Source: Kutzneria kofuensis (GTDB taxonomy: Bacteria; Actinomycetota; Actinomycetes; Mycobacteriales; Pseudonocardiaceae). Taken from it: DNA of 64,000 bases. The notes beneath the pieces were generated by a model. That model saw only the letters and a list, made by a program, of their open reading frames with translations. It did no database searches and was not told the origin of the DNA. Made by a program: the position numbers and the translations under genes. Shown here piece by piece: positions 1 through 64,000 of the stretch; position 1 is the stretch's first letter, and each line of letters opens with the position of its first letter. The DNA lies in assembly GCF_014203355.1 (NCBI RefSeq), contig NZ_JACHIR010000003.1:248001-312000 (forward strand). The letters are read 5' to 3'.

Positions 1-1061
1 TCGCCGATGCGGATGTCCTGACGCTGGCGGGCCATCTCGGCGTGGGACCGCGCGGCGAGCACAGCGGCGGACAGGCCGCCGGACGCCTCGGACCAGAGCC
101 ACTCGGCGTAGGTGGCGAAACCCTCGTTGAGCCAGATGTGCCGCCAGTCGGCGATGGTCAGGCTGTTGCCGAACCACTGGTGCGCCAGCTCGTGCGCGAC
201 GAGATGCTCGCAGCCGCGATGCCCGTCCACGTGGTTGGCGCCGAAGATGGACAGCCCCTGCGCCTCCACCGGCACGTCGAGGATCTCGTCGGCGACGACG
301 ACGTGGTACTCGGCGAACGGGTAGGCGCCGAACATCGACACGAAGGCGGCCATGATCTGCGGCTGCCGGCCGAAGTCGTGCCCGAACACGCCGACCAGCC
401 GCGGCGGCACGGCGGCTCGCTGCCCGGCGGACACCTCGACTTCGGCGTAGAGCCCGATCTGCACGGTCGCGAGATACGTGGCCATCGGCGCGAGCTGTTC
501 GAACACCCAGGTGGTGCTGCTGCCGCCGACCCGCCGCGACACCAGCGAGCCGTTGGCCACCACGGTGTACGGCGACGGCGTGGTCACCGCGATCCGGTAG
601 GTGGCCTTGTCTCCGGGCTGGTCGTTGCACGGGAACCAGGACGGCGCCCCGATCGGCTGGCTGGCCACCAGCGCGCCGTCCTCCAGCTGCTCCCAGCCGA
701 TCTCGCCCCAGTGCGGGCTGCGCACCGGCTTGGGCGTGCCGACGTAGCGGACCTCGACGGTGAACGCCGCCCCGACCGTGACCGGGCGGGCCGGCGTGAC
801 GCGCAGCTTGTTGCCGCGATGGCTGTAGCGGGCCGACTTGCCGTTGACCAGTACCCGGTCCACCCGCATGCCGTGCAGGTCGAGGCTGAATCCGGCGAGG
901 TCGGCCCGGGCCTGCGCGGTGATCCGGGCCCGGCCGGCGAGGCGGCCGGGACCCGGCTTGTAGTCCAGTTCCAGGTCGTAGTGCGTGACCCGGTAGCCCC
1001 CGTTGCCGTGCTGGGGCAGGTACGAGTCGGCGGACCGGTCCGCGCCGATCGTGCCCCTCAC
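1..1061 (-). CDS. M1-family zinc metallo-aminopeptidase, C-terminus outside the window
   Basis: The N-terminal 353 residues of a gluzincin aminopeptidase, which removes N-terminal residues from peptides using one zinc ion. The zinc motif HExxH-x18-E is intact: HELAH at about residues 290-294 and the third ligand Glu313 in a LNEGFA context. The usual GxMEN exopeptidase motif is not seen in that form; the aligned stretch reads EAQGLSIFG (about 267-275). Residues 20-200 form the beta-rich N-terminal domain. I see no signal peptide, so it is probably cytoplasmic. The GTG start at 1061 overlaps the stop of the upstream NRPS-like gene by 4 bases (GTGA), so the two are probably translationally coupled. 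Zinc exopeptidases that degrade epsilon-poly-lysine are known in producers of that polymer, so a role in turning over the neighbour's product is a reasonable inference. Confidence 0.9.
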   Translation of the reverse strand, partial: MRGTIGADRSADSYLPQHGNGGYRVTHYDLELDYKPGPGRLAGRARITAQARADLAGFSLDLHGMRVDRVLVNGKSARYSHRGNKLRVTPARPVTVGAAFTVEVRYVGTPKPVRSPHWGEIGWEQLEDGALVASQPIGAPSWFPCNDQPGDKATYRIAVTTPSPYTVVANGSLVSRRVGGSSTTWVFEQLAPMATYLATVQIGLYAEVEVSAGQRAAVPPRLVGVFGHDFGRQPQIMAAFVSMFGAYPFAEYHVVVADEILDVPVEAQGLSIFGANHVDGHRGCEHLVAHELAHQWFGNSLTIADWRHIWLNEGFATYAEWLWSEASGGLSAAVLAARSHAEMARQRQDIRIG

Positions 1062-4000
1062 CCGCGCTTGCTCCACGCGGCGATCGGGTTGCCCAGCCAG
1101 CGGGTGTTGGCCGGCACGCTCTCGCCGCGCATCACCAGCGAGGCCGGGCCGACGGTGGTGCCCGCGCCGATGGTCGCCCCCGGCAGCACGATGCCGTGCG
1201 GGCCGAGCGTCGCGCCCTCGGCCAACGTCACCTCGTCCATGCGCATGATTCGATCATGGAACAGGTGGGTCTGCACCACGCACCCCCGGTTCACGGTCGC
1301 ACCCACGCCGACGCTCACCAGGTCGGCCTCCGGCAACCAGTATGTCTCCACCCACGCGCCACGGCCGATCCGGGCCCCGAGACCGCGCAGCCAGGCGTTC
1401 ATCACCGGCGTGCCGGCGACCGAGCCGGCCAGCCACGGCACCGCCAGCACCTCGACGAACGTGTCGGCGAGCTCGTTGCGCCAGACGAAGGAGCTCCACA
1501 GCGGGTGCTCGACCGCCTTGAACCGGCCCACGAGCAGCCACTTCGCGGCCACGGCGACGGTCGCGGCGACCAGCCCGCAGGCGATCAGCACGACGCCGCT
1601 GAGCAGCGCGGCGACGCCGAACCCGCCGAACCCGGCGACGCCGGCGATGGCGAACAGCGCCAGCACGCCCAGCGCCACGGAGGCCATCACCGGCAGCACG
1701 CGGCAGATCTCCACCAGGCCGCGGGCGACGACCAGCTTGGTCGGCGGGTCGAAGGTGCGGCTCTGGTCGCCGTCCTCGACCGCCCGCGGCAGCTTGATCG
1801 GCGGCATGCCCAGGTAGGAGCTGCCGGCCTTGGCGCCCTTCGGGGTGGACGACAGCACGCCGACCAGGCCCCGCTTCGGCACCGCCCGGCCCGGCGCGGT
1901 CATGCCGGAGTTGCCCAGGAAGGCCCGCTTGCCGATACGCGCGTTGGCGATGCGCAGCCAACCGCCGCCCAGCTCGTAGCTGCCGACCATGGTGTCGTCG
2001 GCCAGGAACGCGCCGTCGCCGACCGTGGTCATAGACGGCAGCGCCAACACCGTCGACGCCTCCACCCGACGGCCGACCTTCATGCCCAGCGCCCGCAGCC
2101 ACACCGGCGTGAACAGGCTGGCGTACAAGGGGAACAGCGTGGTGCGGGCCATGTTCATCAGCCGCTCGGTGGTCCATGCCTGCCAGGCGATCCGGCCGAA
2201 CACCGGGTGGTAGCCGGGCCGCAGGCCGATCGAGCACAGTCGCACGCCGACCAGCACCAGCAGCGCGTACGCGAGCAGCGAGGCGACGGTCGCCGCCGGC
2301 ACGGCCAGCAGCGCCGAGCCCAGCGTCGGATTCTCACGCAGGAACAGCGCGACGATGGCCAGGCCGGGCAGCGCGGCCGCGACGGGCAGCAGCCCGAGCG
2401 CGAAGGTGGCGGCGCCGTAGGCGAACGCCCAGCGGCGCAGGCGCGGCGGGCGGCTGCTCGGCCAGCGGCGCTCGGCCTTGCCGTCCCGCACGGCCGGCAC
2501 GCCGGACCAGCGCTGGCCGGCCGGGACCGAGCCGGTGACACCGGAGCCGGGGGCGATCTCCGCGCGCTTGCCGATGCGGGCGCCGGGGAACAGGGTGCTG
2601 CGCGCGCCGACGGTCGCGCCGGCGCCGATGCGGATCTTGCCGATGTGCAGCACGTCGCCGTCCAGCCAGTGGCCGGACAGGTCCACCTCCGGCTCGACGG
2701 CGCTGCCCTTGCCCAGCTTGAGCAGGCCGGTGACGGGCGGCAGCGAGTGCAGGTCGACGCCGTCGGCGATCTTCACGCCGAGCGCGCGGGCGTACCGGGT
2801 CAGCCAGGTGCCGGTGAGGTTGGTGGCGCCGACGGCGTTGGCCAGCTGCTCGGCCGTCCAGAGTCGCAGGTGCGTCTTGCCACCGCGCGGATAGCGGCCC
2901 GGCTTGACCTTGCGCAGCAGCAGTCGCGCCCCGCCGGCGGCGATCGCGACGCGGCCGGCCGGATGGAACAGCACCAGCCAGGCCAGCGCGATGGCCCACC
3001 ACGGCAGGGTCGGTGCCCAGGCCGCACCCAGCAGGTTCAGCAGCGTGCTGCCGGCCGCCGCCGCGACCGTCCAGCGGAGACCGATCAGCGTGGTCAGCGG
3101 CAGCATCAGCAGCAGCTGCTTGAACTGCGCGGAACGGGGCGTCGGCGCGACCGTGCGGGCCTTCGCCTCCTTGGCGTCGAACTCGTCGAGGCGCGCGGCC
3201 ATCGCCCGGAGCGTCGGGAACTGGTAGATGTCGCTGACCGAGCCGCTCGGGTACTTGGCCCGGATCAGCCCCACCAGCCGGGCCGCCGCGAGGCTGCTGC
3301 CGCCGCTGGCGAAGAAGTCGGCGTCGGCCTCGGCCGGCGCGACGCCCAGTACGGCGCCCCACTGCTCAGCCAGCCACGCCTCGGTGCCCGCGAGCTGGGA
3401 AGTGTCAGTTGCCTGCGGCAGCGGCCACGGCAACGCGTTCCGGTCCACCTTGCCCGACGTGCGCGTCGGCAGCGTCTCCACCTCGGCCAGCAGTGGCACC
3501 AGGGCCGCCGGCAGCGCCGACCGCAGCCGCTCGATGGCGGTCTCCCGGTCGAACTCGGCGGTCGGCACGACGTAGCCGACCAGCAGCGTGCCGTTGCGGA
3601 CGGCCGCCGCGGCGCCGGCGACACCCGGCAGCGCCTGCAGGGCGGCGTCGACCTCGCCCAGCTCGATTCGCCGGCCGCCCAGCTTGACCTGCTCGTCCGC
3701 CCGCCCGACGAACAGCAGGCCGGCCGGCTCCGCGCGGACCAGGTCGCCGCTGCGGTAAGCACGGTCCCAGCCCATCGACGGCAGCGGCGCGTACTTCTCC
3801 GCGTCCTTGGCGTGGTCCAGGTAGCGGGCCAGGCCCACGCCGCCGATGACCAGCTCGCCCTGCTCGCCCATCGGCACGACCTCGCCCTGCTGGTCCACCA
3901 CGGTCAGCTCCCAGCCGTCCAGTGGCAGGCCGATGCGCACCGGGCCCTCGCCGGTCAGCTGCGCGGCGCAAGCCACGACCGTCGCCTCGGTGGGGCCGTA

Positions 4001-4939
4001 GGTGTTCCACACCTCGCGGCCCTCGACCGCGACGCGCTCGGCCAACTCCGGCGGGCAGGCCTCGCCGCCGAAGATGAGCAGCCGCACCTCGTCCAGGGCC
4101 TCCGCCGGCCACAGCGCCGCCAGCGTCGGCACCGTGGAGACGATGGTGATCTCCCGCTCGACCAGCCAGGGGCCAAGGTCGATGCCCGTGCGCACGAGGG
4201 CACGCGGCGCCGGCACCAGGCACGCGCCGTGCCGCCAGGCCAGCCACATCTCCTCGCAGGAGGCGTCGAACGCCACCGACAGGCCGGCCAGCACCCGGTC
4301 GCCGGGGCCGATCGGCTCGTCCACCAGGAACAGCTCCGCCTCGGCGTCCACGAACGCCGCCGCCGCGCGGTGTGACACCGCGACGCCCTTCGGCTTGCCG
4401 GTGGAGCCGGAGGTGAAGATGATCCACGCGTCGTCGTCCAGACCCGGCGCGCCCAGCACGCCCAGCGGCGTGCCGCACACGGTGATCTCGCGGTCCGCGC
4501 CGATCACCGCGCACACGTCCGCCTCGCCGAAGACCAGGTCGGCACGCTCCTGCGGGTCCTCGAAGTCCACCGGCACGTACGCCGCGCCCGCCGCCAGCAC
4601 CGCGAGGATGCTGACGTACAGGTCGACCGTGCCCGAGGGTGCGCGCACGCCCACCCGGTCGCCCACCCCGATGCCGTGGCCGGTCAGGGTTTCGCGCAGC
4701 CGGTCCACCTCCGCCGCCAGGGCGCGGTAGCTCAGCGTCGTCGTGCCGTCGTCCACCGCCGCCGCGGTCGGGTGTCGCAGCGCCGTCTCACCCAGAATGT
4801 CGAGCAGCGTGCGGGCCTTCGCCGCGCCCCGCGTGGTGAACACCGCGTTCTCGACGAGAACGCGCGGATCCTGAACTGCGGTCAATTCAAGCCTCTCCGA
4901 GGTGCCGGGTAGCCCGGCGCACCGGTTAGCTTCGTCCAC
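1058..4939 (-). CDS. Pls/PosA-type single-module NRPS (A - carrier - membrane/beta-helix domains), possible cationic poly(amino acid) synthetase
   Basis: 1293 residues, close to the roughly 1320 of epsilon-poly-lysine synthetase (Pls). Order: adenylation domain (about 20-520, with TSGSTGKPKG, YGPTE and a GKVDRNALP A10 core), a carrier domain with GGSSL near residue 547, then alternating hydrophobic membrane segments and soluble domains rich in left-handed beta-helix hexapeptides (G-A-x-I/V-G repeats). There is no HHxxxDG condensation domain or thioesterase, as in the Pls family. The specificity residues read DAESIGTVVK. This matches the bacitracin-type lysine code DAESIGSVCK at 8 of 10 positions, so lysine or a similar basic residue is likely. 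In Pls the tandem C-terminal membrane-bound domains join monomers iteratively. The GTG start at 4939 is one of several possible starts. It is transcribed with the M1 peptidase. The family call is firm; the product is inferred. Confidence 0.85.
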   Translation of the reverse strand: MDEANRCAGLPGTSERLELTAVQDPRVLVENAVFTTRGAAKARTLLDILGETALRHPTAAAVDDGTTTLSYRALAAEVDRLRETLTGHGIGVGDRVGVRAPSGTVDLYVSILAVLAAGAAYVPVDFEDPQERADLVFGEADVCAVIGADREITVCGTPLGVLGAPGLDDDAWIIFTSGSTGKPKGVAVSHRAAAAFVDAEAELFLVDEPIGPGDRVLAGLSVAFDASCEEMWLAWRHGACLVPAPRALVRTGIDLGPWLVEREITIVSTVPTLAALWPAEALDEVRLLIFGGEACPPELAERVAVEGREVWNTYGPTEATVVACAAQLTGEGPVRIGLPLDGWELTVVDQQGEVVPMGEQGELVIGGVGLARYLDHAKDAEKYAPLPSMGWDRAYRSGDLVRAEPAGLLFVGRADEQVKLGGRRIELGEVDAALQALPGVAGAAAAVRNGTLLVGYVVPTAEFDRETAIERLRSALPAALVPLLAEVETLPTRTSGKVDRNALPWPLPQATDTSQLAGTEAWLAEQWGAVLGVAPAEADADFFASGGSSLAAARLVGLIRAKYPSGSVSDIYQFPTLRAMAARLDEFDAKEAKARTVAPTPRSAQFKQLLLMLPLTTLIGLRWTVAAAAGSTLLNLLGAAWAPTLPWWAIALAWLVLFHPAGRVAIAAGGARLLLRKVKPGRYPRGGKTHLRLWTAEQLANAVGATNLTGTWLTRYARALGVKIADGVDLHSLPPVTGLLKLGKGSAVEPEVDLSGHWLDGDVLHIGKIRIGAGATVGARSTLFPGARIGKRAEIAPGSGVTGSVPAGQRWSGVPAVRDGKAERRWPSSRPPRLRRWAFAYGAATFALGLLPVAAALPGLAIVALFLRENPTLGSALLAVPAATVASLLAYALLVLVGVRLCSIGLRPGYHPVFGRIAWQAWTTERLMNMARTTLFPLYASLFTPVWLRALGMKVGRRVEASTVLALPSMTTVGDGAFLADDTMVGSYELGGGWLRIANARIGKRAFLGNSGMTAPGRAVPKRGLVGVLSSTPKGAKAGSSYLGMPPIKLPRAVEDGDQSRTFDPPTKLVVARGLVEICRVLPVMASVALGVLALFAIAGVAGFGGFGVAALLSGVVLIACGLVAATVAVAAKWLLVGRFKAVEHPLWSSFVWRNELADTFVEVLAVPWLAGSVAGTPVMNAWLRGLGARIGRGAWVETYWLPEADLVSVGVGATVNRGCVVQTHLFHDRIMRMDEVTLAEGATLGPHGIVLPGATIGAGTTVGPASLVMRGESVPANTRWLGNPIAAWSKRG

Positions 4940-5195
4940 AGTGGACGCACAGCGATCTTGTTCACCGTCGCGGGCCGACGTTGTACTTTACCGGTAGTTG
5001 ACGGCGAAGTCGCTGTCGGCGTCGTCACAACGGCGTGTCGCGCGTCCCGTGTCAGCTCCTTCCCCTTTCGTGGCAACGGGTTCGGCCACGCGTCGTTCAC
5101 CCCGATCGGACGAATCGGAGTCCGGTTTTCGGGGAGACCTCCGCCGATCGTGGACCCACACTCGCCGCCACCATTCGAACCGACGGGGAGCGCAC

Positions 5196-6277
5196 ATGGC
5201 CGAACCGGTGGATCTGCGGGACGAGAAGTTCATCCCGACCAAAGCCGCTCCGGACAGCACGGCCACCAACGAGGCCACCGGCGATCACCACGCGGTGGTT
5301 CAGGCCAACACCATCAACGGCGGTGTGGAGCAGCATCACCACGAGCACCAACACCTGCACGCCACCAGCGGTCCGGTCGAGCCGGAGCTGGTCTCCGGCG
5401 GCCCGACCCCGGACGAGGTGGCGGCCGCGGGGGAGTTCTTCGTCGAGCGCCACGGGATCGACGAGGCGGAATGGCGGCTGGAACGACGCCAGGTGGTGCT
5501 GCTCTCCGGCAACGGCAACGGGTGGTACATCGCCGCGCTCCGGCTGCTCGACAAGAGAAGTCCGAACGGCATCGCCCACCTGAATCCGCCCCGCTCCCTC
5601 AAGGAGGAACGCAACCGCAACCTCAAGTCCGGCGTCGGCTACGTGTGGCATGCGCGGCAGCCCTTCGCGGAGTTCGATTTCACCGAGGTGTGTGGGGCCG
5701 TCAAGAAAGCCGGCGGGTGGCTCGTGGTGCTGGTGCAGCATCCGGCGGAGGTGCCGTCTGCCTCGACTGGTGGATCGAGTCGCGCACCGGCGTGTGGCGG
5801 AAGACCACGGCAGCGATGGTGTACGGGCTGCCGTACGGACTCAGATCGCCGACGGAGTCCCTGGCTCACCTGGAGCGGATCGGCCGCACCGGGAGCGTGC
5901 AGCAACTGAACGCGGTCGTGTGGGCCGTGTGCCGGCTGTTCCGCCGCCCCGCCAACCAGATCACGGTGCTCCAGGCGATGTGCCGATGGGTGTACGTGGC
6001 GGACCGGACGGAGGGCCTGCGGACGATCCCGCTGTCCGTGGGCTTGCAGTTGGTCGGGATCGAGCCCGATCCGGACTTCGACTTTCCGCCGGCGGAGGCT
6101 GACCGGCCGACCGTGCGCCGACTGACGGTCGCGTTGTTCTGGCATGTGCTGCGGGACGAGGGCAGGATTCGACGGTTGTTCCGGCTCGTGCGGCTGCTGG
6201 ACGGCCGGCCGTGGTGGACGGTCGTGGCAGGGTGGGCGCATGGATCTCGACGAGCTGATCAAGCGGCTGGATCTTGA
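5196..6277 (+). pseudogene. P-loop/STAND-like protein interrupted by an apparent frameshift
   Basis: The first part (ATG 5196, preceded by GGGGAG at 5 bases) reads about 185 residues. It has a disordered N-terminus, a VVQANTINGG motif followed by a His-rich stretch (HHHEHQHLH), and a degenerate Walker-A-like segment LSGNGNGWYIAAL that lacks the P-loop lysine. Actinobacterial STAND/NACHT-type proteins often pair such an N-terminal motif with a P-loop. Near 5745-5760 good coding character moves to the -1 (+2) frame, starting around CLDWWIESRTGVW, and stays open to 6277 with strong G/C third positions. I therefore read one gene of about 360 residues broken by an indel. A sequencing error or a programmed frameshift cannot be excluded. 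The second part could also be a separate gene from ATG 5816. The 3' end overlaps the next gene by 38 bases. Function unknown. Confidence 0.55.
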
Positions 6278-8675
6278 CACGAAGGCCGCCCTGCTGGCGG
6301 GGCAGGACCGGTGGTCGCTGCCGGCGGTGCCGGCGATCGGGCTGGCCTCGCTGGTGATGTCGGACGGGCCGATCGGGGTGCGGGGGACGAGGCAGACGCC
6401 GGACGACCCGTCGGTGGCGCTGCCGAGCCCGACGGCGCTGGCGGCGTGTTGGGATCCGGAGCTGGCGCGGAGCGTGGGAAGGCTGCTGGCGCAGGAGGCC
6501 CGCCGCAAGGGAGTGCACGTGTTGCTGGCGCCGACGGTGAACCTGCACCGGACGCCGCTGGGCGGCCGGCATTTCGAGTGCTACTCGGAGGATCCGCTGC
6601 TGACGGGCCTGGTGGGGGCGGGTTACGTGCGGGGCGTGCAGGACGGCGGCGTGGCGACGACGGTGAAGCACTTCGTGGCCAACGACTCGGAGACGCAGCG
6701 GTACACAGTGGATGTCCGGGCCGACGACCGCACGCTGCGGGAGCTGTACCTGGCGCCGTTCGAGATCATCGTGAAGCAGGCGCGGCCCTGGGGCGTGATG
6801 GCGGCGTACAACTCGGTCAACGGCGCGACGATGACCGAGCACGGCCCGCTGCAGAACGGAATCCTGCGCGACGAATGGGGATTCGACGGGTTCATCGTCT
6901 CGGACTGGACGGCTACCCGGCACACCGAACGCGCCGCGCTGGGCGGGCTGGACGTGGCGATGCCGGGCCCGATCACGCCGTTCGGCCCGGATCTGGCGCA
7001 GGCGGTCCGTGACGGCCGAGTGCCGGAGGAGGCCGTCGACGCGATGGTGCGGCGAGTGCTGCTGCTGGCGGCGCGGGTGGGAATTCTGGACGGCTTCGAG
7101 CCGGCAGTGGCAACGCTGCCGGAGCCGATCGCCGGTGACGGCCTGGCCTGCGAGGTGGCGGCGCGGTCGTTCGTGTTGCTGCACAACAGGGCGGATCTGC
7201 TCCCACTGGACGCAACGAAGGCGGCCAAGGTGGCGGTCCTCGGCGGCGCGGCGAAGGACGCCCGGATCCTCGGCGGCGGCAGCGCGGTGGTGTTCCCGGC
7301 CGAGGTGATCTCGCCGCTGGACGGCCTGCGGCAGGCGTTCCCGGACGTGACGTACGAACTCGGCGCGGACCCGCGCACGCAGCTGCCTCCGTTGGGAGAC
7401 AACGCAGATCTCCGCTGGATCGCGCTCGACGGCAACGGTGTCGAGGTGGCGACCGGGCCGCTGGAGCGCGGCGAGATCCGCTGGATCGGCGAGGCGCCGC
7501 AAGGCGTCGACCCGAAGCGGGTGCGGTCGGTGGAGATCGCCGGCACGTTCACGCCGGTCGAGACGGGCAAGCAGACGTTCGGCTTCATCGGCCTCGGCCA
7601 GGTCCGGCTCACCGTCGGCGACACGGTCCTGTTCGAGGACTCGAACATGCCGGCGGGCGACGACCCGTTCACGGCGATCCTGAACCCCCAGGAACACCGG
7701 TTCGACATCGACCTGCCGGCGGGGGAACCGGTCCAGGTGAGTTTCCGGCTCACGCCGCTGGGGTTGGAACGCGGCATCAACAAGTACGTCTGGATCGCCC
7801 TCACGCTGGGCCACAGCGGCCCCGAGGCGGACCCGGAGCGGCGCATCGAGCGGGCGGTCGCTGTCGCGCGGGACGCCGATGTGGCGGTGGTCGTGGTCGG
7901 CACGACGGACCAGAGCGAGAGCGAGGGCTTCGACCGCACGACGCTGGCGCTGCCCGGCCCGCAGGACGAGTTGGTACGGCGCGTGGCGGCGGCGAATCCG
8001 CGCACGATCGTGGTGGTGAACGCCGGTTCGCCGGTGGAGATGCCGTGGGCGGACGACGTGGCGGCGGTGCTGCTGACGTGGTTCCCGGGCCAGGCGGCCG
8101 GCGCCGCGCTGGCGGACGTGCTCCGGGGCGTGCGGGAGCCGGGCGGCCGGCTGCCGACGACGTGGCCGAAGCGGACCGAGGACGCTCCCGTGCTGAACGT
8201 GACGCCGACCGACGGCGCGCTCCGCTACGACGAGGGCGTGTTCATCGGCTACCGGGCCTGGCAGCGCGGCGACGTGGAACCGGCGTACTGGTTCGGCCAC
8301 GGAATCGGCTACACGGACTGGGAGTACGAATCCGCCGAATTCGCGCCGGCCGACGACGAGCACATTCTCGGCACCGCGACCATTGTCGTTCGGAATGCCG
8401 GTGCGCGGGCGGGACGGGAGGTCGTGCAGGCCTATCTGGCGCCGGCGGAGGCCGATTCCGAGCGGCCGGCGCGCTGGCTGGCCGGCTTCGCGTCGGTGAC
8501 CGCCGAGCCGGGGCGGCGGGCCACCGCGGTGATCACGGTGCCGCGCCGGTCGGCGCAGGTGTGGCGGGACGGCGGCTGGCGCGACGCGGCCGGCGGGCAC
8601 GTGCTGGAGGTCGGACGCTCGGTGGCCGACCGGCGACTCACCGTCGATCTCCGGAACGGTACAGTCGCCGGTTGA
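6240..8675 (+). CDS. GH3 family beta-glucosidase with PA14 insertion
   Basis: 811 residues. It hydrolyses terminal beta-linked sugars with retention. The N-terminal TIM-barrel carries the KHF and NDSE substrate-site motifs and the catalytic nucleophile Asp222 in VSDWTATRH. The alpha/beta sandwich domain follows in two parts around an inserted PA14-like beta domain (about residues 390-520, beginning near LRWIALDGNGVEV), an arrangement typical of actinobacterial GH3 beta-glucosidases. The C-terminus is a fibronectin-III-like domain. There is no signal peptide, so it is probably cytoplasmic, acting on imported oligosaccharides or glycosides. ATG 6240 was chosen over upstream in-frame starts because GGCAGGGTGGG precedes it and the family sequence begins there. 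The start lies inside the tail of the broken upstream gene. Confidence 0.93.
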   Translation: MDLDELIKRLDLDTKAALLAGQDRWSLPAVPAIGLASLVMSDGPIGVRGTRQTPDDPSVALPSPTALAACWDPELARSVGRLLAQEARRKGVHVLLAPTVNLHRTPLGGRHFECYSEDPLLTGLVGAGYVRGVQDGGVATTVKHFVANDSETQRYTVDVRADDRTLRELYLAPFEIIVKQARPWGVMAAYNSVNGATMTEHGPLQNGILRDEWGFDGFIVSDWTATRHTERAALGGLDVAMPGPITPFGPDLAQAVRDGRVPEEAVDAMVRRVLLLAARVGILDGFEPAVATLPEPIAGDGLACEVAARSFVLLHNRADLLPLDATKAAKVAVLGGAAKDARILGGGSAVVFPAEVISPLDGLRQAFPDVTYELGADPRTQLPPLGDNADLRWIALDGNGVEVATGPLERGEIRWIGEAPQGVDPKRVRSVEIAGTFTPVETGKQTFGFIGLGQVRLTVGDTVLFEDSNMPAGDDPFTAILNPQEHRFDIDLPAGEPVQVSFRLTPLGLERGINKYVWIALTLGHSGPEADPERRIERAVAVARDADVAVVVVGTTDQSESEGFDRTTLALPGPQDELVRRVAAANPRTIVVVNAGSPVEMPWADDVAAVLLTWFPGQAAGAALADVLRGVREPGGRLPTTWPKRTEDAPVLNVTPTDGALRYDEGVFIGYRAWQRGDVEPAYWFGHGIGYTDWEYESAEFAPADDEHILGTATIVVRNAGARAGREVVQAYLAPAEADSERPARWLAGFASVTAEPGRRATAVITVPRRSAQVWRDGGWRDAAGGHVLEVGRSVADRRLTVDLRNGTVAG

Positions 8676-8694
8676 CGGTTGATCGAGGCGAGAG

Positions 8695-9075
8695 TTGGTG
8701 GGTGTGGCGACAGGGCGGGTGCTGCGGTTCGACGACGTGCGGGGCTTCGGGTTCATCGCGCCGGATTCCGGCAGCGAGGACGTTTTTGTGCACGCGAACG
8801 ACCTCAGCGAGGACAAGTCGGTGTTCAAGCCGGGCACCACGGTCGAATTCCAGATCGAGGAGGGCGACCGGGGCCTGAAGGCCGTCGACGTGCGGCGGAC
8901 CGGGCGGTCGGCAGGCCGGGGCGGCTCCGGCGGCTCGAGCGGCTCGACGTCCGGGTTCGGCGCGGAGTTGACGGAGGCGCTGCTCGTCGAGGTCCCGGAC
9001 CTGACCGGCGCGCAGATCCTGCGCATCCGCCAGACGGTGGCGGACGTGGCGCGGGCCCGCGGCATCTCGCTGTAG
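8695..9075 (+). CDS. Cold-shock-domain nucleic-acid-binding protein
   Basis: About 126 residues. The N-terminal 65 residues are a cold-shock domain with the two RNA-binding motifs visible as RGFGFIAP (RNP1-like) and DVFVHA (RNP2-like). A Gly/Ser-rich linker follows, then a short helical tail (about 95-126) ending in VADVARARGISL. This longer actinobacterial type differs from 67-residue CspA proteins. It probably binds single-stranded RNA or DNA in the cytoplasm. The first in-frame start is TTG 8695, with GAGG 7 bases upstream; GTG 8698 and GTG 8704 are equally plausible, so the N-terminus is uncertain by three residues. It lies 19 bases after the beta-glucosidase and may be cotranscribed. Confidence 0.9.
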   Translation: MVGVATGRVLRFDDVRGFGFIAPDSGSEDVFVHANDLSEDKSVFKPGTTVEFQIEEGDRGLKAVDVRRTGRSAGRGGSGGSSGSTSGFGAELTEALLVEVPDLTGAQILRIRQTVADVARARGISL

Positions 9076-9141
9076 CGGACGCGGGCGGCGGCCACGGCCG
9101 CCCGCCTCCCGGCCGATCGGGCACACTTCGCCCCCCATTGA

Positions 9142-9193
9142 GTAAACGGTGCTAACTTCCCGATAGACTCCTGGGTGGTTAACGGCGTTTAAC
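9142..9193. promoter_or_regulatory. Two related operator-like boxes upstream of the P450 gene
   Basis: Box 1, GTAAACGGTGCTAAC (9142-9156), and box 2, GTTAACGGCGTTTAAC (9178-9193), match each other closely. Box 2 is an inverted repeat with arms GTTAA/TTAAC. Both lie within 70 bases of the P450 start in an otherwise AT-richer gap. This layout is typical of TetR-type operators, but no TetR gene is adjacent, so the cognate regulator is unknown. Confidence 0.45.
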
Positions 9194-9209
9194 TACTGAG
9201 GGGAATATT

Positions 9210-10409
9210 GTGACCACCGGTGAACTGACGGCGTGCCCGTACCCGTTTCCCGAGGCGCCGGCCCTGGAGCTCGCGCCGGAATACGGGGAGTTCCGCCGCG
9301 CGTCCGGGCTGGCGCGGCTGGAGATGCCCTACGGCGGCCAGGCCTGGCTGGCGACCCGGCTGACCGACGTCAAGCTGGTGCTGGCCGACCCGCGGTTCAG
9401 CCGGGCGGCGGCGCTGGGTCGGGACATCCCGCGGACCATGCCCATGATCGAGTCGACGACAAACATCCTGGCCATGGACCCGCCCGAGCACAGCCGGGTG
9501 CGCCGCGTGGTGGCCAAGGCGTTCACCGCGCGCAACGTCGAACGGCTGCGGCCACGGGTGGCCGCGATCATCGACGACCTGCTGCGGCGGATGACCGACG
9601 GCAGGACGAGCGCGGACCTCGTCGCCGAGCTCGCGCTGCCGATGTCGGTCACCACCATCAGCGAGCTGCTCGGCGTGCCCGAGGACCAGCGGGACGAGTT
9701 CCACGAGTGGTCGACCACGGCCAGTGCGATCTCGGGCGCGAGCATCGACGAGATCGTCGCGGCCACCACCGCGCTGCGGGAGTTCCTGGCCGGACTGGCC
9801 GCCGAGCGCGCGAAGCGGCCGGCCGACGACCTCATCAGCACCCTGGTGACCGCCCGTGACGAGGACGGCCGGCTGACCGAGGAGGAAATGGTCTCCCTCG
9901 GTACGACGATCCTGTCGGCCGGCCACGAGACCACGGCCAACCAGCTCTCCGGCCACGTCTTCACGCTGCTGACCCAGCGCGAGTTGTGGCAGCGCCTGGT
10001 CGACGATCCCGACCTGGTTCCGTCGGCGGTCGAGGAGCTGCTGCGCCTGACGCCGCTGGGTGTCGTGACGTTCGCCCGCATCGCCAAGGAGGACGTCGAG
10101 GTCGGCGGCACGCTGGTGCGCGCGGGCGAGAGCGTCGTCATGCAGATCGCCGCGGCCAACCGGGACGAGGAGGTCTTCCGGCACGGTGACGAGCTGGACT
10201 TCGACCGCGAAGCCAACCCGCACATCGCGTTCGGTCACGGCGCGCACCACTGCCTCGGCGCGCCGCTGGCGCGGCTGGAACTCAACACCGCGCTGACGGA
10301 GCTGGTGCGCCGGCTGCCCCGGCTGCGGCTGGCGGTGCCGCCGAGCGAAGTCGTGTTCAAGAAGGGCGGCCTGCTGCGGGGCCCGGAGTCGCTGCCCGTC
10401 GCCTGGTGA
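9210..10409 (+). CDS. Cytochrome P450 (bacterial class I type)
   Basis: 399 residues, normal length for a soluble actinobacterial P450. Visible landmarks: the I-helix oxygen-activation motif AGHETT (about residue 235), the K-helix ExxR in EELLRL, and the heme-binding loop FGHGAHHCLG with the thiolate cysteine near residue 350. It should take electrons from a ferredoxin, but no ferredoxin or reductase gene is adjacent, so the redox partner must be elsewhere. The GTG start has TGAGGGG 7 bases upstream. It is a single-gene unit: operator-like boxes precede it and a strong hairpin follows. The substrate cannot be read from the sequence. Confidence 0.95.
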   Translation: MTTGELTACPYPFPEAPALELAPEYGEFRRASGLARLEMPYGGQAWLATRLTDVKLVLADPRFSRAAALGRDIPRTMPMIESTTNILAMDPPEHSRVRRVVAKAFTARNVERLRPRVAAIIDDLLRRMTDGRTSADLVAELALPMSVTTISELLGVPEDQRDEFHEWSTTASAISGASIDEIVAATTALREFLAGLAAERAKRPADDLISTLVTARDEDGRLTEEEMVSLGTTILSAGHETTANQLSGHVFTLLTQRELWQRLVDDPDLVPSAVEELLRLTPLGVVTFARIAKEDVEVGGTLVRAGESVVMQIAAANRDEEVFRHGDELDFDREANPHIAFGHGAHHCLGAPLARLELNTALTELVRRLPRLRLAVPPSEVVFKKGGLLRGPESLPVAW

Positions 10410-10416
10410 ACGCGAA

Positions 10417-10450
10417 ACACGGCGCCGTCCACACTGGGACGGCGCCGTGT
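10417..10450. terminator. Bidirectional intrinsic terminator hairpin
   Basis: A perfect 14-bp stem, ACACGGCGCCGTCC pairing with GGACGGCGCCGTGT, with a 6-base loop. It lies between two convergent genes (the P450 and the small Cys-motif gene), so it can stop transcription from both sides. Confidence 0.85.
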
Positions 10451-10481
10451 CTCGTTCCGCATCGGTCGATGTTCCGACCGA

Positions 10482-10694
10482 CTAGTGACGAGGGGCACCT
10501 CCGACGAGCTTGGCCAAACGATCGAACAAGCGGGCCGCCCGGGTGGCGGGCCGGGTCGGGCGGCACACGGGCTCGTACGTCCCGCAGTGCAACCGCTCCG
10601 CGCCGGTGCTGGTGGTCGCGACCACGGTCGCGTGGCCACAGCCCGGGCACGGGGCGAGAGTGCCATCCGGATCGGGAATGCCTAATACACTCAC
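10482..10694 (-). CDS. Small hypothetical protein with a CxxC knuckle
   Basis: 70 residues from GTG 10694, which has GGAGG 7 bases upstream. Residues around PCPGCGHA and the later LHCGTYEPVC give four cysteines that could form a zinc ribbon. A basic helical tail (RAARLFDRLAKLVG) follows. Third positions are mostly G/C in this frame, which supports it over the overlapping plus-strand frame. I do not recognise the family. A zinc-binding role is inferred only from the Cys spacing. Confidence 0.55.
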   Translation of the reverse strand: MSVLGIPDPDGTLAPCPGCGHATVVATTSTGAERLHCGTYEPVCRPTRPATRAARLFDRLAKLVGGAPRH

Positions 10695-10865
10695 CAGGCG
10701 GCCTCCAGGACCAGTCTGTCCATGCCCCCAGTGTCCCATCCCGGCCGTGGCGGCGGGCGTGGATCCCGCTCCCGGGCGCGTCGCCGGTCCGTGATCAACG
10801 CCGGATCTCCCGGTCGGGCCCGACGGTCACTGCTCGGTCCGCGTTTTCTGTGCTAGGCATGACGG

Positions 10866-11720
10866 ATGATCGAGGCGGCGACGGAAGTCCACGAGGCGGC
10901 GCGCCGGCGCGCCGAGTCCGCGGCCGAGCTTGCCGGCGTGACCGTGCGGATGCCGCACGAGTTACCCGAGCTGGAGCAGATCGCCGCTCTGTGCAACAAG
11001 GTGTGGCGGCCGGATCCGACGATGCCCGTGGTGACCGTGGAGTGGCTGCGCGTGCTCGCCCACGTCGACAACTATGTGGCGGCGGCGTATCGCGGCGAGC
11101 AGATGGTCGGCGCAACGGTGGCGTTCTTCGGCCCGCCGAACACCCGCAGCCTGCACTCGCACGTGACCGGCGTGCTGCCGGACGGCCAGATCCGCGGTGT
11201 CGGGTTCGCGCTCAAGACGCACCAGCGCGCATGGGCGCTGGACATCGGCGTCCGCACGATCGGCTGGACGTTCGATCCGCTGGTGTCCCGCAACGCGCAC
11301 TTCAACCTGGCCAAGCTGGGCGCGCGCGGCCGCGTGTACCTGGAGTCCTTCTACGGCGACATGCCGGACGAGCTGAACGCCGGCGACGAGAGCGACCGCC
11401 TGCTGGTGGAATGGGATCTCGCCGATCCGACGGTGGCGCGGGCACTGGACGGGAATCCGGCCGAGCGCGCGCCGGAAGCCTTGGTGGCGCTGGACATCGC
11501 CGGCGACGAGCGGCCGGTGCCGGGCGAGATCAAGGGCCGCTACGTGGAAGTCCGCATCCCGTCGGACATCTACGCCGTCCGCAAGGCGCGGCCGGAGACG
11601 GCGCTGCGCTGGCGGCTCGCGGTGCGGGACGTGCTCGGCGGCCTGCTCGCCGACGGCGCCGTGATCACGGGATTCAGCCGTGAGGGTGGGTATCTGCTGG
11701 ACCGCGGGGAGGACGCGTGA
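10866..11720 (+). CDS. GNAT-like acyltransferase (COG3375 type), partner of the N-acylamino acid racemase
   Basis: 284 residues. The fold resembles the GNAT superfamily: a segment of VGATVAFFGP-type beta strands, then the acceptor loop HSHVTGVLPDGQIRGVGFALK, then TIGWTFDPLVSRNAHFN. Proteins of this type sit beside N-acylamino acid racemase genes in several bacteria. In Geobacillus the GNAT protein succinylates D-amino acids, the racemase inverts the N-succinyl product, and a hydrolase removes succinate. Here the stop overlaps the racemase start by 4 bases (GTGA), which supports the same division of labour. No deacylase gene is in the window. The start is ATG 10866, without a strong ribosome-binding site. 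Cytoplasmic; the acyl donor is not determined. Confidence 0.75.
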   Translation: MIEAATEVHEAARRRAESAAELAGVTVRMPHELPELEQIAALCNKVWRPDPTMPVVTVEWLRVLAHVDNYVAAAYRGEQMVGATVAFFGPPNTRSLHSHVTGVLPDGQIRGVGFALKTHQRAWALDIGVRTIGWTFDPLVSRNAHFNLAKLGARGRVYLESFYGDMPDELNAGDESDRLLVEWDLADPTVARALDGNPAERAPEALVALDIAGDERPVPGEIKGRYVEVRIPSDIYAVRKARPETALRWRLAVRDVLGGLLADGAVITGFSREGGYLLDRGEDA

Positions 11721-12829
11721 AGATCGAGGGCCTTGAGCTGCGCTGGGCGTCGCTGCCGCTGGTGGGCACGTTCCGGACGTCGTTCGGCAGCGAGGACCGC
11801 CGGGACCTGTTGCTGCTGCGGCTGGTCACCGATCAGGCCGAGGGCTGGTCGGAGTGCGTGGCGATGGCGGCGCCGGTGTATTCGCCGGAATACGTGGACG
11901 CGGCGGCCCATGTGATCGAGCACGTGCTGTTCCCGGAGGTGGCCGCACTGTCCGATCCGGACGTTCACGCGGTTTCCCGTGCCATGCAACGGTTCCACGG
12001 GCACCAGATGGCGAAAGCCGCGCTGGAAACGGCTTTCCTGGACGCGGAGCTGCGCTCGCTCGACCTGTCGCTGGCCCGCTATCTCGGCGGGGCTGTGGAT
12101 CGGGTCGCCTCCGGGGTGTCGGTCGGCATCATGGACACGATCCCGCAGCTGCTCGACGCCGTGGCCGGCTATCTCGACCAGGGCTACGTGCGGATCAAGC
12201 TGAAGATCGAGCCCGGCTGGGACGTGGAGCCGGTGCGCGCGGTGCGGGAGCGGTTCGGCGACGCCATCCCGCTGCAGGTCGACGCCAACACCGCCTACAC
12301 CGTCGGCGACGCCCGGCAGCTGGCCAAGCTGGACGACTTCGACCTGCTGCTGATCGAGCAGCCGCTGCCCGAGGACGACCTGCTCGGCCATGCCCAGCTG
12401 GCCCGGCAGGTGCGCACCCCGATCTGCCTGGACGAGTCGATCACCTCGGCCAAGGTCGCGGCCGACGCGATCAGCCTCGGCGCGTGCTCGATCGTCAACA
12501 TCAAGCCCGGCCGGGTCGGCGGCTACCTGGAGTCCCGCCGGGTGCACGACGTCTGCCGGGCCCACGGGGTGCCCGTGTGGTGCGGCGGCATGCTGGAGAC
12601 CGGCATCGGGCGGGCGGCCAACCTGGCGCTGGCCTCGCTGCCCGGGTTCACCCTGCCGGGCGACACCTCGGCGTCCGACCGGTACTACCACCGGGACGTG
12701 ACCGAGCCCTTCACGCTGGAGAACGGGCACGTCCGCGTGCCGACCGGCCCGGGAATCGGTGTCACGCCCGTACCGGAGATTCTGCACGAACTGACGACGG
12801 ACACCCGCTGGCTGCCGGCAAACGGGTGA
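11717..12829 (+). CDS. N-acylamino acid racemase / o-succinylbenzoate synthase (enolase superfamily)
   Basis: 370 residues with all enolase-superfamily residues of the MenC/NAAAR group: Lys161 and Lys163 in KLK, metal ligands Asp189, Glu214 and Asp239, and Lys263 in NIKPGRVGG. As far as I recall, these are the same numbers as in the Amycolatopsis N-acylamino acid racemase, and the C-terminal LPGDTSASDRYY segment also matches that enzyme. It interconverts D- and L-N-acylamino acids through an enediolate on a divalent metal. It could also make o-succinylbenzoate for menaquinone, but no other men gene is nearby and the GNAT partner favours D-amino acid conversion. The GTG start overlaps the upstream stop. 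An NRPS cluster that uses D-residues lies 15 kb away, but its E domains already supply the D-configuration. Confidence 0.92.
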   Translation: MKIEGLELRWASLPLVGTFRTSFGSEDRRDLLLLRLVTDQAEGWSECVAMAAPVYSPEYVDAAAHVIEHVLFPEVAALSDPDVHAVSRAMQRFHGHQMAKAALETAFLDAELRSLDLSLARYLGGAVDRVASGVSVGIMDTIPQLLDAVAGYLDQGYVRIKLKIEPGWDVEPVRAVRERFGDAIPLQVDANTAYTVGDARQLAKLDDFDLLLIEQPLPEDDLLGHAQLARQVRTPICLDESITSAKVAADAISLGACSIVNIKPGRVGGYLESRRVHDVCRAHGVPVWCGGMLETGIGRAANLALASLPGFTLPGDTSASDRYYHRDVTEPFTLENGHVRVPTGPGIGVTPVPEILHELTTDTRWLPANG

Positions 12830-12979
12830 CGAAAAGGAATTGATTGTTCTAGACCTCCGGTGAGCTGGCCGATTCATAAATGTATACGTGGGTGTGTGCT
12901 GGGTCTCTCCGCCTTGCGCCACTGAATCGAGTCTGCTCGAATAATGAGGTACAGTCGCCTTGTCACTGGGGGCAAGAAA

Positions 12980-13393
12980 ATGCAGTACCTTCGCCGGGCC
13001 GGCGTTCTCGCCGCGTCCGCCGCCGCCGTCATCGCCCTCTCCGCCGGGGCAGCGCACGCCAACCCGCCGTCGCTGTCGGACGTCGTCACGGACGCCACCC
13101 TGTCCACGACGACTTTCGTTCCGGGCCAGCAGGTCCACGCGACCTGGAAGTTCAACACCGCGTACGCGCCACAGGTGACCGCCGTCCAACTGTGGCTCGC
13201 CCACTCCACGGGGATGGGCCACGCGCCCAACACGCTCATCACCGCGAGCGTCGATCCGAAATCCGGGGAAGCCGACTTCACGGTGCCGAACGTGACGCCG
13301 AGCAAGCCCGGCAACATCTGGATTTTCGACGTCATCTGGGACGACAACGGCCGCCAGACCGAGTTGTCGCTGACGAACGTCACCGTGGCGTGA
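12980..13393 (+). CDS. Small secreted protein with one Ig/Kre9-like beta domain
   Basis: 137 residues from ATG 12980, which has GGGGGC 7 bases upstream. The N-terminus is a clear Sec signal peptide: basic YLRRAG, a hydrophobic alanine-rich core, and a cleavage site at AHA/NP. The mature part of about 105 residues is predicted all-beta (FVPGQQVHATWKF, VQLWLAH, NIWIFDVIWDD, ending LTNVTVA). The pattern is reminiscent of Kre9/KNH-like or carbohydrate-surface Ig folds, but I would not assign it firmly. There is no anchor, so it is probably released. The upstream 150 bases are AT-rich and probably hold its own promoter; a hairpin follows. Confidence 0.75.
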   Translation: MQYLRRAGVLAASAAAVIALSAGAAHANPPSLSDVVTDATLSTTTFVPGQQVHATWKFNTAYAPQVTAVQLWLAHSTGMGHAPNTLITASVDPKSGEADFTVPNVTPSKPGNIWIFDVIWDDNGRQTELSLTNVTVA

Positions 13394-13395
13394 GA

Positions 13396-13442
13396 TGACC
13401 GGGTCGGCGTAGCCGCCGCGCCCGCCCGGTCACGACATTCTT
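13396..13442 (+). terminator. Terminator hairpin after the secreted protein gene
   Basis: Outer stem TGACCGGG/CCCGGTCA (13396-13403 and 13435-13442) enclosing a GC-rich inner region, then CATTCTTCCCCTTTTT. It lies immediately after the stop codon, with a T-rich tail. Confidence 0.6.
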
Positions 13443-13516
13443 CCCCTTTTTCGTCGGCCGCGTTAGTTCAGGCGATTTACTTTGCCCGAGCGGTCGGCGC
13501 CAATAGCCGAATACGA

Positions 13517-13556
13517 CAGCGAGGCCGCGGGGCACACGCCCCCCGCGGCCTCGCTG
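13517..13556. terminator. Second strong hairpin in the intergenic gap
   Basis: A perfect 16-bp stem (13517-13532 with 13541-13556) built on GAGGCCGCGGGG, with an 8-base loop. No T-tract follows on the plus strand. It may isolate the secreted-protein gene from the HTH operon. The rest of 13394-13710 holds only the operator-like repeats listed separately. Confidence 0.55.
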
Positions 13557-13648
13557 CTGTGCGGGCGGCCTTTTCGGCGCCTCATGGGCGCGCCTCCGCG
13601 CCCGCGCCGCGGCCCGAGATCGCACTCGGCCTGCTGCGGACACTACCT

Positions 13649-13698
13649 TATCCTTCCCTATCCGTCCCTATTTGATTGCAGATGGGGAAGGATGAGGT
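13649..13698. promoter_or_regulatory. Operator-like direct and inverted repeats before the HTH gene
   Basis: Two adjacent 10-bp direct repeats, TATCCTTCCC (13649-13658) and TATCCGTCCC (13659-13668), are followed by an inverted copy, GGGAAGGATG (13685-13694). All lie within 65 bases of the start of an HTH regulator. BldC/MerR-like single-HTH proteins can bind head-to-tail on direct repeats, so autoregulation is plausible. Confidence 0.45.
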
Positions 13699-13710
13699 AT
13701 TCTGCCCCAC

Positions 13711-14130
13711 GTGTCCCAGGAGATGTACTCGGTCGAGCAGGTCGCGGACCTGCTGGGCCTGCACGTGCGCACCGTCCGCAACTACGTGCGGGAGGGGCGG
13801 CTCAAGGCCGTGCGGATCGGCAAGCAGTACCGGATCGCCCGCGACGACCTCGACGCCTTCACCGGCGCCGAGTCCAAGGTCCGGCGCACCCGGCACGTCG
13901 AGGTGTCGAGCATCGTCGAGATCGACGCGATCAGCCGGGAGGACGCCGGCCGGATCGCGATGGGCGCGGTGGGGGCCGCCAACACGCGCGGCTACCAGGA
14001 GCGGCCGCTGCGGATCGAGACGGCCTACGACGAGGTCCGCGGCCGGCTGAAGCTCATCGTCCTGGGGGACCTGACCACCACCGCGGAGCTGCTGCGGTGG
14101 GTCGCACTGCTCGCGGAGGGGGAGACGTGA
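13711..14130 (+). CDS. Excisionase/MerR-type helix-turn-helix regulator with extra C-terminal domain
   Basis: 139 residues. Residues 5-55 form a winged HTH of the excisionase/BldC type (YSVEQVADLLGLHVRTVRNYVREGRLKA, then the wing IGKQYRIARDDLDAF). Residues 65-139 form a separate domain I do not recognise, ending in a helix that may sense a ligand or dimerise. The likely start is GTG 13711; ATG 13723 is an alternative. The stop overlaps the start of the next gene by 4 bases, so it leads a three-gene operon with an alpha/beta hydrolase and a DUF4180 protein. Repeats just upstream could be its own binding site. Confidence 0.85.
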   Translation: MSQEMYSVEQVADLLGLHVRTVRNYVREGRLKAVRIGKQYRIARDDLDAFTGAESKVRRTRHVEVSSIVEIDAISREDAGRIAMGAVGAANTRGYQERPLRIETAYDEVRGRLKLIVLGDLTTTAELLRWVALLAEGET

Positions 14131-14930
14131 CCGCCACGATCTACAAGACCGAGGCCGGGGGCCACCGGATTCGTCGCCAGTACGAGGAGTGGCTGGCGCA
14201 CTGGCCGGTCCCGGCCGACCGCCGCACGCTGCCGACCCGGCACGGCGACACCTTCGTCATGGTGTCGGGAACGGAGACCGGCCCACCGGTGCTGTTGCTG
14301 CACGGCTCGGGCGGCAACACGCTGACCTGGATGTCGACGGTGGGCCGGCTGGCGGACCGGTTCCGGCTGTACGCCGTGGACGTCATCGGCGAGCCGGGCC
14401 TGAGCGCCCCGTCGCGACCGCCCTTGGGCTCTCCGGCCTACGGCGAGTGGCTGGACGACGTGCTGGCGGGGCTGGGGCTGACCGAGGTACAGGTCGTCGC
14501 CACGTCGCTGGGCGCGTGGTTCGCGATCGACTACGCCACGCGCCGGCCGGGACGGATCTCCCGCATGGTGCTGACGGTGCCCGGCGGTATCGGACGGCAG
14601 CGGTTCGGCAAGATGGCGGCGTTCTTCCTCGGCCGGCTGCTCGGGCGCAAGCAGCCGGAGCCCACGTCGCCGGGGGAGAAGTACGTGCGCATGGTGTTCC
14701 AGCACTTCCGGCCGCGGCTGATCATGCCCCTGTTCCCGACGGCCAGGCTGCGGCTGCTGACGATGCCGCTGCTGGTGATCGTCGGCGACCAGGACGAGCT
14801 GCTCGACTCGCGGGCCACCCGGCGGCGGCTGGCCGCCGCCGCGCCGCACGCCACCGTGGTGACGCTGTCGGGCGCGGGACACATGCTGCCGGACCAGGCC
14901 GAGCGGATCGGAGGGTTCCTCCATGACTGA
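14127..14930 (+). CDS. Alpha/beta-hydrolase fold protein
   Basis: 267 residues. Oxyanion-hole motif HGSGGN (about 59-64), nucleophile elbow ATSLG with Ser127 (the first Gly of GxSxG is Ala here), acid in GDQDELLD, and catalytic His in GAGHMLP. The cap region (about 155-205) is basic (FLGRLLGRKQ). It probably hydrolyses an ester or similar small substrate in the cytoplasm; the substrate is unknown. GTG 14127 overlaps the upstream HTH gene (GTGA), and the 3' end overlaps the DUF4180 gene by 8 bases, so all three are made together. Confidence 0.88.
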   Translation: MTATIYKTEAGGHRIRRQYEEWLAHWPVPADRRTLPTRHGDTFVMVSGTETGPPVLLLHGSGGNTLTWMSTVGRLADRFRLYAVDVIGEPGLSAPSRPPLGSPAYGEWLDDVLAGLGLTEVQVVATSLGAWFAIDYATRRPGRISRMVLTVPGGIGRQRFGKMAAFFLGRLLGRKQPEPTSPGEKYVRMVFQHFRPRLIMPLFPTARLRLLTMPLLVIVGDQDELLDSRATRRRLAAAAPHATVVTLSGAGHMLPDQAERIGGFLHD

Positions 14931-15285
14931 CGGCCTGATCGACATCGACGGGACGAAGGTGTACGTGCTGGCGCCGGACGGCCCGAAGGTGTCGACCGAG
15001 CAGGACGCGGTCGACATCATCGGGCAGCTCTGGGGGCAGTCCGTGACGCTGGTGTCGATCCCGGTGGAGCGGTTCGCGGACGGCGTGTTCGACCTGCGGA
15101 CCACCCTGCTGGGGCACTTCACGCAGAAGTTCATCGGCTACGGCCGCACCCTCGCCGTGGTCGGTGACCTCGGCGAACACCTCGCGGCCAGCGAGCCGCT
15201 GCGGGCGTATGTGCGGGAGTCCAACCGGGGCAGGCACATCTGGTTCGTGGACGACATGAACCAGCTGGCGGCCCGGCTCGGCTGA
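14923..15285 (+). CDS. DUF4180 domain protein
   Basis: 120 residues, a single DUF4180 domain: VYVLAPDG near the start, then the conserved LRTTLLGHFTQKFIGY and ESNRGRHIWFV segments. No biochemical function is known for this family; members often sit next to small regulators. The ATG lies 8 bases inside the hydrolase gene, a translationally coupled arrangement. Cytoplasmic. Confidence 0.85.
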   Translation: MTDGLIDIDGTKVYVLAPDGPKVSTEQDAVDIIGQLWGQSVTLVSIPVERFADGVFDLRTTLLGHFTQKFIGYGRTLAVVGDLGEHLAASEPLRAYVRESNRGRHIWFVDDMNQLAARLG

Positions 15286-15298
15286 CTATCCTGGCCCG

Positions 15299-16273
15299 AT
15301 GGACGAACTGGGGGCCGAGATCGACCGGGTCGCGGCGGCGACGTCGTTCTCGGGCGTGGTGCGGCTGGATGAGGCCGGCACGACGGTGTTCGAGCGCGCG
15401 TACGGCCTGGCGCATCGCGGGCTGGGCGTTCCGAACACTGTGGACACCCGGTTCGCGATCGCCAGCGGCACCAAGCCGTTGACGGCGCTGACGGTCATGA
15501 GCCTGGTCGAGGACGGCACCCTCGACCTGTCGACGACGGCACGGTCCGTGCTGGGCGCGGACCTGCCGTTGATCGACGACGCCGTGACGGTCGAGCAGCT
15601 GCTGGCTCACCGTTCCGGCATCGGCGACTACTACGACGAGCACAGCGACCCGTCACTGCCGTTGCCGGCCCAGGACCTGGAGACGACCGAGCAGTACGTG
15701 CCCGTCCTCGACGGCCATCCGATGAAGTTCCCGCCCGGCACGGACTTCCGCTACAACAACGGCGCCTTCGTGGTGCTGGCCCTCATCGCGGAGCGGACCA
15801 GCGGCGTGCCGTTCCACGACCTGGTGGCGCGACGGGTGTGCGCACCGGCCGGCATGGCCGACACCGCGTTCCTGCGCACCGACGAGCCGGACCGCCGGAC
15901 GGCGCTCGGCTACCTCGACCGGGATGGCTTGCGCACCAACGTGTTCCAGCTTCCAGTGCGCGGCAACGGCGACGGCGGCATCTACACCACCGCAGCCGAC
16001 TTCCACGCGCTGTGGCGGGCCTTCTTCACCGGCCGCATCGTGTCGGCGAAGTGGGTGGACGAGATGGTTCGGCCCCGCAGCGTCCACACGGAATCGGCGC
16101 GCCGCTACGGTCTCGGGTTCTGGCTGCACGAGTCGTCCGATGTGGTGCTCGTGGAGGGCTATGACCCGGGCGTGTCGTTCCGGTCGGTGTGCGATCCGTC
16201 CGGCGCGTTCGTCCGGACTGTGGTGGGCAATACCGCCTCCGGTGCGTGGCCGGTCGCGCGCCTGTTCGGTTGA
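15299..16273 (+). CDS. Serine hydrolase, beta-lactamase/PBP class C fold
   Basis: 324 residues. Catalytic SxxK is Ser56-Gly-Thr-Lys59 (IASGTKP), and the second motif is the YNN of FRYNNGAF. A KTG-type third motif is not obvious; the C-terminal VEGYDPGVSF region holds that place. There is no signal peptide or membrane anchor, so it is probably a cytoplasmic esterase or D-aminopeptidase-like enzyme rather than a resistance beta-lactamase. The ATG is 13 bases after the DUF4180 stop, so it may be the last gene of that operon. It differs from the PBP-type thioesterase at 45.7 kb, which has YSN, HDG and a lipocalin-like tail. Confidence 0.85.
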   Translation: MDELGAEIDRVAAATSFSGVVRLDEAGTTVFERAYGLAHRGLGVPNTVDTRFAIASGTKPLTALTVMSLVEDGTLDLSTTARSVLGADLPLIDDAVTVEQLLAHRSGIGDYYDEHSDPSLPLPAQDLETTEQYVPVLDGHPMKFPPGTDFRYNNGAFVVLALIAERTSGVPFHDLVARRVCAPAGMADTAFLRTDEPDRRTALGYLDRDGLRTNVFQLPVRGNGDGGIYTTAADFHALWRAFFTGRIVSAKWVDEMVRPRSVHTESARRYGLGFWLHESSDVVLVEGYDPGVSFRSVCDPSGAFVRTVVGNTASGAWPVARLFG

Positions 16274-16354
16274 CACCGTTGGAGGTGTCGGCGGCCCCCG
16301 GGCGCTGGCTGACATTGCGAGTGGGCGCCGGCACGGTGGAGTTGACGGAACCCG

Positions 16355-16536
16355 GCGAATCCCGCACTCGGGCAAGCATGGTGTGGGTCGGGGGCGGTGT
16401 CGGGTCGGCGGCTCCGGGTGGCGCGAGTCCCGCTCTCGGGCACCGCGCCGAGTCCCGCCCTCGGGCATTTTTCAGCGTGGTTGCGTGGATGGGTGGGCCC
16501 GAGGACGGGACTCGCCAGCCCGAGAGCGGGACTCGC
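16355..16536. repeat. Cluster of five copies of a 20-bp dispersed repeat
   Basis: Consensus GCGAGTCCCGCNCTCGGGCA. Direct copies at 16355-16374, 16423-16442 and 16448-16467; inverted copies at 16497-16515 and 16518-16536. A sixth copy sits at 27060. The copies fill most of the 311-base gap 16274-16584 between convergent genes. The last direct copy is followed by TTTTT and then the inverted copies, so the cluster can fold into long hairpins and may act as a transcription terminator. I see no gene here. Confidence 0.8.
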
Positions 16537-16584
16537 GTTCTCGCCGGCCTGGCGATATCCGCTCACGGTGTCGGGGGCATCTGT

Positions 16585-17283
16585 TCACCGGGACTGCGGC
16601 GCCGGACCGACCTGGCCCGCATTGACCGGCACGGTCGCGTAGCCGTTGATGACCACGTCGTCGAGGCGGGTCGGCTCGCCGCTCAGCGCCAGGTTCGGGA
16701 ACCGTTGGCGCAGCTTGGTGATCGCGGCCCCGACCAGCTCCTCGTGATCGCCGAGCGTGAGGTGGCCGGTGGTGTTGCGGCCGAGATCGAGCTCGTCGGG
16801 CCGGTCGAACATCACCGGGTCGCGGTTGGCCGAGCCGACCAGCACGGCGATCGTCTCGCCGGCCTCGATGTCGACGCCGGCCAGGCTGATCGTCTCGTGC
16901 GCGGTGCGCAGCGCCATGCCGTAGGGGCCGTCGTGCCGGGAGAGCTCGGCCACGTTCACCCCGACCTGCTCGGGATGCCGGAGCAGGTCGACCACGCCGT
17001 TGGCGATCAGGTGCGCGACCGCGTTGTCGCCGGCGACGGGCCGGGCGAAGTCCGCCAGCAGGTCGAAGTCGCCGTCCAGCCGGGCCAGGACGGCGTCGAC
17101 GTCACCCGGCACCGGCACCGCCGGTGACGGCGTGAGGGCGGCAAGAACGTCGGCGTACCGGCTGATCAGCCACACCCGCCGCCCGTCCGGCAACACGGCC
17201 TCGCAGATCGGCGCCTGCGACCGCAGCCACCGGTGCATGGTGTGCCGGTCGTGGATGTACTTGTCGTCGAGCATCACGGCCAC
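16585..17283 (-). CDS. Shortened cytochrome P450-like protein lacking the heme cysteine
   Basis: 232 residues against about 400 for a normal P450. P450 hallmarks that remain: an N-terminal segment ending WLISRYADVLAAL, an ExxR-like ELSR, the SANRDPVMFDRPDELDLGR meander region, and a C-terminal RFPNLALSGEP strand. The I-helix AGxxT block is absent, and the FGxGxHxCxG heme loop is replaced by LTLGDHEELVGAA without any Cys. It therefore cannot ligate heme as a P450. Heme-less P450 homologues such as EryCII and DesVIII act as partners of glycosyltransferases, so a helper role for the P450 domain encoded just upstream is possible; a decaying gene is the alternative. GTG 17283 lies 8 bases after the fusion gene stop (same operon); ATG 17274 is an alternative start. 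Confidence 0.75.
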   Translation of the reverse strand: MAVMLDDKYIHDRHTMHRWLRSQAPICEAVLPDGRRVWLISRYADVLAALTPSPAVPVPGDVDAVLARLDGDFDLLADFARPVAGDNAVAHLIANGVVDLLRHPEQVGVNVAELSRHDGPYGMALRTAHETISLAGVDIEAGETIAVLVGSANRDPVMFDRPDELDLGRNTTGHLTLGDHEELVGAAITKLRQRFPNLALSGEPTRLDDVVINGYATVPVNAGQVGPAPQSR

Positions 17284-17291
17284 GCGGCATG

Positions 17292-20200
17292 CTATCCCTG
17301 CGTCGACAACGGAAGGCCGGCCAGGCCACGAAGCGCCGGGTCCGGCCGGAACACGGGCTCCTCGGCCAGCCGCAACCGGGGGAACCGCGCGGCCAGCGCC
17401 GGGAACAGCACCTGGCCCTCGATGCGGGCCAGCGCCGCGCCGATGCAGTAGTGCACGCCGGCCCCGAAGGTGAGGTGCCCGGCGGCGTCGGGCCGGCACA
17501 GGTCGAGTCGGTCCGGGTCGGGGTAGCGGCCGGGATCGCGGTTGGCCGCGCCGAGCACTGGAAACACCAGCTCACCGGCCTTGATCCGCTTCCCGCCGAG
17601 CTCAAGGTCGACGGTCGCCTGCTGCGGCGTGATGATCGGGGCCGGCGTGTCGTAGCGGAGCAGCTCCTCGGCGGCGGTGCGGGCGATGGACGGATCGGTG
17701 CGCAGCAGTTCGAACTGGTCGGGGTTGCGCAGCAACGCCAGCACACTGTTGCCGATGTAGTTGGCGGTGGTCTCCAGGCCGGCGTTGATCAGCGAGATCA
17801 CGTTGGCGACCATTTCGTCCTCGTTCGCCCAGCCGCCGGCGAACCGCTCGTCGACGGTCAGCCCGCGCACGTACGTGGTCAGCTCGTCGGCCGCGGCCAT
17901 CGCCCGGTACGCCACCGCCGCCGGATCCTCGCCGAACTGGGCCTGACCCAACACGGCCATGATCTCGCGACCCCACCGTGCGACTTGTGGCTGGTCGGCT
18001 CGCGGCACGCCGACGAGATCCATCACCACGCGGCCGGGCAACGGGTACGCCACCTCGGACATGAACTCCACCGGCCCCGGCCGGTCGATCTGGGCCAGCA
18101 TCTCGGCGACGGTCTTCTCGACGTCGGCCCGCAACGCCTCCATCGCCCGGCCGGTGAAGCTGCCGGCCAGCACCCGCCGCATGCGCTCGTGCCGCTCGCG
18201 GTTGCTGAACGGCAGGCTGGAGTCGAGCCAGTCGATGAACGGCCGCAGGTCGTCCAGGACGTCCGCGGGCAGCCGGGGCAGCAGCGTCGACGTCGACGGG
18301 CGGATCACCGACGGGTCGCGGAGCAGCGCCGACACCTCCGCGTGCCGGGTCAGCACCCAGCCGTCGAGCGCCTCGTCGCGGTACACCGGCGCCAGGTCGC
18401 GCAGCAGGTGATAGAAGGGGTAGGGATCCCGCAGGAAGTCCGGGTCCATCGGGTTGAGGTGGATGCTCGACTCGATCCGGGCCTGCTCCGGCGGTCGGGG
18501 CGCGGGGATCCGGGTGATGCAGTCGCGGACGGCGGCGGCGAGCGCGGTCAGGTCCGGCGGCGCGAACGCCGTGAAGTGGTTGCCGGGCACGGTGATCACC
18601 GACAGGCGGCCGAGGGACACGTGTTCCCAGCCGTTGGCCGGATCGTCCAGGCGCAGCTGGATGTGCCGGTCGTCGAACAGCACCTGTGGGAAGCCGCCCG
18701 CGGCCTTGATCAATGTGACGGCAAGATCGGACGGCCCCGGCTCGTAGCGCACGACCGCTTCGAGTTGGGCCTGGTAGACGCGCATGATGGCGGCGATGTG
18801 CTCGTCCGCCGGCCCGCTCGCGCCGAGGAACCGGCCCAGCTCGCGGCGCTGCTCGGCGGGGGAGAGCGACTGGTCGACGCGCCGGCGCGGGGCGTCCGCG
18901 CCGCGGAAGGCGAGGGTGCGCATCCGCCACAGTTCCTCGATGATGGCCACGTCGTCGGCCGGCGGCTCGGGCTGGCCGGGCTCGGCCAGGTAGGTGTCGA
19001 TCAGGATCACCTGCGCGACCTCGTCGCCCTGCGCCCGCAGCACGCGGCCGACCTCGTACGCCACAAGGCCGCCGAAGGAGTGCCCGCCGACCAGGTACGG
19101 CCCGTGCGGCTGGATCGCCTTGATCTCCTCGACGTGGCGCCGGGCCAGTGCCGACACCTCGTCCAGCGGCTCGTCGACGCCGTCGAAACCGGGGCTCTGC
19201 AAGGCATAGAACGTCTGCTGCTGGCCGATCGCCCGCGCCAGCGGCAGCAGGTAGTAGGCCGCGCCGACCGCGCCGCCGACGCAGAAGAACGGCCGGGGCG
19301 GCGTCAGCGCCAGCGCCAGGCTCTGCGGTCGGGCGACTTCGGCGCCGTGCTCGTCGAGATGCCGGGCGACAGCGTCCAAAGTGGGCAGTTCGAGCAGCAG
19401 CGAATGCGGAATCCGATAGCCGAGCCGCTCCGACAGGTCGGCCAGCACCGTCGCCATCGACAGCGACTCCAGACCCAGCGTCGCGACCGGCGCGTGTGGG
19501 TCGACCGGGCGCTTGGTTTCGGCGGAAACGCGCCGTGCCAACCACTCCGTGAGGTCGGTGCCGAAGTGGCGGGCGACGAACTCCTGGGCATAGTCGAGGT
19601 TGCACTCGACCAGCTCGAACGCCGGCAGGCTGCCGACGTGATACGTGCGGTGCCGGCCCTGGAGTTCCTCGATCCTGTCGTAGATGCCGTCGGCGAGGTC
19701 GGCGCAGCCGAAGCGCGGCATGTACTTCCACCGCCGCTCCTCGAACACCTCGGCGACGTCCGCCGGCCCGTAGGAGTAGCAGGCACACACCTCGCTGTCG
19801 GGATACCGGTGGTGGAACGAGACGTCGCCGTACAGCGTGAAGGCGAGCCGCGGCTGGTGCGGCGCGGTGCAGAACGTCGTGCGGTAGTCGTGATAACGGA
19901 TCCTCGACGCGATGTCCCGTTCGTCCTCGCGGGCGTCCAGCACCGGCAACAGCTGGTCCAGCGGCACCGTCAGCACAAGGTCGTCGAACTGCAGCGTCTC
20001 GGCGCCGACGGTCACCAGCACCCGGTTGCCGTGCCGGCGGATCGCGGAGATCGTCACCCCGCAACGGACATCCTTCAGCGAGGCGGCGACGCGGTCCCAC
20101 ACCTGCCCGAAGCCGCCGGCGACGGTGAACGGGCGGGTCAGCCGGTCGCACAGCAGGCCGGTCATCTCGGCGTACTTGACCAGGTACAGAGCCGGCAGAT

Positions 20201-20651
20201 CGCCGCGGAGGCGGCCGTAGCCGGAGGACGTGTAGCCCAACCCGAACGCGTCCTCGAACTCCGGCAGCTCGGTGAGCCACTCCCGCGCCGGCATCGCCAG
20301 CGCACGGGCCGAATGCGCCAACCCGGCCGTCGCGATGTCCGGGAACCGCTCGGCGCGCAGCTCCTTGTACCGCTGCCGGCCCTCCTGCGAGAGGAACGGC
20401 TGCCGGGTGACCGGCGTGATGTCCTCAGTGGACAGGCCGAGCTCGGTGAGCAGTTCCCGCAGGCGTTTGTACATGCCGGTGCACACGTGGCCGCCGACAT
20501 CGAACACGTGCCCGTCCAGCGTCACCGAAGCACACTTGCCGCCGACATGTCCGGCCGCTTCCAGCACCGTCACGGCATGCCCGAGCCGCTCCAACTCCCG
20601 GGCGACGGTCAGGCCGCTGACTCCCGCCCCCACAACACAAACTCGCCTCAC
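17292..20651 (-). CDS. Four-domain fusion: FAD-dependent oxidoreductase - carrier protein - thioesterase - cytochrome P450
   Basis: 1119 residues in one frame. (1) Residues 1-375: flavin amine-oxidase/desaturase-like oxidoreductase with the dinucleotide motif VVGAGVSGLTVAREL (about 6-20) and an EAAGHVGGK flavin loop. (2) About 385-440: a carrier domain with the phosphopantetheine Ser396 in LGLESLS. (3) About 455-715: an NRPS/PKS-type thioesterase with Ser525 in GHSFGG and His692 in PGNHF. (4) About 730-1119: a complete P450 with AGLETT (957-962) and heme loop FGAGVHYCIG (Cys1069). It should hold an acyl group on the carrier while the flavin and heme domains oxidise it, then release it hydrolytically. 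The GTG start overlaps the FAAL gene stop (GTGA), so the FAAL is the likely loader. I know no characterised enzyme with this order. Product unknown. Confidence 0.9.
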   Translation of the reverse strand: MRRVCVVGAGVSGLTVARELERLGHAVTVLEAAGHVGGKCASVTLDGHVFDVGGHVCTGMYKRLRELLTELGLSTEDITPVTRQPFLSQEGRQRYKELRAERFPDIATAGLAHSARALAMPAREWLTELPEFEDAFGLGYTSSGYGRLRGDLPALYLVKYAEMTGLLCDRLTRPFTVAGGFGQVWDRVAASLKDVRCGVTISAIRRHGNRVLVTVGAETLQFDDLVLTVPLDQLLPVLDAREDERDIASRIRYHDYRTTFCTAPHQPRLAFTLYGDVSFHHRYPDSEVCACYSYGPADVAEVFEERRWKYMPRFGCADLADGIYDRIEELQGRHRTYHVGSLPAFELVECNLDYAQEFVARHFGTDLTEWLARRVSAETKRPVDPHAPVATLGLESLSMATVLADLSERLGYRIPHSLLLELPTLDAVARHLDEHGAEVARPQSLALALTPPRPFFCVGGAVGAAYYLLPLARAIGQQQTFYALQSPGFDGVDEPLDEVSALARRHVEEIKAIQPHGPYLVGGHSFGGLVAYEVGRVLRAQGDEVAQVILIDTYLAEPGQPEPPADDVAIIEELWRMRTLAFRGADAPRRRVDQSLSPAEQRRELGRFLGASGPADEHIAAIMRVYQAQLEAVVRYEPGPSDLAVTLIKAAGGFPQVLFDDRHIQLRLDDPANGWEHVSLGRLSVITVPGNHFTAFAPPDLTALAAAVRDCITRIPAPRPPEQARIESSIHLNPMDPDFLRDPYPFYHLLRDLAPVYRDEALDGWVLTRHAEVSALLRDPSVIRPSTSTLLPRLPADVLDDLRPFIDWLDSSLPFSNRERHERMRRVLAGSFTGRAMEALRADVEKTVAEMLAQIDRPGPVEFMSEVAYPLPGRVVMDLVGVPRADQPQVARWGREIMAVLGQAQFGEDPAAVAYRAMAAADELTTYVRGLTVDERFAGGWANEDEMVANVISLINAGLETTANYIGNSVLALLRNPDQFELLRTDPSIARTAAEELLRYDTPAPIITPQQATVDLELGGKRIKAGELVFPVLGAANRDPGRYPDPDRLDLCRPDAAGHLTFGAGVHYCIGAALARIEGQVLFPALAARFPRLRLAEEPVFRPDPALRGLAGLPLSTQG

Positions 20652-22369
20652 GCGGGCACGCCCTCCCGGGACAGAAACTCCTCCCGGCACGCGCTGCGCC
20701 GGATCTTTCCGCTGGTCGTCTTGCGCACCAACCCCTGGGGCCCGACCACCACCCGTGCGCACGCCAGCTGGTGATCCCGCTGCACGCACTCCGTCACGGC
20801 CTCGACGATCGCCCGCTCGTCGGCCCGGCGGTTCCGCGTCTCCACCAGCACGACCAGCCGCTCGCCGTCCTCGGCCGGCACCGAGAACGCCGCCACCCCG
20901 CCCGGCCGGATCGCCGGATGGCAGTCGCGCACGCTCGCCTCGATGTCCTCCGGGTGCAGGTTCCGGCCACGCACGATGATCAGGTCCTTCAGCCGCCCGG
21001 TGACGAACAGCTCGTCCCCGTGCAGGAAACCGAGGTCACCGGTGCGCAGGTAGTGGGTCGGGTCCTCGCCGCCGGCCACCCGGGCCCGGAAGGTTCGCTC
21101 GGTCTGCTCGGGCCGGCCGTGGTAACCGAGGGCCTTGGTCGCCGAGCTGACCCAGATCTCCCCGACCCGGCACGGCGGCAGCACCTCGTGCGTGTCCGGA
21201 TCGACGATGCGCAGCCGGGCGTCGAACTTGGTCAGCCGCCCGCAGCCGACCAGGGTCGTCGCCGGCCGGTCGGGCAGCGCCGGCACCGCGCGGCCCGCTT
21301 CCAGGCTGACCCGGTCCAGGCGCAGCGTGCCGCGGCCGCCCATGGTGACGCTGACCGTGTGCTCGGCCAGCCCGTACGCGGCGTAGAAGGCGTCCCGGCG
21401 CAGGCCGGTGCCGGCGAACGCGTCGAAGAAGGCCGCCACGGTGTCCGGCCGGATCGGCTCCGCCGCCGACATGAACACCCGGACGGAGCCCAGGTCCCAG
21501 CCGGCCCGTTGTTCCACAGTCGTCTTGCGTACCGCCAGGTCGAAGGCGAAATTCGGGGCCGCGGTGTGCGTCGCCCGCACCCGGGACATCACCTCGAACC
21601 ACACGGCCGGGCGACGCAGGAACGCCAGCGGCGACAGCAGGCGGGTGTGCGCGTTGCCGGCCAGCGTGGACATGATCACGCTGATCAGGCCGAGGTCGTG
21701 GTACTGCGGCAGCCAGAACACGCCGCGCGCCCGCTCACCCAGCCCCAGGTCGACGGCGTTCGCGGTGACCTCGGCGATCAGGTTGCCGTGCGTGACGACC
21801 ACTCCGCGTGGCGATCCCGTTGAGCCGGACGTGTACTGCAGCAGCGCCGGCTCGTCGGGATCCACCGGCGAACGCCACCCGACCGGAGCAGTCGCCGGGC
21901 GGCAGTTGTCGGTGTGCCGCCAGGTGATCCGCGGCCAGCTCGGCTTCGTCCGGTCGAACACGCCGGCCACCGCGCCGACGCTGCGCGCCCGGTCGTACGC
22001 CCTGGTGGTGAGCACCGCCCGCGGCCGGCAGTCGGCCAGCACGGCCGCGAAGGCCGGCAGCGTCTGGCGCAGCCGGAACGGGTCCGGCGGGTACACCGGC
22101 ACCGGCACGGCGCCGGCGATCAGGCAGCCGACCAGGGCGATCACGAACTCCGGGCCGGGCGGGTAGACCAGCACCGCGCGGTCGCCGGGCTCGAAACCCC
22201 AGCGCCGCAGGGACTCCGCCACCGCCTCGCCCCGGGCCACGGTCCCGGCGGCGGTCAGCGACACGCGGTCGGCGCCGTCGTCGTCGACGAAGGTGAACAG
22301 TGTTCGGTCCGGGCTGTCCTGGGCGAGCGCGCGCAGCGACGCCACCGCCGAATACTCCAAGCCAGTCAC
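20648..22369 (-). CDS. Fatty-acyl-AMP ligase (FAAL)
   Basis: 573 residues, the usual FAAL length. It activates a fatty acid as acyl-AMP and passes it to a carrier protein rather than to CoA. The AMP-binding core YTSGSTGSPRGVVVTH, the WLPQYHDLGLI motif and the YGLAEHTVSV block are FAAL-like, and the C-terminal hinge GRLKDLIIVRGRNLHPEDIE and KTTSGKIRR are complete. Upstream in-frame codons are poor coding sequence, so GTG 22369 (VTGLEYSAV), preceded by GAGG, is preferred. The stop overlaps the start of the oxidoreductase-carrier-TE-P450 fusion by 4 bases, so its acceptor is very likely that carrier domain. Chain length and substrate cannot be read. Confidence 0.93.
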   Translation of the reverse strand: MTGLEYSAVASLRALAQDSPDRTLFTFVDDDGADRVSLTAAGTVARGEAVAESLRRWGFEPGDRAVLVYPPGPEFVIALVGCLIAGAVPVPVYPPDPFRLRQTLPAFAAVLADCRPRAVLTTRAYDRARSVGAVAGVFDRTKPSWPRITWRHTDNCRPATAPVGWRSPVDPDEPALLQYTSGSTGSPRGVVVTHGNLIAEVTANAVDLGLGERARGVFWLPQYHDLGLISVIMSTLAGNAHTRLLSPLAFLRRPAVWFEVMSRVRATHTAAPNFAFDLAVRKTTVEQRAGWDLGSVRVFMSAAEPIRPDTVAAFFDAFAGTGLRRDAFYAAYGLAEHTVSVTMGGRGTLRLDRVSLEAGRAVPALPDRPATTLVGCGRLTKFDARLRIVDPDTHEVLPPCRVGEIWVSSATKALGYHGRPEQTERTFRARVAGGEDPTHYLRTGDLGFLHGDELFVTGRLKDLIIVRGRNLHPEDIEASVRDCHPAIRPGGVAAFSVPAEDGERLVVLVETRNRRADERAIVEAVTECVQRDHQLACARVVVGPQGLVRKTTSGKIRRSACREEFLSREGVPA

Positions 22370-22547
22370 CGTCCTCGACAACACCGTCACGACCGCTCGC
22401 CCGCTGATCGCGCCCCCGTCCCCGCACACCGTGCGGCAGGTGTCGTCCGGCGCGCAAGCACCCCGGCCGGTCGTGTCGCCGAAAGCTACATCTCTACTGT
22501 TGGTGTGCTCGACGGTCGTCCACTGTGGAACATCTGGGGGAGTGGCG

Positions 22548-22820
22548 GTGCGGATGGACGAGGATCTATCCCTCCCGGACGCGTGCCCGGGCAGCGCTCG
22601 GGAGCTGATGGCGGCGATCGCGGACGCGGCCCGGATGGCCTGCGCGCTCACCGACCTATTGACCACGCTGCGGGCGCCGACCAGACGGCTGGCCGGGACC
22701 GGCGCGGCCGCCTCGGTCGAGGTGGCCCGGAGGCGGTCCGAAGAGGCACTTCTGGAGCTCGAAATCGCCCTGGGTGACGTGCGGGCGGCTTGTGGACGTA
22801 CGATACGTCCGAACGGGTGA
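22548..22820 (+). CDS. Small helical hypothetical protein
   Basis: About 90 residues from GTG 22548, preceded by GGGGGA at 6 bases; ATG 22554 and GTG 22542 are alternatives. It is predicted almost all alpha-helical (ARELMAAIADAARMACALTDLL; EVARRRSEEALLELEIALGDV), with no signal peptide or recognised motif. It is divergent from the FAAL operon, and the 180 bases between them hold both promoters. Coding character is good, but the function is unknown. Confidence 0.55.
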   Translation: MRMDEDLSLPDACPGSARELMAAIADAARMACALTDLLTTLRAPTRRLAGTGAAASVEVARRRSEEALLELEIALGDVRAACGRTIRPNG

Positions 22821-22908
22821 GCACCCTGGCGGACCCGTCCGCCCGGGGCGAGTGTCGATCCCCTGCTGGCCGCCGCTCAGGGTTGCGTGGTGACTAAGGT
22901 TGCGAGAC

Positions 22909-23742
22909 ATGAGTCCAGCGTCGTGTCCGGAGTGCGACGGGCCGTCGGCCCGGCCGCTGCGAGTGCTGGCCGTGGACGACGAGCTGCCCGTGCTCGAGGA
23001 GATCGTCTACCTGCTCGGCGCCGACCCGCGGGTGGGCACCGCCGAGGGCGCGCAGGACTCCACCGAGGCGCTGCGGCTGCTGCACCGCGCCGCCGACGCC
23101 GACCGGCCGGTCGACGCCGTGTTCCTGGACATCAAGATGCCCGGCCTCAACGGCATGGAGCTGGCCCGGGTGCTGACCCGGTTCGCCAGCCCACCGGCGC
23201 TGGTCTTCGTCACCGCCGACGACCAGTCCGCTGTGGAGGCGTTCGAGCTGAAGGCGCTGGACTACGTGCTCAAGCCGATCCGGCCGCAGCGGCTGTCCGA
23301 GGCCCTGCACCGGGTGGCGCACAAGGTGATCGCCAGTTCGGTGCACGTGCCGGCGCAGCAGGTGGCCGAGCCGCCGGCCGTCACGCCCGACGACGTCATC
23401 CCGGTCGAGCTGGGCGGCATCACCCGCTTCCTGCGGCTGGCCGACGTGCGCTACGCCGAGGCGCAGGGCGACTACGCGCGGCTGCACACCGCGAACGGCA
23501 GCTACCTGGTCCGGACGCCGCTGACCGGGCTGGAGGAACGCTGGCGCGACGCCGGCTTCGTGCGCATCCACCGCAGCCACCTGATCGCGCTGGCGCACGT
23601 CGAGGAGCTGCGGCTGGACGGCGGGCAGCTGTCGGTGAAGATCGGCGGCGCGATGCTGACCGTGAGCCGGCGGCACACCCCGCAGCTCCGGGACCTGCTG
23701 ATCAAGCGGGCCCGGCCGCACGCGATGCGAGCGGGCAAGTGA
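22909..23742 (+). CDS. LytTR-family response regulator
   Basis: 277 residues. The receiver domain (about 18-135) has the acidic pair DD at 23-24, phospho-acceptor Asp74 in VFLDIKMPG, Thr in FVTADDQ, and Lys in DYVLKPIRP. The C-terminal LytTR DNA-binding domain (about 160-265) begins VELGGITRFLRLADVRY and carries the conserved RIHRSHLIAL segment. It should be phosphorylated by the LytS-type kinase at the end of the same operon. Typical targets of LytTR/LytS pairs are uptake genes for small carboxylates, which fits the symporter encoded between them. The stop overlaps the next start by 4 bases. ATG 22909 is preferred over TTG 22900. Confidence 0.93.
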   Translation: MSPASCPECDGPSARPLRVLAVDDELPVLEEIVYLLGADPRVGTAEGAQDSTEALRLLHRAADADRPVDAVFLDIKMPGLNGMELARVLTRFASPPALVFVTADDQSAVEAFELKALDYVLKPIRPQRLSEALHRVAHKVIASSVHVPAQQVAEPPAVTPDDVIPVELGGITRFLRLADVRYAEAQGDYARLHTANGSYLVRTPLTGLEERWRDAGFVRIHRSHLIALAHVEELRLDGGQLSVKIGGAMLTVSRRHTPQLRDLLIKRARPHAMRAGK

Positions 23743-24116
23743 ACGGCGAGCGGCCGAAGCGAGTCGTCGTCACCAGCCCGTGGACCCGGGCGGCGCGGCG
23801 GTCGCGGTCGTACCCGATCGTGCGGGAGATCGACGAGCAGTCCGAGGTCGGCGCGCTGTACATGCGGTCGCTGATGCGAACCCAGCTGCGCCTCGGCGTG
23901 CTGGTCGTGCTGCTGGTGTGCGGGCCGCTGGCCGCGCTGCCCGTGCTGTTCAGCGTGTTCCCGCTGACGAAGACGGTGGTGGTGCTGGGGCTGCCGCTGC
24001 CGTGGCTGGTGCTCGGGCTGGCGGTGTACCCGGTGGTCGTGCTCGTCGGCTGCTACTACGTGTGGCGGGTGGAGCGCACCGAACGGGAGTTCGCCGACCT
24101 AGTCGAGCAGTCCTGA
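23739..24116 (+). CDS. Small two-helix membrane protein, symporter partner
   Basis: 125 residues. A basic cytoplasmic N-terminus (about 45 residues) is followed by two transmembrane segments (about 48-70 and 80-105) and a charged tail, WRVERTEREFADLVEQ. The layout resembles DUF485-type proteins encoded beside ActP-like acetate symporters, but I am not certain it belongs to that family. GTG 23739 overlaps the response-regulator stop; the symporter starts 3 bases after its own stop. Confidence 0.8.
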   Translation: MNGERPKRVVVTSPWTRAARRSRSYPIVREIDEQSEVGALYMRSLMRTQLRLGVLVVLLVCGPLAALPVLFSVFPLTKTVVVLGLPLPWLVLGLAVYPVVVLVGCYYVWRVERTEREFADLVEQS

Positions 24117-24119
24117 CCG

Positions 24120-25847
24120 GTGAGCAGCACCTACTCCGCGGTCTTCGTGGCCCTGGTGCTCGTCGCCGCCGTGCTGATCGGCGGCTACGGCCTGCGGATC
24201 TCCCGCACGACCTCGGACTTCTTCGTCGCGTCGCGGAGCGTGTCGCCGTGGTGGAACGCCTCGGCGATCGGCGGCGAGTACCTGTCGGCGGCGTCGTTCC
24301 TCGGCGTCGCCGGGCTGATCTTCGCGTACGGGCCCGACATGCTGTGGTACCCGATCGGCTACACGGTCGGGTATCTGGTGCTGCTGGCGCTGGTCGCGGC
24401 CCCACTGCGGCGGTCGGGGGCGTACACGGTGCCGGACTTCGCCGAGGCGCGGCTGGAGTCGCGGCGGGTGCGGCGGATGGCCAGCGTGCTGTCGGTCGGC
24501 ATCGGGTGGCTGTACCTCGTGCCGCAGCTGCAGGGCGCCGGTTTGACGCTGACGACGGTGACCGGCGCGCCGGGGTGGCTGGGAGCGTTGCTGGTGGCGA
24601 CGGTGGTCGCGGTGAACGTGATGGCCGGTGGGATGCGGAGCATCACTTTCGTGCAGGCCGTGCAGTACTGGCTGAAGCTCACCGCGTTGGCGGTGCCGGT
24701 GGTGTTCCTGGTGCTGGCGTGGCGAGATGCGGGCGCGCCGTCCCTGGACGGCTCGGTGCCGGCGGTGTTTTCCAGCGACACCAAGGTGACCGTGCAGACC
24801 ACTGTGGACGTCGAGGTGCCGTCCCGGGTGTCGGTGGTCGTGAACGGCACCGTGGACGGGCATTCGGTGGCCGGCTCCACGGTGTCGCTGGGGCCGGGAC
24901 CGCATCGGGTTTCCGCCGGAGCTGTGTTGGACTTTCCGGCTCACTCCGTTGTGCCGCAGGTGAAGGGCATTCCCACCGACACGAACGCGATGTGGGCGCA
25001 GCCGCTGGGCGGCGAGGGACACGGCGACCCGTTCTACGTCACGTACTCGCTGATCATCGCGACCTTCCTGGGGACGATGGGTCTGCCGCACGTGGTGGTT
25101 CGCTTCTACACCAACCCGAACGGCCGGCAGGCCCGGCGGACCACTGTCGTCGTGCTGGCCCTGCTCGGCGTCTTCTACCTGCTGCCGCCGGCCTATGCCG
25201 CCCTCGGGCGGCTCTACACGCCCGAGCTGTTGTTGACCGGGCAGACCGACGCCGTGGTGCTGGTACTGCCGTCCCGGCTCGTCGGCGGCACGTTGGGGGA
25301 GTTGCTCGGCGCGCTGGTGGCCGGCGGGGCGTTCGCGGCGTTCCTGTCGACGTCGTCGGGGCTGACGTTGTCGGTTGCCGGCGTGCTGTCGCAGGACGTG
25401 TTGCTGCTGCGGGGACTTCGCGGGTTCCGGCTGGCGGCGTTCTTCGCGGCCGTCGTGCCGTTCGGCGCGGCGCTGCTGGTCTCCGGGATGTCGTTGGCAG
25501 ACGTGGTCGGGTTGGCGTTCGCCGTCGCCGCGTCGTCGTTCTGCCCCTTGCTGTTGCTGGGGATCTGGTGGCGGCGGCTCACCCCGTTCGGCGCGATCGC
25601 CGGCATGGCGGCCGGCGGGGGACTGGCGTTGGCGGCGGGGCTGGTGACGCTGCTGATCCCGCCGCGTTCGGGGCTGGTCTACGATCTGCTCAGCCGGCCG
25701 GCGGCGTGGAGCGTGCCGCTGGGCTTCGCGGTGATGATCGTGGGGTCGCTGCTGACGCCCCGGTCCGTGCCGGCCTCGGTGAACCGGACCATGGTGCGGC
25801 TGCACGCCCCGGAGGCGCTCGGGCTGGCCCAGGAGGAGACGCCGTGA
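24120..25847 (+). CDS. Sodium/solute symporter family protein (acetate/monocarboxylate permease-like)
   Basis: 575 residues with about 13 transmembrane segments. SSS-family signatures include the N-terminal TTSDFFVASRSVSPWWNA, the GGEYLSAASFLG sodium-site region, and the ASSFCPLLLLGIWWRR motif typical of ActP-like cation/acetate symporters. An extra-membrane loop (about 220-300) is longer and more beta-like than the core and separates the helix groups, as in other actinobacterial ActP homologues. It imports a small organic acid with sodium. It lies between a LytTR regulator and a LytS kinase in one operon, so uptake and sensing are probably linked. GTG 24120 start; the stop overlaps the kinase start. 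Confidence 0.9.
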   Translation: MSSTYSAVFVALVLVAAVLIGGYGLRISRTTSDFFVASRSVSPWWNASAIGGEYLSAASFLGVAGLIFAYGPDMLWYPIGYTVGYLVLLALVAAPLRRSGAYTVPDFAEARLESRRVRRMASVLSVGIGWLYLVPQLQGAGLTLTTVTGAPGWLGALLVATVVAVNVMAGGMRSITFVQAVQYWLKLTALAVPVVFLVLAWRDAGAPSLDGSVPAVFSSDTKVTVQTTVDVEVPSRVSVVVNGTVDGHSVAGSTVSLGPGPHRVSAGAVLDFPAHSVVPQVKGIPTDTNAMWAQPLGGEGHGDPFYVTYSLIIATFLGTMGLPHVVVRFYTNPNGRQARRTTVVVLALLGVFYLLPPAYAALGRLYTPELLLTGQTDAVVLVLPSRLVGGTLGELLGALVAGGAFAAFLSTSSGLTLSVAGVLSQDVLLLRGLRGFRLAAFFAAVVPFGAALLVSGMSLADVVGLAFAVAASSFCPLLLLGIWWRRLTPFGAIAGMAAGGGLALAAGLVTLLIPPRSGLVYDLLSRPAAWSVPLGFAVMIVGSLLTPRSVPASVNRTMVRLHAPEALGLAQEETP

Positions 25848-27019
25848 CGACCGCTGTGCTGGCGGGGCTGCTGTGCGTGATGACTCTTGCCGTGCTGGCT
25901 TTGCTGTGGCGGCTGCGGAGCGCGCTGCGCGAGTCCGGCAATGCCATCGACCGGGCCACGTACGAGACTCTGCACACGGCCTGGTCCGCCGCGCCGCCGC
26001 TGCGGGCCGGGCTGGTGCCCGAGGCCGCCCGCCGGTCCGCGCCGCATCTCCGTGCCCTGCTGGACACGCCGGCGCTGGCCTTGACCGACGGCGAACGGGT
26101 TCTGGCCTGGGACGGCATAGGTGAGCAACACTCGGATCAGGTTCTGGAGATCATAGCGCCGGCGTTCACCCACGGCCGTTCCCACGTGACGCGGGTCGAG
26201 TGCGACGATCCCGAGTGCCCGCTGCACTTCGCGGTGATGGTTCCGTTGCATGTGGACGGTCGCATCGCCGGCGTGCTCATCGCCTACGCCGTCGAGGCCG
26301 CCGCCGGGCTCGTCCGCGCCGCCAACGAAGTCGCCCGGTGGGCCGGCGGACAGCTGGAGTTGGCCGAGCTGGACCGGTCCAAGCAGCGGTTGATCGAGGC
26401 CGAGGTGCGGGCGCTGCGGGCGCAGATCTCCCCGCACTTCATCTTCAACTCGCTCACCGCCATCGCCTCGTACGTGCGGACCAACCCCGAGCGGGCCCGC
26501 ACCCTGCTGCTCGACTTCGCCGAGTTCACCCGCTACTCGTTCCGGCGGCACGGCGAGTACACCACCCTCGCCGAGGAGCTCAGGTCCATCGACCAGTACC
26601 TGTCGCTGGAGCGCGCCCGCTTCGGCGACCGGCTCCAGGTCACCCTGCAGATCGCCCCCGAGGTGCTGCCCGTCGCCGTGCCCTTCCTGTGCATGCAGCC
26701 GCTGGTGGAGAACGCCGTGCGGCACGGCATGGAGGGCAAGGTCGGGCCCGGCCACATCGCCATCCAGGCCGCCGACGCCGGCGCCGAGGCCCACATCAGC
26801 ATCGAGGACGACGGCGTCGGCATGGATCCGGACCGGCTGCGCCGCACCCTGGCCGGCGAGCCCGACGAGCAGACCGGCATCGCCCTGGGCAACATCGACG
26901 AGCGCCTCCGCCAGGTCTACGGCGACGAGTACGGGCTGGTGGTCGAGACGGCGGTCGGCGCCGGCACCAAGATCCACCTGCGGGTGCCCAAGTACCGCCC
27001 CGGCATCCACGCCGACTGA
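25844..27019 (+). CDS. LytS-type sensor histidine kinase
   Basis: 391 residues. One N-terminal transmembrane helix (about 5-24), then a GAF-like sensing region (about 60-160) with Cys119 and Cys125 (VECDDPECPLH). The His_kinase domain has phospho-acceptor His198 in QISPHFIFNSL. The ATPase domain has the N-box PLVENAVRHG, G1 DDGVGMD and a G2-like GIALGNIDERL. This is the kinase type that pairs with LytTR regulators. It shares an operon with such a regulator and a symporter, which suggests that the transported acid or the transporter itself is the signal. GTG 25844 overlaps the symporter stop. No clear terminator follows. Confidence 0.92.
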   Translation: MTTAVLAGLLCVMTLAVLALLWRLRSALRESGNAIDRATYETLHTAWSAAPPLRAGLVPEAARRSAPHLRALLDTPALALTDGERVLAWDGIGEQHSDQVLEIIAPAFTHGRSHVTRVECDDPECPLHFAVMVPLHVDGRIAGVLIAYAVEAAAGLVRAANEVARWAGGQLELAELDRSKQRLIEAEVRALRAQISPHFIFNSLTAIASYVRTNPERARTLLLDFAEFTRYSFRRHGEYTTLAEELRSIDQYLSLERARFGDRLQVTLQIAPEVLPVAVPFLCMQPLVENAVRHGMEGKVGPGHIAIQAADAGAEAHISIEDDGVGMDPDRLRRTLAGEPDEQTGIALGNIDERLRQVYGDEYGLVVETAVGAGTKIHLRVPKYRPGIHAD

Positions 27020-27059
27020 CACCTCGGCGACCAACTCCCCCCGGCTGCGGGAACGACCC

Positions 27060-27079
27060 ACGAGTCCCGCATTCGGGTA
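27060..27079. repeat. Solitary copy of the 20-bp GAGTCCCGC repeat
   Basis: ACGAGTCCCGCATTCGGGTA differs at 4 to 5 positions from the consensus of the five-copy cluster at 16355-16536. It shows that the element is dispersed. It lies 40 bases after the kinase gene. Confidence 0.65.
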
Positions 27080-27136
27080 GCCCTGGTGCGGGACGCCGTG
27101 GGCGTGGTGATACCCGGCCTTGGCCCCGCGTAACCG

Positions 27137-27330
27137 CCCCGAAGCCGCAATGTCGCCGCCCGAAGCCCTAACGCCTCCGCATCGAAGCCCTAACCTCCCG
27201 ACCGAAGCCCTAACCTCCCCGGCCCGAAGCCCTAACGTCCCGCCCTGACGTTCTAACACGCCCGCGCCGAAGCCCTAACGTCCCGCCCCGGCGCTCTAAC
27301 ACTCCCGCCCCGAAGCCGCAACGCGAGCCT
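27137..27330. repeat. Tandem 20-22-bp repeats, about nine copies
   Basis: The core CGAAGCCCTAAC occurs exactly at 27161, 27183, 27203, 27225 and 27268. Diverged copies near 27140, 27246, 27289 and 27311 fill the register. The period is about two helical turns. No ORF with coding character is seen. The array lies in the long gap upstream of the NRPS cluster. Confidence 0.8.
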
Positions 27331-27474
27331 CGCGGTTGGTTGCGGAGTGAAGTAACGGTGTTCGTTGCCGGAATGAGGCTTTCGTGATTGGCATGTGGCT
27401 CGGCCGTCACAAATTCCACGGGAATGCGATCTGTGTCACTGTAACGGCACGTTCGTGACCTGCTGCACGTGCAT
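27331..27474. other. AT-richer non-coding stretch between the repeats and the palindrome
   Basis: A stretch of lower GC than the flanking genes without convincing coding character on either strand. It probably belongs to the regulatory region of the NRPS cluster. I see no recognisable site in it. Confidence 0.4.
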
Positions 27475-27505
27475 ACTTCCTACTCGCGGGTAGGAAGTGT
27501 AGGAT
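27475..27505 (+). promoter_or_regulatory. Operator-like palindrome overlapping a putative promoter for the NRPS cluster
   Basis: A perfect 9-bp inverted repeat, ACTTCCTAC/GTAGGAAGT (27475-27483 and 27490-27498), with 6 bases between. It is followed at once by TAGGAT (27500-27505), a good -10 element. A weak -35-like TTCCTA sits 17 bases upstream inside the palindrome. A regulator bound there would block or position RNA polymerase. The implied leader before NRPS-1 is about 590 bases. Confidence 0.5.
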
Positions 27506-28095
27506 TTACCTGGCGTCAAGTCGGATGACCTTGAACTAGGGGTCCGAATAGATAGCAGGGCGTGAGCGAATCCCCGATGGGGTTACCTCTAGCGGGTTAG
27601 GCCGTGCGAGCGGGTGTGGATGTCTTATGCTCCACGTCGGTGTTACGCGTTTTAAACCACCCCGATGGAGTAATCTGCCACGCCAGAGTGAAGTTCGATC
27701 ATTTCGATCGAGTTCCCACCTGCGTGTTCCGGCTCTCGAACTGAACCCCCGGGGATACTCCATTCGGCGGTAGAATTGGCTGCATTCCTTGGGCACCGTT
27801 GCCTACGGATCTCGATGGTTGTGGTGGCCCCAACTGTCGAGTTCATCGATCGCGGTCCGGTGACGACGGGACCCGGCTTGTCCTTTCCGTGGCACCCAGG
27901 CGAAGGGGAATCGCCGCAACGGTGGCGCACGTGGAGGACCCGGGTGGGCGTCGGCGCGTGGCCGTGAATTGACCTCACCCTCCGGGCAGGCACGCGCCCA
28001 CGAATGCGGTACCGGCGCGCCCTTCCCACCCGCTCGGACGACCAGTGCCGTGACCGGCTCTGGTGATGCCCTGTGCCCGAAAGGTGCCCTGATCG
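27506..28095. other. Long 5' leader region of the NRPS cluster
   Basis: 590 bases without a convincing gene. Small open frames exist (27776-27967 plus; 27803-28108 minus), but they lack codon bias and ribosome-binding sites. A direct repeat TTCGATC occurs near 27694 and 27703. I see no known riboswitch or T-box pattern. AAAGGTG at about 28080 is the ribosome-binding site of the NRPS gene. Confidence 0.5.
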
Positions 28096-45432
<17,337 letters not shown>

Positions 45433-45443
45433 GAGGAAGTTCC

Positions 45444-45644
45444 ATGCGCGACGACATCGACTACCAGGTGCTGGTCAACGACGAGGAGCAGTACTCGTTG
45501 TGGCCGCTGGCCAACGAGGTGCCGGCCGGCTGGCGGCCGACCGGTTTCCAGGGCGGCAAGCAGGAGTGCATGGACCACGTCGACCAGGTGTGGACGGACA
45601 TGCGGCCGCGCAGCCTGCGGGAGTGGATGGCCGCCAACCAGTAG
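45444..45644 (+). CDS. MbtH-like NRPS chaperone
   Basis: 66 residues with the full MbtH signature: NDEEQYSLWP (about 12-21), VPAGW (about 27-31) and VWTDMRP near residues 49-55. MbtH proteins bind the A domains of NRPSs and are needed for their solubility or activity. ATG 45444 has GAGAGGAAG 7 bases upstream and lies 12 bases after NRPS-1, so it is made from the same transcript. The Q-G-G-K-Q stretch before the C-terminal helix is an ordinary family variant. Confidence 0.97.
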   Translation: MRDDIDYQVLVNDEEQYSLWPLANEVPAGWRPTGFQGGKQECMDHVDQVWTDMRPRSLREWMAANQ

Positions 45645-45734
45645 CACTATCACTTCAGTGACGACTAAAAGAAACCGCGAACGCAATGGCCGGCGGAACG
45701 CCGTGACCGGCCGAACAAGCTGGGGAGGACAACC

Positions 45735-46976
45735 GTGACCTCGACGGTCCGGTCCGCTGTGGACAGAACAACCCTGGAAGGAGCCCTGACCGACCTGCTG
45801 GCCCGGCACGACGTGCCGGCGGCGCAGCTGTCCGTGCACACCGGCGGCGAGACGATCACCGTCGGCGTCGACGGCAAGTATCCGATCGGCTCGATCACCA
45901 AGCCGTTCACCGCGACGCTGGCGATGCTGCTGGTCGCGGACGGCGACCTCGACCTGGAGGACCGGCTCGGCGAGCACCTGGGGGACCTGGGGCCCAGGGT
46001 CGGCCGGCTGACCGTGCGGCAGCTGCTCAGCCACACCAGCGGCCTGCCGGCCGCGCTGGGCGGCGAGACCTCCTCGACGCGCCAGTACCTGCGGGCCTGC
46101 CGGGACGCGGAACTGGTGCTGCGCCCCGGACTCGGCTTCTCGTACTCGAACGTCGGCTACGTGCTGCTGTCCCGGCTGGTGGAGGAGATCACCGGCATGG
46201 ACTGGTGGGAGGCCGTCGACGCGCTGCTGCTCACGCCGCTGGGCATCGAGCCGGCGTTCACGGTCGAGCCCGGCGGCAAGCGGTCGGTGCACACCTTCAT
46301 GTCGGGACACGCGGGTCGCGGCATCCCCGTCGACCAGACGCTGCAGGAAGTCGAGGCCGGCGCCGGCGCGTTGGCGCTGAGCGCCGAGGACCTCGTGACC
46401 TTCGGGCTGATGCACGTCACCGGCGACGGCCCGCTGTCGCCGCAGCTGCTGCGCACGATGCGCCGGCAGGTGCCGGGCGTCGTCCCGTTCGGGCTGGCCA
46501 ACGGCTGGGGCCTGGGCCTCGCGGTGTTCGACGGCTGGGTCGGCCACGACGGCACCGCCGACGGCACGTCCTGCCACCTGCGCATCGATCCCGCCGGCGG
46601 GCAGGTCGTCGCGCTCACCACCAACGCGGTTTCCGGTGCGGCGCTGTGGGTGGATCTTGTCGAGCGGCTTCGCGGGCTCGGCCTCGACGTCGCCGACTAC
46701 GACCTGTCGCACCGGCCCGACGAGATGCCGATGCCGGCCGGGCTGACCGGCAGCTACGCCAACGGCGACATGGAGTACTTCGTCGACGCCGGCGACGGCG
46801 TGCTGCGCGTCGGCGGCGAGCTGTACCCGGAGCTGACGGTGCACGCCGACTGGGCGTTCTCGGTGCTGGAGCCCGAATCCGGCCGGCGCGTGCTCGGCGG
46901 CCGGTTCCTGCGCGACCCGTCCACCGGCGTGATCAACGGCCTGCAGACCGGCGGCCGCGTCGCCGCCCGCCGCTGA
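45735..46976 (+). CDS. Stand-alone PBP-type thioesterase (SurE-like), peptide release/macrocyclisation
   Basis: 413 residues from GTG 45735. The fold is that of penicillin-binding proteins/class C serine hydrolases: Ser53-x-x-Lys56 (GSITKPF), Tyr137-Ser-Asn139 (FSYSNV) and His271-Asp-Gly273 (GHDGT). After about residue 320 a separate beta-rich, lipocalin-like tail begins at [15 protein letters not shown]-type thioesterases such as SurE of surugamide biosynthesis have this two-domain form, work in trans on carrier-bound peptides, and prefer a D-residue at the donor end for head-to-tail cyclisation. It sits between the two NRPS genes, neither showing an internal TE. A self-resistance D-peptidase is the alternative. 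No signal peptide, so cytoplasmic, which supports the thioesterase reading. Confidence 0.85.
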
Positions 46977-47014
46977 AACCCGCCGCATCGACTGATTTGG
47001 GGAAAACGGACATC

Positions 47015-50000
47015 ATGACGACATCGAGGCAGAGCCGCATCGACGCGCTGCCGGCGGAACTGCGGGAGCAGCTCAGGCGACGACTCGCCGGGCGGGCGAA
47101 GGCGGCCGACGGCATCCCGCGCGCCGACCGGTCCTCGGCGCTGCCGCTGTCGTACGCCCAGCAGCGCCTGTGGTTCCTCGACGAGCTGCGGCCGGGGGAG
47201 TCGGAGTACAACAGCGCCGTCGCGCTGCGGCTGTCCGGCGACCTCGACGTGCCGGCGCTGACCGCCGCGCTCGGCGCACTCGTCGCCCGCCACGAGTCGT
47301 TGCGTACCACGGTGACCGTGGTGGACGGCGTCGCGGTGCAGGCGATCGCGGACGTGGTCGAGGTCCCGCTGCGGGTGGTCGAGGAGCCGGCCGAGCTGGA
47401 CCAGGTGCTGGCCGACGAGTACTCGCGGCCGTTCGACCTGCGCGAAGGCCCGCTGCTGCGGGCGCTCCTGGTCCGGCTGGCCGCTGAGGACCACGTGCTG
47501 CTGCTGACCGCGCACCACGTCGTCACCGACGGCGCCTCGATGGGTATCATGATCGACGAGTTGGGTCGCCTGTACGGCGGCGCGACGCTGGCCGAACCCG
47601 CGGTGCAGTACGCGGACTACGCGGTGTGGCAGCGCGGCCGCTCGCTGGACAAGCACCTGGAGTACTGGACTTCGCAGCTGGCCGGCGTGGAGCCGCTGGA
47701 CCTGCCGACCGATCGCCCGCGCCCGGCGGTGCGGACCTCGGCCGGCGCGGTGCACGACTTCCTGCTGCCGGCGTCGGTTTCCGCCCGCCTGTCGGAGCTG
47801 GCCCGCGAGCACGAGACGACCCTGTACGCGGTGCTGGTGGCGGCCTGCCAGGTGTTGCTGGCCCGGTACACCGGCCGGCCGGACATCGCCGTCGGCTCGG
47901 TGGTGAACGTCCGCAACCGGCCCGAGCTGGAGCGGATGGTCGGCTTCTTCGTCAACACCGTGGTGCTGCGCTCCACAGTGGACGACGAGGTGTCCTTCGG
48001 CGACTTCCTGGCGCAGGTCAGGGAGACGGTGCTGGCCTCGCTGGCGCACGCCGAGGCGCCGTTCGACAAGGTCGTGGAGGCGCTGCGGCTGGAGCGGGAC
48101 CCCAGCCGGAACCCGCTGTTCGACGTGCTTGTGCTGCTGCACGGGGCTTCCGGCACGCCGCCGGAGTTCGGCGCGCTCGCGGTGGAGCCGGTCGACGTGA
48201 GCCGGCGGTCGGCCACCTTCGACCTCAGCTTCGAGTTCCAGGACACCCCCGACGGCCTGGCCGGATCCGTGGAGTACAGCACCGATCTGTTCGACGCGGG
48301 CACCGTCGCGCGGATGGCCGAGCACCTTTCCACGCTGTTGATGGAGATCACTTCGGTCCGGCGGGTCGGCGACCTGCCGCTGCTGACCTCCGGCGAGCAG
48401 CGTCAGCTGCTCGTGTCGGCCAACGACACCGCGCTGGACGTGACGGCCTCCACCATCGTCGAGGTCTTCGAGGAGACCGTCGCCACGGCGCCGGCGGCGC
48501 GTGCCCTTGTGTTCCAGGACACAGAGTTCACCTACGCCGAGCTCAACGCCCGCGTGAACCGGTTGGCACACCACCTGATCGCATTGGGCGCCGGGCCGGA
48601 GCGGGTGGTTGCCCTTGCGCTACCCCGTTCGGCCGAACTGGTCATCGCCATGCTCGCGGTGTGGAAGACCGGCGCGGTCTACCTTCCGGTGGACCGCGGA
48701 CTGCCGAAGGACCGGGTTGGTCTGCTGCTTCGCGACGCCGGCACCACACTTGTGGTGGTCGACCCGGACGACACCACCACACCTGTGGTGGGCGGCCGGG
48801 TGGTGCTCGCGGACGCCGACGGAAGGCCCGAGACCAACCCCGAACGTCCACTCCGGACGGACAGCACCGCGTACGTCATCTACACCTCCGGCTCCACCGG
48901 CGCCCCGAAGGGCGTCGCGGTCGAGCACCGGAACCTGGTGAACCTGCTGTTCAACCACCGCAACGACTTCGCCGCCGGCCGCCGGCTGCGGGTGGCGACC
49001 ACCGCGGTGTTCTCCTTCGACACCTCGCTCGAGGGCCCGGTGCTGCTGGCCGACGGCCACGAGCTGCACGTGATCGACGACGAGACCCGGATGGACGCCG
49101 ACGCGCTCGTGGAGTACGTGGCGGCCAACGGGATCGACTTCCTCGACCTCACCCCGACCTACCTGCGCCAACTGCTCCCGGCCGGCCTGCTGGCCGACCC
49201 CCGCCACCGGCCCGCCGTGCTGATGCTCGGCGGCGAGGCGCTCAGCGACGAGCTGTGGCGGGAACTCGCGGCCGTCGACGGGACGACGGCCTACAACTTC
49301 TACGGCCCCACCGAGTGCACGGTCGACGCCCTGTCCTGTGTTGTCGCCGGTGATCAGGCTTCGCTCGGCCGCCCGCTGCGGAACATGCAGGCGTACGTGC
49401 TGGACGGCTACCTGCGGCCGGTGCCCACCGGCGTGGTGGGGGAGCTGTGCCTCGCCGGCGCCCAGGTTGCCCGCGGCTACCTCAACCGGACGGGCCTGAC
49501 CGCGGATCGGTTCGTGGCCAACCCCTTCGGTGACGGCGACCGTCTCTATCGGACCGGTGACCTGGTGCGTTGGCGCGCCGACGGCCGTCTGGAGTACGTC
49601 GGTCGGGCCGACGACCAGGTCAAGATCCGCGGCTTCCGCATCGAGCCCGGCGAGATCGAGCAGGCACTGCTGGACCTGCCCGCCGTGACGGAAGCCGTGG
49701 TGGTGGCGGTCACTTCCGCCGGCCACAAGCGACTCGCCGCGTACGTCGTGAGCAGCGCCGACGGCGACGAGCTGCGCGCCGCGCTGAAGGCCAAGCTGCC
49801 CGACTACATGGTGCCGTCGGTTTTCGTGCCGATGGACCGGCTGCCGGTGACGAGCAGCGGCAAGGTCGACCGCAAGGCGCTGCCGGCGATCACCCACGAG
49901 CCGACGACCGGACACGTCCCGCCGCGCACCGACAACGAGCGGCTGCTCGCGGAGATCTGGGCCGGCGTGCTCGGGGCTTCGACCATCGGCGTGCAGGACA

Positions 50001-53000
50001 ACTTCTTCGCGCTCGGCGGTGACTCCATCCTGAGCATCCAGGTGGTGTCCCGGGCTCGCGCCGCCGGGCTGCGCCTGACCTCGCGGGACTTGTTCACCCA
50101 CCAGACGATCGCCGAGCTGGCGCTTGTGGTCCGGACGGACTCCGTCGACGCCGCCCCCGTGATCGCCGGCCCGGCGCCGCTGACCCCGATCCAGCACTGG
50201 TTCTTCGAGACCTACGGGCCGCTGAACCACTTCACCATGTCGATGCTGCTCGAACTCCCGGCCGACGTGGACCGGGACCGGCTGGGCCGCGCGATCGACA
50301 CCGTGATCGCCCACCACGAGGCGCTGCGCACCCGTTTCACCCGCGTGGACGGCGGTTGGCAGCAGGAGCCGGTGGCGGCGCCGACCGGCGTGCTCGAAGT
50401 CGGCACGGAGATCAGCCGCGACGGCCTCGACATCACCGCCGGCCGCATGGTGAAGGCGATCTTCCTTCCCGGCGGGACCCCGTTGCTGTTCCTGGCGATC
50501 CACCACCTCGTCGTGGACGGCGTGTCGCTGCGGCTGCTGCTCGGCGACATCGAGGCCGCATACGACGGGCAGGCGCTGGAGCCGACCGGCACGGCGTTCT
50601 CCCAGTGGTCGCACCGGCTCGGCGGATACGACTTCCAGGAAGATCTGCCGTACTGGCAGAACATCCCCGCCGGTGAGCCGCTGCCGACCGACCGCGTCGG
50701 CGAGAACACGTCCGGCTCGACCCGGACGATCACCGTCGGCCTCGGCCGCGAGGAGACCGACGCGCTGCTGCACAAGGTCCCGGACGTCTACCGCACGCAG
50801 GTCAACGACGTGCTGCTCGCCGCGCTCGGCCAGGCGCTGGCCGACTGGACCGGCCGGGACGACGTGCTGATCGCGCTGGAGGGCCACGGCCGCGAGGACC
50901 TGTTCGACGGCGTCGACCTGTCCCGCACGGTCGGCTGGTTCACCACGCAGTTCCCGGTCTCGCTGGCGATTCCGGCCGGCCGTGACTGGGGCAGCACGCT
51001 CAAGTCCGTCAAGGAGCAGCTGCGGGCGGTGCCGCGCCGCGGCCTGAGCTACGAGGCGCTGCGCTACCTCGGCGGGCACCAACTCGGCTCACTCCCGGGC
51101 ATCTGCTTCAACTACCACGGTCAGTGGGATTCCGGTGCGGCCGGGCTGTTCCGCGGCCAACGCGAATCGACCGGCTTCGACCTCGCGCCGACGGAGCGCA
51201 ACGGCTACCTGCTCGACGTCGCCGGCATGGTCGAGGAGGGCGAACTGACCCTGACCTGGCTGTATTCCGACAATCTGTACGAGTGGCAGACCGTCCGGCG
51301 GGTCGCCGAGGCGATGCTGCGCGCCCTGCGGGAGATCATCGATCACTGTGCCTGGCCGCTGGCCGGCGGCCGCACGCCGTCCGACTTCCCACTGGCCCGG
51401 CTCGGCCAGTCCACTGTGGACCAGCTCGTCGGTGACGGCCGGGACGTCGAGGACGTCTACCCGCTGACCCCGCTGCAGGCCGGCATGCTGTTCCACAGCC
51501 TGGTGGAGCCGGAGATCTACGTCGACCAGGCCCGGATGGTGCTGGATGGGATCTCCGACCCGGTGGCGTTCGGCCGGGCGTGGCAGGCGGTGGTGGACCG
51601 CACTCCGGCGCTGCGCACCCGGCTGGCCTGGGACGGGCTCGACGAGCCGGTGCAGATCGTGCAGCGGCACGTCACCGTGCCGATCAGCTACCACGACTCG
51701 GACGACACGGACCTCGACCTGACCCAGGCTCCATTGATGCGGCTGGCGATCGTGCCGCTGGGTGGCGACCGGGTCCGGCTGACCTGGACGTCGCACCACA
51801 TCATGCTGGACGGCTGGAGCCTCGGGCAGGTGTTCGAGGAGGTCTGCGCCCAGTACGGCGGCCAGGTCGGCACGGTCCGCCGGCCGTTCCGCGACTACCT
51901 GTCCTGGCTGGCCACGCAGGATTCGTCCGCCGCGGAGGCGTTCTGGCGGGAGGCGCTCGGCGGGTTCGATGCGCCGACGCCGCTGCCGTACGACCGGCAG
52001 CCGTCGCAGGCGCACCAGGCCTGGTCGGCGCAGCCGGTGAAGGTGTCGCTGTCCGAGGAACAGTCCATCCGCCTGCGGGAGTTCGCGCAGCGCAACGGAC
52101 TGACCGTGAACACCGTCGTGCAGGGCGCGTGGGCGCTGCTGCTGTCGCGGCAGAGCGGCTCGACGGACGTCGTGTTCGGCACCACCGTCTCCGGCCGCCC
52201 GGACGACCTGCCCGGCGTCGAGTCGATGATCGGCATGTTCATCAACACCGTCCCGACGCGCGTTCAGGTGCACAGCCAGGAACGGCTGGTGCCGTGGCTG
52301 CGGTCGCTGCAGGAGCGGCAGACCGAGGCCCGCCGCTACGACTTCGTGGCGCTGAGCAAGCTGCGCGCCTACAGCGACGTTCCGGCCGGTCAGAGCCTGT
52401 TCGACAGCATGGTGGCGTTCGAGAACTACCCGTTCGACGAGCGGGCCGGCGTCGCCGTGCAGCACGTGGAGGCCAAGGACAGCACCAACTTCCCGGTCGT
52501 GCTGCGGGCCTACCTCGACCGCCGGCTGAGCTTCGAGCTGGCCACGGATCCCGACCTGTTCGACGTGAGCACGGCCCGGACGATGGCCGACCGGTTGGAG
52601 ACGCTGATCGTCGGCTTGGCTGACGACCAGCTGCGCAACCTGCCGTGGATGTCCGACGCCGAGCGCCACAACGTGCTCGCCGGCTGGCAGGGCACGGCCG
52701 TGGATCTCCCGGCCCCGACCATCACCGAGCTGTTCGCCGCCCAGGTGAGGGCCACGCCGGACGCGGTCGCGGTGACGTTCGAGGGGACAAGTCTGTCCTA
52801 TGCGGACCTGAACGCCCGGGCGAACCGGCTGGCGCACAAGCTGATCACCGCCGGCGCCGGCCCGGAGACCTTCGTCGCCCTGTGCCTGCCACGAACCGCC
52901 GACCTGGTCATCGCCGTGCTGGCGGTGCTCAAGTCGGGCGCGGCCTACCTGCCGATCGACCCGGACTACCCGCACGACCGCATCGAGCGGATGGTGGCGG

Positions 53001-56000
53001 ACAGCAACGCCCTGCTGATGCTGACCTCGGTCGAGGCCGTCGGTGAACCGGACATCGATCCGGCACCGCGGGTGACGCCCGACAGCCCGGCCTACCTGAT
53101 CTACACGTCCGGCTCGACCGGCGTGCCCAAGGGCGTGGTTGTCACGCACGCCAACGTGACCCGGCTGTTCGCGTCGACCCGCGACCTGTTCTCCTTCGGC
53201 GACGATGACGTCTGGACGCTGTTCCACTCGTACGCGTTCGACTTCTCCGTGTGGGAGCTGTGGGGGCCGCTGCTGCACGGCGGCCGGCTGGTCGTCGTCC
53301 CGCACGCGATCTCCCGCTCGCCGCGTGACTTCCTGCGTCTCCTGGTCGACGAGCGCGTGACCGTGCTGAATCAGACCCCGTCGGCGTTCTACCAGCTGGA
53401 ACCGGTCGACGGGCTGGCCCTGCGGTACGTGATCTTCGGTGGCGAGGCGCTCGACGCGCGCCGGCTGGACGCGTGGTGGGGCAAGGTCGAGCTGGTCAAC
53501 ATGTACGGCATCACCGAGACGACCGTGCACGTCACCCACCGGGCGCTCGACCGTTCGGCCGGCAACACCATCGGCGTCGGCCTGCCCGACCTGCGTGTCT
53601 ACGTGCTGGACGCCGATCTGAACCCGGTCCCGGCCGGGGTGGTCGGCGAGATGTACGTGGCCGGCGCCGGCCTGGCGCGCGGCTACCTGAACCGGCCGGG
53701 GCTGACCGCGTCCCGGTTCATCGCCAACCCGTTCGACCCGGGCACGCGGATGTACCGCACCGGCGACCTGGCCCGCTGGCGGGCGGACGGCGAGCTGGAG
53801 TACTTCGGCCGCGCCGACCACCAGGTCAAGATCCGCGGCTTCCGGATCGAGCTCGGCGAGATCGAGGCGGTGTTGCTGAAGTCGCCGCAGGTCGCCGCCA
53901 CCGCGGTGATCCCGCGCGAGGACACTCCCGGACACCACCGGCTGGTCGCCTATGTCGTCGGCGACACCGACGGGCTGCGGGAGCACCTGGCGAAGACGTT
54001 GCCGGAGCACATGATCCCGGCCGCTTTCGTCCGGGTGGACGAGATTCCGCTGACCCGCAACGGCAAGCTCGACCGGCGGGCGCTGCCCGCGCCGGAGGTC
54101 GTCAGCCGCGGCTACGTCGAGCCGGTCACCCCGGAGCAGCGCAAGATCGCCGCCATCTGGGCCGAGACCCTCGGGGTCGAGCGGGTCGGCCTGGCGGACA
54201 ACTACTTCGAGCTCGGCGGCGACTCCATCCTCAGCATTCGGATCACCTCCCGGCTGCGCGCCGAGTTCGGCGTCGAGGTGTCCCCGCGTGTCCTGTTCAC
54301 CGCGCCGACCGTCGCCGCGCTGGCCGCCGCGCTGCCGGAGTCGAGCGACGCCACCGTGATCCCCGTGGTGCCCCGCGACGGCGAGCTGCCGCTTTCCTAC
54401 GCGCAGCAACGACTGTGGTTCCTGCACCAGTTCGACCCCGACAGCACCGAATACACCACCGTCTTCGCGGTTCGGCTGCTCGGCGACCTGGACCTGCCGA
54501 GGCTCCGGTCCGCCCTGACCACCTTGATCGCCCGGCACGAGTCCCTGCGCACCACGATCTCCGACCGTCCGAGCCTGGTCGTGCATCCGCCCCACGAGGC
54601 CGAGTTCACCGACGCCGACGGCCCGTTCGACCTGGTCAACGGCCCGCTGCTGCGCATTCGGCTGACCGCGTCGTCGCCGCGTGAGCACGAGCTCGTGCTG
54701 TCGATGCACCACATCATCACCGACGGTTGGTCCATCGGCGTCCTCGTCGACGAACTCGCTGCCCTCTACAACGGGCTCGAGTTGCCTGCCGTCGGCATCC
54801 AGTACGCCGACTTCGCTTCGTGGCAGCGCGGGCAGAACCTGGACGACCAGCTGTCCTACTGGCGCGACCGCCTCCGGGACGTCCCCGCGCTGGAGCTGCC
54901 CACCGACCGTCCGCGCCCGGCCAGCCAGACCCACAACGGCGCCGCCATCGAGTTCGACCTGCCCGTTGTCCGTGTCGCCGACTGCACCCTGTTCATGACT
55001 CTCGTCGCCGCCTGCCAGGCGCTGCTGTCGCGGTGGACCGGTCAGGACGACATCGCCGTCGGCACCGTGACGTCCGGCCGTGACAACCCGGAGCTGGAGC
55101 GGGTTGTCGGCATGTTCGTCAACACCGTCGTGCTCCGGTCCACCGTGGACGGTCACCTGACGTTCCGTGAATTCGCCTCCGCGGTCCGGGAAACCGTCCT
55201 GGAGGCTTTCGCTCACCAGGACGTGCCCTTCGAGCGGGTCGTCGACGAGGTGCAACCCTCCCGCGACACCAGCCGCTCGCCCCTCTTCCAGGCCATGGTC
55301 ACCCTGCAGAACAGCGGCGCGAAGCTGCCGTCCCTCGACGGCCTCACCGCCGCCGAACTCGCGCTGCCCATGACCACCGCCAGCTTCGACCTCACCTTCG
55401 AGTTCGCCGAGGCCGATGCCGGCCTGCGGGGCCTGGTCAACTACAACACCGACCTCTTCGACGCCGCCACCATCACCCGCCTTGTCGGACACCTCCGCAC
55501 CCTGCTCACGGCTGTCGCCGACGACCCCGACCGCCCGCTGCGCGAGCTGCCGCTGCTCACCTCCGCCGAGGTCGCCCAGCTCGTCGAGTGGTCCGGCACC
55601 TCCGCCGAGGTCCCCGCCACCACCTTCCCCGAGATCTTCACCGCCCAGGCGCTGGCCACCCCGCACGCCCTCGCCCTCGTGCACGACGAGACGCGGCTGA
55701 CCTTCGCCGAGCTCGACTCCCGGTCCTCCCGCCTGGCCGCCGACCTGGTGGATCGCGGTGCCGGTCCCGACCGTTTCGTTGCGGTGTCCATGCCGCGCTC
55801 GGCGGAAGCGGTGATCGCCATCCTGGCCGTGCACAAGGCCGGCGCGGCGGTGCTGTATCTGGACCCGGAGTTGCCGGCCGACCGCGCCGAGTTCATCAAG
55901 GCCGACGCCGAACCGGTGTTCGTGCTGACCTCCGCAGCCACAGACGCCGAGCCGAGGCCGCTGCCCGCGCCGCACCTCGACAGCGCCGCCTACGTCATCT

Positions 56001-59000
56001 ACACCTCCGGCTCCACCGGCACGCCCAAGGGCGTGGTGATCAGCCACCGCGCCCTCGCCAACCTCCACCACGACCACGGCGACGACTTCGCCGACGGCCG
56101 GTGGCTGAAGGTCGCGCTCATCGCCTCCTTCTCGTTCGACGCCGCGTGGGAGGGCCTGCTGCTGATGGCGGCCGGCCACGAGCTGCACATCGTCGAGCCC
56201 GAGACCGTGTTGGACCACGACGTCGACCTGATCAACTCGACGCCGTCGTTCATCCGGCACCTGCTCGCCACCGGCCGGCCGATGCCGTCGGTGCTGGTGC
56301 TGGGCGCCGAGGCGGTCGACGAGCAGTTGTGGCATGACCTGCGACAACTTCCGGACACCAGGGCCTACAACCTGTACGGCCCGACCGAGTGCACCGTCGA
56401 CGCGACCATCGCGCCGATCACGGGATCGCGGCCGGTCATCGGCAAACCGGTGACCAACCTCCGGGCCTATGTCCTCGACGATTCGCTGCGGCCCGTGCCC
56501 GTCGGCGTCGCCGGGCAGCTGCACATCGCCGGCGTCCAGCTGGCCCGCGGCTACCTCAACCGCCCCGGCCTCACCGCCGCCAGCTTCATCGCCAACCCGT
56601 TCGGCACCGGCCGTCTCTACGCGACCGGCGACCGCGTCCGCTGGACCGCCGACGGATCGCTGGAGTACCTGGGCCGCGTCGACGAGCAGGTCAAGATCCG
56701 CGGTTTCCGCGTCGAACCGGGCGAGATCGAGGCCGCGCTGCTCCGCTTGCCGGAGGTCGAGCAGGCGGCGGTGGCGGTGCGGGACAACAGGCTGGTCGGA
56801 TACGTCGTCGGCGACGCCCTTCACCTCAAGGACAAGCTCCGTGAGGCGTTGCCCGACTACATGGTCCCGGACGTCTTCGTGTCCATGGGCCAGTTGCCCA
56901 CCACTACCAGCGGCAAGATCGACCGGAAGGCCCTGCCGGCGCCGGTGGTCGAAATCGAGGAGTGGGTCGCGCCGCGCACCGAGAACGAGCGGTTGCTGGC
57001 GGGAATCTGGGCGGAGGTGCTGGGGGTCGACCGCGTCGGCGTGACGGACAACTTCTTCGCGCTGGGCGGGGACTCGATCCTCAGCATCCAGGTGGTGTCC
57101 CGGGCCCGCGCGGCGGGGCTGGCGCTGGTGTCCAAGGACGTGTTCCGGCACCAGACGGTCGCGGAGCTCGCGCGGGTGGTGCGAGCGGAGCAGGCGATCG
57201 TCACCGACGCCGGCGGCACCGCGCCGGTCACGCCGATCCAGGCCTGGTTCCTCAACAGCGGCATGGATGCGTTCACGATGTCGCTGGTGGCCGAGCTCGG
57301 CGAGGAGATCGACCTCCAGCGGCTGCGGACAGCCCTGGACACGGTGATCAACCACCACGATGCGCTGCGCACCAGGTTCACGCGGGTCGATGGCGGATGG
57401 CAGCAGGAGGTCCAGGCCGAGAGTGAGCACGTCGCCTGGAGCTTCGACGCGCCGAAGCTCGCGTTGACGATCAACCACCTGGTCGTCGACGGCGTATCGT
57501 GGAGGATAATCCTCGAGGACATGGAGTCGGCGTACCACGGCCGGCCGTTGCCGGCGAAGACCACGTCCTATGTGGACTGGGCTCACCGGATCGCCGCCCA
57601 CGACTTCTCGGCCGACCTGGCCTACTGGGAGAGCGCGGCCGAGACCGACGGCAGCTTGCCGACGGACCGCCAGGGGACGCCGACCACCAGCGAGACGATC
57701 ACCGTCCGGCTGGACCCGGAAACCACGGATGCGTTGCTGCGCAAGGTGCCGGAGGCGTATCGGACCCAGGCCAATGACGTGCTGCTGAGTGCGCTTGGTC
57801 GGGCGCTGGCCGAGTGGACCGGGCGCAACGAGGTGCTGGTCGGCCTGGAGGGACACGGCCGTGAGGACATTGTGGACGGTGTCGACCTGTCCCGGACGGT
57901 CGGCTGGTTCACGGCGGAATACCCGGTGGCGCTGGACATTCCGGCGGGGGACTGGGGCGAGACGCTGAAGGCCGTCAAGGAACAGCTGCGGGCGGTGCCG
58001 TCGAAGGGCCTCGGCTACGGTGCGCTGCGGCACCTGCACGGCACGGCGCCGGAGATCAGGCCCGGGATCAGCTTCAACTACCACGGCCAGTGGGGCGACG
58101 ACCCGAGCGGCTTCTACCGGTCGATCACCGGCGGCGACCAGGAAGGCTCCCGCACCTACCTGATCGACGTGATCGGCATCGTGCAGGACGGCCGGCTGGA
58201 ACTGGGCTGGACCTACTCACCGGAGGTTCACCATCCGCGAACCGTCGAGAACCTGGCCGAGGCGATGCTGGCCGGGCTGCGGGAGATCGTCGCTCACTGC
58301 GCCGAGCACGGCGGCCGCACGCCGTCGGACTTCCCGCTGGCCCGACTCAGCCAGTCCGAAGTGGACACGATCGTCGGCGACGGTCGGGATGTGGAGGACA
58401 TCTACCCGCTCACGCCACTGCAGAAGGGTCTGCTGTTCCACAGCCTGGTCGACCCCGACCTGTATGTGGACACGCTCCGGATCCGCATGGCCGGCATCGA
58501 CGACATCGCCCGGTTCCGCCAAGCCTGGCAACGGGTCGTGGACCGGACACCGGCGCTGCGCACGAGGCTGGTGTGGACCGGGGTCGACGAGCCGGTGCAG
58601 GTCGTCGACCGGACCGCGGTGCTCACCGAAGGGCCGATCAGCCTGGACAGGTCGCCGCTGACCGGGATCGAGATCGCCCGGATCGGCGACGAGATCGAGC
58701 TGGCGTGGACCTCGCACCACGTGCTGATGGACGGCTGGAGCCTGGCCCAGGTGTTCACCGAGGTCTGTGAGGAGTACTGCGGCCGCACGCCGACGATCAC
58801 CCGCCGGCCGTTCCGCGACTACCTCGAATGGCTCGCCGAACAGGATCACGAGGCCGCCGGGGAGTACTGGCGCGAGGTGGTCGACGGCGTGGCCAGGACG
58901 CCGCTGCCGTACGACCGGCAGCCGGCCGAGGCGCACCGATCGCGGTCGAGCGCGTCGACGCGGATCACCGTCGAAGGCCTGTCGGAAGTCGCGCGGCGTA

Positions 59001-62000
59001 ACGGGATCACCGTCAACACCATGATCCAGGCGGCGTGGGGCCTGCTGCTCTCGCTGTACTCGGGGGAGCGGACGGTGCTGTTCGGCACCACGATCTCCGG
59101 GCGGCCGGCCGAGCTGGCGGGTGTCGAGTCGATGATCGGGTTGTTCATCAACACGGTGCCGACGCGGGTGGATGTCAGGGACGAGACGGTCCGCGACTGG
59201 CTGCGGCGGTTGCAGGACGAGCAGAGCGAGGCCCGGGACAACGGGTTCGTGCAGGTCGGCAGCCAGTTCGACAGCATGGTGGTGTTCGAGAACTACCCGA
59301 TCAGCGAGCCCGGGGTGTCGGGCGCGCCGCGGGTGCTGTCGGTGGAGTCCGGCGATGTCACGAACTTCCCGCTGTGCCTGCGGGCGTCGATGGACGCCGA
59401 GCTGACGCTGGACCTCGGCTACGACCCGGCGCTGTTCGACGCGGAAACGGCCGTTGACCTGCTGGAACGGCTCGGCTTCCTGACCAGCCAGATGGTCCGG
59501 GACATGAGCGCCCCCGTTTCGGGTCTACGGTGGGTTCCCGAGAGTGAGCGGGCGCGAGTGCTCGCGGAGGCGGCGGGCAAGCAGACTGCCGTTCCGACGT
59601 CTACGATCGCCGCCCTCTTCGCGGAGCAGGCGGCGCGGACGCCGTCGGAACCGGCCGTGACCTGCGGCGATACCACCCTCACCTACGCGGAGCTGGACGG
59701 CCGGGCCAACCACCTGGCGCACCGGCTGCTCGCCATGGGAGTGCGGCCCGAGGACCGGGTCGCGCTGTTGCTGGAACCGTCCATCGAGCACGTGGTCGCG
59801 GAGCTCGCGGTGGTGAAGGCCGGCGCCGCCTATGTGCCGCTGGACGTCCGCGCGCCGGAGGAGCGGCGCCGGGCCATCGCGGGGGACAGCATCGTCATCG
59901 GCCCGGACATGATCACCCGCGACATGACGGCGACGGCCCCGGTGGTCGAAGTCCACCCGGACAACCTCGCCTACGTCATGTACACGTCGGGGTCGACGGG
60001 AACGCCGAAGGGCGTGGCGGTCCGGCATCGCGACGTCGTGGCGCTGGTGCACGACGGCCGGTTCGACCAGGGGCACGAGAGGGTGCTGGCGCACTCGCCG
60101 CTGGCGTTCGATGCCTCCACGTACGAGCTGTGGGTGCCGCTGCTGCGCGGCGGCGAGGTGGTGCTGACCGGCAACCCGGACCTGACCGTCGAGGACCTGC
60201 GGCGGGTCGACGTCACGAGTGTGTGGCTGACCGCCGGCCTGTTCCGGATGATCGCCCAGGACGCGCCGGACTGCCTGACCGGCGTCACCGAGGTGTGGAC
60301 CGGCGGCGACGTCGTGCCGGCGAACGCGGTCCGGCGGGTGCTCGACGCATGCCCGGGCATCGCGGTCGTCGACGGCTACGGCCCGACCGAAACCACGACC
60401 TTCGCCACCGCGCACCGGATGACGAGCGAGGTCCCGGACTCGGTGCCGATCGGCCGCCCGCTGGACAACATGCGTGCCTACGTCCTCGACGCAGACCTCC
60501 GGCCCGTCCCGGACGGCGCACCCGGCGAGCTGTGCATCGCCGGCGCCGGCCTGGCCCGCGGCTACCACGAGCAGCCCGGTCTTACGGCGGAACGGTTCGT
60601 CGCCGACCCGTTCGACAGCGGGGCCCGGATGTACCGGACCGGTGACATCGTGCGTCGCGTGCACGGCGAGTTGGAGTTCCTCGGCCGCGTCGACGACCAG
60701 GTCAAGCTGCGCGGCTTCCGGATCGAGCTCGGCGAGATCGAGACGGCCCTCACCGCCCAGCCGGCCGTCGACCAGGCGGTGGTGATCGTCCGGGACAAGC
60801 GGCTCATCGCGTACGTGGTCGGCACCGCCGACCTGGCCGCGCTGCGGACCGTGCTGCCCGAGTACATGGTGCCATCGACCGTCGTCACCCTCGACGAGCT
60901 CCCGTTGAGCCGCAACGGAAAGGTCGACCGCCGCGCGCTGCCCGAACCGGCCGCCACCGACGCCGACTTCGTCGCCCCGCGCACCGACCTCGAGGCGACC
61001 GTCGCCGGGATCTGGGCCGAGCTGCTCGGCGTGCCGAAGGTCGGCGTCGACGACAACTTCTTCGAGCTGGGTGGCGACTCCATCCTCAGCATCCGGCTCG
61101 TGTCCCGGCTGCTGGCCGACTGCGGCGTGTCGATCTCCCCGCGCGCCCTGTTCACCCACCCCACCGTCGCCGAGCTGGTCACGACGTTCGGCGGCGTGGA
61201 CAGCGAAATCCCCACGGCCCCACGGGATGTGCCGCTGCCGCAGTCGTACAACCAGCAGCGGCTGTGGTTCCTGGACAGCTTCAACCCCGGCGGCAGCGAA
61301 TACGTCACCTCGCTGGCGATCCGCCTGCGCGGCCCGCTGGACGCCGACCGGCTCGCCGACGCGTTCACCGAGGTCGTCGCCCGGCACGAGGCGCTGCGCA
61401 CCACCTTCGACGACGGCGTGCAGATCGTGCACCCGCCGCACGAGGTCCGTCTCAACGACACCCGGCCGTTCGACCTGCGCCGAGGCCCGCTGATCCGGCC
61501 GCGCCTGGAGCGGACCGGCGACGACGAGCACGTCCTCACCCTGGAGATCCACCACATCGTCACCGACGGCTGGTCCAACGGGGTCATCCTGGACGAGCTG
61601 ATGGCCTGCTACCGCGGCGAGACCCGGGACGAGCCGAAGATCCAGTACGCGGACTTCGCCGCCTGGCAACGGAACCGCGACCTCGACGGCCAGCTGGCGT
61701 ACTGGACCGAGACCCTGGCCGAACTCCCGTCGGCCGACCTGCCCACCGACCGGCCCCGCCCGGCCGTCCGCACCACCACCGGCGCCGTGCACGAGACCGT
61801 TGTCCCGCAAGAGGTCACCACGAGGCTGCGAGCGATCAGCCGCCGCCACGAGACGACGCTGTTCACCACGCTCGCCGCCGCCTGCAACATCCTGCTGTCC
61901 CGCTGGACGGGTCAACGGGACGTGGCCATCGGCACCGTCACGAACGGCCGCGACCGCGCCGAGCTGGAACGGGTTGTCGGCTTCTTCGTCAACACCCTGG

Positions 62001-64000
62001 TCCTGCGCTCGGCCGTCGGCGGCACCTTCGACGGCTACCTCGACACCGTCCGCCGCAACGTCCAGGATGCCTTCGCCCATCAGGACGTTCCGTTCGAACG
62101 GGTCGTCGACGCCGTGCAGCCGCAGCGCGATCCCAGCCGCACGCCGCTGTTCCAGGTGATGGTCGTGCTGCAGAACGCCCCGCAGGCGACGCCGCAGCTG
62201 CCGGGCATCGAGGTCGAGGACGTCGCGCTGCCGCTGACGACCGCCAACTTCGACGTGACCATCGAGTTCCAGGAGCAGGACGGCGAGCTGCTCGTCGCCG
62301 TCACCTACAACGCCGACCTGTTCGAGGCCGACACCATCGCCCGGCTCACCGAACACCTCGGCATCCTGCTCGACGGCATCGCCGCCGAACCGTCGGCGAC
62401 GATCGCCGAGCTGCCGATGCTCACCGACGCCGAGCGCCGGCAGCTGGCCGCCTGGAACAACTCGACGATCGCCACCAAGCCGTGCACGTTCGCGGAACTG
62501 GTGGAGGACCAGGCGGTCAAGACGCCGAACGCCACCGCCGTCACCGGCGCCGAGACCCTGACCTACGCCGAGCTGAACGCCCGCGCCAACGCCCTGGCCC
62601 GGATGCTCATCGACCGGGGCGTCGGGCCGGAGAAGATCGTCGCGCTGGCGCTGCCTCGGTCCGTGCAGATCGTCGTCGCACAGCTCGCGGTGGCCAAGGC
62701 CGGCGGCGCGTTCCTGCCCGTCGACCCGACCTACCCGGTCGAGCGCATCACCTACATGCTGGCCGACGCCAAGCCGCAACTCGTTGTCACGCAACGAGAC
62801 CTCGCCCCGGAAACCGACCTCCCGGTGGTGCTGCTCGACGACTTCGCCGGCAGCGACGAGACGAACCCGCAGCGCCCCAACCGGATCGACCAGCCGGCCT
62901 ACGTGATCTACACGTCCGGCTCGACCGGCCGACCGAAGGGCGTTGTCGTCACGCACACCGGCCTGGCCAGCTTCGCGGCGGCCGAGGCCGCGCACTTCCG
63001 GGTCCGGCCCGGCGACCGTGTGCTGGCGTTCTCCTCGCCGAGCTTCGACGCGTCGATCCTGGAGCTGTGCATGGCGTTGCCGGTCGGCGCCACGCTCGTC
63101 GTCCCGCCGCCGGGTCCGCTGCTGGGGGACCAGCTCGCGGAGGTGCTGGCAGACCAGCGGATCACGCACGCGCTGATCCCGCCGGCCGCCCTCGGCACGC
63201 TCCCGGACGTCGAACTGCCGGCGTTCGGCACACTGATCGTCGGCGCGGACGCCTGCCCGGCCGAACTCGTCGCCAGGTGGGCCCCGGGCCGGCGCATGAT
63301 CAACGCGTACGGGCCGACCGAGTCCACCGTGGTCAGCACCTGGAGCGATGAACTGGAGCCGGGCGGCGTTCCGCCCATCGGACGGCCGATCCGCAACACC
63401 AAGGCGTACGTCCTCGACGATGCGCTGAAGCCGGTCCCGGTCGGCGTGCCCGGCGAGCTGTACGTCGCCGGCGTCGGCCTCGCCCGTGGTTACCTCGACC
63501 GGCCCGGCCTCACGGCGGCGCGGTTCGTCGCCAATCCGTTCGAGGCCGGCAAGCGGATGTACCGCACCGGGGACGTGGTGCGCTGGCGGCGGGACGGCCA
63601 GCTGGAGTTCCTCGGCCGCGCCGACGACCAGGTCAAGATCCGTGGCTTCCGGGTGGAGCTCGGCGAGGTCGAGGCGGCGATCCGCCAGCACCCGGACGTC
63701 CGGGAGGCGGTGGTGATCGCCCGGGACAAGCGGCTGATCGCGTACGTCGTCGGCGAAACCGCCGGCCTGCGGGACTTCCTGGCCGAGACGCTGCCCGACT
63801 ACATGATCCCGGCCGCGTTCCAGGAGCTGGACTCCCTGCCGCTCAACCCCAGCGGCAAGGTCGACCGCAAACGGCTGCCGGACGTCACGGTCGTCGCGAG
63901 CGGCGAGCGCGTGGAGCCGCGCACCGAGATCGAGCAGGCGCTGGCCAAGATCTGGTCGGACGTGCTGGGCGTCGACGACGTCGGCATCACCGACAACTTC
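47015..64000 (+). CDS. NRPS-2: multimodular non-ribosomal peptide synthetase, C-terminus outside the window
   Basis: 5662 codons remain open from ATG 47015 (GGGGAAA about 8 bases upstream) to the window edge. Order: short N-terminal docking helix, C-A-T-E, C-A-T, C-A-T-E, C-A-T, C-A-(T cut). C-domain types match what precedes them: LCL type ([18 protein letters not shown]) after modules without E, DCL type (YPLTPLQ) after E domains. Pockets: DTEDMGFVDK, DFWNIGMVHK (Thr), DAENVGLVDK, DAYWWGGTFK (Val) and DALLIGAVVK. Its first C domain is LCL, as expected after the L-residue of NRPS-1 module 5. It continues the same chain, so the peptide has at least ten residues. No thioesterase appears before the edge. 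Confidence 0.96.
47130..51390 (+). other. NRPS-2 module 6: C-A-T-E, pocket DTEDMGFVDK
   Basis: An LCL C domain with HHVVTDG. The A domain pocket has acidic residues at 239, 278 and 331 (FDTSLE, FLDLTPT, VD after YGPTE), which suggests a basic side chain (Arg, Lys, Orn or an enduracididine-like residue). The E domain ([17 protein letters not shown]) makes it D. Exact residue not assigned. Confidence 0.65.
51440..54340 (+). other. NRPS-2 module 7: C-A-T, threonine
   Basis: A DCL-type C domain ([23 protein letters not shown]). The A domain pocket DFWNIGMVHK is the standard threonine code, read from [22 protein letters not shown] and [11 protein letters not shown]. The carrier is [10 protein letters not shown]. 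No E domain, so L-Thr; its hydroxyl could be a lactonisation or glycosylation site. Confidence 0.88.
54370..58340 (+). other. NRPS-2 module 8: C-A-T-E, pocket DAENVGLVDK
   Basis: LCL C domain (HHIITDGWS). The pocket has Glu239 and Asp331 with Asn278 (FDAAWE, INSTPSF), again suggesting a polar or basic substrate. The E domain is shorter than its siblings before the active-site motif, and that motif reads NHLVVDG, so the first His is Asn; the second, catalytic His is kept. Confidence 0.65.
58370..61190 (+). other. NRPS-2 module 9: C-A-T, valine
   Basis: A DCL C domain ([23 protein letters not shown]) and an A domain with pocket DAYWWGGTFK. The pocket protein matches modules 3 and 4 closely, but the DNA has normal G/C third positions, so this copy looks older and native. 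No E domain: L-Val. Confidence 0.82.
61215..64000 (+). other. NRPS-2 module 10: C-A-(T), pocket DALLIGAVVK, cut by the window
   Basis: LCL C domain ([23 protein letters not shown]). The A domain pocket is identical in code to module 5 ([32 protein letters not shown]). The carrier domain has just begun (GITDNF) when the window ends, so the presence of E or TE is unknown. Confidence 0.7.

Follow-up and report, generated by a model that had tools for sequence, protein, structure and literature searches.

A predicted carrier-tethered fatty acid tailoring line with an isomerase-like flavin domain in Kutzneria kofuensis

Gene organization and domain content

The window analysed here is a 64,000-nucleotide stretch of Kutzneria kofuensis DNA. 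It contains three minus-strand genes (Table 1) that encode a fatty acyl-AMP ligase (FAAL), a fusion protein consisting of FAD, acyl carrier (ACP), thioesterase (TE) and cytochrome P450 domains, and a reduced P450-like protein. The GTG start of the fusion gene overlaps the FAAL stop, and the third gene begins at a GTG 8 bases past the fusion stop; a 304-aa reading frame for this gene was rejected as over-extended. The coordinates and the start/stop overlap agree with the first-pass annotation, which had described three overlapping or adjacent genes with intact motifs in the fusion domains and had proposed a FAAL-fed, carrier-based acyl-tailoring line. All of these motifs are present, and the predicted tailoring line is likewise supported by the Pfam domains and motifs.

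Table 1. Features of the locus, in window coordinates.
Feature	Position	Strand	Details
Reduced P450-like gene	16585..17283	-	232 aa; no heme cysteine, ExxR retained
FAD-ACP-TE-P450 fusion gene	17292..20651	-	1119 aa; GTG start
P450 domain of fusion	17292..18458	-	PF00067, 76.6 bits; AGLETT 957, EELLR 995, FGAGVHYCIG 1062, heme Cys1069
Type I TE domain of fusion	18531..19292	-	PF00975, 98 bits; GHSFG (Ser525), Asp552, GNHFT (His692)
ACP domain of fusion	19356..19547	-	PP-binding, 38.1 bits; phosphopantetheine Ser396
FAD domain of fusion	19551..20651	-	GAGVSG at residue 8; homologue of polyunsaturated fatty acid isomerase PAI (PDB 2b9w)
FAAL gene	20648..22369	-	start candidates GTG 22369 or TTG 22360; stop at 20648
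LytTR response regulator	22900..23742	+	conserved neighbour
Sodium/solute symporter	24120..25847	+	SSF; monocarboxylate/acetate symporter families below cut-off
Sensor histidine kinase	25850..27019	+	His_kinase, HATPase_c
Nonribosomal peptide synthetase (NRPS)	28096-45432		5778 aa

The FAAL matches Pfam AMP-binding, and its top PDB sequence matches are 7r7f (E 5e-105), 3kxw, FadD23, FadD32 and FadD28. Its best NCBIfam models are fatty-acid-AMP ligases, although these fall below the whole-protein cut-offs (best 406 bits vs 775). By these matches the AMP-binding enzyme sides with FAALs rather than with acyl-CoA ligases, and it is predicted to transfer its product to a carrier. Along the fusion protein the Pfam order is Amino_oxidase/NAD_binding_8, PP-binding, Thioesterase and p450. 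The FAD domain carries the GxGxxG dinucleotide-binding motif, and the P450 domain retains all three P450 motifs. The top PDB sequence match of the TE domain is an NRPS (4zxh, E 1e-18), while those of the P450 domain are bacterial P450s, including P450BioI with ACP (3ejb, E 1e-57).

Homologues of the LytTR regulator occur in all 16 of the searched genomes that have no fusion match or belong to other genera. Its linkage to the unit is thus probably positional, and the LytTR/symporter/kinase locus was rejected as a dedicated regulator; it is probably housekeeping.

Recurrence of the fusion and the P450-like third gene

The FAD-ACP-TE-P450 order is found at 11 loci in two genera. It is present as a single open frame in four other Kutzneria genomes and at five of the six loci of the second genus, the interrupted copy (L061, genus g8) being broken within the P450. 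One Kutzneria copy (L011) has, where TE and P450 meet, about 220 bases that match out of frame without breaking the open frame; this stretch inflates dN there. Because the same order recurs in open frames of other genomes, a frameshift or assembly artefact is ruled out and the fusion is genuine, as the first-pass annotation had held. The order had also been called unfamiliar, and no description of it was found in the open-licence literature, a scope beyond which most subscription papers lie, but it is not unique to this genome. No plasmid record matched the FAD-ACP part at E 1e-30. Nei-Gojobori dN/dS values are 0.20 for the FAD domain, 0.31 for ACP, 0.19 for TE, 0.26 for P450 and 0.23 for the FAAL (six pairs each from four genomes, excluding the L009 fusion and the L011 FAAL, which were missed by the motif search).

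The P450-like protein has no Pfam match at E 0.001 but does match P450s in the PDB (7wex, E 5e-23). It retains ExxR, but the AGxxT motif and the cysteine loop are missing, as is the region that links the N-terminal part to the I helix; its sole cysteine is residue 27. Consequently, the earlier description of a heme-less P450 partner holds with respect to the heme-ligand loop, which is missing in all five Kutzneria copies, but this protein is not a whole P450. Against the P450-derived glycosyltransferase activator model TIGR04515 it scores 78.5 bits, below the cut-off of 343, and an AlphaFold2 model built from four sequences was poor (mean pLDDT 38.5).

The loss of both the heme ligand and the oxygen-activating motif, together with the finding of no copy beside the unit outside Kutzneria, could indicate a decaying duplicate that has no role. 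This explanation is very unlikely, as the gene is open at all five Kutzneria loci, shares 72-83% identity with the window copy at the three loci that were aligned, and has a Nei-Gojobori dN/dS of 0.37 (10 pairs, five genomes). Moreover, all five copies share the same deletions, and the window copy starts 8 bases behind the fusion. The P450-like gene is under purifying selection.

The FAD domain, its relatives and their partners

A single-sequence search matched the FAD domain to 2b9w, which we take to be PAI (the PDB entry itself is named 'putative aminooxidase'), with E 4.9e-30 in three segments. A 24-sequence profile gave E 2.3e-65, aligning profile positions 2-412 to chain residues 8-423. 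The second-best profile match, 8p84 (E 1.2e-25), covers only the N-terminal part (positions 3-248 of 416), so that PAI, aligned from end to end, is ahead by 40 orders of magnitude. Judged by this alignment, the FAD domain is a full-length PAI homologue, substrate domain included. Given this homology, the domain is likelier to shift double bonds of a polyunsaturated chain than to carry out a generic oxidation, which changes the earlier reading as a flavin oxidoreductase. An AlphaFold2 model of the domain from four sequences was poor (mean pLDDT 39.1).

At the position of Arg88, presumably the carboxylate-binding residue of PAI, the alignments disagree, giving Gln (single sequence), no aligned residue, or Arg (profile consensus); around this position the window copy has about 15 residues fewer. 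An Arg88-to-Gln swap owing to a thioester substrate was rejected, as the alignments conflict and the consensus has Arg in both fused and free-standing members. In genus g71, standalone members from two genomes adjoin a GFO/IDH/MocA oxidoreductase, a PhyH dioxygenase and a permease, so not every member of the FAD family is a lipid enzyme.

Among 19 ACP-bearing loci, the FAAL gene adjoins the FAD-ACP gene in 17. Intact polyunsaturated fatty acid (PUFA) synthase genes lie near the FAD-ACP gene in four (two in G192, one each in G114 and G711); the PfaA and PfaD models exceed their cut-offs. In G711 the PfaA-, PfaC- and PfaD-like genes, a TE match and FAD-ACP all run in one direction, and PfaA-derived remnants occupy the same place at two further loci (G141 and G169). 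The chance of at least four of 19 loci lying 25 kb or less from a PfaD gene is roughly estimated at 1.5e-7. Across whole genomes PfaD shows no enrichment (4 of the 11 FAD-ACP genomes in the family sample vs 60 of 200), so only adjacency supports the PUFA-synthase link. The window itself contains no match to pfaA-, pfaC- or pfaD-like genes, and the genome contains no PfaD at E 1e-10. Thus, the first-pass statement that there is no PKS is true beside the window copy but does not extend to the relatives.

In seven of the 19 ACP-bearing loci, the FAD domain is fused to an N-terminal domain resembling coral catalase-related allene oxide synthase (cAOS). The one copy tested, from G614, has no PDB matches at E up to 1 other than 1u5u and 3dy5. 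With residue roles as given in excerpts of PMC5617202, the heme arginines R64 and R102 and the proximal Y353 are retained in 7/7 domains, H67 in 6/7, N137 in 5/7 and T66 in 0/7.

All five Kutzneria genomes that carry the unit also encode a lipoxygenase (PF00305), whereas the two that lack the unit do not. Across the family, 7 of 17 FAD-positive genomes have a lipoxygenase vs 3 of 183 FAD-negative genomes (Fisher 8.9e-7). Since genomes are not independent, the overlap was weighed at the genus level, where it involves two of four genera (P 0.077); counting the seven strong matches only gives P 0.014, with a threshold chosen post hoc. All 12 searched genomes with the unit outside Kutzneria lack lipoxygenase, and the gene is not near the unit. 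The K. kofuensis enzyme is a 575-aa open frame whose top PDB matches are bacterial lipoxygenases, and the same genome has six matches to the fatty acid desaturase family PF00487.

Proposed function and alternatives

Taken at sequence level, the three genes have a slightly better than even chance of forming an oxylipin-type line that tailors a polyunsaturated fatty acid while it is tethered to a carrier. The FAAL would activate a free fatty acid that is taken up, released from lipid, or pre-dioxygenated by the lipoxygenase of the genome, and would load the chain onto Ser396. Next, the PAI-like domain may shift double bonds by reversible hydride transfer to give a conjugated acyl-ACP, which the P450 domain could hydroxylate or epoxidise. 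Finally, the TE domain would free the chain as a free acid or lactone; the free oxidised fatty acid of the first-pass annotation is a candidate product. The reduced P450-like protein may have no catalytic role and act as a partner, such as a stabiliser. The substrate in Kutzneria is a guess, because no PUFA synthase lies beside the unit and PfaD is missing altogether from four of the five Kutzneria genomes that have it.

The strongest competitor, itself unlikely, is that the FAD domain is an acyl-ACP dehydrogenase or oxidase acting on a saturated or mono-unsaturated chain that the P450 then oxidises and that leaves the line as a free oxidised fatty acid. The Amino_oxidase family includes oxidases and desaturases, FAALs commonly act on saturated fatty acids, and the lack of an adjoining PUFA synthase in Kutzneria fits this view; the lead of PAI in the profile search and the PUFA-synthase and cAOS-like partners of the relatives argue against it. 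It is quite improbable that the line supplies an acyl building block to a nearby assembly line, such as the NRPS located 5.7 kb from the FAAL gene. PKS or NRPS genes do occur near the G182 copy and one G192 copy (58-kb stretches), but the fusion lacks a condensation domain and carries a TE of its own, and the NRPS runs in the opposite direction past the histidine kinase locus, the scanned part beginning with an adenylation domain rather than a lipid-accepting condensation domain. Least probable is a role in detoxifying or degrading PUFAs or their hydroperoxides, which the lipoxygenase and desaturase matches and a lone operon with no export or resistance genes called beside it would suit, but for which tethering with dedicated loading and release would seem costly and which the dedicated PUFA synthases beside relatives, suggestive of synthesis, also oppose.

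The predicted PUFA-tailoring line shares features with several known systems. Bacterial polyyne clusters likewise load a free fatty acid by a FAAL, modify it on a carrier and release it by a TE, sometimes with a P450, but they use separate proteins and di-iron membrane desaturases rather than a soluble PAI-like flavoprotein and P450 fused to the carrier. In nikkomycin biosynthesis, NikP1/NikQ (an A-T-TE protein plus P450) also oxidises a carrier-bound substrate before TE release; that substrate is an amino acid rather than a fatty acid, the P450 is separate, and there is no flavin isomerase. The coral allene oxide synthase-lipoxygenase (1u5u, 3dy5) resembles the N-terminal domain of the relatives but has no carrier, and the Kutzneria fusion has a P450 in place of the cAOS-like domain. 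Excerpts of PMC13365329 describe PAI as a single free-standing domain that acts on free linoleic acid, whereas its Kutzneria homologue is fused to ACP, TE and P450. The pfa-like PUFA and secondary lipid synthases resemble the genes beside four of the fusion relatives, but not the surroundings of the Kutzneria units; a cyanobacterial pfa-like operon contains two FAD-dependent oxidoreductases and a hydrolase (excerpts of PMC13291983), and the excerpts of PMC3098273 and PMC13291983 mention no FAAL, P450 or PAI-like fusion.

More tentatively, and with somewhat less than an even chance, these loci may represent a previously undescribed class of bacterial oxylipin assembly line, in which chains from PUFA synthases, or PUFAs captured by a FAAL (after lipoxygenase), are processed on an ACP fused to a PAI-type isomerase and a heme domain and freed by a TE as signals or antibiotics. 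The heme domain would be AOS-like in some lineages, a P450 in others and both in one, and Kutzneria, having lost or never possessed a PUFA synthase at the locus, would have turned to chains that are imported or lipoxygenated. Oxylipins are made from free fatty acids in animals, plants and fungi; oxylipin-like chemistry on a carrier arm would, if confirmed, be new for bacteria. If true, a self-contained enzyme that loads, isomerises, oxidises and releases its substrate would give soil actinobacteria a carrier-tethered oxylipin route that joins polyketide-style logic to oxylipin chemistry, and would hint at unrecognised lipid signals or antibiotics.

Organization and conservation of the unit

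The unit lies in the window (contig C3 of the 10.4 Mb own genome, G000:C3:248001-312000) and consists of three successive minus-strand genes that include a FAAL gene, as the first-pass annotation had described. The fusion matches Amino_oxidase/NAD_binding_8, PP-binding, Thioesterase and p450 in Pfam, and the catalytic motifs of all four domains, earlier described as intact, were found, carrier Ser396 among them. A frameshift that separates the domains, which had been named as a possible refutation, is not borne out, as the fused open frame recurs in Kutzneria and genus g8. All four other Kutzneria genomes with the fusion, and five of the six g8 loci, encode it in a single open frame; it is absent from 2/7 Kutzneria genomes. 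The fusion is therefore real and conserved. In Kutzneria sp. 744 (locus L011) the match shifts to another frame for about 220 bases where TE and P450 join, and the P450 part is interrupted in locus L061. The mean Nei-Gojobori dN/dS is 0.20 for FAD, 0.31 for ACP, 0.19 for TE, 0.26 for P450 and 0.23 for FAAL, each over 6 pairs; the P450-like gene has a value of 0.37 over 10 pairs. The frame exactly opposite the fusion is presumably a high-GC shadow frame, and another, incomplete P450 match lies at the end of a contig in genome G801.

Coordinates of the unit, neighboring genes and features at related loci
Feature	Location	Coordinates	Strand	Remark
FAAL gene	window	20648-22369	minus	
Fusion gene, 1119 aa	window	17292-20651	minus	start overlaps FAAL stop
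P450-like gene, 232 aa	window	16585-17283	minus	begins 8 bases past fusion stop
Open frame, 1161 residues	window	17289-20774	plus	opposite fusion gene
Open frame, 5778 aa	window	28096-45432	plus	
P450 and enolase-superfamily (MR_MLE) genes	window	9210-12829	plus	
Lipoxygenase gene, 575 aa	L153, own genome C1	8568-10295	plus	complete-looking
Five-part fusion	L063	8933-13531	plus	allene-oxide-synthase-like, FAD, ACP, TE, P450
PfaA-derived gene, 459 aa	L060	12528-13907	plus	open; between FAAL and LytTR
Broken FAD gene	L071, G060	9848-10353		two pieces, different frames; LytTR locus

Both ends of the third protein align with the fused P450, but its middle is missing; ExxR is kept, whereas AGxxT and the loop that carries the cysteine are absent, which agrees with the earlier description of a heme-less P450 partner. 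Its nearest NCBIfam model is a P450-derived glycosyltransferase activator, at 78.5 of 343 bits (far under the cut-off). All five Kutzneria loci have this gene behind the fusion and no g8 locus does, and its product is probably a non-catalytic partner. Elsewhere in the window, the first 2968 residues of the largest tabulated frame contain three adenylation, four condensation and three carrier stretches, and this protein is an NRPS starting with an adenylation domain. The P450 and MR_MLE genes, with the genes between them, also occur in other Kutzneria loci.

The FAD domain and its relatives

A single-sequence search with the FAD domain matched 2b9w (E 4.9e-30) in three segments along the whole chain, and a profile of 24 family members (26 places tried, two left out) matched it end to end (E 2.3e-65). 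The second-best profile match, a monoamine oxidase entry (1.2e-25), covers positions 3-248 of 416. Entry 2b9w is carried as 'putative aminooxidase' in the structure list, and we take it to be the P. acnes polyunsaturated fatty acid isomerase (PAI). A paper on the P. acnes enzyme is cited in PMC13365329. Based on these alignments, the FAD domain is PAI-like.

FAD searches returned 17/200 genomes of the family sample (E 1e-15), 5/394 of the class sample (E 1e-45) and 7/250 of the sample from another family, f19 (E 1e-45). In the sampled genomes, 19 loci join the FAD domain to a carrier: five in Kutzneria, six in g8 (three in genome G192), six in f19 (G560, G379, G614, G673, G672, G711) and single loci in G182 and G114. 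FAAL adjoins this gene in 17 loci and was not found beside L058 or in G711. The fused P450 is present in 11/19 loci; in seven, an N-terminal domain of ~330 residues replaces it, except in L063, which has both. Neither is present in G182 and G673, and a separate P450 gene adjoins FAAL in G560 and G672. Pfam gave no match for the N-terminal domain, and the PDB matches of the G614 copy at E<=1 are exclusively coral allene oxide synthase-lipoxygenase entries (1u5u, E 7e-11; 3dy5). Comparison with coral residues taken from PMC5617202 reveals that R64, R102 and Y353 are kept in 7/7 domains, H67 in 6/7, N137 in 5/7 and T66 in none.

FAD genes without fusion partners occur in genera g17 and g71. The FAD domains of Kutzneria, and most of those of g8, cluster with the free-standing ones of g17 (support 84/96) and the PAI branch is very long; consequently, it is plausible that the g17 genes arose by domain loss. 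At loci L077 and L078, free-standing relatives adjoin a GFO/IDH/MocA oxidoreductase, a PhyH dioxygenase and a transport permease. These neighbors suggest that the FAD protein there acts on a different substrate.

Evidence bearing on polyunsaturated substrates

In 4/19 loci (two in G192, G114, G711) the FAD-ACP gene has intact PfaA/PfaC/PfaD-like genes nearby, and the PfaA and PfaD models scored above cut-off for the copies scanned. In one G192 copy these genes fall exactly between FAAL and the conserved neighboring LytTR regulator. This gap holds PfaA-derived remnants in G141 and G169 (ACP and dehydratase parts without the ketoreductase core) and is 511-572 bases in Kutzneria. The L060 gene, with carrier and dehydratase parts and the ketoreductase core missing, may be more than a remnant. 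Given 79 PfaD matches in 200 genomes, the chance of 4/19 loci falling within 25 kb of PfaD is roughly 1.5e-7, with flanks covered to unequal lengths (only ~10 kb for L009-L011).

Lipoxygenase (PF00305) is found in 5/5 Kutzneria genomes with the unit versus 0/2 without it, and in 0/12 other unit genomes searched. The gene is rare in the family sample, where 10/200 genomes exceed the cut-off: seven strongly and three more weakly. The seven are the five Kutzneria genomes plus two from g17, where the FAD gene is free-standing; the three are all FAD-negative. For the overlap with FAD, Fisher is 8.9e-7 by genome but P is only 0.077 by genus. The best PDB matches of the lipoxygenase from the own genome, an open frame, are bacterial lipoxygenases.

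Together, the Pfa neighbors, the allene-oxide-synthase-like domain and the lipoxygenase are three lines of sequence evidence that point to polyunsaturated substrates. Several points count against this reading: PfaD is absent from 4/5 Kutzneria genomes with the unit in a genome search and is not enriched genome-wide in unit carriers, the lipoxygenase gene is not linked to the unit, the free-standing g71 members have a non-lipid neighborhood that suggests another substrate, the position of the PAI substrate-binding residue could not be placed reliably in the FAD-domain alignments, and no structure model was of usable quality.

Proposed reactions

The open-licence literature searched yielded no description of the FAD-ACP-TE-P450 architecture, and no published characterization of the kind that the first-pass annotation had named as a refutation. 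The closest hint there is in PMC13291983, which mentions that a pfa-like operon of cyanobacteria includes two FAD-dependent oxidoreductases. The following reactions are proposed from the observed anatomy and associations of the unit. First, FAAL would charge Ser396 with a fatty acid, either polyunsaturated or lipoxygenated. Next, the FAD domain would move double bonds of the carrier-held chain, and the fused P450 would oxidize it. Finally, the TE would free the product. The unit is classed here as a variant of the tailoring of carrier-bound fatty acids supplied by a FAAL, and the bolder case is that it may be an oxylipin assembly line.
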